64,000 nucleotides of DNA from Arenibacter latericius DSM 15913 (GTDB taxonomy: Bacteria; Bacteroidota; Bacteroidia; Flavobacteriales; Flavobacteriaceae), in contig NZ_AUKX01000012.1 in NCBI RefSeq assembly GCF_000424985.1, positions 1 to 64,000 of the forward strand. The letters are read 5' to 3'. Under the pieces are notes generated by a model that was given only the letters and a program-made list of their open reading frames with translations, was not told the DNA's origin and did no database searches. A program made the translations under genes and the position numbers. Position 1 is the stretch's first letter. Each line of letters opens with the position of its first letter. Below, one piece after another: positions 1 through 64,000 of the stretch.

Positions 1-214
1 CGAAGGAACTCTTGATCTTCTTTTCTGAATAGCCGTTTCTGGTATTACCGGAAACAGATTTGTGATGTTTTTGATAATCCAGGTGACCATCAAGTTCCCC
101 TTCGAGCATTTTCTCAAGTCCTCTTTTCTGAATTTGTTTTAGAAAATTGCTGAGTTCTTCTCCTGATTTAAACTGTTTCAGAAACTCATCATCAAATAGA
201 TCTTCTTTTTTCAT
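1..214 (-). CDS. IS256-family (Mutator-type) transposase, N-terminal fragment cut by window edge
   Basis: The first 71 codons of a transposase are visible; the rest lies left of the window. The peptide starts MKKEDLFDDEFLKQF and contains KMLEGELDGHLDYQK followed by SGNTRNGYSEKKIKSSF. The E-x-E-L-D-x-H-L-x-Y block and the later R-N-G-Y-S block are the N-terminal signature of IS256-type transposases; the DDE catalytic residues would be further on. The start is the ATG at 212-214. A sequence that looks like the terminal inverted repeat lies about 80 bases upstream, next to the end of the cyclase gene. It is probably an intact insertion sequence, but only one end can be seen. Confidence 0.85.
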   Translation of the reverse strand, partial: MKKEDLFDDEFLKQFKSGEELSNFLKQIQKRGLEKMLEGELDGHLDYQKHHKSVSGNTRNGYSEKKIKSSF

Positions 215-292
215 TTGTTGTGTAAGATTAGTACCTGGATTTTTATCGCAGGCAAGTTTATAAAATAAAGCGTTTAGTTTACCCTCTATTTT

Positions 293-321
293 CTACTTAC
301 ACAGTTTATGGTCTAGTCCCC
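293..321 (-). repeat. Probable terminal inverted repeat of the IS256-type element
   Basis: Read on the minus strand this stretch begins GGGGACTAGACCATAAACTG and continues TGTAAGTAG. An AAACTGTGTAAG core close to the tip is characteristic of IS256-family ends. It lies upstream of the transposase start in the expected orientation and stops within two bases of the TAA stop of the neighbouring cyclase gene. The exact tip and the 8-9 bp target duplication cannot be fixed without the other end. Confidence 0.45.
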
Positions 322-322
322 A

Positions 323-2155
323 TTAATTAGCAAAGTACATCTTAATCTTCCCTCGATTTTTAACCTGAATCTCCCCACGATATTCACAATCAACCTCAGA
401 TTTAATAAGATCATAGGTGTTTTTTGAAATATTAATTCTACCAGGAAAAGACATCGTTTCCATACGCGAGGCAACATTCACCGTATCTCCCCAAATATCA
501 TAAGAGAACTTTTTAGTTCCTACTATACCTGCTACCACAGGTCCCGTATGTATTCCAATTCTGATATTAAAACGGATTTCATCAGCTGTTTGATTTAATT
601 TGGCTTGCACAACAAAGTTCTGTATTTCCATTGCTGCCTTAATCATTCTACATGCATGGTCTTGTGTAGGGAAAGGTAATCCACCAGCACACATATAGGC
701 ATCACCAACGGTCTTTATTTTCTCTAGTCCATATTTTTCAATTATTTCATCAAACTTTGTGAAATAGTAATCTATACTTTCTACCAATTTTTCAGGTGAT
801 AAGTTTTCAGCAAAATGAGTAAACCCCTCAAAGTCCGTAAATAACACGGTAACAGATTCAAATTTCTTAGCTTTAACACTACCATACTGTTTTAATTCTG
901 CCGCTGTTTCTTCTGGTAAAATATTAAGGAGTAACTCATCAGACCGCTCTTTTTCACGCTCTATAATGCTTTTAGTTTTTCGGATATATCGATTACGCCT
1001 ATAAAGTCCAAATGCCAACAATCCAATTAAGAATAAGGCAACACCTGTAGCAATAACGACTATCCGTTGGGTCTTTTGTTGTTGATTTAATAGGTCTACT
1101 TCAATTTGCTTCTGTGAAACCTCATAATTAGTACGCATATTGGCCATTTGCTGAACGGCTGTTATATTCTTTACGCTATCCTTATATATGATATGCTGTT
1201 TGTAATAATTAAATGCTTCTGCATCGTTATTATTGCTTTCATACAATTCCGACAGTTGCAAAAATGCCGCACTTATCTGATCTTTAAGATCATATTGTTT
1301 GGCAAGCTTAAGACTTTTTAAAGCATATTCTAATGCTGCATTCCAATCATTACGCTGCATATATATGTCAGACATATAGGTGAGGTAAACACAAATAGGA
1401 TAATAGTCCCCAAGATCCTCCAATAGCGCAATAGCCTCAGAGATATTTTTTTCTGCAGTTGCATATTGTCCAAGTTGGGCATACGCCAATCCCACATTTC
1501 CTAAATTATAAGCCATCCCAATCTTTGAGTTCAGTGCCTTGAATATTGCCCCTGATTTCTTGAAAAATATGAGCGCAGAATCTGGTTTGGCCATATTAAG
1601 ATTGTATTCGTCTCCCAAATTTTCCAAAGCATTCGCATAATTTAAGGAGTCGTTTAACTCTTTTAGAATGGTTATAGCTTTATTGTAATATTGAATGGTG
1701 TTATTATGGTTACCCATAATAGAATAGACATGGGCAATGGAAGTGTATAAAAGTCCCAAATCGTGATTCAGGTTTTCTTTATTGGCGAGTTCTACCCCTT
1801 TAAAATAACTCGCTAATCCTTCACTAAGATCTCCTTTTAGTCGGAGAGAATTGCCTTTTTCCCGATACCCCACAAGAAGAAATTGAGTGGAACCTAATTC
1901 TTTGGCTGTTTTTAGTAGTTCTTCACTATAATGTAATGATTTTTCTGGATTTGGATGGTTTTTAGCAAGCTCTCCCAGTAGTTGTAAACGGTCTTTATTG
2001 GCAAAGTTGCCAGCATTATAAATTAATTCGAGACTATCCGTCATTGATTTATTCTGACCGTAAAAGGGAGAACAGCATAGCATAAGAAATCCGACGCAAT
2101 AAACGGTCTTGGTGTAGCATTCTCTTATTATCACAAAGATTAAAGTTATCATCAT
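323..2155 (-). CDS. Membrane-anchored class III adenylate cyclase with periplasmic TPR sensor region
   Basis: The protein likely converts ATP to cAMP. Numbering is from the longest possible start at 2212. After a hydrophobic export segment (about 20-52) come TPR-like helical repeats (about 95-345), one membrane helix (384-404), a short coiled linker, and a class III cyclase domain (452-629). The metal aspartates are D460 (LFTDFEGF) and D504 (KTVGDAYM). The purine-selecting residues are K500 and D572 (SYDIWGDTVNVASRM), the adenylate rather than guanylate pattern, and the transition-state N579 and R583 are present. I prefer the ATG at 2153-2155 because the longer start would overlap the upstream gene by 38 bp. 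The gene sits 19 bp downstream of the small secreted-protein gene and probably shares its transcript. An insertion sequence abuts its stop codon, but the domain appears complete. Confidence 0.9.
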   Translation of the reverse strand: MMITLIFVIIRECYTKTVYCVGFLMLCCSPFYGQNKSMTDSLELIYNAGNFANKDRLQLLGELAKNHPNPEKSLHYSEELLKTAKELGSTQFLLVGYREKGNSLRLKGDLSEGLASYFKGVELANKENLNHDLGLLYTSIAHVYSIMGNHNNTIQYYNKAITILKELNDSLNYANALENLGDEYNLNMAKPDSALIFFKKSGAIFKALNSKIGMAYNLGNVGLAYAQLGQYATAEKNISEAIALLEDLGDYYPICVYLTYMSDIYMQRNDWNAALEYALKSLKLAKQYDLKDQISAAFLQLSELYESNNNDAEAFNYYKQHIIYKDSVKNITAVQQMANMRTNYEVSQKQIEVDLLNQQQKTQRIVVIATGVALFLIGLLAFGLYRRNRYIRKTKSIIEREKERSDELLLNILPEETAAELKQYGSVKAKKFESVTVLFTDFEGFTHFAENLSPEKLVESIDYYFTKFDEIIEKYGLEKIKTVGDAYMCAGGLPFPTQDHACRMIKAAMEIQNFVVQAKLNQTADEIRFNIRIGIHTGPVVAGIVGTKKFSYDIWGDTVNVASRMETMSFPGRINISKNTYDLIKSEVDCEYRGEIQVKNRGKIKMYFAN

Positions 2156-2174
2156 ACCGTAGATGCTGTCTGAC

Positions 2175-2660
2175 TTATACCCTGATTTTTGGATCAATTT
2201 CGTAGGTTTCACCTTCTAGGCTGAATCTTATAATATACTTATAAACGTTATCTTTAGTTTTAGATTTTATTTTCGCTTTAACCTTCTTTCTATTATTTCC
2301 GTTATTTCTATTTCCCTTAAGCTTTTTGCTTTTAAAAAGGTCTTTTCTATTGGGGTTTTGGATATCATCTATAACTTCAATCTCCTCAATATTCACTTCT
2401 TCCCCGGAGGACGACTCTCCCTCCCACTCTACTACATCGTTCTCATTTACAAAAATGGTGAATGCTTCAGGGTCTTCTAAATCGGCCACTTCGGTTCCTT
2501 CACTTACAGAAAAAGAAAAAGCTTTTTTATTATTCCCTTGGTTTAACAAATCCGTATCTACATATAAAGTTATAATATGTATAGTTTGGGCGTAGGTGAT
2601 GCTACTGAACATTACTAGCAAAATTCCACATATAATGAAATGGTACTTATTGGTTCTCAT
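2175..2660 (-). CDS. Small secreted protein upstream of the adenylate cyclase, function unknown
   Basis: This 161-residue protein has a clear signal peptide (about 1-24, ending ITYAQ). The mature part begins TIHIITLYVDTDLLN, has an acidic middle (VNENDVVEWEGESSSGEE), a lysine/asparagine-rich basic loop at about 107-136, and ends with beta-strand-like FSLEGETYEIDPKIRV. The layout, with short strands and a D-x-V-x-W segment, suggests a small beta-sandwich like those that bind ligands or metals, but I cannot assign a family. From memory, similar small proteins occur beside TPR-cyclases in other flavobacteria, which would suggest a periplasmic ligand or modulator of the cyclase TPR region. That is inference. 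It is first in the two-gene unit. Confidence 0.75.
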   Translation of the reverse strand: MRTNKYHFIICGILLVMFSSITYAQTIHIITLYVDTDLLNQGNNKKAFSFSVSEGTEVADLEDPEAFTIFVNENDVVEWEGESSSGEEVNIEEIEVIDDIQNPNRKDLFKSKKLKGNRNNGNNRKKVKAKIKSKTKDNVYKYIIRFSLEGETYEIDPKIRV

Positions 2661-2952
2661 AATCTGAAGATTTTATATGAATTAATATGTAATTTACCAT
2701 CCATATAACTCATAACGCTATAGATAAGGACGAATCCATACTTTGATTGTCCCAAAGGGCTCTTTCGGTTATCCGATTAACAGAAAAGGTTTATGGCCCT
2801 GTTATTCATCTAAGAATATAGCTGCTTATAGGAAACATCTACAAAAGAAAACATCAGATTTCTGCTATGAATTTCTTATCTTACAAGTACCCCCGTACTA
2901 GTAGGTTAAAACATGACTTGCTATTCTAGAAAACAATTTAACTCAGTTTTTA

Positions 2953-3543
2953 ATGGAGCAACCACAGCATTCCTCAGTAGGTAGAAAACCAGATAATACT
3001 AGTAAACCTTTGAGAAGAGGGAGTCATACCGAAGACTTGGTAGATCATTATTGGGGAAGTATTAACTATGTGTTTAGTCTAATAAAGGCTTCTGAAGTTA
3101 AAGCCGGACTTATTCTCTCCTTTTATGGCATTCTTCTTAATTTCTTATATAAAAATATCTCCTATTTGTTATTGGTGGCTGCAGATTATTTTGTGATTTA
3201 TGGGTTGCTCGCAATTTGGATAGGTTTAACGATGGGGTCAATTTATTTTAGTATTCGATGTTTTATGCCTAGGATTGAATCTAAATTTGACAAAAACATG
3301 TTCTTTTTTGGAGATGTGATTAGTAAATATGGAACAATAAAGGAGTTTTCTAAAACCTTTTATAAGATAAGCTTGGATGAGGTAGAACTCTTTGATCAAA
3401 TGGGGCAACAAATCTTTATAAACTCTAAAATTGCAGCTGTAAAATTTAAGAATGTAAATAGAGCTATACGCTTATTAGCTTTTAGCCTAGTGATATTATT
3501 CTTGTTGTTAGTTTCTGTCCTATTTATATCAGATATGAGATAA
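2953..3543 (+). CDS. Pycsar-effector-like membrane protein (DUF5706/PycTM type), orphan
   Basis: This 196-residue protein has a soluble N-terminus, membrane helices at about 51-66, 80-102 and 173-193, and a helical region between the second and third. It matches my knowledge of the Pycsar effector (PycTM, formerly DUF5706) domain. The features are a helix with K-A-x-E-x-K-A-G just before the first membrane span, the strands ending in MPRIES, NMFFFGDVISKY, and the late block QIFINSKIAAVKFKNVNRAIR. In Pycsar systems such proteins are thought to disrupt the membrane on binding cCMP or cUMP made by a partner cyclase. No partner nucleotidyl cyclase of the PycC type lies beside it; the only cyclase is the divergent TPR adenylate cyclase 0.8 kb away. 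The family call is fairly sure, the defence role only possible. Confidence 0.72.
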   Translation: MEQPQHSSVGRKPDNTSKPLRRGSHTEDLVDHYWGSINYVFSLIKASEVKAGLILSFYGILLNFLYKNISYLLLVAADYFVIYGLLAIWIGLTMGSIYFSIRCFMPRIESKFDKNMFFFGDVISKYGTIKEFSKTFYKISLDEVELFDQMGQQIFINSKIAAVKFKNVNRAIRLLAFSLVILFLLLVSVLFISDMR

Positions 3544-3681
3544 AGTGCACTTCAACCAACCAATTTGTATTCTTGGAAATTTTTAAATCATCATATCCTC
3601 GACAAGACCCTCAGGCTATATCTATTTTACATGATGCGCTAAATAAAAACCAATCAACCTCTACTTGAATGGAACAGGCAG

Positions 3682-3727
3682 GCCCGCCTGGTTAGTTCGG
3701 GCAAGCCCGCCTAGTTAGTTCGGGCAA
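3682..3727. repeat. Two tandem 23-bp GC-rich repeats of a dispersed intergenic family
   Basis: Units at 3682-3704 and 3705-3727 read gcccgcctggttagttcggg plus caa and differ by one base. The rest of the window is AT-rich, so they stand out. The core cgggcaagcccgcctg is the reverse complement of a block inside the repeat at 34132-34229, which makes these members of one dispersed extragenic family. Confidence 0.75.
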
Positions 3728-3809
3728 GCTCTTAGGATATAGTCCTCAAATATTAATTAAAGCCTTAGTTGATGACATTGAACTGGAAATTAAATGAACT
3801 ATATCAGAT

Positions 3810-4904
3810 TTAATTATTTGGGAAAAGACGGCTATCTAATCCAGGGATAAGCTTTAAGGCATTTTTATAGTACACTTTTTTTAAGACATCGTCAGGGAGA
3901 TCCATTCCATACATAGCCCAAAAAGCATGGTATTTTTTATGATATGGAAAATATTCATCATCAGATTCTAAGACCCTAAAATAAGTAGGGAACTCTTCTG
4001 GTTTCCAACTATCCTTTCCAAATAAAATACGATCTTGATATTTAATAAAGAATTTACGTGCATTTCTTGGTTGTCTCCCTAATTCCGCAATAATAGCACC
4101 TATTCCTACATACATATTAGGCATTTGGTCTAGTAGATTACCAAGCGTTGCCAAATCATTAGCATAGAATCCCATATGCGCATTTATAAAAGTGGTTTTC
4201 GGATGATTTTTAAAAATATTGTGTTGTTCTGAAATGATTTGTTCCCAAGGAGCTGGGTTCGTATTAGAGCGTTTTCTTCTGGGATGGGTTTTTAGTTCCA
4301 ACCATCGTTCGTTATCAGAATCTATATCATCCCAAAAAGCTTTTACATCTGCAGAGTGAATAAGCACAGGAACCCCTAGCTCACCACATTTCTCCCAAAT
4401 AGGCCCCAACCGTGGATCGTCAATAGCTAACCGCTTCCCTGTAATATCCTTATTTCTTAACCCCAAACTTTTATATACTTTTAAGCCTTTTGCTCCATTT
4501 TTTATATCCTCTTCTAGTTGAGCTACGGCTTTTTCGGTCCAATTTGGGCTGCCTACCCCTTCAAAATCTACATTAGCAAAAATTGCGAATCGATTCGGAT
4601 AGTTATTCTTTACATTTTCTAAGGATTTTTGAAGTGGCACGCCTGAGCCCCCGCTAAGGTTGACCATTATAGCCAAATTAAGCTTATCCATATCTGCAAT
4701 AAGGGGTGCAAGATCTTGAGTAGGCATGTTATATTGATGTCCATGAACGTCTATAAAAGGAAATTTCGCCTTTTTAATTTCTTTTCCTGGAACCTTAAGG
4801 GTAGATTTTGGATTGTATTCCTCAAAACCCATTTCTTGTCCAATAAGATTTGAGGCGTTTATGATTCCAATTAAAAGTGAAGCGATAATGTATCTTCTAT
4901 TCAT
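3810..4904 (-). CDS. Secreted metal-dependent amidohydrolase (Amidohydrolase_2 family)
   Basis: This 364-residue TIM-barrel hydrolase starts with an export signal (about 1-22, ending NLIGQ). The metal-site strand 1 motif is IDVHGHQ (H54, H56), a later barrel histidine lies in FINAHMGFYAND, and the terminal aspartate motif is ILFGKDSW. These fit the decarboxylase/hydrolase branch of amidohydrolases (COG2159). The substrate cannot be read from the sequence. The gene stands alone on the minus strand; the next gene is divergent and unrelated. Signal peptide plus this fold suggests a periplasmic degradative enzyme. Confidence 0.82.
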   Translation of the reverse strand: MNRRYIIASLLIGIINASNLIGQEMGFEEYNPKSTLKVPGKEIKKAKFPFIDVHGHQYNMPTQDLAPLIADMDKLNLAIMVNLSGGSGVPLQKSLENVKNNYPNRFAIFANVDFEGVGSPNWTEKAVAQLEEDIKNGAKGLKVYKSLGLRNKDITGKRLAIDDPRLGPIWEKCGELGVPVLIHSADVKAFWDDIDSDNERWLELKTHPRRKRSNTNPAPWEQIISEQHNIFKNHPKTTFINAHMGFYANDLATLGNLLDQMPNMYVGIGAIIAELGRQPRNARKFFIKYQDRILFGKDSWKPEEFPTYFRVLESDDEYFPYHKKYHAFWAMYGMDLPDDVLKKVYYKNALKLIPGLDSRLFPNN

Positions 4905-5068
4905 AGTTCTCTTGCTTTTTGAACTAAATATATGGTTTATTGAGATAATTAGGGAAAATTAAAAGCTATTTATATTTAAGGCTGTACTAGAAAAATGAGC
5001 TGTACTGGGGGTTGACTTCCTTCTCCTATTTTGCTTTTTTATTGAGGAACGACTAACTTTAATCTACT

Positions 5069-5566
5069 ATGGAAAAGGAAGCATTAGAATTTGCCCGAAA
5101 GGCTCATGGTAATCAGCAACGAAAATATAAAGAGGAATTGTATATAGCGCATCCGATACTTGTAGCGGAAATGTTAAGTGAATTTCCTCACACTTCAGAA
5201 ATGATATGCGCGGCCTACCTGCATGACGTGGTGGAAGATACGGAAGTGTCCTTAAAGCAAATAAACAAGAAATTTGGGAAGAAAGTGGCCAAACTAGTAG
5301 AGGAACTTACCGATGAATTTACAAAAGAAAAATACCCAGAACTTAACAGACGTTGGAGAAAGAAAAAAGAAACCGAACGAATAGCCAACATCAGTAGTGA
5401 GGCACAAAGCATAAAACTTGCTGATATAATTGACAACTTACCAAGTATAAGTAAAAATGACCCTGGGTTCGCCAAACGTTATATCCCAGAAATGAAAGCG
5501 CTGGTACAAGTGTTAAAAAGTGGGCACCCACAATTATTGGAACGAGCGCAGAAGCTTGTCAAATAG
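5069..5566 (+). CDS. SpoT/MESH1-like HD phosphohydrolase
   Basis: This 165-residue protein consists of one HD domain of the RelA/SpoT hydrolase kind. The metal ligands are H28 (IAHPI), H52-D53 (AAYLHDVVEDTE) and D119 (IKLADIIDN), and the catalytic E-D pair follows at 56-57. It has no synthetase, TGS or ACT domain, so it resembles stand-alone small alarmone hydrolases (MESH1 type) that would remove pyrophosphate from (p)ppGpp or act on NADPH. Substrate specificity is inferred from the family. It is monocistronic and followed by a long non-coding region. Confidence 0.82.
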   Translation: MEKEALEFARKAHGNQQRKYKEELYIAHPILVAEMLSEFPHTSEMICAAYLHDVVEDTEVSLKQINKKFGKKVAKLVEELTDEFTKEKYPELNRRWRKKKETERIANISSEAQSIKLADIIDNLPSISKNDPGFAKRYIPEMKALVQVLKSGHPQLLERAQKLVK

Positions 5567-5950
5567 GCTAAAGAAACCGTTTATTAGAAATGGATTTCCA
5601 GTTTAAAGTAGACCTACAAGGAGTCAGTAATCGGTGATCAGTAACCAGTTTCGGTCAACCTATATCAGGGGCGTACAATTATTTATACTTTACTAGTAAG
5701 GTGGCTGAAGCCACCTATATCTAATTACCAGCGGGATTAGCTACCGGATTATTGGAGATTGGGCTTGCCTATCGTTAAATAAGCATAGTAAAAATCAATT
5801 ATAATAGAGGGTAATTGTGTTATAGTCCTCACTTTATGTCGATTGAGAAATCTCAACCTCTGGAGGTATTAATTTACCAAAAGTAGTTTATTAGACAACA
5901 AGTGAAGCTTTCAAACTTTGGCTAAAGCCCTTTTTTATTTTACTAATAAT

Positions 5951-5970
5951 CCCCGTGATTAATCACGGGG
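5951..5970. repeat. Perfect 20-bp palindrome (REP-like)
   Basis: The sequence ccccgtgattaatcacgggg is its own reverse complement. It follows tttggctaaagcccttttt, another half-palindromic element. Paired short palindromes of this kind resemble REP sequences mobilised by RAYT transposases, but no such transposase is in the window. Confidence 0.7.
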
Positions 5971-6126
5971 CTATTTAATACCTTTCGTTAGATCTTGGAA
6001 AAGTTGACCGTTTTTAGGAAGCAAGATTAATTCCCAGTATGCCTTAGCAATTAACTACTCTACACTTTGTACAAACGAAAGCTCCGCTTCAACATTATAT
6101 CCCTACATCTTGCACTTTCAGGCAAA

Positions 6127-6197
6127 CCACCTCCCTTTGACCTGTGGTGTAGTTTACCTGTTGTAGGTAGGCTCAGTCAAAGTACAAAGGGAGGTGG
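6127..6197. repeat. Inverted repeat with 13-bp arms and 45-bp spacer
   Basis: The arm ccacctccctttg at 6127-6139 is repeated exactly in inverse at 6185-6197 (caaagggaggtgg). The spacer contains gttgtaggtaggctcagtc and no open frame. It could be a miniature transposable element or a processed hairpin RNA; nothing else identifies it. Confidence 0.6.
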
Positions 6198-6419
6198 GTG
6201 TATATTTTAGTAATTGTCAACCTTTATCATAGACGTACAATCTCAATACTCAATACTATGTACTATCATCTAACTAAACATATATTGAGTATGCATTATG
6301 TTGTTAGTTTTGTAATTGAATCATAAGTGCTTTTAATCAATTTCTCTAACCTACTTGCTTTCATTTAGTTCATTGCTTTCTATTTCCTTTTTAAAGGAAT
6401 TCATGAACCTCCTACGTCG

Positions 6420-6480
6420 GTTTCTTTTGCTCGCCCAAAAGAAACGAACAGGGCCGATAAACTAAGGTACGGTGTACCTT
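6420..6480. repeat. Two adjacent inverted repeats, GC-richer than surroundings
   Basis: The arms gtttctttt (6420-6428) and aaaagaaac (6437-6445) flank gctcgccc. Next come aaggtac and gtacctt (6464-6480) around ggt. The following 60 bases (agccagccgtagcgaaggcc and so on) are unusually GC-rich for this genome. It looks like a non-coding repeat element, not a gene. Confidence 0.55.
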
Positions 6481-6675
6481 GGTTTAGAGGAGCCAGCCGT
6501 AGCGAAGGCCGGCGCGCCATCTGGCCCCTTGCTGCAAATGCAAATCGTTGCATTTACATCGCGGTCCTCTGAGGATAAGGAATTTTGCTTCGCTATTTAA
6601 ATAGAATATTATTAAATATATACCCGAAACTTAAGTTAGCTAAAGTTCGTGTTCTCGGGCCTGCCCGAGGGAAGA

Positions 6676-6757
6676 ACTCAATACTTTGTACTCAATACTT
6701 TGTACTCAATACTTTGTACTAACAACTACTTTGTACTCCCTACTTTGTACTCCCTAC
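6676..6757. repeat. Tandem array of a 14-bp unit, actcaatactttgt and variants
   Basis: Three exact units lie at 6676-6689, 6690-6703 and 6704-6717, followed by degenerate units with tactttgtactccc. The array runs into the end of the neighbouring gene, so that its TAG stop (6754-6756) lies inside the last unit. Related ctcaatactatgtact text appears at 6243-6264. It is a simple dispersed repeat of the kind that expands by slippage. Confidence 0.85.
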
Positions 6758-7365
6758 TCAACAACCCCCTTCAGCATCTTCAGATACTCCTCATAGGTAT
6801 CCACATCAGCTGTTTTCCCTTTAGGATCTATGCTTATTAGTCTGTCTTTATGAAGTCTAATAATATCCCTGGCCCCAGAATCTTTATTGAGTTGCAGTAA
6901 CTCTAAAAAATGGGAAGAATCAAAAATAGCGGGTACGCCATTTCCGTGGTTATATTTTGTGGTAATTATACTATACTTAGCTTCGTTAAATGCGGTAATT
7001 AGCTCATTTAAGTAGGAAGTATCTATCAAAGGTTGGTCTGCCAACATTACTAGAATACCATCATAATTTTCGGTCTTCTCTAAAATAAATCTAGTGGCAT
7101 TTGCAATGGAACTGCCCAATCCGGATTCCCAATCCTGATTATAGATAACGGCCTTATCCTTTAATTCTATGCTTTTTTTAATTTCATTAGCCCTTGCACC
7201 TAGCACAACATATACATCCTTAGCATCCGAATCCGTCGCGGTTTTAATAGCATTTCCAATAAGGGTAGATTTTCCCCAAGGCAACAGTTGTTTTGCTGTC
7301 CCCATTCGGGAAGAAGCTCCGGCGGCCATAATAATAACTGCGATATTGGATTTTATATCTTTCAT
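6754..7365 (-). CDS. mocA: MocA/MobA-like molybdopterin nucleotidyltransferase
   Basis: This 203-residue NTP transferase probably joins a nucleotide, most likely CTP, to molybdopterin. The Rossmann-like N-terminus carries the NTP loop IIMAAGASSRMGTAKQLLPW, and the metal aspartate lies in VMLADQPLI. The double-A loop and the LADQP motif are typical of the MocA (cytidylyl) branch and differ from the GG loop of the MobA-like protein in the same operon. It overlaps the xdhC stop by one base and is last in the nine-gene operon. Its stop codon lies in a tandem repeat, so the last few residues may have been altered. Confidence 0.82.
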   Translation of the reverse strand: MKDIKSNIAVIIMAAGASSRMGTAKQLLPWGKSTLIGNAIKTATDSDAKDVYVVLGARANEIKKSIELKDKAVIYNQDWESGLGSSIANATRFILEKTENYDGILVMLADQPLIDTSYLNELITAFNEAKYSIITTKYNHGNGVPAIFDSSHFLELLQLNKDSGARDIIRLHKDRLISIDPKGKTADVDTYEEYLKMLKGVVE

Positions 7366-8375
7366 TAATCGTGAATACCCTTTTTTTTATCTTTTAAAGG
7401 GATGGGTTTTTGATTTCTTAGGACCGATAAAATTTCGGCAATAATAGACACTGCTATTTCCTGTGGAGTTTCTGTCCCTAAATTGAGTCCGGCCGGTCCA
7501 TGGATACAATCCAAGAAATCATAGGATAATGAGGGACTACGCTCCAATAATTCATTAAAGAGCTTTTCCCTACGACGGTGAGGGCCTAGAAGCCCTAAAT
7601 ATAATGGTTGTACATCTTTTAAAGCCATAAGATAACTAAGGTCTTTAGAATAACTATGGTTCATTAGAACAATTGCAGTGCGATTATCTATAGAATTTAC
7701 AGGGAATTCATTAGGTAGTATCCCCATAAATTCATGGGCACCCTCAAAGTCCAAGATGTTTTTTTCCTCAGCAGGGTCAGCAATAATAGTAACTTCCCAT
7801 CCTAATTGAGAGGCCAAGGTATTTAATTGTACTGCATCGTGCTCAGCACCAATAATGAAAAGCTTAAAACAAGGCTCCATTTCTTGTTCAAACAAGTTCA
7901 ACCCCCCACCTTGTTTAAAATCAGAATAGATTGGTAAAATAGCATCTCCGAAATGTACCATAGAGCCATAATGCTTATTAATGGCTTCTTTCTTCTCAAA
8001 TATCGAGACTACCTTAAAATTACGACGCAATTTTAAGGTTTCTGTAAAGGCTTCCAAAAATTCAGTGTTGGGACGAAAAGGTTCTAACAAAATGTAAAGT
8101 ACTCCCTCACATCCCAATCGATAACGACCATCATATGTTATAACTTTAGCCGTATTATCATTAAATACTGACTGTGCCTGTCTCAGCACCTCTTTTTCCA
8201 CACAGCCACCACTCACTGCACCTATCATATGACCATCTTCTAGAATCAACATTCTAACCCCTGGTCTTCGGTAAGAGCTACCGTCAAGTGCTACAACCGT
8301 AGCTAATACGCATTGCTGACCTTTTAATGTGGCTTGTTGGTATTCCTTAATGATATTTTTGAGTTCGTGTGTCAT
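7365..8375 (-). CDS. xdhC: XdhC/CoxI-family molybdoenzyme maturation factor
   Basis: XdhC-family proteins bind molybdenum cofactor, help insert the sulfido ligand, and hand the cofactor to xanthine-dehydrogenase-type enzymes. The N-terminal XdhC domain shows ATVVALDGSSYRRPGVRML and the conserved cysteine in AVSGGCVEKEV. The C-terminal Rossmann domain has LFIIGAEHDAV, then LLGPHRRREKL and GPAGLNLG. I chose the ATG at 8373-8375 (336 residues), two bases after the moeA stop; a TTG three codons upstream would overlap. Its place between moeA and the mocA-like gene fits a dedicated maturation job for IorAB. Confidence 0.88.
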   Translation of the reverse strand: MTHELKNIIKEYQQATLKGQQCVLATVVALDGSSYRRPGVRMLILEDGHMIGAVSGGCVEKEVLRQAQSVFNDNTAKVITYDGRYRLGCEGVLYILLEPFRPNTEFLEAFTETLKLRRNFKVVSIFEKKEAINKHYGSMVHFGDAILPIYSDFKQGGGLNLFEQEMEPCFKLFIIGAEHDAVQLNTLASQLGWEVTIIADPAEEKNILDFEGAHEFMGILPNEFPVNSIDNRTAIVLMNHSYSKDLSYLMALKDVQPLYLGLLGPHRRREKLFNELLERSPSLSYDFLDCIHGPAGLNLGTETPQEIAVSIIAEILSVLRNQKPIPLKDKKKGIHD

Positions 8376-8377
8376 AA

Positions 8378-9577
8378 TCACCAAAGTGGTTTGGTTGGGA
8401 CAAAAGAAACCGATTCTCCCGCTTCATAAAATTCTTTTACTGGATCTAAAACTATAAAACCATCTGTAAGCGCTAAACTGGTAAGGTCTCCAGAGCCATT
8501 TTCCTTTACCTGAGAGACTAATAATCGTCCATCTGCACATTTTAATCTTACTCTTAGTAACAGCGTTAAGTCGCCCTTAACGGGGATCCCCTCCTCCAAA
8601 ATTACGGTAATTTTTGGGTTGGGAAGATTTAAGGAAGATCTTAACCAATTTTTAAAGTAGACCTGATAGTTAGCAAAGGTAGAAGCTGGATTACCAGGAA
8701 AAGAAAACACCAAAGTGCCAATAGTAGGTTGTTTACCAAACCAAAAGGGTTTTCCAGGTCTTTGAAGCACCCGATGAAATACTTTATCTACCCCCAATTC
8801 TTCTAGTACGTCAGGAATAAAATCGTACTTTCCTTTAGATACCCCACCACTGAGCAGAACTACCTCAAAATTATACAGGATATTAGCTAATTCCTCCTTG
8901 ATAACTTCCTTCTCATCTACAAGGTGAAATTCTTTTGGAACTATGCCCTCTTGAGATAATGCTCCGAAAAGGGTGTGAATATTAGATTTCCTAATCTGAT
9001 GTGATAGGGGTTGCTCCCCTACTTCTACTAACTCGTTCCCTGTAGAGATAATAGCGACCCTAGGGAGTCTTTTCACTAATACGGTAGATTTCCCTACGGA
9101 AGCCAAAACGCCTATCTCTGAGGCTGTAATTTTGGTGTTTTTTTGTAGCACCGTTTCTCCCGATTTCCTATCGCTACCTTTAGGGTGAATATCCTGTCCC
9201 TTGGTTGGGTTCTGTATTAAAGTAGCCCAACCGTTTTCTATCACCAAATGCTCGTACATTACTACGGTATCGGCATTATCTGGAACAACAGCTCCAGTCA
9301 TTATTTCAATTGCTTGCTCCGTGTTACTCAAAAGTGTAGGCGCCACACCTGCGGGGAGTATACCTTCTATTTTAAAAGTAGTCTGCCCAGTAGCAATAGA
9401 ATCGTAATTTATAGCAATGCCATCTTTTGTAGCTCTATTAAACGGAGGGAAATCTCTATCTGCAATAACTTCTTCGGCAAGTACCCTTCCCATTGCCATT
9501 TTTAAAGGGATTTGTTCTGTACCAAAATCCTGTTTATAATCTAATACTTTTTTAAGTGCTTCTTTAAATGAAATCAT
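8378..9577 (-). CDS. moeA: Molybdopterin molybdotransferase MoeA
   Basis: MoeA inserts molybdate into adenylylated molybdopterin in the cytoplasm. The 399-residue length is normal. The N-terminal part has DRDFPPFNRATKDGIAI and ILPAGVAPTLLSNTEQAIEIMTGAVVP. The MoCF-binding domain has RVAIISTGNELVEVGEQP and VVLLSGGVSKGKYDFIPDVL, and the FSFPGNPAST motif follows. The C-terminal barrel domain is short but present. It sits 40 bp downstream of moeB in the cofactor operon. Confidence 0.93.
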   Translation of the reverse strand: MISFKEALKKVLDYKQDFGTEQIPLKMAMGRVLAEEVIADRDFPPFNRATKDGIAINYDSIATGQTTFKIEGILPAGVAPTLLSNTEQAIEIMTGAVVPDNADTVVMYEHLVIENGWATLIQNPTKGQDIHPKGSDRKSGETVLQKNTKITASEIGVLASVGKSTVLVKRLPRVAIISTGNELVEVGEQPLSHQIRKSNIHTLFGALSQEGIVPKEFHLVDEKEVIKEELANILYNFEVVLLSGGVSKGKYDFIPDVLEELGVDKVFHRVLQRPGKPFWFGKQPTIGTLVFSFPGNPASTFANYQVYFKNWLRSSLNLPNPKITVILEEGIPVKGDLTLLLRVRLKCADGRLLVSQVKENGSGDLTSLALTDGFIVLDPVKEFYEAGESVSFVPTKPLW

Positions 9578-9617
9578 AGTTGCAATTTACGGAACCTATC
9601 TAATGCCTAGTTCGACA

Positions 9618-10694
9618 TTATTTTTGATGTATCATAAGTTTATTAAGACCTCCTTCTACATTATAAAAGGAATAATCCTTTAATATTCCTTGTAACCTAC
9701 TTACCCCTGTTCTGCTACGGCTCCCGGACTGACAGATAAGATAAATAGGCTCGTTAGAATTCATTTCTAAATGGACCTCCATAAGTTGATCTAATGGAAT
9801 GTTAACCGCCTTAGATTGTATCCATGAATCCTTTTTAAACTCTTCTTCAGTCCTAACATCTATCACTTGTAAGTTATTATTGGACTCCCAAATTTTTAGA
9901 AACGCCTCACTCCCTATAGTTGCAATAGCTTCGCAACTTTCGTTTCCATAGCTTTCTTTTAAGGATAATAGTTGAAAGTTTTTTGGATTCGCATTAAATT
10001 TTATTGTTTGATAGTTATGCGCCAAACCGTTGAACAAGAGTAACTTCCCAGCCATTATTTCTCCTATATGAGTAATTATCTTAACAACTTCTAAGGCTTG
10101 AAGCGATCCAATAATTCCTGGTATTACACCAAGCACACCGTTCTCGTTACAATTAGGTATTTCATTTTGGGAGGGCATATTAGGGAACAAACATCTATAG
10201 GTAGGTCCACCTTTGTAGTTATAAACACTAAGCTGTCCCTCAAAGCCTTGGATAGCACCCGAAACAAATGGTTTATTAAGGATAACACAGGCGTCATTCA
10301 CTAAATATCGGGTAGGAAAATTATCGGATCCGTCTAATACTAAGTCAAATTGTGAAATAATCTCCAAAGCATTTTCTCTGTTTAGAAATTTTTCAAACGC
10401 AATAAAATTGGTGGCCGAATTTTGGGACTTTAAGTGTGCCACAAGGGTTTTTAATTTAGATTTCCCTAAATCGACTTCCTTATACAATACCTGTCGTTGT
10501 AGATTTGTAAGTTCTATATTATCTTGCTCAATAATACCTAAGGTTCCCACTCCCATAGCATTTAGGTAAGATAGCGCTGGAGTTCCTAGTCCCCCCGCTC
10601 CAATTACCAAAACTCGGGCATCTTTTAATTTCTGTTGGGCCTCTGGACCAAATTCTTTTAAATTAGTTTGCCTTTGATATCTATTGAATTCCAT
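9618..10694 (-). CDS. moeB: MoeB/ThiF-type adenylyltransferase fused to a rhodanese domain
   Basis: The N-terminal E1-like domain (about 1-240) should adenylylate the C-terminal GG of MoaD so that sulfur can be loaded. It has the ATP loop VIGAGGLGTPALSYLNAMGVG, then NLQRQVLY and DGSDNFPTRYLVND. The C-terminal rhodanese domain (about 260-358) has a candidate persulfide cysteine in LICQSGSRSRTG. The usual MoeB zinc ligands look altered: TYRCLFP replaces CYRCLFP, and no second CxxC is seen before the rhodanese part. The fusion resembles eukaryotic MOCS3. It lies between mobA and moeA. ThiF-like use for thiamine is possible but less likely given the neighbours. Confidence 0.88.
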   Translation of the reverse strand: MEFNRYQRQTNLKEFGPEAQQKLKDARVLVIGAGGLGTPALSYLNAMGVGTLGIIEQDNIELTNLQRQVLYKEVDLGKSKLKTLVAHLKSQNSATNFIAFEKFLNRENALEIISQFDLVLDGSDNFPTRYLVNDACVILNKPFVSGAIQGFEGQLSVYNYKGGPTYRCLFPNMPSQNEIPNCNENGVLGVIPGIIGSLQALEVVKIITHIGEIMAGKLLLFNGLAHNYQTIKFNANPKNFQLLSLKESYGNESCEAIATIGSEAFLKIWESNNNLQVIDVRTEEEFKKDSWIQSKAVNIPLDQLMEVHLEMNSNEPIYLICQSGSRSRTGVSRLQGILKDYSFYNVEGGLNKLMIHQK

Positions 10695-10782
10695 TTATAG
10701 AAAATGTTATTAGGATATTTCTAACGAAGAATGTAGATGGTTAACTTATTTTCCTACTATTTATCCTTTTAAAATTGTTATT

Positions 10783-10860
10783 ATGAGCCTTAAGTTATGC
10801 CCTGTATGTAACACTATAGGCTGCGGGATTCATTACAATATTGATAATACCTTTTCGTAA
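10783..10860 (+). CDS. Possible 25-residue cysteine-rich micro-ORF
   Basis: On the strand opposite the operon, an ATG at 10783 opens MSLKLCPVCNTIGCGIHYN and ends at a TAA at 10860, overlapping the 3' end of mobA. The C-x-x-C plus C pattern resembles a zinc knuckle. It is short, antisense at its end, and has no visible promoter, so chance is a strong alternative. Confidence 0.15.
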   Translation: MSLKLCPVCNTIGCGIHYNIDNTFS

Positions 10861-11417
10861 TCTTCCTTATAATTGGCATTCAACAATACTTCCTCATTTT
10901 CTGGGTAAAGCAGCTGAATATCTTCATTAATTAAGAATTTACGGGGACAAGACCCATTTCCTGCATTTAGATATGCAATGGATTTATGTAATCCTTCCGG
11001 TTCCCATATCGCACAAAGGGGTTCTGGCAAGCCACTTTCTCTTGTAGCAAAGGCAGTAGCAAGTTTACTAGCGTCTCTTCCTAGAATCAACTGTTTTAAC
11101 GCATTTAGATCCATCAAAGGCAGATCACAAGCCAATACCAACCAACTTGCCTTAGGGTCTAGGTAATGTGCACTTAAAAGACCATTATAAGGCCCCTTAT
11201 ATTCATCCCGATCTACAATCAACTTATATTCTTCACTAAACTCAGGAACCTGTTCTTCCCTAACACTCATATAGGCATTATTACAAAGTGGTTTTAGTAA
11301 GTTGTAAAGATACTCGCGTTGCGGTACCCCATGGTAATCTATCAGCCCCTTATCAATTCCCATTCTTGTACTTTTCCCACCGGAAAGTACAAGTCCGTTT
11401 ATTTTATTAGCTTTCAT
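10833..11417 (-). CDS. mobA: MobA-like molybdenum cofactor guanylyltransferase
   Basis: This 194-residue protein begins with the NTP-binding loop GLVLSGGKSTRMGIDKGLIDY, typical of MobA, and has the metal aspartate in LVLACDLPLMD. MobA adds GMP to Mo-molybdopterin to form the bis-MGD precursor. Its presence beside an XDH-type enzyme, which normally uses MPT or MCD without bis-MGD, is a small puzzle, because a MocA-type protein is encoded in the same operon. The start is the ATG just downstream of moaA. Confidence 0.85.
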   Translation of the reverse strand: MKANKINGLVLSGGKSTRMGIDKGLIDYHGVPQREYLYNLLKPLCNNAYMSVREEQVPEFSEEYKLIVDRDEYKGPYNGLLSAHYLDPKASWLVLACDLPLMDLNALKQLILGRDASKLATAFATRESGLPEPLCAIWEPEGLHKSIAYLNAGNGSCPRKFLINEDIQLLYPENEEVLLNANYKEDYEKVLSIL

Positions 11418-11438
11418 AACAGCAATTTTCTTTTATGA

Positions 11439-12422
11439 TTAGCCTCCAATGGAGGTCATGGAATTTTGAAATATTCCCGAATATTTTTCTTGTTCCTCAA
11501 AGCCTGTTTTAGATCTACTCCCAATAGCCTTAAGAATATGTTCTTTAATTCGCTCTTCTACATTCTCCCCTCTCATTATATCTCTTAAATTCAGTCTAGG
11601 CTTACCATAAAGGCAAGTAATTACATCTCCGGTGGCCGAAATCCTAAGTCGATTACAACTTCCACAAAAGGTTCTAGAAAAAGAAGGGATTAGACCAAAG
11701 GTGCTTTTATGTCCCTTAATTTGGTAATTAATAGAAGTAGATGTTTTGGGCGATTCTAATTTTGTAATATCAGGAAATTCCGATTGTATATGGGCTAATA
11801 TCTTCTTATAATCCCATGTAATGGAATTAAAAGATTTACTGCCCCCGTTAAATGGCATTTCTTCCAGAAACCTAACGGATACCGGATAATGCCGCATTAA
11901 CTTTAAAATAGGAATAATGTCTTGAGTATTCTGACCTTCCAATGCAATAAAATTAATCCGTACGTTAAATCCTTCTTCAATAAGCCTAGTAAGGTTATTA
12001 TAGACCGTATCATATTGATCTCTTCGGGTAATTTTTTTAAAAGTCTCCTCTTCATTCGCATCTAGGCTTACATTGATATTTAGGATGCCTAGTTCTTTTA
12101 ATTCTTTTATATAGGGTCCTATCAAAGTGGCATTAGTGGTGATAGAAATATCCTTTAACCCTTCTAATTTGGATAATTTTCGCAGCAAAACCAATAAATC
12201 CTTCCTTACAAACGGTTCCCCTCCTGTAATACGGATTTTATCGATGCCTTGTTCTACCATAATTTCACTTAATCGACATAATTCTTCTATAGTGAAAAGC
12301 TGACTTTTTTTGGCAAAATCAATTCCTTCCGAAGGCATGCAATAGTTACAGCGTAAATTACACCGATCTGTAACTGCAAGTCGTAAATAATTGATTTTTC
12401 TATTATGATTGTCTACTAACAT
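11439..12422 (-). CDS. moaA: GTP 3',8-cyclase MoaA (radical SAM)
   Basis: MoaA makes 3',8-cyclo-GTP, the first step of molybdopterin synthesis, with MoaC finishing to cPMP. The radical SAM cluster is RCNLRCNYCMPSEG. The second Fe-S cluster has CGSCNRLRIS followed by ITCLYG, and the protein ends with the required GG tail (MTSIGG). The 327-residue length is normal. It is 16 bp downstream of moaD. No moaC gene follows; it must be elsewhere if the pathway is complete. Confidence 0.95.
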   Translation of the reverse strand: MLVDNHNRKINYLRLAVTDRCNLRCNYCMPSEGIDFAKKSQLFTIEELCRLSEIMVEQGIDKIRITGGEPFVRKDLLVLLRKLSKLEGLKDISITTNATLIGPYIKELKELGILNINVSLDANEEETFKKITRRDQYDTVYNNLTRLIEEGFNVRINFIALEGQNTQDIIPILKLMRHYPVSVRFLEEMPFNGGSKSFNSITWDYKKILAHIQSEFPDITKLESPKTSTSINYQIKGHKSTFGLIPSFSRTFCGSCNRLRISATGDVITCLYGKPRLNLRDIMRGENVEERIKEHILKAIGSRSKTGFEEQEKYSGIFQNSMTSIGG

Positions 12423-12438
12423 TTATTCGCATTTTCCA

Positions 12439-12693
12439 TTATCCCCCACTTACTGGTGGAATAAGTGCAATTTCATCAAAATTATCGATAATAGTATCAT
12501 CATCTGCATATGAATTATTTACAGCAATTGCTAAAGAGGATAGTTTGTTTAGATCTGGGTACATTATACCCAAGTATTCTTTAAGTTCTTTTACAGTTTT
12601 TGTTTTTTTAGAGCCAAATTCACTTGTACTCGGCATAGATAAAGTAGAACTACCAACGATATCCTTAGTAATTCCAAAAAGTAGTATTGTCAT
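12439..12693 (-). CDS. moaD: Molybdopterin synthase sulfur-carrier subunit MoaD
   Basis: This ubiquitin-fold protein ends with ALIPPVSGG, the C-terminal GG that receives sulfur from the MoeB-rhodanese system. The ATG at 12691-12693 (MTILLFGITKDIVGS) is preferred over one ten codons upstream, since it starts just after the iorB stop and matches family length (84 residues). The internal block VKELKEYLGIMYPDL is also typical. Its catalytic partner MoaE is not encoded nearby. Confidence 0.9.
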   Translation of the reverse strand: MTILLFGITKDIVGSSTLSMPSTSEFGSKKTKTVKELKEYLGIMYPDLNKLSSLAIAVNNSYADDDTIIDNFDEIALIPPVSGG

Positions 12694-12694
12694 A

Positions 12695-14923
12695 TTAACC
12701 TTTAATTGTTTTTTCCGAAACATTCATTAGCTCCGGGAATTTTAAAAATGGCTGTGCAGTAAATCTATTACCGGTAGCAGCCTTTAGAGCGTTTGCCACT
12801 GCAGCTCCTGCTGGTGGCAAGGTAGGCTCTCCTAATCCTGTGGGTGCTATATCACTTTCTATCATATGTGTTTCTACCACAGGAACTTCTCTCATTCTTA
12901 TTAAACGATAGCTATCGTAGTTGTTTGAATTAGGTATTCCATCTGAGAACTCCAAATCGCCATACATGGCATGACCCACACCATCTATTACCCCACCTTC
13001 AATCTGATTTATAGCTCCTAAGGGATTCACCACTACCCCACAATCTACTACACAGGTTACCTTTTTCACAACGGGAATTCCATTTTCTATTTCTACATCG
13101 GCAACCTCTGCAACATGAGAGTTATGACAATAGTAAGCAGCAAAACCTTGGTAAGTTCCAGCTCCTTTTCTTCCCCATCCCGATTTCTCAACTGCTACAT
13201 TGATTACATTTTCTAATCGTTCTGGAGAATATTCAATACGCTCATCTGTAGTACCTTTTACATTTTGCAAAAGATCTATTCGCAATTGTATAGGGTCTAC
13301 TTCCATAGTTTCTGCTAACTCATCAAAAAAGCTTTGCTCAGCAAAGGCTAAGAAATTGGTATAGGGTGCCCTCCAAGCCCCGGTAGTAATGTTACTCTTG
13401 TAATTAGCTACATCTACCTGATAATTGGCGATTGCTCCTGCAGGAAAAAAATTAGGTATTAGTCCATACATATTCCCGTTAATAGCAGCTTCTTTTAGAT
13501 GGTAAGCAGTAACTTCACCATCCTTAACAGCCGCTTTAATTCTATATTTTATAGCTGGACGATAGGTACCAGCAGTCATATCATCTTCCCTAGTATAAAT
13601 TAACTTAACTGGCTTTTTAATAACATTTGAAATTTCTGCTGCTTCATAAACAAAATCACCATACAGTCTTCTTCCAAAACCACCACCCATACGGGTCATT
13701 TCTAAGTGTACATCCTTAACATCTCTTCCCAACATACCTGCTACAGCGGTGGCAGCAAATTCTGGTGTCTGCACTGGCCCTACTAAGTGTATTTTTTCGC
13801 TGGTAACATTGGCAAAATAGTTCATGGGTTCCATACAATTATGGGGTAAAAAGGGCGACTCGTAGGTGCGTTCCAAAATCATATCTGCCTGAGAAAATGC
13901 GCTATTTATATCCCCATCTTTTCGTAGCGTTTCAAATTTATTACCATCCAAAAGACCTAATAATTGTTGGTCTTGATATTCCGTGCTTTCTAAAGGAGTT
14001 TCTTCTATCCAGTTTGCTTTTATGGCCTCTTTAGCTTTCATAGCTTCCCATGTGGTTTTTGCTATAACCACAACTTTGTCACTATTCGCTAAAGCAACTG
14101 TCCAGTTATTACTTTCCCCGGAAGTAAGTGCTCTTGCCTTTTCACCTATTGTAATAACATCTATAACTCCTGGCATAGCTCTTGCTTCGGTATCATCAAA
14201 AGATGCTAATTTCTGACCAAAAGCTGGTGGTCTAACCACAGCAGCATATACCATTCCATCTACCTTATAATCTAGTCCAAAAAGAGGTTTTCCGGTAACT
14301 ATCTTATCAAGGTCCACATTAGGTGCATCCGTACCAATAATTTTAAAATCTTTATGATTTTTTAAGGTTACTTTTTCTGGTACTTCTAAAAAGGAAGCAT
14401 CCCTAACTACGTCTCCATATCCTAATGTTTCTCCTTTACCATTGGTTATTACTCCTTCTGATGTGGTACAAGTAGACGGATCTACTCCCCATCTAGCAGC
14501 AGCAGCATTTACTAACATCTGTCTTGCTGTAGCCCCAGTATGCCTTAAAGGTTCCCACCCAAGTCGGATAGATTGACTCCCCCCAGCAAGCTGTCGGGTA
14601 TAATTTTCAGTATCTAATATCCCTTGTTGTACATAGACATTTTTCCATGCCACATCCAATTCCTCTGCAATAAGCATTGGCATAGCTGTTTTTACCCCCT
14701 GCCCTATTTCTGGATTGGGAGCAAATATAGTTACCATCCCATTATCTGCGATCTTTATAAACGCATTAAAATCGTTGAAATTTAGTTTAGAAATATCTAC
14801 TGGTGGTTTTATTTTGGGTTTACATGCGGTAAAAAGATTAAAACCTATTAGAATTCCGCCCCCAACTAAGGATGAAGTCCTAATAAAATCCCTTCGATTA
14901 AAAGCTATTTTGGATGTTGACAT
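12695..14923 (-). CDS. iorB: Periplasmic molybdopterin-binding oxidoreductase large subunit (IorB/XDH type)
   Basis: This 742-residue protein belongs to the xanthine-dehydrogenase/isoquinoline 1-oxidoreductase beta family. It starts with a Tat signal, FNRRDFIRTSSLVGGG, so it is exported folded with cofactor. The repeated aldehyde-oxidase molybdopterin blocks are present: NPEIGQGVKTAMPMLIAEEL, GGSQSIRLG, RMGGGFGRRLYGDF, GAWRAPYTNF, and the active-site block GLGEPTLPPAGAAVANAL, where E is the expected base. Together with IorA it would hydroxylate an N-heterocycle or oxidise an aldehyde; the substrate is not readable. It is second in the operon. No cytochrome c subunit, which often accepts its electrons, is encoded beside it. 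Confidence 0.92.
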   Translation of the reverse strand: MSTSKIAFNRRDFIRTSSLVGGGILIGFNLFTACKPKIKPPVDISKLNFNDFNAFIKIADNGMVTIFAPNPEIGQGVKTAMPMLIAEELDVAWKNVYVQQGILDTENYTRQLAGGSQSIRLGWEPLRHTGATARQMLVNAAAARWGVDPSTCTTSEGVITNGKGETLGYGDVVRDASFLEVPEKVTLKNHKDFKIIGTDAPNVDLDKIVTGKPLFGLDYKVDGMVYAAVVRPPAFGQKLASFDDTEARAMPGVIDVITIGEKARALTSGESNNWTVALANSDKVVVIAKTTWEAMKAKEAIKANWIEETPLESTEYQDQQLLGLLDGNKFETLRKDGDINSAFSQADMILERTYESPFLPHNCMEPMNYFANVTSEKIHLVGPVQTPEFAATAVAGMLGRDVKDVHLEMTRMGGGFGRRLYGDFVYEAAEISNVIKKPVKLIYTREDDMTAGTYRPAIKYRIKAAVKDGEVTAYHLKEAAINGNMYGLIPNFFPAGAIANYQVDVANYKSNITTGAWRAPYTNFLAFAEQSFFDELAETMEVDPIQLRIDLLQNVKGTTDERIEYSPERLENVINVAVEKSGWGRKGAGTYQGFAAYYCHNSHVAEVADVEIENGIPVVKKVTCVVDCGVVVNPLGAINQIEGGVIDGVGHAMYGDLEFSDGIPNSNNYDSYRLIRMREVPVVETHMIESDIAPTGLGEPTLPPAGAAVANALKAATGNRFTAQPFLKFPELMNVSEKTIKG

Positions 14924-14959
14924 AATATTAATTTTTTAGTCCTAAATGAAGAAAAGGAT

Positions 14960-15433
14960 TTATGATTTTGAAGATGATGATTTACTTGCTGCTAATGCCA
15001 CTGCCTTATGAATTCTAGTGTAAGCAGCACACCTACAAATATTACCATGCATAGCACTTTTTATTTCCATTTCATCTGGATTTGGATTTCTACTTAAAAA
15101 AGCAGTTGCTGTCATGATTTGTCCGGCCTGACAATAACCACATTGCGGCACATCTACTTCCTTCCAAGCCAATTGTACTGGATGATCTCCATTTTCGGAC
15201 AATCCCTCTATTGTAGTTATTTCTTTTTCTTCTATAGATGAAATTGGCAAAGAACAACTCCTAACAGCATTCCCGTCTATATGCACGGTACATGCACCAC
15301 ATTGTGCTATTCCGCAACCGAACTTTGTACCTACTAAATTTAAATGATCCCTTAGGACCCATAACAAAGGGGTGTCGCTTGCTACATCTATACTTTGAGG
15401 TTTTCCGTTAACTGTGATTTTATAAGTTGGCAT
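14960..15433 (-). CDS. iorA: [2Fe-2S] subunit of IorAB-type oxidoreductase
   Basis: This 157-residue two-cluster ferredoxin-type subunit carries electrons from the molybdenum site. The plant-type cluster is [17 protein letters not shown] with a fourth cysteine in VRSCSLP. The second cluster is [10 protein letters not shown] plus [12 protein letters not shown]. The tail is serine-rich. It has no Tat signal of its own, so it probably travels with IorB. It is the first gene of the nine-gene operon. Confidence 0.93.
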
Positions 15434-15543
15434 AGTAGTTTTAGTTTAATTCCATCAAGACTTTACAAGTTATTAAAATTAAAAATATAAAAAATCAATT
15501 TAACAGTTTCTTGTGCGTGAGGAGAAACAATTTCATCCTCTCT

Positions 15544-16254
15544 TTACAAACTAGATTTATCTAAATAACAATGAACGTTTGGGTGTAGCCATAAAAACGA
15601 GGCGGGCAAAAAAGTAGAAATCTCTTTGTTCATTAATTTTTTAATGACATCTTTTTTACCCTCACCGGTGAGTAAGAATATAATTTCTTTAGATTGCAAA
15701 AGAGTAGCCATTCCAAGAGTAAGTCCATAATTTGGCTTGTGGGACATGGTTTTTGTCATACTTCCCATTAAAGAAGTAGGACTAAGTTCTGCAATATGAC
15801 AATTGGGGGTTAGGTGTTTTGATGGTTCATTAAAACCAAGGTGACCATTTCTACCCATTCCTAAGATACATATATCTAATGGGCCTTTTTCCTGGATTTC
15901 ATTATCCATTCGGTTACATTCTTTTTTTGCATCTACTGGGCTGCTATCGAACGACAGGTATCTTTCTTGTGGAATATTCATAGGCTCTAAAAGATTGGTC
16001 TTAAGATAGGTTTCGCAAGAATTAGGATCGGAGGCAGAAAGACCACCCCATTCATCCTGTTTTATAATCTTCAATTCATCAAATAAGGCTGACTCCTTTT
16101 TATAATGGTCTACCAGTTTTTTATATAACCCCATGGGAGAAGCACCTTTGGTGGGACAAAGAAGTTGGTTTGGTTGCTCCCTAAGGTTTGCTATGATTTG
16201 GTCACAGGCCATTTGACTCATTTCATGATAATCTGAACAATAATGTATTTCCAT
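15544..16254 (-). CDS. Glucosamine/galactosamine-6-phosphate isomerase-like deaminase (NagB family)
   Basis: This 236-residue protein has the NagB/6-phosphogluconolactonase fold. Motifs in order are PTKGASPMGLYKKL (phosphate loop), IKQDEWGGL (catalytic aspartate), DICILGMGRNGHLGFNEP (catalytic histidine) and LTLGMATLLQSKEIIFLLTG. NagB-type enzymes turn an amino-sugar 6-phosphate into a ketose phosphate plus ammonia. The length and LGMATLLQSKEI pattern fit the AgaI/short branch as well as NagB, so I do not give a symbol. It is monocistronic, divergent from the vWA lipoprotein gene. Confidence 0.83.
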   Translation of the reverse strand: MEIHYCSDYHEMSQMACDQIIANLREQPNQLLCPTKGASPMGLYKKLVDHYKKESALFDELKIIKQDEWGGLSASDPNSCETYLKTNLLEPMNIPQERYLSFDSSPVDAKKECNRMDNEIQEKGPLDICILGMGRNGHLGFNEPSKHLTPNCHIAELSPTSLMGSMTKTMSHKPNYGLTLGMATLLQSKEIIFLLTGEGKKDVIKKLMNKEISTFLPASFLWLHPNVHCYLDKSSL

Positions 16255-16615
16255 ATTTAGTCAGCGGTTTATCATCCCATAATGTTGTAGCCAATTTTTC
16301 TTGAAAAAAGCTCTATTACATTATAAAGACATATTAAAGATTTAGTTGATTAGATTTAATTATTTGTCAATTCCTTAGACCTTACCCATTAAAATAAAGT
16401 ATTAATAATAGGTTGCCAAAAGGGTGAATTTACTCTAATCTAGCTTTATGAATATAGACTAGAAGTAGAGTACATATAGCAATAAAAATGTCTATGTAAG
16501 CTACGAAAAATAAATTTGAATAAAGTCCTTAACAATAATTAACATAGAATTTTTATTCGATTATAATTTTAAATAGTTTTGACCGTTCTGCTAAATGAAC
16601 CTAATTTATTTGAAA
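16255..16615 (+). other. Divergent intergenic region with -7 box TAGTTTTG
   Basis: No gene is visible. TAGTTTTG at 16574-16581 matches the Bacteroidetes -7 consensus TAnnTTTG exactly, but no clear -33 TTG is seen at the usual spacing. Transcription would start near 16586, about 30 bases before the preferred ATG of the vWA lipoprotein. Confidence 0.4.
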
Positions 16616-17725
16616 ATGAAATTATACTCGAAAATAGCTGCTATTAGCTTTATTATAGCCTTGTTTATATCATGCGGTAACGCTGATGATGATGTTGAAT
16701 TTGGGGTTAACCCTGGTGGAAACACCGATATCACTGGAGATTTAGGTCTTGGTAAACCTGTAGATAAGTGTTTAAATCTTGATGAAGGGGATCTAGTGCT
16801 ATCTATCCAAAATCAATATACCACCTTACCAGGAAAAGTATCTGTTTTCTTTAGGGTATCGGATGATGAAGGAAAGCCTGTTGCTGGTTTAACTGCTGAG
16901 CAGTTTACTATTTATGAGCAAGGAAGGAATGATGCCTGCTTTAAAACGATATCTCCATCGGAATCCTTTGCAAGGATTTCTCCTAACGCTCAAATTTTCA
17001 ATAGCAATACTGTTCTAGTACTAGATTTAAGTAATAGTGTGTTGGACTCTAGTTTGGAAGAATTAAAGTCAGCTTCCATCAGTTTTGTTAACAATGTGAT
17101 GCCAGATCCAGATTCTGAGGTTTATAAAATGGCCATCTATTGGTTTAATGGGGAAGATAAATTACATTCTCTAACCCCTTTGACACATGTAAAACAAGAC
17201 TTAATCAATTCTATTAGTGGTATTACTAAAGATATTAGTAAAGATCCATCAACGGATCTCTACGGAGCGGTAATAAAGTCTACAGACGTTGCAGAAAAGC
17301 TACTAAAAGAAAGTACTACAAATGATAGGATTGGTGCTGCTTCTGTGGTGATTTTTACCGATGGTACAGACCAAGCTTCCCGTTATACAGAGACTGCTGC
17401 AATCCAAAAAGTAGAAAGAGCAAACAATAACATTTCTTATTTCAGTATTGGATTAGGGGATGAAATAGATAACGATGTATTGAAAAAGATAGGTAAGACT
17501 CACAGCGTCTTTGCTACTGATAAAGCACAACTGGAAACTACCTTTAATGAAATCTCTGATCGTGTTTCTGAAAGAGCTAATAGTTTCTATCTTTTTGAAT
17601 ATTGTAGCCCAAAAAGAGACGGGAGTGGCGAAAGCAATTTAGCCATTCAAGTGAAAAAGGGTAACCGACAAGGTGCGGTGCAGACAAAATTTAATGCAAA
17701 AGGGTTTACAGGAGGCTGTGAATAA
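16616..17725 (+). CDS. vWA-domain lipoprotein
   Basis: A lipoprotein signal (MKLYSKIAAISFIIALFISC) places the protein in the envelope. The ATG at 16616 is chosen over one at 16595, as it gives a standard signal peptide and a sensible leader from the -7 box at 16574. A beta-sandwich-like domain precedes a von Willebrand factor A domain (from about residue 120) with MIDAS motif VLVLDLSNSVLDSS and VVIFTDGTDQAS. The C-terminal part (EYCSPKRDGSGESNLAIQVK) may be another small beta domain. The function is unknown; such proteins mediate metal-dependent protein contact. Confidence 0.85.
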   Translation: MKLYSKIAAISFIIALFISCGNADDDVEFGVNPGGNTDITGDLGLGKPVDKCLNLDEGDLVLSIQNQYTTLPGKVSVFFRVSDDEGKPVAGLTAEQFTIYEQGRNDACFKTISPSESFARISPNAQIFNSNTVLVLDLSNSVLDSSLEELKSASISFVNNVMPDPDSEVYKMAIYWFNGEDKLHSLTPLTHVKQDLINSISGITKDISKDPSTDLYGAVIKSTDVAEKLLKESTTNDRIGAASVVIFTDGTDQASRYTETAAIQKVERANNNISYFSIGLGDEIDNDVLKKIGKTHSVFATDKAQLETTFNEISDRVSERANSFYLFEYCSPKRDGSGESNLAIQVKKGNRQGAVQTKFNAKGFTGGCE

Positions 17726-17756
17726 TATTGACCTAGTCCTCTGATAACTAGTAAAT

Positions 17757-17790
17757 AGGGCGTCGAATTAATTCGACGCCCTATTTTTTT
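17757..17790 (+). terminator. Intrinsic terminator after the vWA lipoprotein
   Basis: A perfect 13-bp stem, agggcgtcgaatt with aattcgacgccct (17757-17782), is followed by a and seven Ts. It is the clearest rho-independent terminator in the window. Confidence 0.93.
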
Positions 17791-17879
17791 GACCAAATAT
17801 TATTAAACCAGAACATCTAATTCAGGAAACTGTACGTATAACTATAATGAAAACTATATGTAACCTTTAATTATTTAAA

Positions 17880-18707
17880 ATGAAAAAAAGTATTTTAGTT
17901 GGTATATTAGGAATGGCAGTACTTTCTTCCTGTGTATCTAAAAAAAGGTATGTAGCCTTAGAAAGTGACCTTAATAATACCAAAAGTGTTTTAATGAAAA
18001 CACAGGTAGAAAAAGAGGAATTAGAGTCTAAAATGTCTAAAATTGAAGCTAGGGTAATAGAATACAACCAAAAAATTAATTCCCTTCAAGAAATTAATGA
18101 TTCTCAATTGACCGCTATAGATGATGTTGCTGTAATGAGCAATAATACTAAAGCTAAAATGAGAGCTACCTTAGCCAAAGTAGACCCAAGCCTATTGGCA
18201 GAGGCTAAGACAATGGAAGATTCCATAAACCTTGCTATCTCCCATAACCTAAAACAATCTATTTCTGATGAAGATGACGATGTTATGGTAAACATTGATA
18301 AGACTGTTGTTATGATCAATATCTCAGACAAGTTATTGTTTAACACAGGAAGCTATAGAGTTAGTAATAAGGCCCATTCTATTTTAGGGAAGCTTGCAGA
18401 AGTAATTAACTCTGAACCAAGTATGGAAGTTATGGTAGAAGGACATACCGACTCTAGAACTATTAATACTGCTATGTTCCAAGATAACTGGGACTTGAGT
18501 GTAAAAAGAGCCACCTCCGTTGTTAGATTATTACAAAATAAATACAATGTAAATCCTGCAAACTTAATTGCAGCAGGAAGAAGTAGCTATATTCCTCTAG
18601 TAGAAAACGATAGTAAAGAGAACAGAGCTAAAAACAGACGTACCAGAATAGTGATTATTCCTAATTTGGATAAGTTCTTTGCAATGTTAGACCCTGAGAG
18701 TCTTTAA
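17880..18707 (+). CDS. OmpA-family peptidoglycan-binding lipoprotein
   Basis: This 275-residue lipoprotein has a lipobox at VLSSC (about residue 18) and a coiled-coil segment (about 25-85). Its C-terminal OmpA domain carries FNTGSYRVSNKAHSILGKL, VEGHTDSRTI and RSSYIPLVENDSKENRAKNR. In the family the D and R of the TDS...NRR region hold diaminopimelate, so the protein probably tethers outer membrane to peptidoglycan. Terminators lie on both sides, so it is its own transcription unit. Confidence 0.92.
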   Translation: MKKSILVGILGMAVLSSCVSKKRYVALESDLNNTKSVLMKTQVEKEELESKMSKIEARVIEYNQKINSLQEINDSQLTAIDDVAVMSNNTKAKMRATLAKVDPSLLAEAKTMEDSINLAISHNLKQSISDEDDDVMVNIDKTVVMINISDKLLFNTGSYRVSNKAHSILGKLAEVINSEPSMEVMVEGHTDSRTINTAMFQDNWDLSVKRATSVVRLLQNKYNVNPANLIAAGRSSYIPLVENDSKENRAKNRRTRIVIIPNLDKFFAMLDPESL

Positions 18708-18724
18708 TAAGCATAAAACAAAAG

Positions 18725-18758
18725 AAAAAGGGATAGTGTTTTAAGCACTATCCCTTTT
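18725..18758 (+). terminator. Intrinsic terminator after the OmpA lipoprotein
   Basis: The stem gggatagtg (18730-18738) pairs with cactatccc around ttttaag, followed by a run of Ts and preceded by a run of As. It can work in both directions, although the next minus-strand gene ends 100 bases away. Confidence 0.88.
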
Positions 18759-18857
18759 TTTATGCCGTAATAAAATTCCTTTTATACTATCGAAGTAGAC
18801 TAAACGCTTATTTTAGAAGGAATTGCATAGCGAGAAGCCATAGTAGCCCGATGAGAT

Positions 18858-20330
18858 TTATTTAAAAATTAGCGCATTGCTAAATTTCCCGTCCCCATTG
18901 TTTAGATCGATAAGAAATCCATTGACGATTGCATACTCATTTTTACCCTCCTTTTCTAACAAGAAAGTAGGATTGATACCTAGCTGGAGATTAAATGTAT
19001 GAACCTTATAGTTGGGGCCTATAATGTGAAGGGGCATATTAGAAAATCGTTGGTTTTCTGGAATGTTCTCAATCCTTACATAGGTATACCCCAATCTTAA
19101 AAGCTCCTCAATATTTAATTGTGATAGCTCCTTTATATACTTCAGTGTCATTGGATATACTTTTCCAGGCGTAATGGTATAATCCTCTGCCTCTAATTCC
19201 TCGTATCCATAAAAGGTAGACAGATCTCCTTGATCTGCTACTCTACTACTGTAATAAAAGCTGTTTTTAGCGGGAATGTCCACCTCATTTCTATGAATAC
19301 CTACATCTAGCTTATACGGTTTTCCCAATAAATTATAAGTTACTCCTATAAGCTTTAAGTCGAACAACTTTCTATCATTTTGAGGAATCTCCTCATATTC
19401 AGAAATTGGTATATCCTTATAATTCTCCTTGGCAATGGTATAAATGGCCGAAAGGATAGATACATAGTTTAGTTTTCTAATAAATTGTTTCTCTACATCA
19501 TCCTTATATCCTCCCGATTCAATTAAAATGGCACTTGTTCCCCATTTTTGGATATTATCTCCAAAGGCCCTAGGTTCAAAATCATCATTATACCTTCCTA
19601 CTTGTCCGGGAGCGTAATTTTGAATAATGCGGTTCATAAAGACAATAACCCTCATTGCATCTCCTCGAACCTCATTAATATCTTTTTCATAATTAAAAGC
19701 AGGTGCCAAATAGGAAATAGTAGCCGGCTTATTGGTTCTCTCCGCATTGTAATAAGTACTCTGATCGTGTAAATTGAAACCAAATTTAGCATTAAGACTA
19801 TCACGAACTCTTTTGAGTGTTCTTCCCTCTGGGGATTGTAACATCAGCGCATCACGATTGATATCGATTCCCAAAGCATTTCTTCTATTATATCCCTGTG
19901 CTCCATCAGGGTTTAACATAGGTAAGAAGTGAAGTTTTAAATTTTTAAGTATATCCTCTTTTTCCTGTTTAAAGTCGTCACTAGCCAGAAAATGAAGAAT
20001 ATCAAAAATAGCCTGAGTAGCTGTTGGCTCGTTCCCATGCATCTGCGACCATAGAAACACATTAGTACTACCCGTACCAACACTTATTAATGAAAGGCTT
20101 CTACCCTCAATAGATTCCCCCACTTTATTCACTTCAAACCTCGGATCCTCACCAATTTTAGTGATAAGAGGCTGTATGTCTTCATGTTTTATTCGTCGCT
20201 CATCAATAGAGGGTTCTTTATACTTTTCATAGGTAGAAAAGAGTTTATTAGTAATATCATTCTGCTGTCCAAAAACAGAACAAACGGTAGTAATACACAA
20301 TAAAATTAAAAGGTAATAATTCTTGTTCAT
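18858..20330 (-). CDS. Secreted M14-family zinc carboxypeptidase
   Basis: This 490-residue protein has a signal peptide (about 1-21) and an M14 peptidase domain. The zinc ligands are in WSQMHGNEPTATQAI (H-x-x-E), with the third histidine in FGFNLHDQSTYY. Substrate-binding residues are in LNPDGAQGYNRRNALGIDINRD, and the general-base glutamate is in AILIESGGYKDD. The C-terminal 170 residues form a beta-rich domain. It is last of three envelope genes and starts four bases after the amidase stop. With those neighbours, peptide stems of cell wall or external peptides are possible substrates. Confidence 0.9.
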   Translation of the reverse strand: MNKNYYLLILLCITTVCSVFGQQNDITNKLFSTYEKYKEPSIDERRIKHEDIQPLITKIGEDPRFEVNKVGESIEGRSLSLISVGTGSTNVFLWSQMHGNEPTATQAIFDILHFLASDDFKQEKEDILKNLKLHFLPMLNPDGAQGYNRRNALGIDINRDALMLQSPEGRTLKRVRDSLNAKFGFNLHDQSTYYNAERTNKPATISYLAPAFNYEKDINEVRGDAMRVIVFMNRIIQNYAPGQVGRYNDDFEPRAFGDNIQKWGTSAILIESGGYKDDVEKQFIRKLNYVSILSAIYTIAKENYKDIPISEYEEIPQNDRKLFDLKLIGVTYNLLGKPYKLDVGIHRNEVDIPAKNSFYYSSRVADQGDLSTFYGYEELEAEDYTITPGKVYPMTLKYIKELSQLNIEELLRLGYTYVRIENIPENQRFSNMPLHIIGPNYKVHTFNLQLGINPTFLLEKEGKNEYAIVNGFLIDLNNGDGKFSNALIFK

Positions 20331-20334
20331 AATA

Positions 20335-20994
20335 CTATTTACTTGTAGGTAACGGTTTTAGATTAAGTGATTTTGTTGCTCTTCTTACTTTCTTCATAAA
20401 TTTTTCTCCAGGATCTGTTTTAACGGTACGGTAGTTATCATTCTTTTCTAACCAGAGGTCCGTTCCTTCAAAAAGAGTATATTCGTAATGGCCTATAACG
20501 TAATCAATGTCGTATTTGGACTTTAAGTAGCGAACCAACCAAATATTAGATTTTAGTTGTGCTGGCGTTAATTTTGTATCCTTAGTTCCTCCTACATTCT
20601 CCACTCCTATAGCACAATGGTTAAGCCCTATAACATGTCTGGCCATTACCGTTTCTGGCATCAGTTGATAGATTGTTCCATCTTGATCTACTAAAAAATG
20701 AGCGGATACATTTAATCCACTTGCAGTTGCTATTTCTGGTCTCCAATTGGGCAGACTAGGGTTTTTAAATGCTTGGAATGACTTTTCTAGAGTGGGTATT
20801 ACGGTCCAGTGCAATACTACCATCCTAGGGTCTATGGTAGGTTTTTCTTGTTCTAGCCCATATCGTTCAGATAAATATTCTAAAGTAAGATTTTCACGCT
20901 CTGCATTAAAGATTATAGGCATGTCTACAACCTCTCTTTTTATAGCACAAGACAAATTCAAAAGGACTACTAAAAGCAGTATAACAATTCTCAT
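20335..20994 (-). CDS. N-acetylmuramoyl-L-alanine amidase lipoprotein (Amidase_2/PGRP fold)
   Basis: This 219-residue lipoprotein (lipobox LLNLSC) has a zinc amidase domain. The first zinc histidine is in MVVLHWTVIP, the second region in MARHVIGLNHCAIGVENVGG, and the last ligand region in YVIGHYEYTLF with KTDPGEKF. Such enzymes cut the amide bond between N-acetylmuramate and L-alanine in peptidoglycan. It lies between the 3D-domain lipoprotein and the M14 peptidase, so a cell-wall turnover cluster is likely. Confidence 0.9.
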   Translation of the reverse strand: MRIVILLLVVLLNLSCAIKREVVDMPIIFNAERENLTLEYLSERYGLEQEKPTIDPRMVVLHWTVIPTLEKSFQAFKNPSLPNWRPEIATASGLNVSAHFLVDQDGTIYQLMPETVMARHVIGLNHCAIGVENVGGTKDTKLTPAQLKSNIWLVRYLKSKYDIDYVIGHYEYTLFEGTDLWLEKNDNYRTVKTDPGEKFMKKVRRATKSLNLKPLPTSK

Positions 20995-21031
20995 AAACGT
21001 AAGTTTGCTGGTTGATGTTAAAGCTACAAAA

Positions 21032-21472
21032 TCATTCTATTTTTAGGGAATCTTTTTTTATTCGATAAAGGAGTGTCACTTTCTTTTTCCCCCACTTTAA
21101 GGCACTAGATTTATCTTCTCCCATATAGATATCTATCCGTCTTTTCCATTTAGAATTCATTTTATCTTTCACCACATACAGGGTGGTATCTCCTTTTATT
21201 CTAACCACCGTATTATGATCTAAGCCTAATGGAATTAAGTCTTGGGATACCGCTATGATTTTCATTCCAGGTTTTAGAGAATCTCCCCAAGCAGTAATGT
21301 TAGGGTGTATTTTGGAGGTTTGTGAAGGAAAAGAATTATAGGCTGTTGCGGTTACTCTAATAGACTCCCAATAATAATCATTTTCAGGCTCCTTGTTTTT
21401 GCAAGCTGATAGAGTAACTAAAAATACTATTAGGACAACATACTTAAAATAGAATGGCAATTTAGGTTTCAT
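21032..21472 (-). CDS. 3D-domain lipoprotein
   Basis: This 146-residue lipoprotein (lipobox VTLSAC) has the 3D fold found at the end of MltA-type murein transglycosylases and in resuscitation factors. Its motifs are VTATAYNSFPSQT, AWGDSLKPGMKIIAVSQDLIPLG and the catalytic-aspartate-like strand RIDIYMG. The usual D-D-D pattern is only partly kept, with RRIDIYM in place of xxDLYF. It is first in the envelope operon with the amidase and the M14 peptidase. Confidence 0.8.
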   Translation of the reverse strand: MKPKLPFYFKYVVLIVFLVTLSACKNKEPENDYYWESIRVTATAYNSFPSQTSKIHPNITAWGDSLKPGMKIIAVSQDLIPLGLDHNTVVRIKGDTTLYVVKDKMNSKWKRRIDIYMGEDKSSALKWGKKKVTLLYRIKKDSLKIE

Positions 21473-21605
21473 GAAATTATCGGCAAAGTTTTAGTCCATT
21501 CCACAAGATACCCACTTTTCACCACTATTTTAGCTACTTACACCACATTGATTTTATGGAGGAGGCATTTGGAGATATATTAGCTATATAAATAAGAAAT
21601 AAAGC

Positions 21606-21678
21606 TTTTCATTTTCATATAGTGTTCTCGTAAAAGAGCCTTTTCCTAAGCGGAGAGGCTCTTTTTAGTTTACGAGAA
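21606..21678 (+). ncRNA. Structured repeat, left copy (composite hairpin)
   Basis: The segment attttcatatagtgttctcg is identical to the copy at 22586-22621. It is followed by an inner stem aaaagagcc (21632-21640) with ggctctttt (21657-21665) and an outer stem ttctcgtaaa (21625-21634) with tttacgagaa (21669-21678); the two share three bases and may alternate. A T run after the inner stem would make it a terminator on the plus strand. It could be a small RNA or a mobile terminator-like element. Confidence 0.4.
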
Positions 21679-21697
21679 TTTTAATGGATATTATTTC

Positions 21698-21773
21698 CTC
21701 GATAATTGAGATTTGAATGCTCCGAGACTAGCTTGCCCTAATCTTTCAGGTGGGCTTACCACGAGGAAGTTTA
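21698..21773. repeat. Dispersed GC-rich intergenic repeat, copy A
   Basis: It begins ctcgataattgagattt and ends ggaagtttaat. Apart from a missing internal hairpin it aligns along its length with 34132-34229. Both copies sit just before the 3' end of a minus-strand gene. Confidence 0.7.
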
Positions 21774-21839
21774 ATAGAAAATAACCTCTAGGCATTTTTA
21801 GTTATAGCTTAATAGTAAAGCTGACCCCAATACCCTAAG

Positions 21840-22457
21840 CTATTCTTTATGCTGAATTACTTGCGCATTCGACATAAACAGCTCCTTCATTCTATCTATG
21901 CGTTTATGAGGTTTAGAAGAGAAGATGAGATACTGACAGCGATCTATACTTTCTGGAATACGTGCTAAATCGGAAAATACTTTTGCATTTGATAAAAAGT
22001 CGGCCTCATCCACTATTAGCAACTTTAACTTCCCTAGATTAATTCCATTGAGGTAAAATAGTTTGTTTAATCTTTTAGGAGTTGCAATTACAATATCTGT
22101 ACCCGCAAAAATTTCACTACGTTGAGTGTCAATATGCAATTCTTCGTACACACTATAAATACGAAGATCCATCCGAAAGGCAAATCGCTTAAATTCTTCC
22201 TCTAACGCTAATGCTTCGGCTTTGTCTTTCACAAAAATTAAAGCTCTTGGAGCCTCCTCTAGTGCCGAACAATTTAATTTTTGAAGTGTTCCAATTATTA
22301 TTGCAGTAGTCTTCCCTGCTCCTTCTGGTGCAATTCCAAAGAAACTAGCACCTCCTTTTATTTTAGGAAGGACCTCTTGTTGGAATTTGGTTGGGGAACT
22401 AATACCAACTCGTTCTAGTGCTTCTTTTAATGGGGGCAATAACTTTTTAAATGCCAT
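21840..22457 (-). CDS. One-domain DEAD-box ATPase (RecA1 half only)
   Basis: This 205-residue protein covers only the first RecA-like lobe of a DEAD-box RNA helicase. It has a Q-motif-like SSPTKFQQEVLP, Walker A APEGAGKTTAI, TPKRLN (motif Ib) and VDEAD (motif II), and motif III reads FSSKP in place of SAT. Lobe 2 with motifs IV-VI is absent, and the downstream DNA shows no broken remnant of it. It therefore cannot unwind RNA alone by the usual mechanism. It could be an RNA-binding cofactor or a regulator of a full helicase. It is flanked by two copies of a structured repeat, and its stop follows HKE cleanly. Confidence 0.82.
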   Translation of the reverse strand: MAFKKLLPPLKEALERVGISSPTKFQQEVLPKIKGGASFFGIAPEGAGKTTAIIIGTLQKLNCSALEEAPRALIFVKDKAEALALEEEFKRFAFRMDLRIYSVYEELHIDTQRSEIFAGTDIVIATPKRLNKLFYLNGINLGKLKLLIVDEADFLSNAKVFSDLARIPESIDRCQYLIFSSKPHKRIDRMKELFMSNAQVIQHKE

Positions 22458-22585
22458 AATTTAATTGTTTAATATTGAAATATCATTTTTCCTAGGCTAC
22501 ACCACAGTTTTTTACACTTTCACAACAAAATGTTTCCCAAACGGGATTCGTAGGCTACTTTAGAGGTGTAGTTAAGAAAAACAAG

Positions 22586-22653
22586 TTTTCATTTTCATAT
22601 AGTGTTCTCGGAAAAGAGCCTCGTCTTAAAAGATGAGGCTTTTTTTATTTTCC
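22586..22653 (+). ncRNA. Structured repeat, right copy (composite hairpin/terminator)
   Basis: Bases 22586-22621 match 21606-21641 with one difference. The inner stem agcctcgtctt (22617-22627) pairs with agatgaggct (22631-22640), followed by seven Ts. An outer pairing ggaaaa (22610-22615) with ttttcc (22648-22653) mimics the outer stem of the left copy although the bases differ, which hints at conserved structure. On the minus strand it also terminates menB transcription. Confidence 0.45.
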
Positions 22654-22670
22654 TAGTAGGTAATAGACTT

Positions 22671-23516
22671 TTATGAAATCCAATTGTTCTTTCCGAAGTT
22701 AGGCTTTCTTTTTTCTAAAAAGGCATCCCTACCTTCTTTAGCCTCCTCGGTCATATAAGCCAATCTCGTAGCTTCTCCAGCAAAAACTTGTTGCCCTACC
22801 ATTCCATCGTCAGTAAGATTCATAGCAAACTTTAGCATTTTTATGGAGGTAGGTGATTTTTCCAATATTTCTAATGCCCATTCATAAGCAGTATCTTCCA
22901 ATTCATCATGCGGGATTACGGCATTTACCATCCCCATTTCTAAAGCCTCTTGAGCAGAGTAATTTCTTCCTAGGAAAAATATCTCACGGGCCTTTTTTTG
23001 ACCTACCATTTTGGCTAAATAGGCAGATCCGTATCCTCCATCAAAACTAGTAACATCGGCATCCGTCTGTTTAAAAATAGCATGTTCCTTACTTGCCAAT
23101 GTTAAATCGCACACTACATGCAAACTATGTCCGCCACCAACTGCCCAACCTGGGACAACCGCTATAACTACCTTGGGCATAAAGCGAATTAATCGCTGTA
23201 CCTCCAAAATATTTAAACGGTGCATCCCATCTTCTCCTACATATCCTTTATGTCCCCTAGCCTTTTGATCGCCTCCACTACAGAAAGAATACACGCCGTC
23301 TTTAGTAGAAGGTCCTTCCGCAGAAAGTAAAATCACTCCTATACTATTATCTTCTTGTGCATCGTAAAAAGCTTGATACAATTCACTAGTGGTTTTAGGC
23401 CTAAATGCATTTCTAACATTTGGTCTATTGAACGCAATCCTAGCTACTCCCCCACTTTTTTTATAGGTAATATCTTCAAATTCTTTAGCGACTTTCCAAT
23501 CGATTTTATTTTGCAT
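22671..23516 (-). CDS. menB: 1,4-dihydroxy-2-naphthoyl-CoA synthase MenB
   Basis: MenB closes the second ring of menaquinone from o-succinylbenzoyl-CoA. The crotonase fold shows SGGDQKARG (oxyanion), VVPGWAVGGGHSLHVVCDLT and TDADVTSFDGGYGSAYLAK, the last a MenB-specific block with the active-site aspartate. The 281-residue length is normal. The gene is not beside other men genes here. Confidence 0.95.
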   Translation of the reverse strand: MQNKIDWKVAKEFEDITYKKSGGVARIAFNRPNVRNAFRPKTTSELYQAFYDAQEDNSIGVILLSAEGPSTKDGVYSFCSGGDQKARGHKGYVGEDGMHRLNILEVQRLIRFMPKVVIAVVPGWAVGGGHSLHVVCDLTLASKEHAIFKQTDADVTSFDGGYGSAYLAKMVGQKKAREIFFLGRNYSAQEALEMGMVNAVIPHDELEDTAYEWALEILEKSPTSIKMLKFAMNLTDDGMVGQQVFAGEATRLAYMTEEAKEGRDAFLEKRKPNFGKNNWIS

Positions 23517-23596
23517 GATTAAATTATATTAATAGTTATCAAAGATAATATTCTTTCACAAACACCTAGGCTTACCGCTAGAGGGTTGATCCCTTA

Positions 23597-24838
23597 TTAT
23601 TCTTTCTTATTTTTTTCAGTTATCCATTTGGATAAGTATTTAGTGCTCATTAAGCTATGGTGCAATAACATAGAGCCCACAAAATTCTCTGCCCTATGCT
23701 TAATTAAATCTAATTGAATTTCCTTCAATCTTGATTTAAAGCGGTCCTTAAGAACTTCTTTATCATAAAAGGAATTTATTATAGCCAAACCATTTTCCCG
23801 CGCTTCCTCCCATTCTTCCTGGTTATTATAAAGCGTAATTGCAGCATTGGCAAAGCTTTGAGAATCGTTTGCAATCCTTCCATTCCACGGCATTGCCTTA
23901 CAGATACCTTCTGCACCAATATCTGTTGTAATGCTAGGTGTACCGCATAGCATCCCTTCTAATAGTTTCCCTTTTATTCCCGCCCCAAAACTTATAGGAG
24001 CTAAATTTACCCGGGACTGGGAGATTACCTCCTTACTATCTTTGGCATGCCCCATTATATAAAATCCTTCTTTAGGTTTGTGTAATTGCGTTACACTGCT
24101 TGGTAAATAAGCACCGTAAACGTATAAGTTACACTGCGGAAGCTTTTCATGAATTAAAGGCCATATCTCTTTCTTTAGTCTTATTATGGCATCTACGTTT
24201 GGGGCATGCTTTCCATTACCCAAACATATAAAGTGAGATTTTTCATTAAAATTGAGCCACTTATTACGTTCGTTAAGACTAATAGCACTAAACATCATCG
24301 GTAAATGAAGTAATATAGTATTACTAACCTTTAGCGTTTTTTCTAAAAGCTCCATCTCGTATAGTGAAATAATTAGGCTTAGGTCTGATCGATAAATGCT
24401 AGCTATTTCTCTTTTAGTGATGTCCATTCCCATCCAATCCTTAATTGAAAAGGGAATCTTTTTTTTATAGGCTTCTTGTCTTGCGGTTCTTAGCGAGTGA
24501 AGGTCCTCCGTATCTAAGATTCGTAGCGCGTTGGGTAACTGCTCTGCAACCTTCCAACCAAATTGCTCCTCTGTTATATAACGATCAAAAAGAACAACGC
24601 TAGGATTAAGTTCTTTTATAAAAATATCAAAGCTATCATGGTTTAATTTAATAGCTCTCTTATGCACTCCTAACTGCTCTAAATTATAGGAGAACTCACT
24701 TTCTAACGCTGTACTAGCAAAGGTAACCTTGTACCCTTGTCCTAAAAAGAAATGTATTAATTGTAACATTCTACCACCGGCGGCAGTAGTATTTGGTTCT
24801 GGCCAGACATAACCAATGATTAATAATTCTTTTTTCAT
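23597..24838 (-). CDS. Group 1 (GT4-like) glycosyltransferase
   Basis: This 413-residue GT-B protein starts IIGYVWPEPNTTAAGGRMLQL, a sugar-transferase start typical of GT4 enzymes. The donor-binding half has FICLGNGKHAPNVDAI, LYVYGAYLP, and PISFGAGIKGKLLEGMLCG followed by TDIGAEG, equal to the E-x7-E region of this family. The C-terminal 60 residues are an extra helical tail. The acceptor is unknown, perhaps a surface glycan. It follows the SF2 helicase gene by 15 bp and so is probably co-transcribed with it. Confidence 0.85.
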   Translation of the reverse strand: MKKELLIIGYVWPEPNTTAAGGRMLQLIHFFLGQGYKVTFASTALESEFSYNLEQLGVHKRAIKLNHDSFDIFIKELNPSVVLFDRYITEEQFGWKVAEQLPNALRILDTEDLHSLRTARQEAYKKKIPFSIKDWMGMDITKREIASIYRSDLSLIISLYEMELLEKTLKVSNTILLHLPMMFSAISLNERNKWLNFNEKSHFICLGNGKHAPNVDAIIRLKKEIWPLIHEKLPQCNLYVYGAYLPSSVTQLHKPKEGFYIMGHAKDSKEVISQSRVNLAPISFGAGIKGKLLEGMLCGTPSITTDIGAEGICKAMPWNGRIANDSQSFANAAITLYNNQEEWEEARENGLAIINSFYDKEVLKDRFKSRLKEIQLDLIKHRAENFVGSMLLHHSLMSTKYLSKWITEKNKKE

Positions 24839-24853
24839 ATCTCCTAATCCAAT

Positions 24854-26365
24854 CTATGTTAATTGAGCAAACTTTTGGGAGATACGAGAGCGAAGCTTAC
24901 GTTCATAATCTTCTTCTAGCCATTCTTTATAGTTTTTTGTGTTGTTCATAATGCAATACGTATATTGTCGAACTCTATATGCAATTTCATCTTTTAATTG
25001 CTTGGCCAGAATTCGCGCATCAAAAACATCTTCACTATTTTCTACACAAATGGTAGCATGTTGCTCTATACTCTTTTCTAAAACGGTTTTTGATTTTTTC
25101 CCTTGGGCAAATACACGTTTATACTCAGCCTTAATATCAAACTCTATTTCTTTGGACTTGCTAAAGAGTCTTTTTATCTCTGGTGGCATCTCATAAATAA
25201 ACTCCCGTTCTATTTCTTCATCATTTTTAATATTCTCCAAATAAAAATCGGGAAAATGAAATATCTCTTGCCAATCTATAGGAGCATTCCACAAACCAAA
25301 TCTAGCTACATTGTTCCCCATGTCTATAACAGTAAACTCTTCCTTATTAGGTAAGACTCTAGACCCCCTACCAATCATCTGAAAGTATAGGGTGAGTGAT
25401 TTTGTTGCTCTATTTAAAATAATGGTCTCTACAGTAGGTTCATCAAAACCAGTAGTTAATATACTTACAGAGGTAAGAATGGCATCTGGTGTCTTAGAGA
25501 ACCACTCTAGTATCTCTTTCCTTTCCGTAGCATTATTCTTATTGTCTAAATGTCGAATGTTATAGCCTGCCTTTTTAAAGGTCTCATACACATAAATAGA
25601 GGTACTTATTCCATTGTTAAAAATTAGAGTCTTGGTCCCCTTTGCAATTTCCTCATAGGCGCTCACTAATTTGGACAACATATTCTGGTTCCCATAGAGT
25701 TCATCTGATGATTTAACTGTATAGTCTCCATTAATCCCCAATTTTAAGCTTTTAAGGCTAACATCATAATTATATATATTAGCATTGGCCAAAAAGCGTT
25801 TTTCTATTAAAGCAGATATGGACTCTCCTACTATCAATTTCTGATAGTGGTCCTTCATTGGAAGTTTAATATTAGAACTAAGTGGTGTTGCGGTAACACC
25901 TAAGATGATGGAGTTTTTAAAATACTTGAATAGTTTTCTAAAGGAGTTGTAATGGGCCTCGTCTATTATTACAAGGCCAATGTCGTCTATTTGAACCTTA
26001 TCATCCTGTAGCCTGTTATTCAAAGTTTCCACCATAGCCACAAAACACATATATTCATTCTGGTCTTGTAGCTCTTTAACCTCGCTATTGATTATTTTAT
26101 TCTTAACCCCAAATCCCTTCAGCATTTTTGAGGTTTGGTTACTTAATTCTATCCTGTGGGTAAGGACTACAACCTTTTTATTGTTTTTCTGGATATACCT
26201 TCTAGCAATCTCGGAAAATACAACAGTTTTACCTCCTCCCGTAGGCAACTGATATAAGAGATTAAAATCCTTCGGAGAATTATCTAAACAGTCAAATATT
26301 TTTTGAAGATCTTCTTCCTGGTAATCATAAAGCGTTTTATCTATACTTTTTTTGGTGTCCTCCAA
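24854..26365 (-). CDS. SF2 DEAH-type helicase with extra helical C-terminus
   Basis: This 503-residue protein has two RecA lobes: Walker A PTGGGKT (41-47), DEAH (135-138), TATP (about 158-161) and motif VI QMIGRGSRVLP. It resembles the type III restriction/SSL2 group of DNA helicases, but no nuclease or methylase domain is seen. The last 130 residues are charged and helical, likely a nucleic-acid or partner-binding extension. A -7-like box, TAATTTTG on the minus strand (26406-26413), lies 40 bases upstream. It leads a two-gene unit with the glycosyltransferase. Confidence 0.87.
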   Translation of the reverse strand: MEDTKKSIDKTLYDYQEEDLQKIFDCLDNSPKDFNLLYQLPTGGGKTVVFSEIARRYIQKNNKKVVVLTHRIELSNQTSKMLKGFGVKNKIINSEVKELQDQNEYMCFVAMVETLNNRLQDDKVQIDDIGLVIIDEAHYNSFRKLFKYFKNSIILGVTATPLSSNIKLPMKDHYQKLIVGESISALIEKRFLANANIYNYDVSLKSLKLGINGDYTVKSSDELYGNQNMLSKLVSAYEEIAKGTKTLIFNNGISTSIYVYETFKKAGYNIRHLDNKNNATERKEILEWFSKTPDAILTSVSILTTGFDEPTVETIILNRATKSLTLYFQMIGRGSRVLPNKEEFTVIDMGNNVARFGLWNAPIDWQEIFHFPDFYLENIKNDEEIEREFIYEMPPEIKRLFSKSKEIEFDIKAEYKRVFAQGKKSKTVLEKSIEQHATICVENSEDVFDARILAKQLKDEIAYRVRQYTYCIMNNTKNYKEWLEEDYERKLRSRISQKFAQLT

Positions 26366-26633
26366 GCTGGCGTGTAATTTTAAAATTCAAAATAATCAAA
26401 CCTTACAAAATTAGGGAATTTTTGAGCTTGTATGAAATTTAAAAAAATAAACATAGGGATCAATAGACCAAATAATAGCTTAAAATTCTATTCTGAAGAA
26501 CAATTAATACACCAATTAGAAATAGGAACGTTATACAATAACAAGATTAGGTAGTATCATTTTAGGATTGGTACATTAAATGGAGTAAACAATCACAAAA
26601 AACCTACTTATTCACCCGCTTAAGAAGTAATCA

Positions 26634-27143
26634 TTAATCTAAAATATCTAGGCTTTTGGAAAATTCTTCTGCAAAAGGCCAATCGTTTTCGGTTATGAAG
26701 AGGTAACATTTCACAATTCGCTCTTTAAATTCTGGCAATAGACCATTAACTGAAATAAACTGAATCATTTCGCTAAACGATTTCTCCATGCTTTTATAGA
26801 AAGCAGCAGGCAATTTATTTTGTATAGAGTATGTCTGTGCTATTTCTAAATTGTAAAGCATCAGGTCTGCAGTGATATGCGGATCAACACCGAGGGTAAT
26901 AAAATGTTTGATGAATTTATGAGCTACAGATCTCCTAGCTTTTGCACGATTTCTCTTTTGGGGAAAATACTCATTGGAAATTTTAATTTTAGCCTCTTGC
27001 AGAAGTTTATCTTCTTTAGGATTAAAAACAAAATCGTAGTATTCTTTTACAATTGGAAATCTAGTGTACAAATCTATCACTTGCATTTCCAACTCTTTCT
27101 TTTTTAACTCAGACAAATACTTTGTCAATGCTCTTTTGCTCAT
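26634..27143 (-). CDS. DUF6155-type protein, function unknown
   Basis: This 169-residue, all-helical, basic protein begins MSKRALTKYLSELKKKELE, which I recognise as the start of the DUF6155 family. The ATG at 27141-27143 is chosen; an earlier ATG at 27203 would add an unrelated MCGFLSRKDSLILHRTNLSG. Other features are NEYFPQKRNRAKARRSVAHK, a basic patch, and a helical C-terminus rich in aromatic residues. No enzyme motif is present. It is monocistronic and divergent from rpoD. Confidence 0.78.
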   Translation of the reverse strand: MSKRALTKYLSELKKKELEMQVIDLYTRFPIVKEYYDFVFNPKEDKLLQEAKIKISNEYFPQKRNRAKARRSVAHKFIKHFITLGVDPHITADLMLYNLEIAQTYSIQNKLPAAFYKSMEKSFSEMIQFISVNGLLPEFKERIVKCYLFITENDWPFAEEFSKSLDILD

Positions 27144-27289
27144 ACCACTCAAATTGGTTCTGTGCAAAATAAGAGAATCTTTTCGTGATAGAAAACCGCA
27201 CAAGAACTGAAATTAGTAAATAAATCGCTGACAAAAGAGAACAATATCATAATGTTTTCTTAATTAACGGGTTAGAACCACGTAAACCT

Positions 27290-27318
27290 TTGGAAAAGAC
27301 GGAATAATAACGTATAAT
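27290..27318 (+). promoter_or_regulatory. Possible promoter of rpoD, sigma-70-like layout
   Basis: TTGGAA (27290-27295), a 17-bp spacer and TATAAT (27313-27318) precede rpoD. This is the Escherichia-type layout, not the usual Bacteroidetes TTTG/TAnnTTTG. Chance is possible in AT-rich DNA. Confidence 0.35.
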
Positions 27319-27355
27319 GAGAGATTAACAGCTTAATTTTTTAAGACAGATATAT

Positions 27356-28219
27356 ATGAGGCAACTAAAGATTATCAAGCAGGTTACGAATAGGGAGTCT
27401 AAATCATTAGATAAGTATCTGCAAGATATCAGTAAGATTGATTTGATTACGGCTGATGAAGAGGTAGAATTAGCGCAGAGAATTAGGGATGGGGATCAAT
27501 TGGCGTTGGAGAAACTGACTACAGCAAACCTTAGATTTGTGGTTTCGGTAGCCAAACAATATCAGAATCAAGGACTAACCCTACCGGATTTAATTAATGA
27601 GGGTAACTTAGGATTAGTAAAGGCGGCTAAACGATTTGATGAAACGCGAGGGTTTAAATTTATCTCATACGCTGTATGGTGGATTAGACAAGCAATTCTT
27701 CAGGCATTGGCAGAGCAATCGCGAGTGGTACGATTACCATTAAATAAAATTGGCTCGATTAATAAAATTAAAAGGACTTTCTCCTATTTGGAACAAGCGC
27801 ATGAGCGTCCACCATCTGCAGAGGAAATAGCAAAGGAATTAGATTTATCTATTTCAGAGGTTGAACAGTCTATGAAAATTTCTGGGAGACACGTCTCAAT
27901 GGATGCGCCATTAAAAGAAGGTGAAACTTCCAATCTTTATGATGTGCTGCGTTCCGGAGAATCACCTAGACCAGACAAAACATTATTACTTCAATCTCTA
28001 AATACTGAAGTAAACAGAGCACTGGATACCCTTTCTCCGAGGGAAGCAGATGTTATTAAGCTTTATTACGGAATTGGTGATCAGCAACCTATGACCCTTG
28101 CAGAAATTGGACTTACGTTTGACCTAACTAGGGAAAGAGTAAGACAAATCAGAGAAAAAGCGATTAGAAAACTTCGCCACAACTCTAGAAATAAAATGCT
28201 TAAAACGTATTTAGGATAG
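27356..28219 (+). CDS. rpoD: Primary sigma factor RpoD (SigA), short Bacteroidetes form
   Basis: This 287-residue sigma-70 factor has no region 1.1 or non-conserved domain, as usual for Bacteroidetes. Region 1.2 includes [20 protein letters not shown], region 2 includes [21 protein letters not shown] and [13 protein letters not shown], and region 3 includes [11 protein letters not shown]. Region 4 ends with [20 protein letters not shown], the -35-binding helix-turn-helix. It is monocistronic and ends before a long-range stem. Confidence 0.97.
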
Positions 28220-28230
28220 TTTCATAATTT

Positions 28231-28360
28231 AAAAGGCTATCTAAAGAAGATAACTTATCGGTCCATTGAGGATATTATTTATACCATTGAAGAATAAATC
28301 TTCAAACGGGTTTTCCCTCTTAGTGCCATAAAGCTTACTCTTTCTTAGATAGCCTTTTTT
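28231..28360 (+). terminator. Long-range stem with T run at the rpoD 3' end
   Basis: Bases aaaaggctatct (28231-28242) pair perfectly with agatagcctttt (28347-28358), followed by further Ts. The 104-base interior includes a smaller hairpin, ttgaag-aataaat-cttcaa. A normal terminator has a loop of a few bases, so this may be a structured 3' UTR or a released small RNA. Confidence 0.5.
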
Positions 28361-28372
28361 ATTTTCTTTCTT

Positions 28373-28474
28373 TTAAGAAGTAGTTAATTTTTTGATGTTG
28401 AAATCAGATAAAATTTGGTTTAGATCATCAATAAAATTCATGTAAGCTGCACTATCAAAATGTCGGTTTTGCAT
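28373..28474 (-). CDS. Micro-ORF 1 of a tandem related pair (33 residues)
   Basis: The ATG at 28472-28474 opens a 33-codon frame ending in TAA. Its core AYMNFIDDLNQILSDF matches EYLAFLQDLNEILSLN of the ORF just upstream: 8 of 13 positions are identical from Y to S and three more are conservative. Both cores start at about residue 11, so two chance ORFs are unlikely to agree this way. It is probably one amphipathic helix. It has no signal peptide. It lies 31 bases after micro-ORF 2, likely on the same transcript, and points toward the rpoD 3' end. Confidence 0.5.
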   Translation of the reverse strand: MQNRHFDSAAYMNFIDDLNQILSDFNIKKLTTS

Positions 28475-28505
28475 AATGGTTGATTTTTTTAAAATTGATA
28501 TTAAA

Positions 28506-28604
28506 CTACATATAGTCTAACTCTACCAATTCGTTTAAACTTAAAATTTCATTTAAATCTTGAAGGAATGCTAGGTATTCCTCGCCGTAGGTTTCATACA
28601 ACAT
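28506..28604 (-). CDS. Micro-ORF 2 of a tandem related pair (32 residues)
   Basis: This ATG-to-TAG frame begins MLYETYGEEYLAFLQDL and continues NEILSLNELVEL; it is acidic and predicted to be one helix. Its resemblance to micro-ORF 1, equal spacing of the shared block, and a plausible promoter (28652-28682) argue for a real gene. Possible roles such as signalling peptide, sigma or RNA-polymerase modulator, or toxin are speculation. No homologue is known to me. Confidence 0.5.
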   Translation of the reverse strand: MLYETYGEEYLAFLQDLNEILSLNELVELDYM

Positions 28605-29059
28605 AATAAGACTGGTTTAAAAGGTTAATTTTTGGGGTAATAATTCGTTAGTAAATATATCTACTATCTACAATTTACGCAATAAAATGTGGTGAATATG
28701 AATATTTTTGTTGTAAAACTACCCTAACTTACCCCCTACTTTAAAGAAGTATATCTGATTTAATAATATAATTCTAGATTACTAAATGTCTTTTTCATAA
28801 TTCCGAAACGATATATTTTTCTTTTTTGGCAGCTCCAATAGCTCTATAAACCCTTATTCAATTGGTCATTTTATCCTTTTGGGTTTCTACGTCCGATATT
28901 CCAGTTTGGACTTGAGGCAGTATTAAGTTATAATAATAGGTTGGTATCTTATTCATTCCGATACTCTTTAATATAACTACCCCAACAGGAATTAAATATT
29001 CAGTAGGTTTCGTTTTCTATTGTCAATTAGCGTTATTTGTAGGTCCTAAACCAAATATT
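28605..29059. other. Intergenic region between micro-ORF 2 and the dipeptidase gene
   Basis: Apart from the putative minus-strand promoter at 28652-28682, I see no gene, repeat or strong hairpin. The plus strand immediately before 29060 should hold the dipeptidase promoter, but no box fits the consensus well. Confidence 0.4.
28652..28682 (-). promoter_or_regulatory. Putative promoter of the micro-ORF pair
   Basis: Read on the minus strand, TTG (28680-28682) and TATATTTA (28652-28659) are 20 bases apart, close to the Bacteroidetes -33 TTTG / -7 TAnnTTTG arrangement, with one mismatch in the -7 box. Transcription would begin about 40 bases before micro-ORF 2. Confidence 0.35.
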
Positions 29060-30349
29060 ATGAAACAAATTATCGGAATTATGTGCCTACTAGCATTAGT
29101 AGGATGTAAAGAAAAGCAAGAGAAAAAAGAAATTTCACTGGAAGACAAAGCATCGCAAATCCATGAAGAGGTTATTACCGTTGACACTCATATAGACTTT
29201 AATGTAGCCAATTTTACAGATAGTATAAATTATACTCAACGTCTAGACAATCAGGTAAATTTACCTAAACTAAAAGAAGGCGGCCTAGATGTTTCCTGGC
29301 TAATTGTATACACCGGTCAGGGTGAACTTAATGAAGAAGGCTATGCCAAAGCAAAAGAAAATGCTATGGCTAAGTTTGATGCCATTCATAGACTATGTAA
29401 CGAATTTGCTCCCGATGAAATAGAATTGGCTTATACCTCTGACGATGTTAGAAGAATAGTAAAATCTGGTAAGAAAGTGGCAATGATTGGTGTTGAAAAT
29501 GCCTATCCTATCGGAGAAGACTTATCAGAATTTGAAAATTATTACAATTTAGGTGCAAGATATATCTCCTTATCCCATAATGGTCATAGTCAGTTTTGCG
29601 ATTCCAATACTGGGGAGGAAGATGACGTATGGCTACATAATGGATTGAGTGAATTAGGCAGGCAGGCCGTGGCAGAAATGAATAGATTAGGAATTATGAT
29701 AGATGTATCTCATCCTTCAGCTGAAGCCATGAAGCAAATGATTTCCCTAACTAAAGCTCCTTTAATAGCTTCTCACTCCTCTGCAAGAGCACTTTGTGAT
29801 CACAGTAGAAACCTAGACGATGAGCAGTTATTAATGATAAAAGAAAATGGTGGAGTAGTACAAACCGTAGCTTTTAGCGCCTATCTTCATACAGAAAAGA
29901 ACGAGGCACACCGGGACTATACTAGGAAGCTGAACAAGCAGGTAGCAGATTCTCTAGGTATAGATTGGTATGAGAGATGGCAATTAGCTGACCTATCAGA
30001 AGAGAAGCGTGCTAGTTTTAGAGAAAACTATCCCACTGTAGTGGAAATAGCCAATAAAAAAGCAGCAAAAGATCCAAACGCTCCAGAGGGAGTCAGTGTA
30101 TCCGATTTTGTTGATCATATAGATTATATGGTAGATTTAATTGGAATAGATCATGTGGGTATAAGCTCTGATTTTGACGGTGGCGGTGGAATTGCTGGAT
30201 GGACTGATGCGTCAGAAACAGAAAACGTAACTTTAGAATTGGTAAAAAGAGGATATTCTAAAGAAGATATTGCCAAACTTTGGGGAGAAAATTTACTAAG
30301 AGTTTTAGATGAAGTACAGAAAGTGGCTGATGCTACCTCTAGTAATTAA
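29060..30349 (+). CDS. Membrane dipeptidase lipoprotein (M19, renal dipeptidase family)
   Basis: This 429-residue lipoprotein (lipobox LLALVGC) hydrolyses dipeptides at a two-zinc site. The ligands are in TVDTHIDF (H-x-D), MIGVENAYPI (bridging glutamate), IDVSHPSAEAM and ASHSSARALCDHSRNLDD. The final active-site block is GIDHVGISSDFDGGGG. Length and motif order are normal for M19. It is monocistronic and followed by a convergent terminator. Confidence 0.93.
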   Translation: MKQIIGIMCLLALVGCKEKQEKKEISLEDKASQIHEEVITVDTHIDFNVANFTDSINYTQRLDNQVNLPKLKEGGLDVSWLIVYTGQGELNEEGYAKAKENAMAKFDAIHRLCNEFAPDEIELAYTSDDVRRIVKSGKKVAMIGVENAYPIGEDLSEFENYYNLGARYISLSHNGHSQFCDSNTGEEDDVWLHNGLSELGRQAVAEMNRLGIMIDVSHPSAEAMKQMISLTKAPLIASHSSARALCDHSRNLDDEQLLMIKENGGVVQTVAFSAYLHTEKNEAHRDYTRKLNKQVADSLGIDWYERWQLADLSEEKRASFRENYPTVVEIANKKAAKDPNAPEGVSVSDFVDHIDYMVDLIGIDHVGISSDFDGGGGIAGWTDASETENVTLELVKRGYSKEDIAKLWGENLLRVLDEVQKVADATSSN

Positions 30350-30391
30350 ATACAATAGCATCATCCTGTCGAAAACGGTGTGAGTAAAAAA

Positions 30392-30426
30392 ACAAGGGTT
30401 GAACTTTAGATAAAAGTTCAACCCTT
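30392..30426. terminator. Convergent hairpin between dipeptidase and thioesterase genes
   Basis: A perfect 14-bp stem, caagggttgaactt with aagttcaacccttg, surrounds tagataa. It has an A run on one side and a weak T run on the other, and lies between convergent genes, so it can end transcripts from both. Confidence 0.8.
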
Positions 30427-30472
30427 GATTAATTTAGATCATAAAAAACCCAGTTAAGATGATAGTTTTATG

Positions 30473-30862
30473 TTAGGAAGACAAACGGTCCCTTACATAT
30501 TCTACTTTGGTTTTTCCATGCGGTGCTGGTTTTCCATCATCCCCTAAATTCACCATTATAATATTATCTACAGTAATTATAGTTTCCCTGTTCATCTTAT
30601 TTCGGACCTCACATTTAAGGGTTAAGGAAGTTTTCCCAAATTTAACCACCTCTATACCTATTTCAACAATGTCGCCCGTTAAAGCGGTACTTGTGAAGTT
30701 AATTTCTGACATGTATTTGGTTACTACCCGTTTATTCTCTAATTGAATAATGCTATATAGAGCGGCTTCTTCATCTATCCATGCCAAAAGCCTCCCTCCA
30801 AACAACGTATTATTAGCATTTAAATCTTCTGGTTTCACCCATTTTCTTGTATGAAATCTCAT
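30473..30862 (-). CDS. Acyl-CoA thioesterase (YciA-like hotdog)
   Basis: This 129-residue hotdog-fold protein has the YciA-type start LNANNTLFGGRLLAWIDEEAA, with the conserved N and D of the active site, followed by INFTSTALTGDIVEI and VEYVRDRLSS. YciA-like enzymes cleave acyl-CoA esters in the cytoplasm. It is monocistronic. Confidence 0.9.
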   Translation of the reverse strand: MRFHTRKWVKPEDLNANNTLFGGRLLAWIDEEAALYSIIQLENKRVVTKYMSEINFTSTALTGDIVEIGIEVVKFGKTSLTLKCEVRNKMNRETIITVDNIIMVNLGDDGKPAPHGKTKVEYVRDRLSS

Positions 30863-31130
30863 TTTTTTTAATTTTTTTAAAAATAAGTAAAGTAATTAGT
30901 TTAAAATTATTGCAAGGTAGAAAAGTTTTGAGATTTGGATATATCTAAATTACACTACCATATTTTGTTTGTTATGAAGATATAATAGGAACATAATTAA
31001 GAAGATAATAATCTCTTAATTCTTTATGTTGTTATCTTCTCCTTTATGTTCATAACCTCGTTAAAAACTATAACTCACCTACCCTTTTTCCATAGAGGCT
31101 AAACCCTATCTTTATAAAAACACCCTTGTC

Positions 31131-31544
31131 ATGAACAATAGAACGGATTGCCTTTTGGAGATTAGACCGCTTATTCCTAATGCAGTAGTAACCGATAATA
31201 TGAGTACAGGTGAAAAGTTTCAGAATAAAACATTGCGTCCCATATTAAAATTGCAAAACGCATTGTTAGTAATGGTCCTTAAAAACTATATCACCAAACA
31301 CAAAAATGGGTTTTACGGATTAAGTTTAGAGGAGAGACTCTTTTTTATTGAAAATTCCATTCAAAAGGACATCAAATTTAGGAATTCTTTAAAGGGTATT
31401 ATTATTGGGCAGTTTACTGAGGAGGAATACCAGTTGTATACTCAAGACTCATCGGCACTTAATAAACGAATGATGCAGATGGTTATAGAACGTTTAAAGG
31501 ATCAAATTCAGTTGTTTGAAGAAGATACGGTAGTCATATTATAA
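31131..31544 (+). CDS. Conserved flavobacterial protein of unknown function
   Basis: This 137-residue helical protein has the blocks GEKFQNKTLRPILKLQNALL, FIENSIQKDIKFRNSLKGII and SALNKRMMQMVIERLKDQI. I recall close relatives in many flavobacteria, sometimes labelled glyoxalase, but no glyoxalase metal ligands or beta-alpha-beta repeats are visible here, so I would not use that name. It ends five bases before the convergent DUF2461 gene. Confidence 0.78.
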   Translation: MNNRTDCLLEIRPLIPNAVVTDNMSTGEKFQNKTLRPILKLQNALLVMVLKNYITKHKNGFYGLSLEERLFFIENSIQKDIKFRNSLKGIIIGQFTEEEYQLYTQDSSALNKRMMQMVIERLKDQIQLFEEDTVVIL

Positions 31545-31549
31545 AATTT

Positions 31550-32239
31550 CTAATCGTATAGGGATTCCCCATTTAAATTAGTGGTAAGAACTTCACTCAT
31601 ATAATCAAAATACGGACGTATTTTTTGGAAGGAATTATTTATACTGTCCATAAAATCGTCCGCTAACACTTCTTCATCTGTAATATTTTTTATAAAAATA
31701 AATTGCTTTTTTTTTATCAGATCTATATTCTCGTGGTCTTTATCAAATCCCATTGGGGCTGTTTTTAATTCATCACCCTTCATTTCTCCCCATACATCTT
31801 TAAACTTTTCATTACTTAAAATGTTCCTTATTTCCGAACTGTCTAACTCAAACTCCTTTCTTATTCTTAGGAGATCTTCTTTATTAGGTTTCCAAAAACC
31901 CGCGGCTATAAAGGAATCTCCAGGTTTTATATGTACATAATAACCACCCCGTAAACGTACTCCAGCTCTGGAGAAATAAGCTGCAAAATGCCTTTTGTAA
32001 GGTGTTTTGTCCTTAGAAAATCTCACATCCCTATAAATGCGGAACACCTTTAATTTTTCTATATCATCATGTAAATTTAATTTACCTTTTAGCAGGGTGA
32101 AGAAATTTTTAACTGTGGTTTCTTGAGTTTTAAATGTTATCTTGTGTTCGGCAAACCACTCTCTAGTATTATTATTTTTGAGGGAATTTAAAAATTTCAA
32201 TACCTCTTTCGTAATTACCTCCTGTTGTGTACGACTCAT
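31550..32239 (-). CDS. DUF2461 family protein
   Basis: This 229-residue protein matches the DUF2461 family by LKNNNTREWFAEHK, FRIYRDVRFSKDKTPYKRHF and GGYYVHIKPGDSFIAAGFW. Its biochemical role is not known. It is divergent from cysE across a 92-bp gap and convergent with the 137-residue protein. Confidence 0.9.
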   Translation of the reverse strand: MSRTQQEVITKEVLKFLNSLKNNNTREWFAEHKITFKTQETTVKNFFTLLKGKLNLHDDIEKLKVFRIYRDVRFSKDKTPYKRHFAAYFSRAGVRLRGGYYVHIKPGDSFIAAGFWKPNKEDLLRIRKEFELDSSEIRNILSNEKFKDVWGEMKGDELKTAPMGFDKDHENIDLIKKKQFIFIKNITDEEVLADDFMDSINNSFQKIRPYFDYMSEVLTTNLNGESLYD

Positions 32240-32331
32240 TTCATTTTAACTTTGTGCTAAAGTTAACCAATTTGACATCAGAGGATTTTGAAATATTAGT
32301 TAATTTTGAGCATCTACAATCATTATAGAAA

Positions 32332-33126
32332 ATGGATAAATCATTAATAATAAAAAATATTAAACAACATAAAAAACAGCCTAATCTTCGGTTTGTTTTA
32401 AAGGAAAAAACGGAACAATTTACAGACCGTATGTTTTATACGTTGTTCGATATTGATACCCCTGTAGAAAAAAACCTTGATATTCTGGAACAAAATTTTA
32501 AGGAATTGGCAGAACTAGCCTGTTGGAAGTTGAACAATCCCTGTTGTGAAGTGTGGGAACGCTATGTAAAGTTATTACCTGAGATTCTAGAAAAATTAAA
32601 TTTGGACGCTCAAGCGATTGTAGATTGCGATCCTGCATCCTTATCCATTGAAGAGGTATATTTAGCTTATCCAGGTTTCCATGCCGTTGCTATCTACAGG
32701 TTAGCGCATGAATTATACCAAGAAGGTTTTCCCCTTGTTCCAAGGTTAATGACGGAATATGCCCATAAGTTAACTGGGGTAGATATAAATCCCGGGGCGA
32801 AAATTGGGAATTCCTTTTTTATTGATCACGCTACAGGAGTGGTCATAGGAGAAACAGCAATAATTAAAGATAATGTGAAAATCTATCAAGGGGTTACTTT
32901 AGGCGCCTTATACGTTGCCAAAAGTCTTCAGAAAACAAAACGACATCCTACAATAGAGGATAATGTTACCATTTATGCTAATGCTACTATTCTTGGTGGG
33001 GAAACTATTATTGGAAAGAATTCCGTAATTGGCGGAAATGCATGGTTAACCACATCTGTTCCGGCAAATTCAACAGTGTTTCATTCTCCTGAAATTAAAA
33101 TTAAAACTACACCTAATGTCTCATAA
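32332..33126 (+). CDS. cysE: Serine O-acetyltransferase CysE
   Basis: CysE acetylates serine with acetyl-CoA, the first committed step to cysteine. The N-terminal helical domain contains YPGFHAVAIYRLAHELY. The left-handed beta-helix contains GAKIGNSFFIDHATGVVIGE with the catalytic D-H pair. The hexapeptide repeats follow. The 264-residue length is usual for Bacteroidetes. Its stop overlaps the cysM start by 11 bp, so the two are translationally coupled. Confidence 0.94.
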   Translation: MDKSLIIKNIKQHKKQPNLRFVLKEKTEQFTDRMFYTLFDIDTPVEKNLDILEQNFKELAELACWKLNNPCCEVWERYVKLLPEILEKLNLDAQAIVDCDPASLSIEEVYLAYPGFHAVAIYRLAHELYQEGFPLVPRLMTEYAHKLTGVDINPGAKIGNSFFIDHATGVVIGETAIIKDNVKIYQGVTLGALYVAKSLQKTKRHPTIEDNVTIYANATILGGETIIGKNSVIGGNAWLTTSVPANSTVFHSPEIKIKTTPNVS

Positions 33127-34000
33127 TCTATTAGATACCATAGGAAATACTCCTTTGGTACTCTCTAAAAATATTAATACAAATCCAAACGTATCCCTTT
33201 ATTTTAAAATTGAAGGTCATAATCCTGGTGGCAGTGTTAAGGATAGGGCTGCTTTAAACATGATAAAAGCAGGTTTAGAAAGGGGCGATTTTAATGTAAA
33301 CTCAAAACTAATAGAAGCCACTAGTGGGAATACAGGCATCGCATTAGCCATGATAGCTGGTCTTTACGGTTTAGAGATTGAATTGGTAATGCCCGAAAAT
33401 TCTACTAAAGAAAGAGTACAAACCATGAGAGCCTATGGAGCAACGGTTACCCTAACTCCAGCTGATGTAGGTATTGAAGGTGCTAGAGATTATGCAGAGA
33501 ATAAGGTAAAAGAAGAAGGGTATTATATGATAAACCAATTCTCTAATGATGACAATTGGAAAGCTCACTATCACAGTACAGGCCCTGAAATTTGGGACGC
33601 TACAGAAGGTAATATCACCCATTTTGTTTCTTCTATGGGGACCACTGGAACCATTATGGGAACTTCAACATTTTTGAAAGAAAAGAACCCCAAGGTTCAG
33701 ATCGTAGGTGTGCAGCCTGCCGATGAGGCCAAAATTCCCGGAATTCGCAAATGGCCAAAAGCCTATCTACCAAAAATTTTTGATGCTAAAAAAGTAGATT
33801 CGGTTCTGGAAGTCAATGAATTAGAGGCTGTAGAAATGACCAAACGATTAGCGAAGGAAGAAGGTATATTTGCAGGAATGAGTAGCGGAGGAGCTGCAGC
33901 CGCAGCAGTAAGATTAGCACAGACATTAGAGAGCGGGGTGATTGTTTCCATAGTTTGCGATAGAGGAGATCGCTATCTTTCATCGGATCTATTTCTCTAA
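33116..34000 (+). CDS. cysM: Cysteine synthase CysM (O-acetylserine sulfhydrylase B)
   Basis: This PLP enzyme makes cysteine from O-acetylserine and sulfide. The lysine for PLP is in NPGGSVKDRAALNM, the substrate loop is EATSGNTGIALAM, and the phosphate loop is SSMGTTGTIMGTS. The late block KAYLPKIFDA and the R in GDRGDRY fit CysM over CysK. The start is the ATG at 33116 inside the end of cysE. Confidence 0.93.
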   Translation: MSHNLLDTIGNTPLVLSKNINTNPNVSLYFKIEGHNPGGSVKDRAALNMIKAGLERGDFNVNSKLIEATSGNTGIALAMIAGLYGLEIELVMPENSTKERVQTMRAYGATVTLTPADVGIEGARDYAENKVKEEGYYMINQFSNDDNWKAHYHSTGPEIWDATEGNITHFVSSMGTTGTIMGTSTFLKEKNPKVQIVGVQPADEAKIPGIRKWPKAYLPKIFDAKKVDSVLEVNELEAVEMTKRLAKEEGIFAGMSSGGAAAAAVRLAQTLESGVIVSIVCDRGDRYLSSDLFL

Positions 34001-34059
34001 GAAAAGCGGTTAAAAGAGCGATTTTAGATTGAGCCTATAAATTTCCCTTTTTAGAAATT

Positions 34060-34097
34060 GAGAGGAGTTGGAAACAACATACCACTCCTCTCCTTTT
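34060..34097 (+). terminator. Intrinsic terminator after cysM
   Basis: The stem gagaggagt (34060-34068) pairs with actcctctc (34084-34092), followed by cttttatt. It closes the cysE-cysM unit. Confidence 0.75.
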
Positions 34098-34131
34098 ATT
34101 AAAGTCGTATCTAGTGAAATCAGGTTTTTTA

Positions 34132-34229
34132 CTCGATAATCGAGATTTAAACCTGACTGTCGTCAGGCAAGTTGCTCCGAGGCTGTCTTGCCCGAATCTT
34201 GCAGGCGGGCTTGCCCCGAGGTAGTTTAT
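34132..34229. repeat. Dispersed GC-rich intergenic repeat, copy B
   Basis: It begins ctcgataatcgagattt and contains cctgactgtcgtcagg (a hairpin absent from copy A) and caggcgggcttgcccc. It aligns with 21698-21773 and shares its core, inverted, with the tandem units at 3682-3727. Confidence 0.75.
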
Positions 34230-34245
34230 TTAAAAATTGTAAAAA

Positions 34246-35352
34246 TTACAACCATTTTTTTCTCTTAAAATAGATTAGCAAGCCAACAAAAATAAGGATC
34301 ATCACCCCCCAAACGTAAAAGTATCCATATTTTAGGTGTAACTCCGGTATATAGTCGAAGTTCATACCATATACACCTGCTATAAAAGTAAGCGGGATAA
34401 AGATAGAAGCCATGATAGTCAATACTTTCATTACTTCGTTCATCTTGTTGCTAACGTTGCTAATATACATTTCCATGAGACTCATAGACATCTCACGGTA
34501 AACCTGTAGCGTTTCATTTATTTCTATACTATGATCCATAGCATCTCTAAGAAAAAGCTTGGTATCTTTTGATACTAAAGGATGTTCAGAATCTATTAGC
34601 TTGCTAATCATTTCTTTTACTGGATAGATCCACCGCCTAATTTTAAGGACTTCTTTTTTTAAGACTTGAATTTCTTGTGCTATTTCTGGTGTTGGGTGTA
34701 GATAGACATCCTCTTCTAAGGTTTCAATTTTAGCACTAATATTTTCTAGAATTACAAAATAATTATCTATGATAGCATCGAGTAGAACAAAGAATAGATA
34801 ATCGGCTCCTTTTTCTCTTATCCTACCGGTTTTGTTTTTAATTCGATTATAGATCCCATCAAAAACATCATCCTTTAACTCTTGCAAAACAATTACCGTA
34901 TTTTCCATTAGCACAATGGCCACATGTTCAGCTACTAAATCATTATTCTGATCTAAATAGAGCATGTTAAATACACCGAAAATATAATTGTCATACTCTT
35001 CAATTTTAGGCCGCTGATTGGTGTTTACGGCATCCTCTATTGAAAGAAGGTTAAGCCCAAATGAAGTTCCTAGTTTCTCAATTAATTTTTCGTCGCTAAG
35101 GCCAATAACATCTATCCAAGAGATGGAGGGGCTGTTTTTAAATTCTATTATTCTATCAAAGTCATCCTGGTTATAAACATCAAGTTCAAACTCATCCACT
35201 TGATTTTCGTTGTACTCTAAAACATGAACACTACTCTTCTCCCCTTCCCTATTACCCATATAAATAACGCTACCAGGAGCTTTACCCATTTTTTTTGAGC
35301 GTCTAGATTGTTTTTTACTAATAACCTTAGTTGTTCTCTTTTTTTTACCCAT
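34246..35352 (-). CDS. corA: CorA-type magnesium/cobalt transporter
   Basis: This 368-residue channel has a basic N-terminus, a long cytoplasmic alpha/beta funnel domain, and two C-terminal membrane helices (about 310-327 and 343-361). The signature YGMNF (GMN at 329-331) lies between the helices, followed by an acidic YIPEL loop. It moves Mg2+ or Co2+ through the inner membrane. It is monocistronic. Confidence 0.95.
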   Translation of the reverse strand: MGKKKRTTKVISKKQSRRSKKMGKAPGSVIYMGNREGEKSSVHVLEYNENQVDEFELDVYNQDDFDRIIEFKNSPSISWIDVIGLSDEKLIEKLGTSFGLNLLSIEDAVNTNQRPKIEEYDNYIFGVFNMLYLDQNNDLVAEHVAIVLMENTVIVLQELKDDVFDGIYNRIKNKTGRIREKGADYLFFVLLDAIIDNYFVILENISAKIETLEEDVYLHPTPEIAQEIQVLKKEVLKIRRWIYPVKEMISKLIDSEHPLVSKDTKLFLRDAMDHSIEINETLQVYREMSMSLMEMYISNVSNKMNEVMKVLTIMASIFIPLTFIAGVYGMNFDYIPELHLKYGYFYVWGVMILIFVGLLIYFKRKKWL

Positions 35353-35496
35353 ACTATTTTGCTTATACCCATCTTGTAGTTCCTAAATTAAACATTCGAG
35401 AAGAGACTGTTTCATTATGGTGTTATATTTCTTTTGACTCTTTTCTAAATAAGCCATATAAAAGCGATATAACTATAAGAAAAGGGAAGATATTCC

Positions 35497-36282
35497 TTAT
35501 TTAAAATCTAGATTATTTAGCATTAGACCAGAACCAGGTGCTACATAACTTAAGGCTGTGGTATTATTATTCTTAAGCGCCTCTTCTATATCGGATTCAA
35601 GTAAATCTCCTTTTCCTAGCTGAATTAATGCTCCCATTATCATCCTAATTTGATACCTCATAAATCCTGCTCCAGTAATATGCAAAGCATAACTAGTTTC
35701 AGGAAAGAAATTAGCTTTTAAAATGGCATTCTCCTTTATTTCACAGGCATCAATAGTCCTTACCACTTGAGTGTTTGGTTTTAATCGTGCTGTAAATGCT
35801 GAAAAATTGTGTGTTCCCACAAACTTTTCGGCACACTTTTTCATCAAATCTATATTAAGATCATCAACAATATTGGTTAAAAAGGGAGCACAATAGGGGT
35901 GATTTTTCTCTCCAAATGAAAATAGATATACATATTCCTTATTTCTACTGTCTTTTATGATGTTAAACTCTTTATTTACCTCTTCTAATCCTAGCACCCG
36001 TATATCTGATGGTAAGTTTCTATTAAATTCGGCCATAAAATTATCTTTATCCTCTATGGACTTATCAAAGAGAAATAGTTCAAAAGCCATATCTAAGGCA
36101 GAAACTTTTGCGTCTGTTCTTCCAGCACCCAAAATCTTAAATTTGGTATCCTGCAAAATAAATTTCAAGGTTTTTGATAGCATTCCCTCAACGGTTTTGT
36201 GTTGGGGTTGTTTTTGCCAACCACTGAATCGAAATCCTAGATATTGTATGCGAACTAGGTAATAATATCTTTTCTTATGCAT
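35497..36282 (-). CDS. truA: tRNA pseudouridine synthase A
   Basis: TruA modifies U38-40 in the anticodon arm. The catalytic aspartate is in GAGRTDAKVSAL, the binding loop is GTHNFSAF, and the C-terminal block GAGFMRYQIRMIMGALIQLG is typical. The 261-residue length is normal. It is monocistronic and separated from corA by 144 bp. Confidence 0.92.
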   Translation of the reverse strand: MHKKRYYYLVRIQYLGFRFSGWQKQPQHKTVEGMLSKTLKFILQDTKFKILGAGRTDAKVSALDMAFELFLFDKSIEDKDNFMAEFNRNLPSDIRVLGLEEVNKEFNIIKDSRNKEYVYLFSFGEKNHPYCAPFLTNIVDDLNIDLMKKCAEKFVGTHNFSAFTARLKPNTQVVRTIDACEIKENAILKANFFPETSYALHITGAGFMRYQIRMIMGALIQLGKGDLLESDIEEALKNNNTTALSYVAPGSGLMLNNLDFK

Positions 36283-36699
36283 TTTATCTTTAAAATAAAC
36301 TCTTTACTTCTGGCCGAATGGAAAGACTAAGTAATCCAAGCTATATTTACACAATAATAGCGCTAATTACGCTAGATTGCCCAATATAATAAAAGTAACG
36401 TTTTATATATGCAAATGAAGAAATGGTCTTAGTAATAATGAACACTTATTATTTAATATTAGATAAGATTATATAAGGTAACCCCGATATAAATAAGGTA
36501 AAAACCATTATAGTATTGTAGGTTTTTCTATTCCCACCTATGATAAATAGTTTACATATTTTGTAAGAGACGAAATGAAGTAGCTAGTTTTATAATTCAT
36601 TATTCTACCTTAAATTTCCCACACTTCGTCGATATTATCCATATAAAAGATAATTATATTGTAAATATGCTTAAAATAAAATAAGAATAGTAGGAGTAT
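36283..36699. other. Intergenic region, divergent
   Basis: It is very AT-rich, with no gene, palindrome or clear promoter box. Leaders of truA (minus) and the membrane protein (plus) must lie here. Confidence 0.4.
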
Positions 36700-37182
36700 A
36701 TGGGAACTAAAAATAAATTAGGGGCAATTAGAGTTAATCTGGTTTTATCGGTAATTATTTTATTGTCATTAGTCTATTTTAGCTTTTATGGCTTGTACAG
36801 TAATCAATTACATTTTAATAGATTAGAAAGTTATATTTTCCCGATATTGACACTTGTACATTTAGTTTATCTTTATATCCTTTGGTTTAAAATATCTGAA
36901 AATGAATATCCAGATATGATTATGAGGAATATAGAATATGTGATGTACGGGATCTTTATTTTCTATTTATATAAAATATCTGAAACCGCTTTAGTATTAA
37001 ACTCATATCAAGAATTTGAAGACCACATTATCCCAAACACTTTTTTCCCAATTGGGACTTTAATAGTTAGCCTTCAAATTCTTCTTTCTATTTGTACTTT
37101 ATGGTCCTTTTTCCTTAGGAAAAGACAAGTAGGTCAATATGACTTTGACTACCTAAACCATCATGAGAATACTTGGGGGTAG
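36700..37182 (+). CDS. Four-helix inner-membrane protein, function unknown
   Basis: This 160-residue protein has hydrophobic helices at about 12-30, 42-63, 76-96 and 115-137, with a positively charged RKRQVGQYDFDYL tail. No family motif is recognised. It is convergent with the AAA+ gene, whose stop lies 12 bp away, so co-function with the AAA+/vWA pair is not indicated. Confidence 0.7.
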   Translation: MGTKNKLGAIRVNLVLSVIILLSLVYFSFYGLYSNQLHFNRLESYIFPILTLVHLVYLYILWFKISENEYPDMIMRNIEYVMYGIFIFYLYKISETALVLNSYQEFEDHIIPNTFFPIGTLIVSLQILLSICTLWSFFLRKRQVGQYDFDYLNHHENTWG

Positions 37183-37194
37183 TCTTTATTTTGA

Positions 37195-38664
37195 TTAGAG
37201 TCCTCTTATAAAGCTGCCGTATACATCTTTAATCTGGTACCCTTTCACAAAGCGTTGCTTGCTTAATTTCTTATACCCCACCAATCCCCATAAAAGCAAC
37301 TCTTTTAAGAAGTATACATCCTTTTTATCAAAATCAACTTGATATTCCTCTATAAGTTTATTTAAGGCTGGGATGCTATCTAATTTTGCCTTGTACTCGC
37401 TATCCTTAGCGTCATCAAGCAATTCGAACCCTTCACCATCAAAAAACCAACTCATCAAATTATCATAAGGTCCCTCTACATCCTTATGTTCTAACTTATC
37501 TATTTTTGGAAAATATTGTGCAAAAAGAGTTTTAACAGCATCTTCGATTAGAATTTCCGCAACACTTCCAGCGCCTTCTTGTTCCCCTTCATAAACCAAT
37601 TCTATTTTTCCAGTTATAGAAGGAATGATCCCCATAAAATCCATTAAACGTACTTGTGTGGCCTTATCCCCACTTTTTAGGGTTCTACGTTCAGCAGTAC
37701 TCAACAAGTTTTCAAAAGCTGTGATACTCATTCTAGCACTAATGCCACTTTTGGGATCTACGTACTCACTTTTCCTAGCTTCTATACTAATTTGCTCTAA
37801 TAAATCCTTAGCCATATCAGGAACATACACTGTATCTAACTGCCTAGAGTCTAATCTAGATTCTTGTTCTGTGATCTTACGTGCTGTTTCAATATCTTCT
37901 GGGTAATGCGTAAGTATTTGAGATCCTATTCTATCTTTTAGAGGGGTAACAATACTTCCTCTATTGGTGTAGTCTTCCGGGTTAGCTGTAAATACAAATT
38001 GTAAATCTAACGGCAAACGAAGTTTAAAACCTCTAATCTGTATATCTCCTTCTTGTAAGATATTAAACAATGATACTTGTATTCTAGCTTGTAAATCTGG
38101 TAATTCATTAATTACAAAAATGCTTCTATTGGCCCTAGGTATCATTCCAAAATGAATTACTCTTTCATCTGCATATGATAACTTTAGGTTGGCTGCTTTT
38201 ATAGGATCTACATCCCCAATTAAATCGGCCACCGTTACATCTGGAGTCGCTAATTTCTCAAAGAATCGCTCGCTTCTATGTACCCAACTAATCGGGGTTT
38301 CGTCACCAAGGTCATTTATAGTTTCTACAGCAAATCTCGAAATTGGATTCATAGGATCGTCATTAATTTCGGACCCAGCAACAATAGGAATATATTCATC
38401 CAAAAGATTAACCATTAGTCGTGCTAACCGAGTTTTAGCCTGCCCTCTTAATCCTAATAAATTTATATTATGCCTAGAAAGGATTGCACTTTCTAACTCA
38501 GGGATAACGGAGTTTTCATACCCCCATACTCCTGGGAAAGCATTTTCATTGGATTTAATTTTTTCCAAGAGATTATCTCTTAATTCATCCTTTACCTTTT
38601 TAGTTTTATAACCTGATTTTTTAAGATCTCCTATGGTTAAAATTTCCTTATGATTCACTTTCAT
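37195..38664 (-). CDS. MoxR/Mg-chelatase-type AAA+ ATPase
   Basis: This 489-residue ATPase has Walker A LLGLRGQAKTRL (71-78), Walker B-like SIFVINELPDLQARIQVSL, and the ChlI/MoxR insert QEGDIQIRGFKLRLPLDLQF followed by TANPEDYTNRGSIVTPLKDR. Its C-terminal lid is long. Such AAA+ proteins work with a vWA partner to remodel or insert cofactors into client proteins. The partner gene is just upstream (76 bp). Mg-chelatase activity itself is not implied. The client is unknown. Confidence 0.87.
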   Translation of the reverse strand: MKVNHKEILTIGDLKKSGYKTKKVKDELRDNLLEKIKSNENAFPGVWGYENSVIPELESAILSRHNINLLGLRGQAKTRLARLMVNLLDEYIPIVAGSEINDDPMNPISRFAVETINDLGDETPISWVHRSERFFEKLATPDVTVADLIGDVDPIKAANLKLSYADERVIHFGMIPRANRSIFVINELPDLQARIQVSLFNILQEGDIQIRGFKLRLPLDLQFVFTANPEDYTNRGSIVTPLKDRIGSQILTHYPEDIETARKITEQESRLDSRQLDTVYVPDMAKDLLEQISIEARKSEYVDPKSGISARMSITAFENLLSTAERRTLKSGDKATQVRLMDFMGIIPSITGKIELVYEGEQEGAGSVAEILIEDAVKTLFAQYFPKIDKLEHKDVEGPYDNLMSWFFDGEGFELLDDAKDSEYKAKLDSIPALNKLIEEYQVDFDKKDVYFLKELLLWGLVGYKKLSKQRFVKGYQIKDVYGSFIRGL

Positions 38665-38740
38665 ACGTATAACTTATATTATTTTAGATAAAAATCACTG
38701 ATTTAATCAAATTCGTCTTGACTATTATAACAAGAGATTT

Positions 38741-39889
38741 TTAACTTCTTAATCTTTTTCTTCTATTCTGTTCGTAATCTTCAAATATCATTTCTCCTAG
38801 TCCCTTTATTCCTGTAAAGAAGGCCTTCCCCCTATTCGCCTCTGTAAAATGTCTTACAAACTGGGTTAAGTAAGGATCTTTAGCTATCATAAAAGTGGTA
38901 ATAGGAATGTGTAATTTTCTCGCTTGTCGGGCCATATTATAGCATTTCTCTACAATATAATTATCTAGACCAACACTATTCTTATAATAAGTGCCGTCTG
39001 GTAACCTAAGGCAACTAGGTTTACCATCCGTAATCATAAAAATTTGTTTGTTAGTATTCCGTTTTCTACGAAGCATGTCCATAGCTAATTGTAATCCGGC
39101 TACGGTATTAGTATGGTAGGGTCCCACTCTTAAATACGGTAATTCTTTTATAGGTATAGGCCATGCATCATTCCCAAAAACCAATATATCTAATGTGTCC
39201 TTAGGGTACCTTGTAGTGATGAGTTCGGCAAGTGCCATCGCTACCTTTTTAGCCGGTGTAATTCTATCTTCTCCATAGAGAATCATACTATGGCTAATAT
39301 CAATCATAAGAACCGTACTCATTTGCGCTTTAAATTGAGTATCCTCTACTACCAGATCTTCTTCGGATAGGTTAAAATTCCCAATGCCGTGGTTTATTTG
39401 AGCATTCTTTAAACTTTCGGTCATAGAAATCCGCTCCAAGCTATCCCCAAAACGAAACTCCCTATATTCTCCAGTATGTTCATCTCCTCTGCCAGGTTTT
39501 CCCGTCTTATGATCTCCCGCACCACTGCGTTTTAGCTTTCCAAATATTTGATCTAAGGCAGCTTTCCGGATAACTCGTTCCATTTTAGCCGTTATTGCTA
39601 AATCCCCTTCGGAAGTACCTTCTCCCGTACCATCCCCACCTCCATTTTCAAATTCTTCACGCAAATACCCTTTGGCTTTAAGGTCTTCTGTAAAATCATC
39701 TATGGTGTAATTTTCATCGGTAAGCTTATACTCATTATCCAATTCTCTTAACCAATCTAGCGCTTCATCTACATCACCTGAGGTATGGGTAATCAGTTCC
39801 TTGAAAATATCAAATAGTTTCTCGAACGGACTTAAATCTGGAGCCACATAGGTAGAGAAACGAAAGCCTTTTCTTCTGTTCATAGTCAT
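38741..39889 (-). CDS. vWA-domain partner of the AAA+ ATPase
   Basis: This 382-residue cytoplasmic protein has no signal. A helical N-terminal half with a glycine-rich linker (about 80-140) precedes a vWA domain with MIDAS residues in LMIDISHSM (D197, S199, S201) and IFMITDGKPSC. The pairing with a MoxR-type AAA+ gene resembles the ChlI/ChlD and RavA/ViaA arrangement. It is first in the two-gene unit. Confidence 0.85.
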   Translation of the reverse strand: MTMNRRKGFRFSTYVAPDLSPFEKLFDIFKELITHTSGDVDEALDWLRELDNEYKLTDENYTIDDFTEDLKAKGYLREEFENGGGDGTGEGTSEGDLAITAKMERVIRKAALDQIFGKLKRSGAGDHKTGKPGRGDEHTGEYREFRFGDSLERISMTESLKNAQINHGIGNFNLSEEDLVVEDTQFKAQMSTVLMIDISHSMILYGEDRITPAKKVAMALAELITTRYPKDTLDILVFGNDAWPIPIKELPYLRVGPYHTNTVAGLQLAMDMLRRKRNTNKQIFMITDGKPSCLRLPDGTYYKNSVGLDNYIVEKCYNMARQARKLHIPITTFMIAKDPYLTQFVRHFTEANRGKAFFTGIKGLGEMIFEDYEQNRRKRLRS

Positions 39890-40069
39890 ATCATAAATTT
39901 AATACATTTAGAATACTTCCGTCCCCCTTTTAAGAAAACTTAACTATTAGGAAATAGTAGTCACAAACAATCTAGTTAAGGGGTGTACCTCCTTATATAA
40001 TCTGATTAAATTGAACCGATAAATTTGGTGCTACTAAAGGTTCCAAAAGCTCGACTTCAACTGTTTTTG

Positions 40070-40366
40070 TTATTTGAAGAATTTGAACTCAATATCATTG
40101 GTCATTATATGCACCGCCCTAAAATCTTTAACTACTTTAATCTGGTGAACTATTTCTGGTGGTACAATAAAGCTGTCTCCCTGCTTTAAAGTATGTTCTG
40201 TATCTGCTAATGTTAAAACGCATTCTCCTTCTAACACAACAAGTACAGATTCTTTGTTTGCCAAATGTTTTGGCAACAACTCTCCTGCTTTAGCAGCCAT
40301 TTGTTTTGCAATAAATGACTCTCCTTTAGCTAATAATTTTACGTTGGGATTGGTGATTTTTTCCAT
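40070..40366 (-). CDS. Small cupin-domain protein
   Basis: This 98-residue single cupin has a glycine-poor motif 1 (GELLPKHLANKESVLVVLEG) and motif 2 (FIVPPEIVHQIKV). The usual second histidine and glutamate of motif 1 are only partly visible (H-x-x-x-x-E), so metal binding is plausible but unsure. It may bind a small ligand or enzyme partner. It is monocistronic. Confidence 0.82.
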   Translation of the reverse strand: MEKITNPNVKLLAKGESFIAKQMAAKAGELLPKHLANKESVLVVLEGECVLTLADTEHTLKQGDSFIVPPEIVHQIKVVKDFRAVHIMTNDIEFKFFK

Positions 40367-40801
40367 TGACTATTCTTAGTAACATTTAAATGGTTTGCCT
40401 AAGTAATATAACCAATTATCCTCTATAAGTCAAATGTCGCACTTTGTAGTGGTTATTGATGCTAGTCTCTTTATGATTGGTTTTTAAATCTAAAACAACA
40501 CCCATCGCGGTTATAAAGTTAAGGTTAGCGATCTCTTTTAATAAATCCTTGAAATTTAATAAGATCCGTCTATTTATCAAAGCTAGAACATTTGCTGAAA
40601 AATTTGAGATTGTTAGTAAATAGGGTAACTTGAAGGTTTAATCAATTTAGGAGGGTGCCTAATTAAGCTAGAACCTCATTAGTTTAATGATTTGGTATTT
40701 AATGTATCGGGAATTTCCAAAACACTTTGATTCAGTTAACTGAATTGGAATATTAGTTTGGAAATCCGAATTGAAACGTAGAAAAAATGAAGTAAATTAT
40801 T
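40367..40801 (+). other. Divergent intergenic region holding the sat-like promoter and palindrome
   Basis: No gene is seen. The right end contains a TTTG box, a perfect palindrome and a TAGTTTGG box (40726-40761). The rest is unremarkable AT-rich DNA. Confidence 0.5.
40726..40761 (+). promoter_or_regulatory. Promoter with palindromic operator for the sulfurylase-like gene
   Basis: TTTG at 40726-40729 (-33-like), the perfect palindrome attcagttaactgaat at 40730-40745, and TAGTTTGG at 40754-40761 (one mismatch to TAnnTTTG) follow each other, with 24 bases between boxes. A dimeric repressor bound to the palindrome would block the promoter. The start codon is 40 bases downstream. Confidence 0.5.
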
Positions 40802-42523
40802 ATGGTTAAAAAAGAAGAAAAGTTCGGAAATTATCCGCAACAGCCACATGGTGGCAAATTGGTCAATTTAGTTTTAAAAGGCGAAGAACTAAAAAAAGGA
40901 TTAAAGAAAGCTGCCCAGCTTCCTGCTATTATGATAGACATGGAAGCTGTGATTAGGGTGGAAATGATCGCAACAGGGGTTTTATCTCCCAATGAGGGTT
41001 TTATGAATGAAGCCAACTACAAATCGGTACTTAGTAAAGGGCGTTTAGAAAATGGCCTTATTTGGCCAGTTCCTTTAAGTTTTGCTCCTACTGGCGACCG
41101 TAACAAAGAGGTAGTAGAATCACTATCAGTTGGAGATGAAGTAGCTTTAATTGATGAGAATAAAAATCCGATAGCTATTCTTTTACTCAACGATATTTTT
41201 TCTTACGATAGAGAATATAGAGCATCTAAACTTTTTGGAACCACAGATCGAAATCATCCTGGGGTTGATGCAATATATCGAAGAATGGGAAACACGGCAT
41301 TGGGAGGAACGCTTAAATTGTTACGTCGTGTTGATTGGGGACCATTTGAAAAACTAAGATTAGAGCCAAAGGATACATGGAAACAATTTTATGAAGAGAA
41401 AAACTTTCGGTCTGTTGCCGGGTTTATTACGGGAGCTAACCCTCTCCATAGAGGACATGAATACATCCATAGGAATGCCTTAGAAGAGATTGACGGTTTG
41501 TTAATTCAACCATTAGTAGAAATGGCTAAACGTGAATACACTCGTCATGAATTCCGGATGCTGTCTTACCGGAGTGTTCTAGATACCTACTACCCCAAAG
41601 ATAGAGCAATTCTTTCGCCCTTAAGAGTAACCTATATATTTGCTGGACCTAGGGAAACAGTACTACATGCATTAATCATGAAGAATTACGGCTGTACCCA
41701 TGCTTTAATTGGTCGTGACCATGCAGGTATTGGTGATTTCTATGATAAATATGCTAGTCATTCCATTTTTGGGGAATTTTCACCTAAAGAATTAGGGATT
41801 GATATCCGTTTATTTTATGAAGTTTTTCATTGCACACGCTGTAACACTTTAGCAACTAGTCAATCTTGTCCTCATGATGAAAAATATCGGATTAATATTT
41901 CAGGTACAGGAATTAGAGAAATGCTACGCCATGGGATTATGCCTCCAAAAGAAATTGTTAGGCCAGAATCTGCACGGATAGCTATGCAGGGAGTCCAACC
42001 TAAAGGTCTTGATGAAAACAATAATTCTATTTCACCAGTTGGAAAAACAATTAAAGCCATTTTCCCTTTTTACGCAGAACTAAATGCTCTAGGGGGTAGA
42101 AAACGTAGTAAACCATTGAAATGGGACAATTTAACAAATACCGATTTAGAATTGGTTAATATGGATGCGCGCCTGAATGCTGATAAAATTTATAGAGACA
42201 TCTTTGAAGAGTATAGCAGTATCAGTGATATCAATAGAAATTTACAACCTAACTGGATAACGGAGGCACGGGAAGCCGCTCAATCGCAGCAAGAACTAGT
42301 AATACAAGATTTAGAAGAGAAAGTAGACCAAGCTTCGGATACCGCTTCGGACGAATTTATGTACCAAGATAAGAAAGAAGCTACTCACGAATTAGAGGTT
42401 GCAAAAAAGATTCTAAAAGACATTCCTAATCCTATTCGAAAGGAGAATTTAGAATATCGCACATGGAATCTACTTCCTTATAAACGCTATAGAGGAAGTG
42501 ATGAGCCAACTGAAGAGAATTAA
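40802..42523 (+). CDS. ATP-sulfurylase-like protein with altered sulfate-binding motif
   Basis: This 573-residue protein aligns with bacterial ATP sulfurylase (Sat): an N-terminal PUA-like domain, then the nucleotidyltransferase domain with HRGH (216-219), AGPRETVLHALI, GRDHAG (304-309), the zinc motif CTRC...SCPH (C344, C347, C356) and SGTGIREML. The sulfate-binding QTRNP, however, is replaced by TGANP (210-214), losing both the glutamine and arginine. A further 150 charged residues follow, without the P-loop of an APS kinase. It may be an adenylyltransferase for another anion, or inactive. No APS/PAPS gene is adjacent. A palindromic operator precedes it. Confidence 0.85.
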   Translation: MVKKEEKFGNYPQQPHGGKLVNLVLKGEELKKGLKKAAQLPAIMIDMEAVIRVEMIATGVLSPNEGFMNEANYKSVLSKGRLENGLIWPVPLSFAPTGDRNKEVVESLSVGDEVALIDENKNPIAILLLNDIFSYDREYRASKLFGTTDRNHPGVDAIYRRMGNTALGGTLKLLRRVDWGPFEKLRLEPKDTWKQFYEEKNFRSVAGFITGANPLHRGHEYIHRNALEEIDGLLIQPLVEMAKREYTRHEFRMLSYRSVLDTYYPKDRAILSPLRVTYIFAGPRETVLHALIMKNYGCTHALIGRDHAGIGDFYDKYASHSIFGEFSPKELGIDIRLFYEVFHCTRCNTLATSQSCPHDEKYRINISGTGIREMLRHGIMPPKEIVRPESARIAMQGVQPKGLDENNNSISPVGKTIKAIFPFYAELNALGGRKRSKPLKWDNLTNTDLELVNMDARLNADKIYRDIFEEYSSISDINRNLQPNWITEAREAAQSQQELVIQDLEEKVDQASDTASDEFMYQDKKEATHELEVAKKILKDIPNPIRKENLEYRTWNLLPYKRYRGSDEPTEEN

Positions 42524-42726
42524 TCTATTATTACTAATCTATCAGCCTATAAATAGTTAGTTTATTATTTAGGTAATCTTAGGGAGTATTTTTAAATAGC
42601 TTTAAGGTTACCTTTATTTAATTTTTAAATTTCTAGGACAGATAAGAATAGAGTTAGTTTTGTAGGAGACTATTTTGTGGTTCACCTTGTTGCAGCTACT
42701 TTTGAAGTGGATAGGAGACCAACATT

Positions 42727-43551
42727 ATGAAAAACGAAAATCTTTCACTGTTTCAGGCATTTCAAAACACCCCTCCATTATGGTTTAACACCTATGACGG
42801 ATTAAAACAATTTAATTTTCCTTCTATCAATGTACAGAATCTCAATTCTCTACATATCCCTCAAAACCTTAGATTAGGTCATCAATTAGAATATATCTTT
42901 CACCAATTACTTCTAGGTTCCAATAATTATAATGTACTAGGTTCCAATATACCTATAAGGAAAGATAAAATTACTTTAGGGGAATTAGATTTTATTCTTC
43001 AAAACACTGAAAATAAAGATATTATACATCTAGAGCTCACCTATAAGTTTTATATAATTACAGCTAATAAAAATACTAAAATAGAGCATCAACTAATCGG
43101 TCCAAACCATAGAGATACATTTTTACAAAAGAAAGAGAAGTTAATAAACCATCAGCTACCCTTATCTAGAAGTGAAGAAGGGAAGGAAATTTTAATTAAA
43201 TATGGTGTAGACGCTTCTGTGTTAACGTCACAGGTTTGTTATAAATCCCAATTATTTACGCCATATTATAACCGGGAAATGAAAATCGCCCCATTTAATA
43301 AAGCTTGTATTAGTGGGACTTGGATTTCTTACGAGGACTTTTGTCGGGAAGAATTTCAATCATATCAATATTACATACCTTCTAAACTAGAATGGGTACT
43401 ACCTCCTCACAATAAGGTAGAATGGCGTTCTTACCTTAGCATTCTTGATGATATAAGTTCTAGGATAAAAAATAAACGTGCACCTCTTCTATGGGTAAAA
43501 AATACTGCTTCAAAAATAGAAAAGATGTTTATTCTCTGGCGTTCTCCATAA
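42727..43551 (+). CDS. DUF1853 family protein
   Basis: This 274-residue protein matches DUF1853 by RLGHQLEYIFHQLLLGS, the GELDFIL...IHLELTYKFY strands and IGPNHRDTFLQKKEKLINHQL. The D...E-x-K spacing (LGELDF then LELTYKF) looks like a PD-(D/E)xK nuclease core with the lysine present. Its activity is not known to me. It is monocistronic. Confidence 0.83.
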   Translation: MKNENLSLFQAFQNTPPLWFNTYDGLKQFNFPSINVQNLNSLHIPQNLRLGHQLEYIFHQLLLGSNNYNVLGSNIPIRKDKITLGELDFILQNTENKDIIHLELTYKFYIITANKNTKIEHQLIGPNHRDTFLQKKEKLINHQLPLSRSEEGKEILIKYGVDASVLTSQVCYKSQLFTPYYNREMKIAPFNKACISGTWISYEDFCREEFQSYQYYIPSKLEWVLPPHNKVEWRSYLSILDDISSRIKNKRAPLLWVKNTASKIEKMFILWRSP

Positions 43552-43669
43552 AGTTAGAATTTAATATTTAGATTATTTTAAAACCTAGAAGGTATTTGAG
43601 TAGAAGTAGATTACAATAAAAGTTATAATTAATCGTTTTTTATATCCAAATTTCACCTAACCTTCTCCT

Positions 43670-44047
43670 ATGATTAAAATCTACTTATTATTGTTTTCGT
43701 TTTTTATTTTCAACACCACTTTCGCCAAGGACAATTGCGACCTTGTCTATTCTACAGCTTCTTATGCTCTAAATCACGCTAAAAAAGCATTAAAAGCGAA
43801 TAATTTTGATCATCAGGTTTATTATTCGGAAAAAGCTCTAAAGTCATACGAAAAGCTATTGCGAATAGTAAAAGAGAATGATTGCATTGATTTATCCGAA
43901 AAAATAGAGGATATTTTAGCGGATGCAAAAAACGCATCGGAGCCCGCAGATTGGGACCGAGGTAGATTTTACAGTAAAAAAGTATTTAATGCTAGTCTAG
44001 AACTACTTGCAGAATTAGATAAACAGACAGTAGTTACAAATGAATAG
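43670..44047 (+). CDS. Small secreted helical protein, function unknown
   Basis: This 125-residue protein has a signal peptide (about 1-19, ending TTFAK). The mature part is all helical with two matching YSxxxY-type segments: DLVYSTASYALNHAKKALKA and FDHQVYYSEKALKSYEKLL. Two cysteines, in DNCDL and NDCIDL, could form a disulfide. I recall similar short proteins in other flavobacteria; the function is unknown. Confidence 0.72.
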   Translation: MIKIYLLLFSFFIFNTTFAKDNCDLVYSTASYALNHAKKALKANNFDHQVYYSEKALKSYEKLLRIVKENDCIDLSEKIEDILADAKNASEPADWDRGRFYSKKVFNASLELLAELDKQTVVTNE

Positions 44048-44182
44048 TTTTTCCATTTATTAGCCTATAATAATGAGAACCTCAGGTTAGCATATGATTT
44101 GCGGTTTCGCTCAATACCTCATAGATCCATTTTAAGATTTTCTTAATAAAAAGGCTGAAATCAATGATTTCCGTATAGAAAT

Positions 44183-44258
44183 AAAAAAAGCCGTTAACCT
44201 CCTTTATTACCTTTACAAAGGCTTTTAAGGAAAGTAACAGCTTTTTTTATTAATACTT
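44183..44258. terminator. Convergent long hairpin terminator
   Basis: An imperfect stem of about 24 bp, aaaaaagccgttaacctcct with aaggaaagtaacagcttttt, carries an A run on the left and a T run on the right. It lies between the secreted-protein gene and the GH109-like gene and can stop both. Confidence 0.75.
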
Positions 44259-44264
44259 AATTGA

Positions 44265-45677
44265 TTAGCTTACAATATCTAATGGTGCAGTGGTCTTCCA
44301 TTTTCCTCTAGTAAAATCTGGAAACTCTTGTGGTGCTCCATTTTGTGCTACTGAAACTTCACTTAAGGTACCAACGGCACTCCAATAACAACCTTCATAT
44401 ACGTTTTGATCTAATGGTTCTCCTTTACGCAGACATTCTACAATTCTGTAAAGCATCATAAAGTCCATTCCACCATGTCCGCCCATTTTTCTAGACAGTT
44501 CTCCTAATCTAAGGTATAAAGGATGCTCATACTTTTCGTAAATCTTAGCAAGTTGCTCTCCTTGTGCCCATGAGTGATGATCTTTAGGACCTCCTTCAAC
44601 ACCACCTTCTATAGCGATTCTTGTTGGGAAACCTTGCATAGTACCTTTGGTTCCTTGTATTAGATTATGTCTGGTGTATGGTCTAGGGCTAGTTTCATCC
44701 CATTGTACCATTATAGTTCTACCAAGAGTAGTTTTCACAATAGAGGTATTAATATCACCTCCTTTATAGTCCAACTGGTTCCATTTATGATCAGCTGGGA
44801 AATTTTTCTCAGCGTATAATTGTCTACCCCTTGCAGGTGAGGAAAAAGAATTTATAAACTTAAAGTTATCTTCTCCTCTAGCTAAATTCATATACTGGGC
44901 AACAGGTCCTAAACCATGTGTAGGATATAAATTACCATTTCTATGTGCGTAGTGTGGTGTACGCCAAGACCCTGTACCGCGATCAACTTGGTTCATCTGG
45001 CCTCTTAATTCGTGAATATAGGAAGCCTCTCCGTGTAAAAGCTCACCTATAACACCTTGTCTACACATGTTTAAATATAGAAGCTCATCTCTACCATAGT
45101 TAACATTTTCCATCATCATACAGTGCTTCTGGGTTTTTTCAGAAGTATCTATAATCTCCCACATTTCTTCAATAGTCAGTGCTAAAGGCACTTCTACAAA
45201 AACATGCGCTCCTCTTTTCATAGCTTCAATAGCCATAGGAGCATGTAATTTCCAAGGAGTACTAACGAAAACTGCATCGGGCTTTTCCCTTTTCAACATT
45301 TTCTTCCAGTCGTTTTCCCCTTTGGTATATAATTTTATATTTTGGTGACGAGTACCCTTACCATTCTCTTTGCATCTATCAGCAGATCTTTGAGCATTAT
45401 CCTCATAAAGATCAGAAATGGCAACTACTTCGGTACCTTCAATAGAAGCGATTTGATGAGCGTGACCAGAACCACGAGCACCTACCCCAATAAAGGCACA
45501 TTTTACTGTGTCCAATTTAGGAGCAGAAAAACCACCCATATATTTAGCACCCAGACTTGGTGTTGGCGCATCAATTAAACTCTTGCTAGACAAAGAATTT
45601 GCCCATCCTTGTGCCATTGCCAATCCCATACCTGCAATGGATGTTTTTCTTATAAAATCTCTCCTATTTGATTTCAT
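44265..45677 (-). CDS. GH109-like Gfo/Idh/MocA oxidoreductase with Tat signal
   Basis: This 470-residue NAD-dependent Rossmann protein is exported by Tat (NRRDFIRKTSIAGM). The NAD loop is AFIGVGARGSGHAHQIA. The motifs GNLYPTHGLGPVAQYM and GGHGGMDFMMLYRIVECL match the GH109 group, whose founding member is an alpha-N-acetylgalactosaminidase that works by an NAD-assisted elimination. The length is typical. The substrate is inferred from the family only. It is monocistronic. Confidence 0.86.
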   Translation of the reverse strand: MKSNRRDFIRKTSIAGMGLAMAQGWANSLSSKSLIDAPTPSLGAKYMGGFSAPKLDTVKCAFIGVGARGSGHAHQIASIEGTEVVAISDLYEDNAQRSADRCKENGKGTRHQNIKLYTKGENDWKKMLKREKPDAVFVSTPWKLHAPMAIEAMKRGAHVFVEVPLALTIEEMWEIIDTSEKTQKHCMMMENVNYGRDELLYLNMCRQGVIGELLHGEASYIHELRGQMNQVDRGTGSWRTPHYAHRNGNLYPTHGLGPVAQYMNLARGEDNFKFINSFSSPARGRQLYAEKNFPADHKWNQLDYKGGDINTSIVKTTLGRTIMVQWDETSPRPYTRHNLIQGTKGTMQGFPTRIAIEGGVEGGPKDHHSWAQGEQLAKIYEKYEHPLYLRLGELSRKMGGHGGMDFMMLYRIVECLRKGEPLDQNVYEGCYWSAVGTLSEVSVAQNGAPQEFPDFTRGKWKTTAPLDIVS

Positions 45678-45918
45678 AGCATATTTTAATTTTTAAATCT
45701 GATTTTTTCTAATGGCTGAAGATAGTATTAATTTTTAAATTAAAAATTATACTGTTATAAATTAAACATTTTACAGTAGGTTGTTGATAAGGCTCCTTAT
45801 AATATAACTATCCTCTATTTAGTAGTCATAAGTATATAATTATTCCTTAATTTTTTTACTATAATAGTAAAGGTGTTATTAATACGAACTTCAATAATAT
45901 TCTAGACAGTTATGCCGC

Positions 45919-46539
45919 TTAATGTCTAGCTTCCAAAACTTTAACAATATCCTTTAACTTATAACCTTTTGCCTGAAGCAATATTAGATAATGGAAAAGA
46001 AGGTCTGCGCTTTCCTCCTTAAATAGGGTGTCATTATTATCCATAGCCTCTATAACCACCTCTACAGCTTCTTCACCTACTTTTTGGGCTACTTTATTGA
46101 TGCCACTTTTAAAAAGCGAAGAGACATAGCTAGGCTTAGTACCTTCGGGAATTGAAAGCTTTCCCTCTGTTTGGGCTTTTCTATTTTCTATAACCCCTTC
46201 CAATTCGCTTAGAAATCCGAAATTATCTGTATTTTCTTGCCCCCAGCAAGTATCTGTCCCTTTATGACAAGTAGGTCCCACTGGATCAACGGTTACCAAT
46301 AGGGTATCATTATCACAGTCTAATTTTATCTCAATTAATTCGAGGAAGTTACCGCTCTCTTCTCCTTTGGTCCAAAGCCTATTTTTTGATCTACTATAAA
46401 AAGTAACTTTTTTGGTCTCTACTGTTAGGTCATAAGCTTCTTGATTCATATAGCCTAACATAAGTACATTCCTTGTTTTGGCGTCTTGAATTATGGCAGG
46501 AACCAATCCGTCTTTATTCTTATTAAAATCTATGGTCAT
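45919..46539 (-). CDS. hisIE: Bifunctional phosphoribosyl-AMP cyclohydrolase/phosphoribosyl-ATP pyrophosphatase
   Basis: Steps 2 and 3 of histidine synthesis are fused in 206 residues. The HisI half has VLMLGYMNQEAYDLT and the zinc motif DPVGPTCHKGTDTCW. The HisE half has KVGEEAVEVVIEAM and ESADLLFHYLILL. It is the last gene of the operon, 72 bp after hisF. Confidence 0.95.
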   Translation of the reverse strand: MTIDFNKNKDGLVPAIIQDAKTRNVLMLGYMNQEAYDLTVETKKVTFYSRSKNRLWTKGEESGNFLELIEIKLDCDNDTLLVTVDPVGPTCHKGTDTCWGQENTDNFGFLSELEGVIENRKAQTEGKLSIPEGTKPSYVSSLFKSGINKVAQKVGEEAVEVVIEAMDNNDTLFKEESADLLFHYLILLQAKGYKLKDIVKVLEARH

Positions 46540-46610
46540 TTTTTTTAAATTGATGTATTGAAGGCTTTAAAAAAGAGCACTTTGAGTCCTAAATATTACC
46601 TCATTACGAT

Positions 46611-47366
46611 TTATAATCTTACTGGAATAGCATTCCTATGTAGTTCCTCTTTCAATTCTTTTATTGCTATTTCTTTAAAATGAAACACACTTGCTGCTAA
46701 AGCAGCATCAGCTTTTCCTTCAGTAAAGGCGTCTGTGAAATGGGAGATTTTACCAGCTCCTCCGGATGCTATTATTGGAATATTTAAGTCCGTAGAAAGT
46801 TTAGCTAAAGCTTCGTTTGCGAATCCATTTTTGGTCCCGTCGTGATTCATACTAGTAAATAATATTTCTCCAGCACCACGTTCTTCCACTTCTTTAGCCC
46901 AATCGAATAAGTTAAGTTCGGTAGGTACCTTCCCTCCTACTAGATGGACAATCCATTCTCCATCTACTTCTTTAGCATCAATAGCCACAACAATACATTG
47001 TGAACCAAATTTTGCAACTAGATCATTAATCAATTGCGGATTTTTAACTGCAGAAGAATTAATGGAAACTTTATCTGCTCCATTCTGTAAAAGAATATCT
47101 ACATCTTCCACAGATGAAATTCCTCCTCCTACCGTAAAAGGTATATTTACTTTTTCGGCAACTCGCAAAACAAGATCCGCCAAAGTACGTCTGCCTTCCT
47201 CTGTTGCGGAAATATCTAAAAATACCAATTCATCTGCTCCTGTTTTGGCATATATTTCTGCTAATTCTACTGGATCCCCAGCGTCTCTCAGATCTACAAA
47301 ATTAACCCCTTTTACTGTTCTTCCATTTTTGATATCTAAACAGGGTATTATTCTTTTTGTTAGCAT
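46611..47366 (-). CDS. hisF: Imidazole glycerol phosphate synthase, cyclase subunit HisF
   Basis: This 251-residue TIM barrel has the catalytic aspartates in [14 protein letters not shown] and [12 protein letters not shown]. The phosphate site is in [11 protein letters not shown]. It works with HisH to form IGP and AICAR. Spacing to hisA is 64 bp. Confidence 0.96.
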
Positions 47367-47430
47367 ACAATTAATTTAAGGGCCTACTATCGCTATAATA
47401 ATTGTTATATATTATAGGCCAATTCTATAT

Positions 47431-48168
47431 TTATCCTTTATTATTGGTCAGAATAAAGTCTTCCAACTGTTTTAGTGTAATCTTATTCTCATAGATTGCT
47501 TTACCTATTATGGTCCCTTCACAACCTAATTCTGCCAATTGAGGAAGTTCATCAAAGGTAGAAATACCACCGCTTGCAATAAGAGAAAGCTGAGGCCCAC
47601 ACTGAGAAATAATTCGCTCATACAATTCAAATGAAGGGCCTTGTAACATTCCATCTTTACTGATATCAGTGCAAATAACTGCTTTTATTCCTTCTTTTTG
47701 ATACGCCTGTATAAAGGGAATTAATTCTTCCTTAGATTCTTCTGTCCATCCAGAAACTGCAACCATTTCATCTTTCGCATCGGCGCCAAGTATAATTTTA
47801 TTGGCCCCATAAGTGGTAATCCAGGTCTTAAAAGTTTCTGGATCTTTCACTGCAATACTCCCTCCAGTTATTTGATTGGCACCACTTTCAAAAGCAATTT
47901 TTAAATCCTCATCGGTCTTTAATCCACCACCAAAATCGATTTTCAAACTCGTTTTGGTCGCTATTCGTTCTAATACTTTATAATTTACAATATTACTTGC
48001 CTTTGCGCCATCTAAATCTACTAAATGCAGGTATTCTATACCATGGGCCTCAAACTCTTTAGCTACTTCTAACGGGTTTTCGTTGTAAATTTTTTTGGTG
48101 TTGTAATCGCCTTTGGAAAGACGTACACATTTTCCGTCTATAATATCTATTGCAGGTATTATTCTCAT
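47431..48168 (-). CDS. hisA: ProFAR isomerase HisA
   Basis: This 245-residue barrel has [16 protein letters not shown] (general base), VDLDGAKA and [14 protein letters not shown] (general acid), with ASGGIS at the phosphate site. It opens the ribose ring of the HisI product for HisHF. Confidence 0.96.
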
Positions 48169-48184
48169 TTTATTGTTTTATTCT

Positions 48185-48772
48185 CTAGTTGATATGGGCA
48201 AGAAAGTTATTTAAAATTCGTTCCCCTACTAAACTACTTTTTTCGGGATGAAATTGGGTTCCGAAAAAATTATTTTTTTGTAAGGCTGCACTATAATCTA
48301 GGGCATAATTAGACTGGGCTATATTTTCTTTACATACCGGGGCGTAATAACTATGCACTAAATAGATATGCTCATTCTCCTTTATTTCCTTGAATAAGTT
48401 CGATTTTAAGTTGGTGATTTGGTTCCATCCGATTTGAGGAACTTTCACCGTATTGGGAAACCGAACTACCTCTACGTCAAAAATTCCAAGCCCTAAGGTA
48501 TTCCCTTCTTGGGAAGATTTACACATTAGTTGCATGCCAAGACAGATTCCTAAAACTGGTTGTTTTAGTGTAGGGATAAGTGTATCTAACTTACTGGCTC
48601 GTAATTTTTTCATAGCACTACTAGCTTCGCCTACCCCTGGGAAGATAACCTTATCTGCCTCTATGATTTCCTTGGGATTGTGACTTAGCACTGCCTCATA
48701 CCCTAATCGTTGGATAGCAAATTTAATGCTTTGAATATTTCCTGCCCCGTAATCTATTATTACTATTTTCAT
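48185..48772 (-). CDS. hisH: Imidazole glycerol phosphate synthase, glutaminase subunit HisH
   Basis: This 195-residue class I amidotransferase has the nucleophile cysteine in GICLGMQLMC, the histidine and glutamate in GTQFHPEKSS, and the start IIDYGAGNIQS. It delivers ammonia to HisF. Confidence 0.96.
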   Translation of the reverse strand: MKIVIIDYGAGNIQSIKFAIQRLGYEAVLSHNPKEIIEADKVIFPGVGEASSAMKKLRASKLDTLIPTLKQPVLGICLGMQLMCKSSQEGNTLGLGIFDVEVVRFPNTVKVPQIGWNQITNLKSNLFKEIKENEHIYLVHSYYAPVCKENIAQSNYALDYSAALQKNNFFGTQFHPEKSSLVGERILNNFLAHIN

Positions 48773-48804
48773 TTTTCGATTTTACCGATACTTATATTCT
48801 TTAT

Positions 48805-49983
48805 TTATAAAAGTCCCTTAGTACTAGGCAGTACCATTTTTTCTACATCGCGTTTTAAGGCCATTTTAATGGCTTTTGCAAATGCTTTAAAAATAGCCTC
48901 TATTTTATGGTGTTCGTTTATTCCCTCAGCTTTAATATTTAAATTGGCTTTTGCCCCGTCAGTAAAGGATTTAAAAAAGTGATAAAACATTTCGGTTGGC
49001 ATCTTTCCTACCATTTCCCTTTTAAAATCTGCATCCCAAACCAACCAATTGCGTCCGCCAAAATCGATAGCCACTTGTGCTAGGCAATCGTCCATAGGTA
49101 AACAGAATCCATAGCGTTCCATTCCCAGCTTGTTTCCTAATGCCTTATTAAAAACCTCTCCTAAAGCAATAGCGGTATCTTCTATAGTATGATGTTCATC
49201 TATTTCTAAATCCCCCTTCACCTTAATATCTAGATCCATCTGACCATGTCTCGCCAATTGATCTAACATATGATCAAAGAAGGGCAGTCCGGTGTCTATA
49301 GTACTCTTCCCAGTTCCATCTAGATTCAATTTTATATAGATATCAGTTTCATGGGTTTTTCTATAGGTTTCAGAAACCCTATTCTTTAATTTTAAGAATT
49401 CGTATATTTTTTCCCAGTCATTGCTTTCCAACGCTATATAAGAATCTAGGTCCTTACGTTTTACGGTAATCTCCCCAACTCCAAAATTAGTCTCATCATT
49501 AATGAAAATTCCTTGAGCCCCAAGATTTTTCGCTAATTCTATATCTGTTAACCGATCTCCTATTACAAAGGAATTGGATAGGTCGTACGCTTCTGAAAAG
49601 TACTCGGTTAATAATCCTGTTTTGGGTTTACGGGTTTCTGCATTTTCATGAGGAAAGGTTCTGTCCATAAAAACCTTGTCGAAAATTACTCCCTCCCCCT
49701 CAAAGGTTTTCATTATAAAATTATGAATAGGCCAAAAGGCATCTTCTGGATAAGAATCTGTACCTAGTCCGTCTTGATTGGTTACCATCACTAATTCATA
49801 ATCCAATTCCTTTGCTATTTTGCTTAGAAAAGTAATCGCTTTGGGATAAAACTCCAACTTTTCAAAAGTATCGGTTTGCTCATCGGCAGGTTCTTTAATC
49901 ATCGTACCATCACGATCTATAAATAGCACCTTTTTCCCCATTTTGCCAACCTGGTCAGCATTTTTATTTACTTCAATACTCAT
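48805..49983 (-). CDS. hisB: Bifunctional histidinol-phosphatase/IGP dehydratase HisB
   Basis: This 392-residue fusion has a HAD phosphatase domain starting [13 protein letters not shown], then [13 protein letters not shown]. The dehydratase domain (about 200-392) has [30 protein letters not shown] and [15 protein letters not shown]. The usual HAD zinc-loop cysteines are missing, with [16 protein letters not shown] in their place. It starts two bases after hisC ends. Confidence 0.95.
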
Positions 49984-49985
49984 AA

Positions 49986-51044
49986 TTAAGCGGTTGTTAT
50001 TTGTTGTAAAACACGTATCAATTTTTTATTCTCTTCTTTGGTCCCAACGGTAAACCTTAGTGTATTCTCACAAAGTGGCTCCTTAGTCCTATTTCTTACT
50101 ACAATGCCTTTTTTTAATAGCTGATTATATCTATTAGTGGCATCATCTACCTTAACCAAAATGAAATTAGCATCCGATTCATAAACTTTTTCCACAAAAC
50201 TTAAATCCGCTACTATTTTGGATAGGGCTTCTCTCTCTAAGAGAATCTCTTTAATCTCCTTCGTCACAGTTTCTTCGTCTAATATTCGCTCCAATGCCCT
50301 TTTCTGACTCAATTCGTTTACATTATAAGGAGCCTTAATTTTATTGAGAACACTAATTATTTCTTTGGAAGCGTAGCAAATCCCTAATCTTACTCCTGCC
50401 ATTCCAAATGCCTTAGACAAGGTTTGGGTGACCACCAGATTAGGATATTGATCCAATTTACTAATCCAACTTTCCTCTTTAGAAAAATCAATATAGGCCT
50501 CGTCTACTACCACCAAACCATTAAAATTCTCTAGAAGTTCTTTAACTAAGGTGTTGTTAAAACTATTAGCCGTGGGATTATTAGGGGAACATAAGAATAG
50601 TAGTTTAGATTGTTCATTGGCTATTTTTAGTATTTCCGGAACATTGGGTTCAAAATCTTGTGTTAATAAAACTTTCTTATTCTCCACATTATTAATACCC
50701 GCTAAAACATTGTACATTCCATAGGTAGGAGGCAATGTAATTATATGATCCTCCTTAGGTTCGCAAAAAGCCCGGAATAAAAGGTCTAGAACTTCGTCAC
50801 TACCATTCCCCAAAAGAATTTGGTCTGAAGAAACCCCTTTGTTAGTGGCTAAAGCTTCTTTTAAATTTCTTTGTTGAGGATCTGGATACCTATTTACCCC
50901 TGTCTCAAATGGGTTTTCATTCGCGTCCAAAAATACCATTTGAGATCCATCCGAAACATATTCGTCCCTAGCAGAAGAATATGGAAGTAGTGCGCTTACA
51001 TTCTTACGGACTAAATTATTTATATCAAAAGTGTTGTGGTTCAT
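49986..51044 (-). CDS. hisC: Histidinol-phosphate aminotransferase HisC
   Basis: This 352-residue PLP enzyme has the cofactor lysine in [16 protein letters not shown], with [12 protein letters not shown] and [11 protein letters not shown] earlier. It transaminates imidazole acetol phosphate. It lies 50 bp after hisD. Confidence 0.96.
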
Positions 51045-51094
51045 TTCTTATTTTTAATACTATTAGGAAAACAATATTGCCGAAATCATATCTA

Positions 51095-52387
51095 CTATCT
51101 TTCCCCTACTAAACTCTTTAATCTTAAAGTGACTGCATTTTTATGAGCAAACAAGCCTTCGGCCTCGGCCATTAATTCTATAGTTTCCCCTATCCCTTTA
51201 ATACCTTCTTGAGATATTTTTTGAAAAGTTATGGCCTTTGTAAAGCTATCTAAATTTACTCCACTATATTGTTTTGCAAAACCATTGGTAGGTAAGGTGT
51301 GATTGGTGCCAGAGGCATAATCTCCAGCGCTTTCAGGGGTATAGTTGCCTATAAAAACAGATCCTGCGTTATAAGTTCTATCCAGAAAAAACGATTCATC
51401 TTCCACGCAAAGTATATAGTGTTCTGGACCATATTCATTAATCAAAGCAACTGCAGTTTCTTTATCCGCTACATAAATCAGTTTGCTATTAGCAATAGAT
51501 TTCTCAGCGATTTCCTGACGCGGCAAGAGTTTAATTTGTTCTTCTACTTCCCTTTCCACCTCATTGATAAACTTTTTGGAAGTAGAAACCAAAATCACCT
51601 GACTATCAGCTCCATGTTCAGCCTGACTTAATAGATCTGAGGCTACAAAAGATGCGTTGGCAGAATCATCTGCCATTACCAACAGTTCACTAGGTCCTGC
51701 AGGCATATCGATTGCTATTCCATACTTGGTAGCAATTTGCTTGGCTACGGTAACAAATTGATTCCCTGGACCAAATATTTTATACACTTGGGGAATAGTT
51801 TCTGTCCCAAAGGTCATCCCTGCAATGGCTTGTACACCTCCTACTTTAAAAATGTTGGTTACCCCACACAGATTCGCTGTATATAGAATTGCTGGGTGCA
51901 ATTTTCCTTCCTTATTTGGCGGGGAACATAATACTATTTCCTTACAACCCGCTAAATTAGCAGGTACTGCTAACATAAGGATGGTAGAAAAGAGTGGTGC
52001 TGTTCCTCCCGGAATATATAAACCTACTTTTTGAATAGGCCTTTTCTCTTGCCAACAATGAACACCCTCAGAAGTCTCTACCGACACCTTAGCTGTACGT
52101 TGGGCGGAATGAAATTTTTCTATGTTCCTCTTGGCTTGTTGAATGGCTAATTTCAATTCCTTTGGGACTTGATTTGCTGCTTCTTCTATTTCTTCTTGAG
52201 TAACCGAAGAATTCTTCATTAACACCCCATCAAACTTTTCTGTATAGGCGTTAATAGCATTATCACCGTTATTTTTTACCTCTAAAAAAATAGCATCTAC
52301 CATTTCTTCAATATCAGCTACGGTTTGTGTTGGTCTTTTTAATATGGAGGACCAATCCTTTTTAAGGGGATTATATATCTTGTTCAT
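51095..52387 (-). CDS. hisD: Histidinol dehydrogenase HisD
   Basis: This 430-residue zinc enzyme performs the last two oxidations. Motifs are GLYIPGGTAPLFSTILML, FGPGNQFVTVAKQIA, MPAGPSELLVMAD, LLSQAEHGADSQVIL and the catalytic E-H in NEYGPEHYIL, followed by GDYASGTNHTLPT. Confidence 0.97.
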   Translation of the reverse strand: MNKIYNPLKKDWSSILKRPTQTVADIEEMVDAIFLEVKNNGDNAINAYTEKFDGVLMKNSSVTQEEIEEAANQVPKELKLAIQQAKRNIEKFHSAQRTAKVSVETSEGVHCWQEKRPIQKVGLYIPGGTAPLFSTILMLAVPANLAGCKEIVLCSPPNKEGKLHPAILYTANLCGVTNIFKVGGVQAIAGMTFGTETIPQVYKIFGPGNQFVTVAKQIATKYGIAIDMPAGPSELLVMADDSANASFVASDLLSQAEHGADSQVILVSTSKKFINEVEREVEEQIKLLPRQEIAEKSIANSKLIYVADKETAVALINEYGPEHYILCVEDESFFLDRTYNAGSVFIGNYTPESAGDYASGTNHTLPTNGFAKQYSGVNLDSFTKAITFQKISQEGIKGIGETIELMAEAEGLFAHKNAVTLRLKSLVGER

Positions 52388-52443
52388 CCGATGTATATTC
52401 TGTATTTCCAGCTTATTAAAAGGGAAAGGTTGATTAACAAATA

Positions 52444-53301
52444 TTAAAGTACCATTTTCTCTATAGGACTTACAAGAATACCTTCAGCACCAGCTTCTTT
52501 TAACTCCTGGATAACATCCCAGAATTTGTCCTTATTAATTACCGTATGTACAGAAATCCAACCTTCCTTAGCCAATGGCAGCACAGTAGGGCTTCTCATT
52601 CCTGGTAAAAGAGCTATGATCTCCTTTAGCTTATCGTTTGGCGCGTTTAACAATACATACTTACTTTTTCTTGCAAGTAATACCGATTTAATTCTGAAGT
52701 GTAGTTTTTCTAGAATTTGAGTGCTTTCTGCAGATATTTTTGGAGAAACGGCCAAAACCGCCTCACTCCTTAGCATCACCTCTACTTCTTTTAAATTATT
52801 TTTGAATAAGGTACTTCCGCTAGAAACTATATCACAAATAGCATCGGCCAACCCAATATTTGGAGCTATTTCTACCGATCCTGTAATTATATGAAGGTCT
52901 GCTTTTACTCCTTTGCTTTCCAAATAATTATTTACCGTATTGGGATAGGAAGTGGCAATTTTCTTTCCCTGGAAATCCATTACAGAATTATATGTTTCAG
53001 CTTTAGGTATCGCTAGGGATACCTTACATTTAGAAAACCCTAACCTTTCTACAATAGATATATCGTCCCCTTTTTCAATAAGGACGTTTTCACCAATAAT
53101 AGCAATATCTACAACTCCATCCCTTAAGTATTGAGGAATATCCCCATTCCTGAGATAAAAGACCTCTAGTGGGAAATTCCTAGAACTTGCCTTTAACTGA
53201 TCTTTTCCATTGTCAATTGATATTCCACAATCCTTTAATATCTGAAGTGAATCTTCATTTAAACGACCGCTTTTTTGAATTGCAATTTTAATTTTATTCA
53301 T
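52444..53301 (-). CDS. hisG: ATP phosphoribosyltransferase HisG (long form)
   Basis: This 285-residue protein performs the committed step. It is the long, self-standing form with a C-terminal ACT-like regulatory domain (LLARKSKYVLLNAPNDK onward) that binds histidine, so no HisZ is needed. The catalytic core has GRLNEDSLQILKDCG and DAICDIVSSGSTLFKNNL. It is the first structural gene, 44 bases after the attenuator stem. Confidence 0.96.
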   Translation of the reverse strand: MNKIKIAIQKSGRLNEDSLQILKDCGISIDNGKDQLKASSRNFPLEVFYLRNGDIPQYLRDGVVDIAIIGENVLIEKGDDISIVERLGFSKCKVSLAIPKAETYNSVMDFQGKKIATSYPNTVNNYLESKGVKADLHIITGSVEIAPNIGLADAICDIVSSGSTLFKNNLKEVEVMLRSEAVLAVSPKISAESTQILEKLHFRIKSVLLARKSKYVLLNAPNDKLKEIIALLPGMRSPTVLPLAKEGWISVHTVINKDKFWDVIQELKEAGAEGILVSPIEKMVL

Positions 53302-53352
53302 TCTTGTTTTTTTAATTGTCAGAGCAGATCAACAGGGATATTTTAAATACAA

Positions 53353-53378
53353 AACCCGTTTGATCGCTCAAACGGGTT
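53353..53378 (-). promoter_or_regulatory. hisL attenuator: Attenuator hairpin of the his operon
   Basis: On the minus strand the perfect 11-bp stem aacccgtttga / tcaaacgggtt encloses gcga and is followed by TTTTGTATTT. It lies between the His leader peptide and hisG, where a stalled ribosome on the His codons could block its formation. The pairing rival upstream is not fully worked out. Confidence 0.8.
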
Positions 53379-53409
53379 AGAATATAGTTATAGGTACAAC
53401 AGCACATTC

Positions 53410-53466
53410 CTATCTCGTCTGAACGAAGGTTAAGAAATGATGATGATGATTCCTGTTGTTTTTCAT
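53410..53466 (-). CDS. hisL: His operon leader peptide, 18 residues with four histidines in a row
   Basis: The ATG at 53464-53466 opens MKNNRNHHHHFLTFVQTR and ends in TAG. Four consecutive CAT codons lie at positions 7-10, which would stall ribosomes when charged His-tRNA is scarce. It is followed by a terminator-type hairpin and hisG, the classical attenuation order. A -7 box TACATTTG lies just upstream, leaving almost no 5' leader. Confidence 0.85.
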   Translation of the reverse strand: MKNNRNHHHHFLTFVQTR

Positions 53467-53473
53467 ACTATTA

Positions 53474-53481
53474 CAAATGTA
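53474..53481 (-). promoter_or_regulatory. Promoter -7 box of the his operon
   Basis: The minus strand reads TACATTTG, a full match to TAnnTTTG. It is only 7 bases before the leader-peptide ATG. No TTG stands at the usual 19-21 base distance upstream, so the -33 part is weak or absent. Confidence 0.5.
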
Positions 53482-53562
53482 AAATATATTTTCAACCTTG
53501 TGAAATTTATACAACACAATTTAAATCGAAATTGTTATATAAAATTTATTTTAAAGGCGTGA

Positions 53563-54378
53563 TTATTGATTCCCAAGAATTATTGGTAATCCAGACTCTC
53601 CACTTCCAATTACTATAACCTTAGCATTAGGAGATTCAGATAACTTTATTGTAGCATCTATTCCCTTGTCTTGAAGAATTCTATCATTAAGAGAAGCGCT
53701 TAGAATTAAGTTTGCATCAGCTTTACCCTGAGCTTCAATTCGAACTTTTTCAGCTTCTTTCTGTGCAGTTACCAATCTAAACTCATATTCCAAAGATTCT
53801 TGCTCTTGTTTCAATTTTCTTTCTATAGCTTCTTTAATGGTTGCTGGTAAAGTAACGTCTCTTACCAAGATATCATTTAGCTGAATATATTGATTTTGTA
53901 CAATCTTTTTTGATTCCTCAAAAATCTCATGCTGAATTGCATCTCTTTTGCTAGAATACAATTGTTCTGGAGTATACCGACCAACAACAGATCTAGCGGC
54001 TGAACGAATAGCAGGCAATAGAACCCTATGAACGTAATCTTCCCCTTTTTCTTGATGCAATCTTCCTAATTCCTGACGAACAGGCTCAAACCAGATAGAT
54101 GCATCCAATTTAATATCCAATCCATTGGAAGACAAAACATTCATTTTTTCAAAAACTTCTTGTTGCCTTACCTCGTAGATTGTTACATTATTCCAAGGAG
54201 CTACAAGGTTAAATCCTTCTCCTAAGGGCGGCTCATCGGTAACTACACCCCCTCCAAACGTTCGGTACAAAACACCTGCCTGACCAGAATCTATGGTGAC
54301 GGCAGATTTAGAAATTAATATTACTACAACAATAAAAGCAAAAACAATTGGCAACGCAATTTTAGGTAATTTATCCAT
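53563..54378 (-). CDS. Prohibitin-family SPFH membrane protein
   Basis: This 271-residue protein has one N-terminal membrane helix (about 8-24), an SPFH domain (VTIDSGQAGVLYRTFGG, VAPWNNVTIYEVRQQEVF) and a charged coiled-coil tail (KLKQEQESLEYEFRLVTAQ). Prohibitin-like proteins form large membrane rings that steer membrane proteases. It lies 12 bp downstream of the vWA membrane protein gene, likely the same operon. Confidence 0.9.
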   Translation of the reverse strand: MDKLPKIALPIVFAFIVVVILISKSAVTIDSGQAGVLYRTFGGGVVTDEPPLGEGFNLVAPWNNVTIYEVRQQEVFEKMNVLSSNGLDIKLDASIWFEPVRQELGRLHQEKGEDYVHRVLLPAIRSAARSVVGRYTPEQLYSSKRDAIQHEIFEESKKIVQNQYIQLNDILVRDVTLPATIKEAIERKLKQEQESLEYEFRLVTAQKEAEKVRIEAQGKADANLILSASLNDRILQDKGIDATIKLSESPNAKVIVIGSGESGLPIILGNQ

Positions 54379-54390
54379 TCAATTTATATA

Positions 54391-56424
54391 TTAAGTTAAT
54401 CCATTATATTTTCTAATAAACCATTCTAGCGCTAAGGCCAAAATAATTATGCCTAGGACGATTTTGAAATCAATCAAAGGTACAACATTTAGTTTGCTTT
54501 TTTGAGTAGGCACATATCTTTGGGCCGTGCTCAATGTATTAATCAAACTGTCTATTTCTTCTGGAAAAAACAGTTCCCCCTCAGTATTATCAGCAAGTCT
54601 ATTAAGCTTTTTATAATTACTGGAAGTAAATTGCTTCTCCACATCAAAATCTAAAATTGTAAAGCTACCACTCTTGCTTAAATTCTCCTTTTCTACCGTA
54701 GCGGAAAAATTATAAGTTCCTGGTTCTAGATTTCTTAGATCCGCTTCAAAATAATTACCCTTTAACAACATGGGAAGCTCTTGGATGCTATTTAAGGAAG
54801 TGTCCTTTATTTTTAGTTTGATAGTTGCATTGGGGTCCAACCTAAATGCTTCGTCAAAATAGGTGGCCTGTATAATAGCATTGTTGCTGTTATTATAAAT
54901 TGAATTAACATCAACACTAAACCTGTTTTTCCCAGTATTAGTGTTAAGATAAAGAAATAATTTCCCCCAAAAAGCATCAAAATCCTTAAAAGACCCTTCC
55001 TCTTTATAGGCATGCATCCGCCATTTCCATATATTTTCTCCTAATAGTAAAGCCGATTTTACATCGTCTTCTTCCATCACCGTTAAAAGCGGACTTCCCA
55101 TTGCTATTCCTTTACTACTCATATCCAATAAGCTTTCGTGGGGAGATAAAATAATTATTGGTCCCAAATCGGTTTCTAAGGGAGGAAAACCATTAAAAGA
55201 ATAATCCGATATATCAAATTTTGAAAATCCTGGGTTATCATCAGCAAATACTTCCTGATTTGGATATCCACTTTCTAAATCTATACCATTATGAGTTTTT
55301 TCTAAAAACTCCCAATCGGTATGCGTGCCACCAATAGTAAAGTAATTGGATTTTCGCGAAGCAATTTGTTTATATATGCCATCAAAAGAGGCATCAGGTT
55401 GATATAAAATGTACAGATCCACAGATGCTAGTTGAGCTACCTCTACATTAGGCCTATAAATGGAAGCAGAACGCTGTTCATTACTTTCCACTATTTTTTT
55501 TAAGGCCCCTATATCTGGATGAAGTATATTGGAAATTATAGCTACATTAGTTTTCTCATCCAACACCTCTAAGGCTAATTGCTTTTCATTATTAGCAATA
55601 TTCTTTTCATTTGCTAGTGGAGATAATTGAACACGAATATTTTTTACACCTACACTATTCGCTATAATCTGGGTGTTGATTGTCTTTGCGTTATTAGTCG
55701 CAGAAAGAGAAACAATTTCTTTGTGCGCTAATTTATTATTTATGAGCAGCTGTAATTCTGAGCTAACTGCCTTCTTACCTTCGTAGGATACAAATATTTC
55801 TAAAGGATATTTATTATTGAGAAAGGCATATTTATTACTATTTACACCTACTACTCTAATATCCTCATAAGTAGTAGTATCACCTAGTACAACTGGGTAA
55901 ATGGGGAGATTTTGTTTTTTCCCATAATACTCATAATCCTCCCCTATGGTCTGATTACCATCTGTAAAAAGCACTACTACAGTATTTAACTTACCATATA
56001 TTGTATTAATGCCATCTAAAGCTTTAAAAATATTTGTATTACTCTCTTCTAAAGTAATACTATCTCCTTCATTTAAATTATTTCCAAAAGTATAGGTAGC
56101 AAGATTAAATCGGTCTAACAAAGAAGATTGAGACGCTTTTAGTTGGGAAACTATGGTTTTAAATTTATCTCCCTCTACCCCCTGTATAGAGGATGAGTTA
56201 TCCATCAGTAAAACCAAATTGGTCTTTTCCGTTGATAGTATTCTGTGTTCGAATTTGGGATTTAGGAGAAGTAATAAAATTCCAAATACTGCAATAAACC
56301 GAAGAAGGGAAAGCCCATAATGTAACTTTCCCTTTCTTTTGGTCCTGTATTTGTATTGAAACAGTACAAGTACCAACGCAACTATTGCCGCAAGCAATAT
56401 ATATAGTACTGAATCTGTTTGCAT
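54391..56424 (-). CDS. Large vWA-domain membrane protein
   Basis: This 677-residue protein starts with two membrane helices (about 6-23 and 38-54), followed by a vWA domain with MIDAS residues in LLMDNSSSIQG (D75, S77, S79) and VVLFTDGNQTIGED. A long beta-rich region and a C-terminal helix (KIVLGIIILALALEWFI) complete it. The layout resembles Bat-type (aerotolerance) proteins, but a C-terminal membrane anchor plus extra domains sets it apart. It precedes the SPFH gene. Confidence 0.85.
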   Translation of the reverse strand: MQTDSVLYILLAAIVALVLVLFQYKYRTKRKGKLHYGLSLLRFIAVFGILLLLLNPKFEHRILSTEKTNLVLLMDNSSSIQGVEGDKFKTIVSQLKASQSSLLDRFNLATYTFGNNLNEGDSITLEESNTNIFKALDGINTIYGKLNTVVVLFTDGNQTIGEDYEYYGKKQNLPIYPVVLGDTTTYEDIRVVGVNSNKYAFLNNKYPLEIFVSYEGKKAVSSELQLLINNKLAHKEIVSLSATNNAKTINTQIIANSVGVKNIRVQLSPLANEKNIANNEKQLALEVLDEKTNVAIISNILHPDIGALKKIVESNEQRSASIYRPNVEVAQLASVDLYILYQPDASFDGIYKQIASRKSNYFTIGGTHTDWEFLEKTHNGIDLESGYPNQEVFADDNPGFSKFDISDYSFNGFPPLETDLGPIIILSPHESLLDMSSKGIAMGSPLLTVMEEDDVKSALLLGENIWKWRMHAYKEEGSFKDFDAFWGKLFLYLNTNTGKNRFSVDVNSIYNNSNNAIIQATYFDEAFRLDPNATIKLKIKDTSLNSIQELPMLLKGNYFEADLRNLEPGTYNFSATVEKENLSKSGSFTILDFDVEKQFTSSNYKKLNRLADNTEGELFFPEEIDSLINTLSTAQRYVPTQKSKLNVVPLIDFKIVLGIIILALALEWFIRKYNGLT

Positions 56425-56540
56425 TAAATTAAAATTTGCGCATCACTTTAAATCAAAATCGATTTTAAATAAGATGACATTTTTATGAGTATTGATTTTG
56501 TTTAAAGGTGGTCAATAAATTCATTGTCCACAAACAAAAT

Positions 56541-57290
56541 CTAGGTTAGCATCCCTCCATCCACATTTAACACCTGACCAGTAATATAGGCCGAAAGGTC
56601 TGACGCTAAGAATAAACAGGCATTAGCAACATCTTCTGGCGATCCTCCACGTTTTAATGGAATACCATCTCTCCATCCTTGTACTACCTTCTCATCTAAT
56701 TTATCCGTCATTTCAGTTTCTATAAACCCAGGAGCAATTGCATTACAACGGATGTTTCTAGAACCCAATTCTAAAGCAATAGATTTAGTAAAACCTATCA
56801 TTCCCGCCTTAGAAGCTGCATAGTTTGCTTGTCCAGCATTACCTTTCACCCCTACTACACTACTCATATTAATTATAGAGCCCTTTCTTTGTTTTAACAT
56901 GGTACGCTGTACAGCCTTGGTCATGTTAAAAACAGATTTTAGATTGATTTCTATTACTGAATCAAAATCACTCTCTCCCATTCTCATGAGGAGATTATCC
57001 TTGGTGATCCCTGCATTATTTATTAGAATATCGATTACGCCACCAAAATCTTCTAGAACTTGGGCCACCAATTTTTCTGAATCCTCAAAGCTTGCCGCGT
57101 TACTCTTATACGCTTTGGCTTTTACTCCTAATGCGGTTAATTCTTTTTCTAAGGCAAGTGCTGGAGCCTCACTGGAGCTGTAGGTAAAGGCAACATTTGC
57201 ACCATGCTGTGCAAAAACCTGTGCTATACCCATGCCTATTCCTCTACTGGCACCCGTAATAATTGCGTTTTTTCCTTCTAGTAGCTTCAT
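56541..57290 (-). CDS. fabG: 3-oxoacyl-ACP reductase FabG
   Basis: This 249-residue SDR enzyme reduces 3-oxoacyl-ACP with NADPH. It has the NADP loop ITGASRGIGMGIA, the NNAGIT motif, the catalytic serine and YAASK in SSVVGVKG...YAASKAG, and GFIETEMTD. The ATG at 57288-57290 is chosen; a start 26 codons upstream would add an unrelated lysine-rich tail. Confidence 0.94.
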   Translation of the reverse strand: MKLLEGKNAIITGASRGIGMGIAQVFAQHGANVAFTYSSSEAPALALEKELTALGVKAKAYKSNAASFEDSEKLVAQVLEDFGGVIDILINNAGITKDNLLMRMGESDFDSVIEINLKSVFNMTKAVQRTMLKQRKGSIINMSSVVGVKGNAGQANYAASKAGMIGFTKSIALELGSRNIRCNAIAPGFIETEMTDKLDEKVVQGWRDGIPLKRGGSPEDVANACLFLASDLSAYITGQVLNVDGGMLT

Positions 57291-57478
57291 CTTTATAATT
57301 TCTTTGTTGTTGATCAAATATAAGTTTTGTTTTTCCCGAATTAAAATTTTTATCCATAATGCGTTCAAGTTTTTATAAATTCAATAGCTATGGAAAAAGA
57401 AAATTCCGTTTATCCTGCTGCTTCCGATTAAATCGGAAAAATACAGAACAAACGGAATTTAATATAATTAAGAAATAA

Positions 57479-58351
57479 TTATCCCATTACTTCTTTAACT
57501 TTTAATCCTATCTCAGCAGGAGAGTCAACCACATGGATTCCACATTCTCTCATAATTGCTTTTTTAGCTTGGGCGGTATCATCACTACCTCCAACAATAG
57601 CACCGGCGTGACCCATAGTTCTACCTGCAGGGGCAGTTTCACCAGCAATAAAACCAATTATTGGTTTTTTGCTACCACTCTCTTTATACCATTTTGCAGC
57701 ATCTGCTTCTAACTGGCCACCTATTTCTCCAATCATAACAACAGCTTCCGTTTCCGGATCGTTGATTAACAATTCAACAGCTTCTTTAGTAGTAGTTCCA
57801 ATAATAGGATCCCCTCCAATTCCAATAGCTGTAGTAATACCAAGACCTTGACGAACTACTTGGTCAGCAGCTTCATAAGTTAAAGTTCCTGACTTAGAAA
57901 CAATTCCTACACTTCCTTTTTTAAACACAAAACCAGGCATAATTCCCACTTTTGCTTCTCCTGGAGTAATTACTCCTGGACAGTTTGGACCTATTAAACG
58001 ACAATCTTTTCCTTTAATATAGTCGTATGCCATTACCATATCGGCAACAGGTATTCCTTCTGTAATTGTAATGATCACTTTTATACCGGCACTTGCCGCT
58101 TCCATAATAGCATCTGCCGCAAAGGCTGGTGGTACAAAAATAATGGTAGTATCTGCTCCTACCTTTTGTACAGCTTCCTCTACGGTGTTAAACACGGGTC
58201 TCCCCAAATGCTCTTGTCCTCCCTTTCCTGGAGTAACACCTCCAACAACATTGGTACCATATTCAATCATTTGTTCGGCGTGAAAAGTACCTTCGCTACC
58301 TGTAAAACCCTGAACAATAATCTTGGAATCCTTGTTTACTAAAACGCTCAT
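57479..58351 (-). CDS. sucD: Succinate-CoA ligase alpha subunit SucD
   Basis: This 290-residue protein has the CoA-binding fold ([16 protein letters not shown]), [12 protein letters not shown] and the phosphohistidine in [12 protein letters not shown]. The beta subunit SucC is not adjacent, which is the usual separation in flavobacteria. Confidence 0.96.
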
Positions 58352-58423
58352 TATATTTTTCGTTTAATTATTAAAGCAAAAATATAGATTTGAAAAGATA
58401 TTCTAAACTATTCCTTCGCTTAT

Positions 58424-59356
58424 TTATTTATCTAATTTTTTTAATATGGTGGGGATCTGTTTTATATAGGCCAATTGCTTTAATCTCTCCCTTGCCTCCT
58501 CTGCGGGGCTACCAAAATAATTTTTACCTCCTTCTAAGGATTTAGAAACTCCTGTTTGTGCTAAAACTACAGCTTTCTTCCCTATTGTGGTGGCACTAGT
58601 TACTCCAACTTGTCCCCAAAGTGTGACCTCGTCCTCAATAACGACGCACCCTGCTATCCCAGTCTGAGAAGCAATAAGGCAATGTTCTCCAATCACAGTA
58701 TCATGACCAACATGAACTTGATTATCTATTTTGGTACCTTTTTTAATCAATGTATCACCAGTAACCCCTTTATCTAAAGTACAAACTGCCCCAATTTCTA
58801 CATTGTCTTGAATAACTACCCTACCTCCAGATAGCAATTTATCAAACCCGTCGGGTCTTTTCTTGTAATAAAATGCATCTGATCCCAAAACAGTCCCTGA
58901 ATGAATTATAACATTATTGCCAATAACACAATTATCATAAATAGAAACATTGGAATGAATAAGGCAATTATCCCCTATAGTCACATTGTTTCCAATAAAA
59001 GAATTAGGTTGTATTATGGTGTTTTTACCAATTTTGGCGCTGCTAGAAATAGCACTTGCCGATTTTTCAAAGGGCTTAAAAAACTGTGTTAAAGCGTTAA
59101 AGTCCTTAAATGGATCCTCGGAAATTAAAAGAGCCTTTCCAGGAGGACAGTCAACCTTTTTATTAATTAGTACCACAGTGGCCTTGCTGTTCAAAGCTTT
59201 TTCATAATACTTAGGATGATCTACAAAAACGATTTCTCCTTCTTGAACCACATGAATCTCATTCATTCCCAATATAGGAAACTCCTCGTCCCCCACATAT
59301 TCAGAATTTATTATGGTGGCAATTTGTTTTAGGGTATATGGGGATGGAAATCTCAT
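58424..59356 (-). CDS. LpxD-like N-acyltransferase paralogue
   Basis: This 310-residue left-handed beta-helix protein has an N-terminal UDP-GlcNAc-like domain and repeated hexapeptides (KIGKNTIIQPNSFIGNNV and after). It aligns with LpxD but is shorter, and the true LpxD is 3 kb upstream in the same gene string. The LpxD catalytic histidine region is present as NQVHVGHDTVIGEHC. It may acylate another sugar or be a lipid A variant enzyme. Confidence 0.88.
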   Translation of the reverse strand: MRFPSPYTLKQIATIINSEYVGDEEFPILGMNEIHVVQEGEIVFVDHPKYYEKALNSKATVVLINKKVDCPPGKALLISEDPFKDFNALTQFFKPFEKSASAISSSAKIGKNTIIQPNSFIGNNVTIGDNCLIHSNVSIYDNCVIGNNVIIHSGTVLGSDAFYYKKRPDGFDKLLSGGRVVIQDNVEIGAVCTLDKGVTGDTLIKKGTKIDNQVHVGHDTVIGEHCLIASQTGIAGCVVIEDEVTLWGQVGVTSATTIGKKAVVLAQTGVSKSLEGGKNYFGSPAEEARERLKQLAYIKQIPTILKKLDK

Positions 59357-59390
59357 GTTTTAGAATATTATTATACAGGTACCTTGAAAA

Positions 59391-59954
59391 TTACTTAACC
59401 CGCTCTATATAAGCTCCTTTTTCTGTATCTACCTTCACCTTATCTCCTTCATTAATAAAGAGAGGTACGTTTATAGTAGCCCCAGTTTCAACAGTAGCTG
59501 GCTTAGTAGCATTGGTAGCAGTATTCCCTTTTACGCCAGGTTCTGTATACGTCACCTCTAAAATTACACTTGCAGGCATATCTACGGATAAAGGCATACT
59601 GTCTTCCGTATTAAAAAGAATAGTAACTACTTCTCCTTCTTTTAATAGGTTGGGTGCGTCCAAGGCACTTTCTTGAAGGGAAATCTGATTATAATCATCC
59701 GTATTCATAAAATGATACATTTCCCCTTCAGAATAAAGAAACTGATAAGATCTAGTTTCTACCCGAACGTCATCTAATTTATGTCCAGCTGAAAAAGTGT
59801 TTTCCAAAACTTTCCCCGTACTTACGCTCTTTAATTTTGTTCTCACAAAAGCAGGACCTTTCCCTGGTTTTACATGAAGAAATTCAATTATTTTATAAAT
59901 ATCACTGTTGTACCTTATGCACAGTCCTTTTCTTATATCTGATGTAGTAGCCAT
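59391..59954 (-). CDS. efp: Elongation factor P
   Basis: This 187-residue three-domain protein relieves ribosome stalling at polyproline. The modifiable lysine is in EFLHVKPGKGPAFVRTK. It lies between lpxA and the LpxD paralogue, a common flavobacterial order. Confidence 0.96.
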   Translation of the reverse strand: MATTSDIRKGLCIRYNSDIYKIIEFLHVKPGKGPAFVRTKLKSVSTGKVLENTFSAGHKLDDVRVETRSYQFLYSEGEMYHFMNTDDYNQISLQESALDAPNLLKEGEVVTILFNTEDSMPLSVDMPASVILEVTYTEPGVKGNTATNATKPATVETGATINVPLFINEGDKVKVDTEKGAYIERVK

Positions 59955-59959
59955 ATTTT

Positions 59960-60745
59960 CTAATTATTACTAAAGTATCCTTTCATTATTCCTCGTTGCG
60001 AGTCTCTTATAAACTGTAAGATTTCATCCCTTTCAGGGGTGGCTTCCATTTCAGCTTCAATAATTTGAAGCGCTTGAGAATTGTTATAATTTTGTTGATA
60101 TAATATCCTATAAATGTTTTGTATCTCTCTGATTTTCTCAGAGACAAACCCACGTCTTCTTAAGCCAACGGAATTAATCCCAACATAAGAAAGAGGTTCT
60201 CTAGCCGCTTTTACAAAAGGCGGAACATCTTTTCTTACCAATGACCCTCCGGTAACAAAGGCATGTCTACCTATAGATACAAATTGATGCACCGCTACCA
60301 AGCCAGCAAGAATAACATTATCCCCTATGCTAACGTGACCTGCAAGAGTTGAGTTATTAGAGAAAATACAATTATCCCCAACAAGACAATCATGTGCCAC
60401 ATGGCAGTATGCCATTATAAGGCAATTATCACCTATAACAGTTTTCATTCGGTCTGATGTACCTTTATGGATAGTAGCACACTCCCTAATAGTAGTGTTA
60501 TTTCCTATTACAACGGTAGTCTCCTCCCCATCGTACTTTAAGTCTTGCGGAGGTGCAGAAATTACAGCCCCAGGAAAAATATTGCAATTTTTCCCTATCC
60601 TAGCTCCGTCCATAATGGTAACATTTGATCCTATCCATGTACCTTCTCCAATAACTACGTTATTGTGGATTGTGGTAAAAGGATCTACTACCACGTTTTT
60701 AGCGATTTTAGCGCCTGGGTGAATATATGCCAGCGGTTGATTCAT
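59960..60745 (-). CDS. lpxA: UDP-N-acetylglucosamine acyltransferase LpxA
   Basis: LpxA starts lipid A synthesis. The 261-residue protein has hexapeptide repeats, the catalytic histidine in IMAYCHVAHDCLVGDNC, and the C-terminal helical domain with GINSVGLRRRGF. It starts three bases after the lpxC-fabZ stop. Confidence 0.96.
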   Translation of the reverse strand: MNQPLAYIHPGAKIAKNVVVDPFTTIHNNVVIGEGTWIGSNVTIMDGARIGKNCNIFPGAVISAPPQDLKYDGEETTVVIGNNTTIRECATIHKGTSDRMKTVIGDNCLIMAYCHVAHDCLVGDNCIFSNNSTLAGHVSIGDNVILAGLVAVHQFVSIGRHAFVTGGSLVRKDVPPFVKAAREPLSYVGINSVGLRRRGFVSEKIREIQNIYRILYQQNYNNSQALQIIEAEMEATPERDEILQFIRDSQRGIMKGYFSNN

Positions 60746-60748
60746 CGA

Positions 60749-62155
60749 TTATTTCTTTTTAACTATTTGCGCCATCATTTCTGCTTCGCACACTAATTTA
60801 TTATTGGCATAAGCATACGCCTGCATATGACAAATTCCTCTACGTATTGGAGAAATAAGGCTACAATGGAAAACCAAGGTATCTCCTGGTAATACCTTTT
60901 GTTTAAATTTAACGTTATCTATCTTCATAAAGAAGGTAAGATAGTTTTCTGGATCGGGCACCGTACTTAATACAAAAATACCCCCTGTTTGAGCCATAGC
61001 CTCTACTTGAAGCACTCCAGGCATAACAGGCGCTCCTGGGAAATGTCCCACAAAGAATTGCTCATTCATGGTTACATTCTTCATTCCCACTACATGCTGA
61101 TCTGAGAGTTCTAATATTCTATCGATCAATAAAAATGGAGGTCTGTGAGGCAACATATCCATAATCTGATGGATATCCATTAAAGGAGGCTGATTTAAAT
61201 CGTACTGAGGAACATAATTCCTTTTTTCCAATTTAATAATTTTCGATAATTTTTTAGCAAATTGAGTATTTACAAAATGTCCAGGTTTATTAGCAATTAC
61301 CTTACCTCTAATCCTAGTCCCAATTAAAGCCAAATCTCCAATTACATCAAGAAGTTTATGCCTTGCCGCCTCATTAGGATGATGCAAGGTTAAATTATCC
61401 AATATACCATTAGGCTTAATAGATAATTTCTCCTTGTTAAAGGATTTTTCCAATTTCTTCATCGTAGCATCAGAAATCTCCTTATCTACGTAAACAATAG
61501 CATTATTAAGGTCACCTCCTTTAATAAGGCCATGATCTAATAACGCCTCCAACTCATGCAAAAAACTAAATGTTCTTGCATTTGCTATATCGGTTTTAAA
61601 ATCACTTAATTTTTCTAAAGTGGCATTTTGTGTCCCTAAGACTTTTGTGCCAAAATCCACCATGGTGGTTACCTGATATGTATCTGATGGAATGATAGTA
61701 ATCTCACTTCCAGTAGCTTCATCCTTATATGAAATTACATCTTTTACAACGTACTCTTCCCTTTCAGCATCTTGCTCCATAATTCCGGCACTTTCCAAAG
61801 CTTCTACAAAATACTTGGAAGAGCCATCCATTATAGGAGGTTCTGGGGAGTCTAACTCAATAATAACGTTGTCTATTTCCAATCCTACTAAAGCAGCCAA
61901 AACATGCTCAGAAGTCTGAATTTTAACACCGCGCTTTTCTAAATTGGTTCCCCTTTGGGTGTTTACCACATAATTGGCATCTGCCTCAATAATGGGTTCC
62001 CCTTCTAAATCTACACGTTTAAACGCGTATCCATGATTCTCTGGGGCCGGTACAAATTTCAATGTAACATTTCCCCCTGTATGCAAACCAACACCCTCAA
62101 GTGTTACCTCCTTTGCAATTGTCCGTTGTTTTATTTTTGTTTTACCCACCGTCAA
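60749..62155 (-). CDS. lpxC-fabZ: Bifunctional LpxC deacetylase/FabZ dehydratase
   Basis: This 468-residue fusion is typical of Bacteroidetes. The LpxC part (about 1-310) has GVGLHTGG, the zinc region [16 protein letters not shown] and [20 protein letters not shown]. The FabZ part (about 320-468) has [13 protein letters not shown] and [20 protein letters not shown] with the catalytic H and E. It overlaps lpxD by four bases. Confidence 0.97.
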
Positions 62156-63168
62156 TTCTTTTTTTCGATATCTTCTATTCTATTAATAATTTTCGGTAAA
62201 TTTTTAAAATGCACGTAAGATTTGTTAAAATCACCATAATTTAATGCTGGTGACCCCTGCAAGGTCTCATTATCTGAAACATTCCTACCAATACCGGTTT
62301 GTGCCTGTACCTTTACATAGTCTCCTATAGTAATATGTCCTACAATACCTACTTGCCCGCCTATCATACAATACTTGCCAATCTTAGTAGATCCGGCAAC
62401 TCCTGTTTGGGCAGCAATAACGGTATGCTCTCCAATTTCCACATTATGGGCAATCTGAATCTGATTATCTAATTTAACCCCTTTCCTTAAAATAGTAGAC
62501 CCTAAGGTTGCCCTATCTATAGTAGTACCAGCTCCCACCTCTACATCGTCTTCTAGGATAACATTTCCTGTCTGCGGAACTTTAGAATACTCATTATTCT
62601 CATTAGGTGAAAATCCAAAACCGTCTGCCCCAACTACTACTCCACTATGTAACACACAGTTATTACCTATAATAGTTTCTGAATAGACTTTGGCCCCCGC
62701 AAAAATAACAACATTATCCCCTATTTCCACATTATCCCCTATATAGGCGTTAGGATAAATTTTTACATTGTTACCAATCTTTACATTACTACCTACATAG
62801 GCAAAGGCTCCTAAATACAAATCTTCACCATAGGTTGCTGTTTCCGATAAAAATACCGGACTCTCAATGCCTACTTTATTATTTTTCACCTTATTATAAT
62901 ACTCCAGTAATTTGGAGAACGAAGTGTACGCATCATCTACTTTAATTAAAGTAGTGGTAAGGTTATGTTCGGGTACAAAATCCCGATTCACTATTGTCAC
63001 AGATGCTTTAGTAGTATATATATAAGAGGTATACTTAGGGTTTGCTAGAAATGTCAACGACCCTTCTTCACCCTCTTCAATCTTAGACAATTTATGAACA
63101 GCGATTTCTGGATTTCCCTCAACATCCCCGTCTAATATACCTGCGATTTGACTAGCTGTAAATATCAT
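62152..63168 (-). CDS. lpxD: UDP-3-O-acylglucosamine N-acyltransferase LpxD
   Basis: This 338-residue protein adds the second hydroxyacyl chain. The ATG at 63166-63168 ([20 protein letters not shown]) is chosen since earlier starts overlap the HD gene and give a non-family start. The catalytic histidine is in [15 protein letters not shown]. It is the first lipid A gene of the string. Confidence 0.95.
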
Positions 63169-63191
63169 GGGCACAAAAGTAAGAAAAATAG

Positions 63192-64000
63192 TTAAACTGC
63201 CACTTTTGGATAGCACATATAATATTTCACCACCGTTTTCGAAAGCGCTTTCAAATATTGTTGATCAGAAGCTTTGGCTATATCCATTATTTTTCCATTA
63301 GCTCTTAATATACCTATATGCTGATACTCTGCATCATAAGCTTGATTGTGGGTCTGACCAGTAAATACAAAATATGCAGTCTCCTCATCCGATAGGTTAT
63401 GCGTATTTTTAAACTTTAAAAATTGTTTTTGTAGTCGCTCTTGATTAATCGGTTTGTTTTTTAACTTAACATGCAGAAATCGACGATTTACAATCATTTT
63501 ACACAACCTAGATAGAACAAAATCATCATGATCTTGCCAAGATTTAACAGCCCACATAATATCAACATCATCTAGTTTGGCAAATTTATCTAGCATTTCA
63601 GGTGTAAATTCTTCTTTAGAAATTTTATTTTCCATAAAATATCTCAAAGCACTGCTGCAAGGCAAATTCTCCCCAGACAATAAGAGCTCTTTGGCCCTTT
63701 TTAAAATTCTAATCAACAACTGCTCTCCTACCAATCCCGTTTTATGCAAATATACCTGCCAATACATAAAACGCCTCGCCATCAAAAATTTCTCTACTGA
63801 GTAAATTCCTTTTTCCTCTACTACCAGCTCTCCATTATAAACATTAAGCATAGTTAATAGCCTCTCAGAATTAATATTCCCCTCTGCCACTCCAGTATAA
63901 AAACTATCTCTTTTTAAATAGTCCATCCGATCCATATCTAATTGACTAGATACAAGCTGATTTAAATACTTTTTAGGATATTCACCTTTAAAAATTGAAA
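63192..64000 (-). CDS. HD-domain phosphohydrolase (dGTPase-like), C-terminal part
   Basis: The frame remains open to the window edge, so the true start is to the right; an internal ATG at 63935 is not the start. The visible part begins [20 protein letters not shown] followed by [15 protein letters not shown], the late block of the dGTPase-like HD family that carries substrate-binding D and Y residues. The HD motif itself is outside. Its stop is 23 bp before the lpxD start. The function is probably dNTP or nucleotide hydrolysis. Confidence 0.9.

What the first reader, a model, noticed from the sequence alone, without database searches (positions are those of the whole stretch)
28373..28604. 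Tandem pair of related micro-ORFs downstream of rpoD
Two minus-strand ORFs of 32 and 33 codons share YLAFLQDLNEILS / YMNFIDDLNQILS (8 of 13 identical) at nearly the same position in each, lie 31 bases apart, and have a promoter-like TTG-N20-TATATTTA ahead. Random ORFs this short would not agree. The position against the rpoD 3' end suggests a link to transcription control or simply a preserved locus; either would be new to me.
Basis: partly seen in the sequence, partly recalled or inferred. Interest (0 to 1): 0.72.

Follow-up and report, generated by a model that had tools for sequence, protein, structure and literature searches.

The report
Conserved tandem microproteins beside second sigma
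Two tiny, related genes of 32 and 33 codons sit next to a spare copy of the main sigma factor gene in a bacterium of the Arenibacter group; they look like real, strongly conserved protein genes kept together in many related bacteria, match no family in the libraries searched, and what they do is not yet known.

Summary
Confirmed, and larger than claimed. ORF-A (28506-28604, minus) and ORF-B (28373-28474, minus) are conserved, homologous microprotein genes: pooled pN/pS over 80 named loci is 0.077 (A) and 0.254 (B). Both occur in 70 of 397 Flavobacteriaceae genomes and in 79 of 80 named loci. Neither matches Pfam or NCBIfam.

The neighbouring sigma gene is not the housekeeping rpoD but a second RpoD-like paralogue, 'sigma2'; the RpoD-type copy is elsewhere (81% identical). 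Of 397 genomes, 67 have B and sigma2, 3 B only, 1 sigma2 only; two of the 3 hold a broken or cut sigma2-like gene. In 65 of the 67 they are linked.

A has its own promoter, with two boxes 20 bp apart in 71 of 78 loci. A is probably older than the arrangement: five genomes of three genera have A without B, boxes or nearby sigma2, in the same chromosomal neighbourhood.

Each product is predicted as mainly one amphipathic helix. Most likely they act by docking on a partner protein, plausibly sigma2/RNA polymerase: inferred, weakly supported.

The parts
28506..28604 (-). ORF-A, 32-aa microprotein gene MLYETYGEEYLAFLQDLNEILSLNELVELDYM
   Evidence: 18/18 genus members carry it at least in part; 74/397 family genomes at E<=1e-3; pN/pS 0.059 over the 17 close sequences (15 of the genus, 2 of other genera), 0.077 over 80 named loci; predicted helices 2-6 and 8-31, mean pLDDT 79.9
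28373..28474 (-). ORF-B, 33-aa microprotein gene MQNRHFDSAAYMNFIDDLNQILSDFNIKKLTTS, diverged tandem duplicate of A
   Evidence: 70/397 family genomes at E<=1.2e-9; 79/80 named loci; pN/pS 0.246 (19 close sequences) and 0.254 (69 distinct); hhalign to A 94.9%; predicted helix 4-24, mean pLDDT 81.3
28652..28682 (-). Promoter core of the A-B unit: TTG (28682-28680), 20 bases, TATATTTA (28659-28652), of the -33/-7 type known in Bacteroidota
   Evidence: Conserved in the alignment of 14 relatives; a -7-like box was found in 70 of 78 named loci, starting 35 bp after the start of box 2 in 67 of those 70
28688..28714 (-). Two half-sites just upstream of the -33 element: ACAACA (28714-28709) and CACCACA (28694-28688), likely regulator site
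   Evidence: Start-to-start offset of exactly 20 bp in 71 of 78 named loci, one mismatch allowed in the first box and variants of the second; the full pattern occurs once in the window's own genome, at this site
27356..28219 (+). sigma2: second RpoD-like sigma-70 gene (287 aa), convergent with A-B
   Evidence: Sigma70 regions 1.2, 2, 3, 4; own clade of 96 rows in the tree, SH-aLRT 96; within 3 kb of A and convergent in 76/80 named loci
28231..28358 (.). Long hairpin between B and sigma2, probably the shared terminator of the two converging units (inferred)
   Evidence: MFE -41.8 kcal/mol, z -5.47; matched in 4 of 6 genomes searched, all of this genus, once each, in one of them only over 50 bases; several other relatives show a short hairpin there by eye
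26634..27203 (-). DUF6155 gene, divergent neighbour of sigma2, part of the old neighbourhood
   Evidence: PF19652 E 2.4e-62; homologue about 3 kb from A in two A-only genomes, G327 and G117

Best explanation
A and B are a two-gene unit encoding two homologous microproteins without a signal peptide or membrane stretch that I could see. Each is mainly one amphipathic alpha helix whose conserved face (Y, F, L, N, L spaced over about three turns) docks on a larger partner protein. The unit is made from its own promoter under a regulator that binds the two boxes upstream of the -33 element. A is ancestral; B arose by tandem duplication; the pair became fixed next to sigma2. The most likely partner is the transcription machinery carrying sigma2, so that A and B would modulate sigma2. 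SHOWN: protein-level conservation, homology of A and B, linkage, promoter geometry, A-only lineages. INFERRED: order of evolution, helix as the working form, docking, regulator site. INFERRED AND WEAK: that the partner is sigma2/RNA polymerase.
For: Coding: pN/pS 0.077 (A) and 0.254 (B). Interface-like conservation: 21 of 32 positions of A invariant in an alignment of 27 rows (25 distinct; 26 of the 80 named loci plus the window); still 12 of 32 in 9 rows chosen to include the most divergent copies. Helical models; A net charge -8 with no basic residue. Association with sigma2: 67 genomes with both, 3 B only, 1 sigma2 only, 326 neither, of 397; two of the three B-only genomes have a sigma2-like gene with an in-frame TGA (G190) or running off a contig end (G344); linked within 37-739 bp in 65 of 67. 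Sigma2 and A stay together in 73 of the 76 stretches compared (75 long named loci plus the window) while flanking genes differ between lineages on both sides. B, the two boxes and nearby sigma2 are all absent from the five A-only loci, so they may have come as one package.
Against: A exists without B and without nearby sigma2 in five genomes of three other genera; four of the five have one RpoD-like sigma, scoring below the sigma2 cut, and the fifth, G097, is a contaminated draft in which no sigma was found, so absence there is unsure. So A's original job did not need this sigma. G175 keeps A, B and the boxes without sigma2, although its very divergent other sigma (58% identical) cannot be placed surely; G382 keeps sigma2 without A or B. 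Co-occurrence may be one inheritance event in one clade; the Fisher value ignores phylogeny. The units are convergent, not one operon. No structure of a complex could be predicted.
Confidence: 0.33

Rival explanations
1. Real small proteins whose function has nothing to do with sigma2. They dock on some other conserved partner (metabolic, envelope or ribosome-associated), and the sigma gene is a neighbour that moved in and stayed.
For: A without nearby sigma2 in the same neighbourhood in five genomes of three genera; A and B kept in G175 without sigma2, 130 kb from it in G297 and on another contig in G264; convergent, separately promoted units.
Against: Linkage kept in 65 of 67 genomes although flanking genes differ between lineages; B and the two-box promoter were seen only in the sigma2-bearing group plus G175, and not in the five A-only loci.
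Confidence: 0.45
2. The transcript works as RNA or as a leader peptide (attenuator); the peptides themselves do not matter.
For: Short ORFs, conserved promoter, hairpin downstream.
Against: Amino acids far better conserved than synonymous sites; the 10-57 bp spacer between A and B is poorly conserved; no gene downstream in the same direction, the next gene is convergent; no Rfam match in the window at gathering thresholds.
Confidence: 0.04
3. A toxin pair, type I toxin-antitoxin system or two-peptide bacteriocin.
For: Two small adjacent peptide genes, predicted amphipathic helices.
Against: A carries net charge -8 and no basic residue; no long hydrophobic stretch; the neighbours are a sigma factor, DUF6155, a dipeptidase and a thioesterase, not immunity or export genes; one strong match in the own genome and in the other genus members, 18 of 18.
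Confidence: 0.04
4. Chance ORFs.
For: None beyond their small size.
Confidence: 0.01

Closest known systems
Small sigma- or RNA-polymerase-binding regulators (FlgM, AsiA, CsfB, Rsd; recalled, no call)
   Same: Small, non-secreted, partly helical or acidic proteins, some encoded near or with the sigma they act on.
   Different: These are about two to five times longer (recalled). No match of A in the PDB sequences beyond one chance hit (B not searched there), none of A or B in Pfam or NCBIfam; binding is untested; A exists without sigma2 nearby.
Second RpoD of flavobacteria (Dokdonia MED134_05474 and Krodi_2724, PMC3587595; section 'Sigma factors' read, and passages)
   Same: A second RpoD homologue beside the housekeeping one, promoter specificity stated as unknown.
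   Different: That section mentions no neighbouring small genes; whether the Dokdonia gene is the same paralogue was not tested here.
Conserved bacterial microproteins of unknown function found by comparative genomics or Ribo-seq (recalled as a class)
   Same: Short ORFs under strong purifying selection that annotation tends to miss.
   Different: A homologous tandem pair fixed beside a duplicated primary-type sigma gene, with a promoter of fixed geometry.

Membership tests
Protein-coding gene (as against chance ORF) | Amino acids conserved more than synonymous sites across relatives | tested here: met
   pN/pS 0.077 (A, 74 distinct sequences from 80 loci) and 0.254 (B, 69 distinct 33-aa sequences)
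Protein-coding gene (as against chance ORF) | Translation detected | not testable with these tools
   No Ribo-seq or proteomics data on hand
Tandem paralogues | Sequence homology of A and B beyond chance | tested here: met
   hhalign probability 94.9%; 0 of 20,000 shuffles; a profile of A-family rows only gives 36 weak hits (E 1.5e-4 to 0.02), of which 32 are B and 4 lie in long unrelated frames
Anti-sigma or sigma-modulating proteins | Binds a sigma factor or RNA polymerase | not testable with these tools
   No complex prediction possible
Anti-sigma or sigma-modulating proteins | Genomic association with the cognate sigma | tested here: met
   65 of 67 linked; 76 of 80 named loci; but convergent, not co-operonic
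Anti-sigma or sigma-modulating proteins | Phyletic dependence on that sigma | tested here: inconclusive
   Near-perfect co-occurrence in one clade, but A alone in 5 genomes, G175 without sigma2 and G382 without A/B
Known protein families (Pfam, NCBIfam) | Profile match | tested here: not met
   0 families at E<=10 for A and B
Peptide toxins / type I toxin-antitoxin | Hydrophobic membrane-spanning or cationic helix | tested here: not met
   Net charge A -8, B -1; amphipathic, mean hydrophobicity of the best 18-residue window 0.16 and 0.22 on the scale typed in the script
Leader peptide / attenuator | Regulated gene directly downstream on the same strand | tested here: not met
   Next gene is convergent sigma2
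Direct-repeat sites of LytTR-type activators (recalled) | Two direct half-sites about two helical turns apart just upstream of the promoter | tested here: inconclusive

The most novel reading that the evidence does not exclude
A and B are dedicated modulators of an alternative primary-type sigma factor: two 32-33 aa helices, among the smallest such regulators, made from a regulated promoter beside sigma2, forming a transcriptional switch particular to the Arenibacter-Maribacter-Zobellia-Muricauda group. A related second sigma in some other flavobacteria has instead a spare ribosomal protein bS21 gene as its direct neighbour, so second sigmas in this family may repeatedly recruit small partner proteins.
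Probability: 0.2. Interest if true: 0.8.

Novelty: new variant of a known kind. Interest (0 to 1): 0.6.

Why it matters
The pair is strongly conserved, yet matches no Pfam or NCBIfam family. It sits beside a second RpoD; for the second RpoD of Dokdonia, PMC3587595 (2013) states that the promoter consensus is not known in flavobacteria (whether that is the same paralogue was not tested). Two short genes that occur in cultivated environmental bacteria can be deleted, tagged and pulled down, which would make the role of this second sigma directly testable.

Tried and rejected
Rfam scan of the window: 0 matches at gathering thresholds. Class-wide search with a combined A+B profile: 4 of 395 genomes at E<=1e-3; three are family members with the pair and one (G742) lies in an 805-aa frame and looks like chance. 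Ten weak profile hits were fetched: nine looked like chance or gave nothing, one (G327) proved to be an A-only genome. PDB sequence search with the A profile: one chance hit, E 3.7. A fold search of the helices was not run: a lone helix matches anything.

Mistakes and dropped rows: one search read the wrong strand for many loci and is discarded (redone). One search uses 17 A and 19 B sequences; left out of A were G007 (interrupted), G028 (missed by my expression) and G008 and G012 (whose B had been taken for A, counted under B); left out of B were G007 and G028. The regular expression missed B in ten named loci; nine were read by eye and all ten were recovered. The motif count is not used. The first hairpin alignment used unoriented whole loci and is discarded (repeated). 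The sigma2 cut at 524 bits is mine: G380 scores 524.1 and G295 523.0; the tree puts the first inside and the second outside the sigma2 clade. In the tree, 220 sigma rows collapsed to 131 distinct; rows with a query span of 270 or less or with stops were dropped. The 80 are the best of 248 matches.

Paper searches that ran showed no description of these genes in their listings; PMC3587595 was read in passages and in its section 'Sigma factors', PMC9976891 in passages, the rest as listings only. Preprints and most subscription papers are not in that library.

Full report
1. The observation. The shared core has 8 of 13 identities; in 20,000 shuffles of both proteins the best 13-residue window never reached 8 (maximum 7, 4 times). 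The upstream element TTG-N20-TATATTTA is present.

2. They behave as genes. A search of 60 relatives found at least part of A in 18 of 18 genomes of the same genus. A pattern search of named genomes found 248 stretches that encode a relative of A; the best 80 were kept, from Arenibacter, Maribacter, Zobellia, Pricia, Kriegella, Euzebyella, Pseudozobellia, Croceivirga, Flagellimonas/Allomuricauda and others. In these 80 loci A is 32 aa in 80 and B follows in 79; the exception, L109, ends 6 bases after A. Pooled pN/pS is 0.077 for A (74 distinct sequences) and 0.254 for B (69 distinct 33-aa sequences); over the close sets of 17 and 19 sequences it is 0.059 and 0.246. The A-B spacer varies from 10 to 57 bp. 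No Shine-Dalgarno-like tetramer lies in the 20 bases before 79 of 80 A starts and 79 of 79 B starts, as is usual in this phylum (PMC6847099, start of abstract in the listing).

3. A and B are homologous. Profile comparison gives 94.9% probability. In a joint alignment of 27 sequences, Y11, F14, L18, N19 and L22 (numbering of B) are invariant. A is better conserved than B. AlphaFold models with family alignments are helical: A 2-6 and 8-31 (mean pLDDT 79.9), B 4-24 (mean 81.3). The helices are amphipathic, A with net charge -8, B with -1.

4. Distribution. In 397 Flavobacteriaceae genomes the B profile finds 70 at E<=1.2e-9, followed by a gap to 0.002, and the A profile 74 at E<=1e-3, which include all 70. 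Four have A only: G097, G117, G327 and G061 (the last at E 4e-4). A broader profile, built with G061, added G289 of the same genus (E 1.2e-12) among 254 genomes searched; one search had missed it, so profile counts are lower bounds. At class level 3 of 395 genomes have convincing matches, all in this family.

5. The sigma gene. It is a full-length sigma-70 with regions 1.2 to 4. In each of the 19 pair-bearing genomes G000-G018 a further copy about 81% identical exists; the one in the window's genome was fetched and is RpoD-type at 23 of 23 diagnostic positions, the window copy sigma2-type at 22 of 23. In a tree of 131 distinct sequences the sigmas linked to the pair, with those of G264, G297 and G382, form one clade of 96 rows (SH-aLRT 96), while the second copies from G175, G190, G264, G297, G344 and G382 fall among housekeeping RpoD. 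Five second sigmas of other flavobacteria (L207, L220, L218, L221, L225) lie outside this clade but carry the sigma2-type residue at 15, 13, 14, 13 and 9 of the 23 positions, which suggests, without proof, that sigma2 descends from an older RpoD duplication. Joining: 67 of 397 genomes have both B and sigma2, 3 have B only, 1 has sigma2 only. Of the 3, G190 has a sigma2-like gene with an in-frame TGA, G344 has one that runs off the end of its contig, and G175 has none of this clade. The 1 is G382, with no A in the whole-genome search and no A or B by sigma2; it has the longest sigma2 end branch. Linkage is within 37-739 bp in 65 of 67; in G297 the distance is 130 kb and in G264 the two are on different contigs. 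In named loci sigma2 lies within 3 kb and convergent in 76 of 80. These counts are not phylogenetically independent.

6. Neighbourhood and history. Among 76 stretches (75 long named loci and the window) sigma2 is beside the pair in 73, while several different gene families flank the trio on either side. In the A-only genomes A lies in the same neighbourhood: in G061 and G289 near homologues of the window's thioesterase and of the genes at 31131, 31550 and 32332; in G327 and G117 about 3 kb from DUF6155; in G097 beside the helicase homologue. A scan of 1 kb on either side found no B-like frame, none of the five has the paired boxes (one ACAAC alone in G289), and no sigma2 lies in the 14-kb stretches. 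The simplest history is: A first; B by tandem duplication; sigma2 and the two-box promoter added later in one clade. Repeated loss is not excluded.

7. Promoter. Upstream of A, boxes ACAACA and CACCACA start exactly 20 bp apart in 71 of 78 named loci, and a TANNTTTA-like box follows 35 bp after the start of the second in 67 of the 70 where it was found. Some Maribacter loci show a third box by eye. An exact form of the pattern was found in 6 of the 12 genomes tried (9 of the 12 carry the pair), once each and each time upstream of A; the reversed control pattern gave none. G175 keeps both boxes although it lacks sigma2, so they are probably a regulator site rather than a sigma2 signature.

8. 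Mechanism. The best-supported reading is two helical microproteins that act by docking on a partner, produced under a dedicated regulator. That sigma2 or RNA polymerase is the partner rests on linkage and co-occurrence alone, and I put it below even odds; the sigma-independent rival gets a slightly higher figure because it makes fewer claims. In G007 A is interrupted after codon 23 at what looks like an insertion between two contigs, so A is probably not essential.

9. Novelty. No family matches; the six paper searches that ran listed no description. The kind (conserved microproteins) is known; a homologous pair fixed beside a duplicated primary-type sigma is a new variant as far as I could test.

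Noticed in passing
L218, L221, L225 (G064, G085, G030), downstream of the second sigma; also G026:C10:573267-574401: In some other flavobacteria the second sigma gene is followed directly, in the same direction, by a gene for a second ribosomal protein bS21 (rpsU); in G026 an rpsU lies just upstream of a more diverged second sigma. The 11 genomes with A/B or sigma2 among the 21 tested have a single rpsU each; of the other ten, two have one and eight have two or three.
   Followed up: partly
window 28231-28358: A 128-nt hairpin (z -5.47) stands where other relatives have a short terminator; found in four genomes of this genus, once each, outer stem conserved, one match partial.
   Followed up: partly
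L022 1-100 and L033 1-210 (G007): A is split between two contig ends with TTTAAA on both sides, as after insertion of a mobile element: a natural disruption of A.
   Followed up: no
L205 / L238 (G382): A 2.2-Mb genome keeps sigma2 but shows no A or B; its sigma2 has the longest end branch of the clade.
   Followed up: no
L235 (G190): The sigma2-like gene beside A/B has an in-frame TGA; real decay or sequencing error cannot be told.
   Followed up: no
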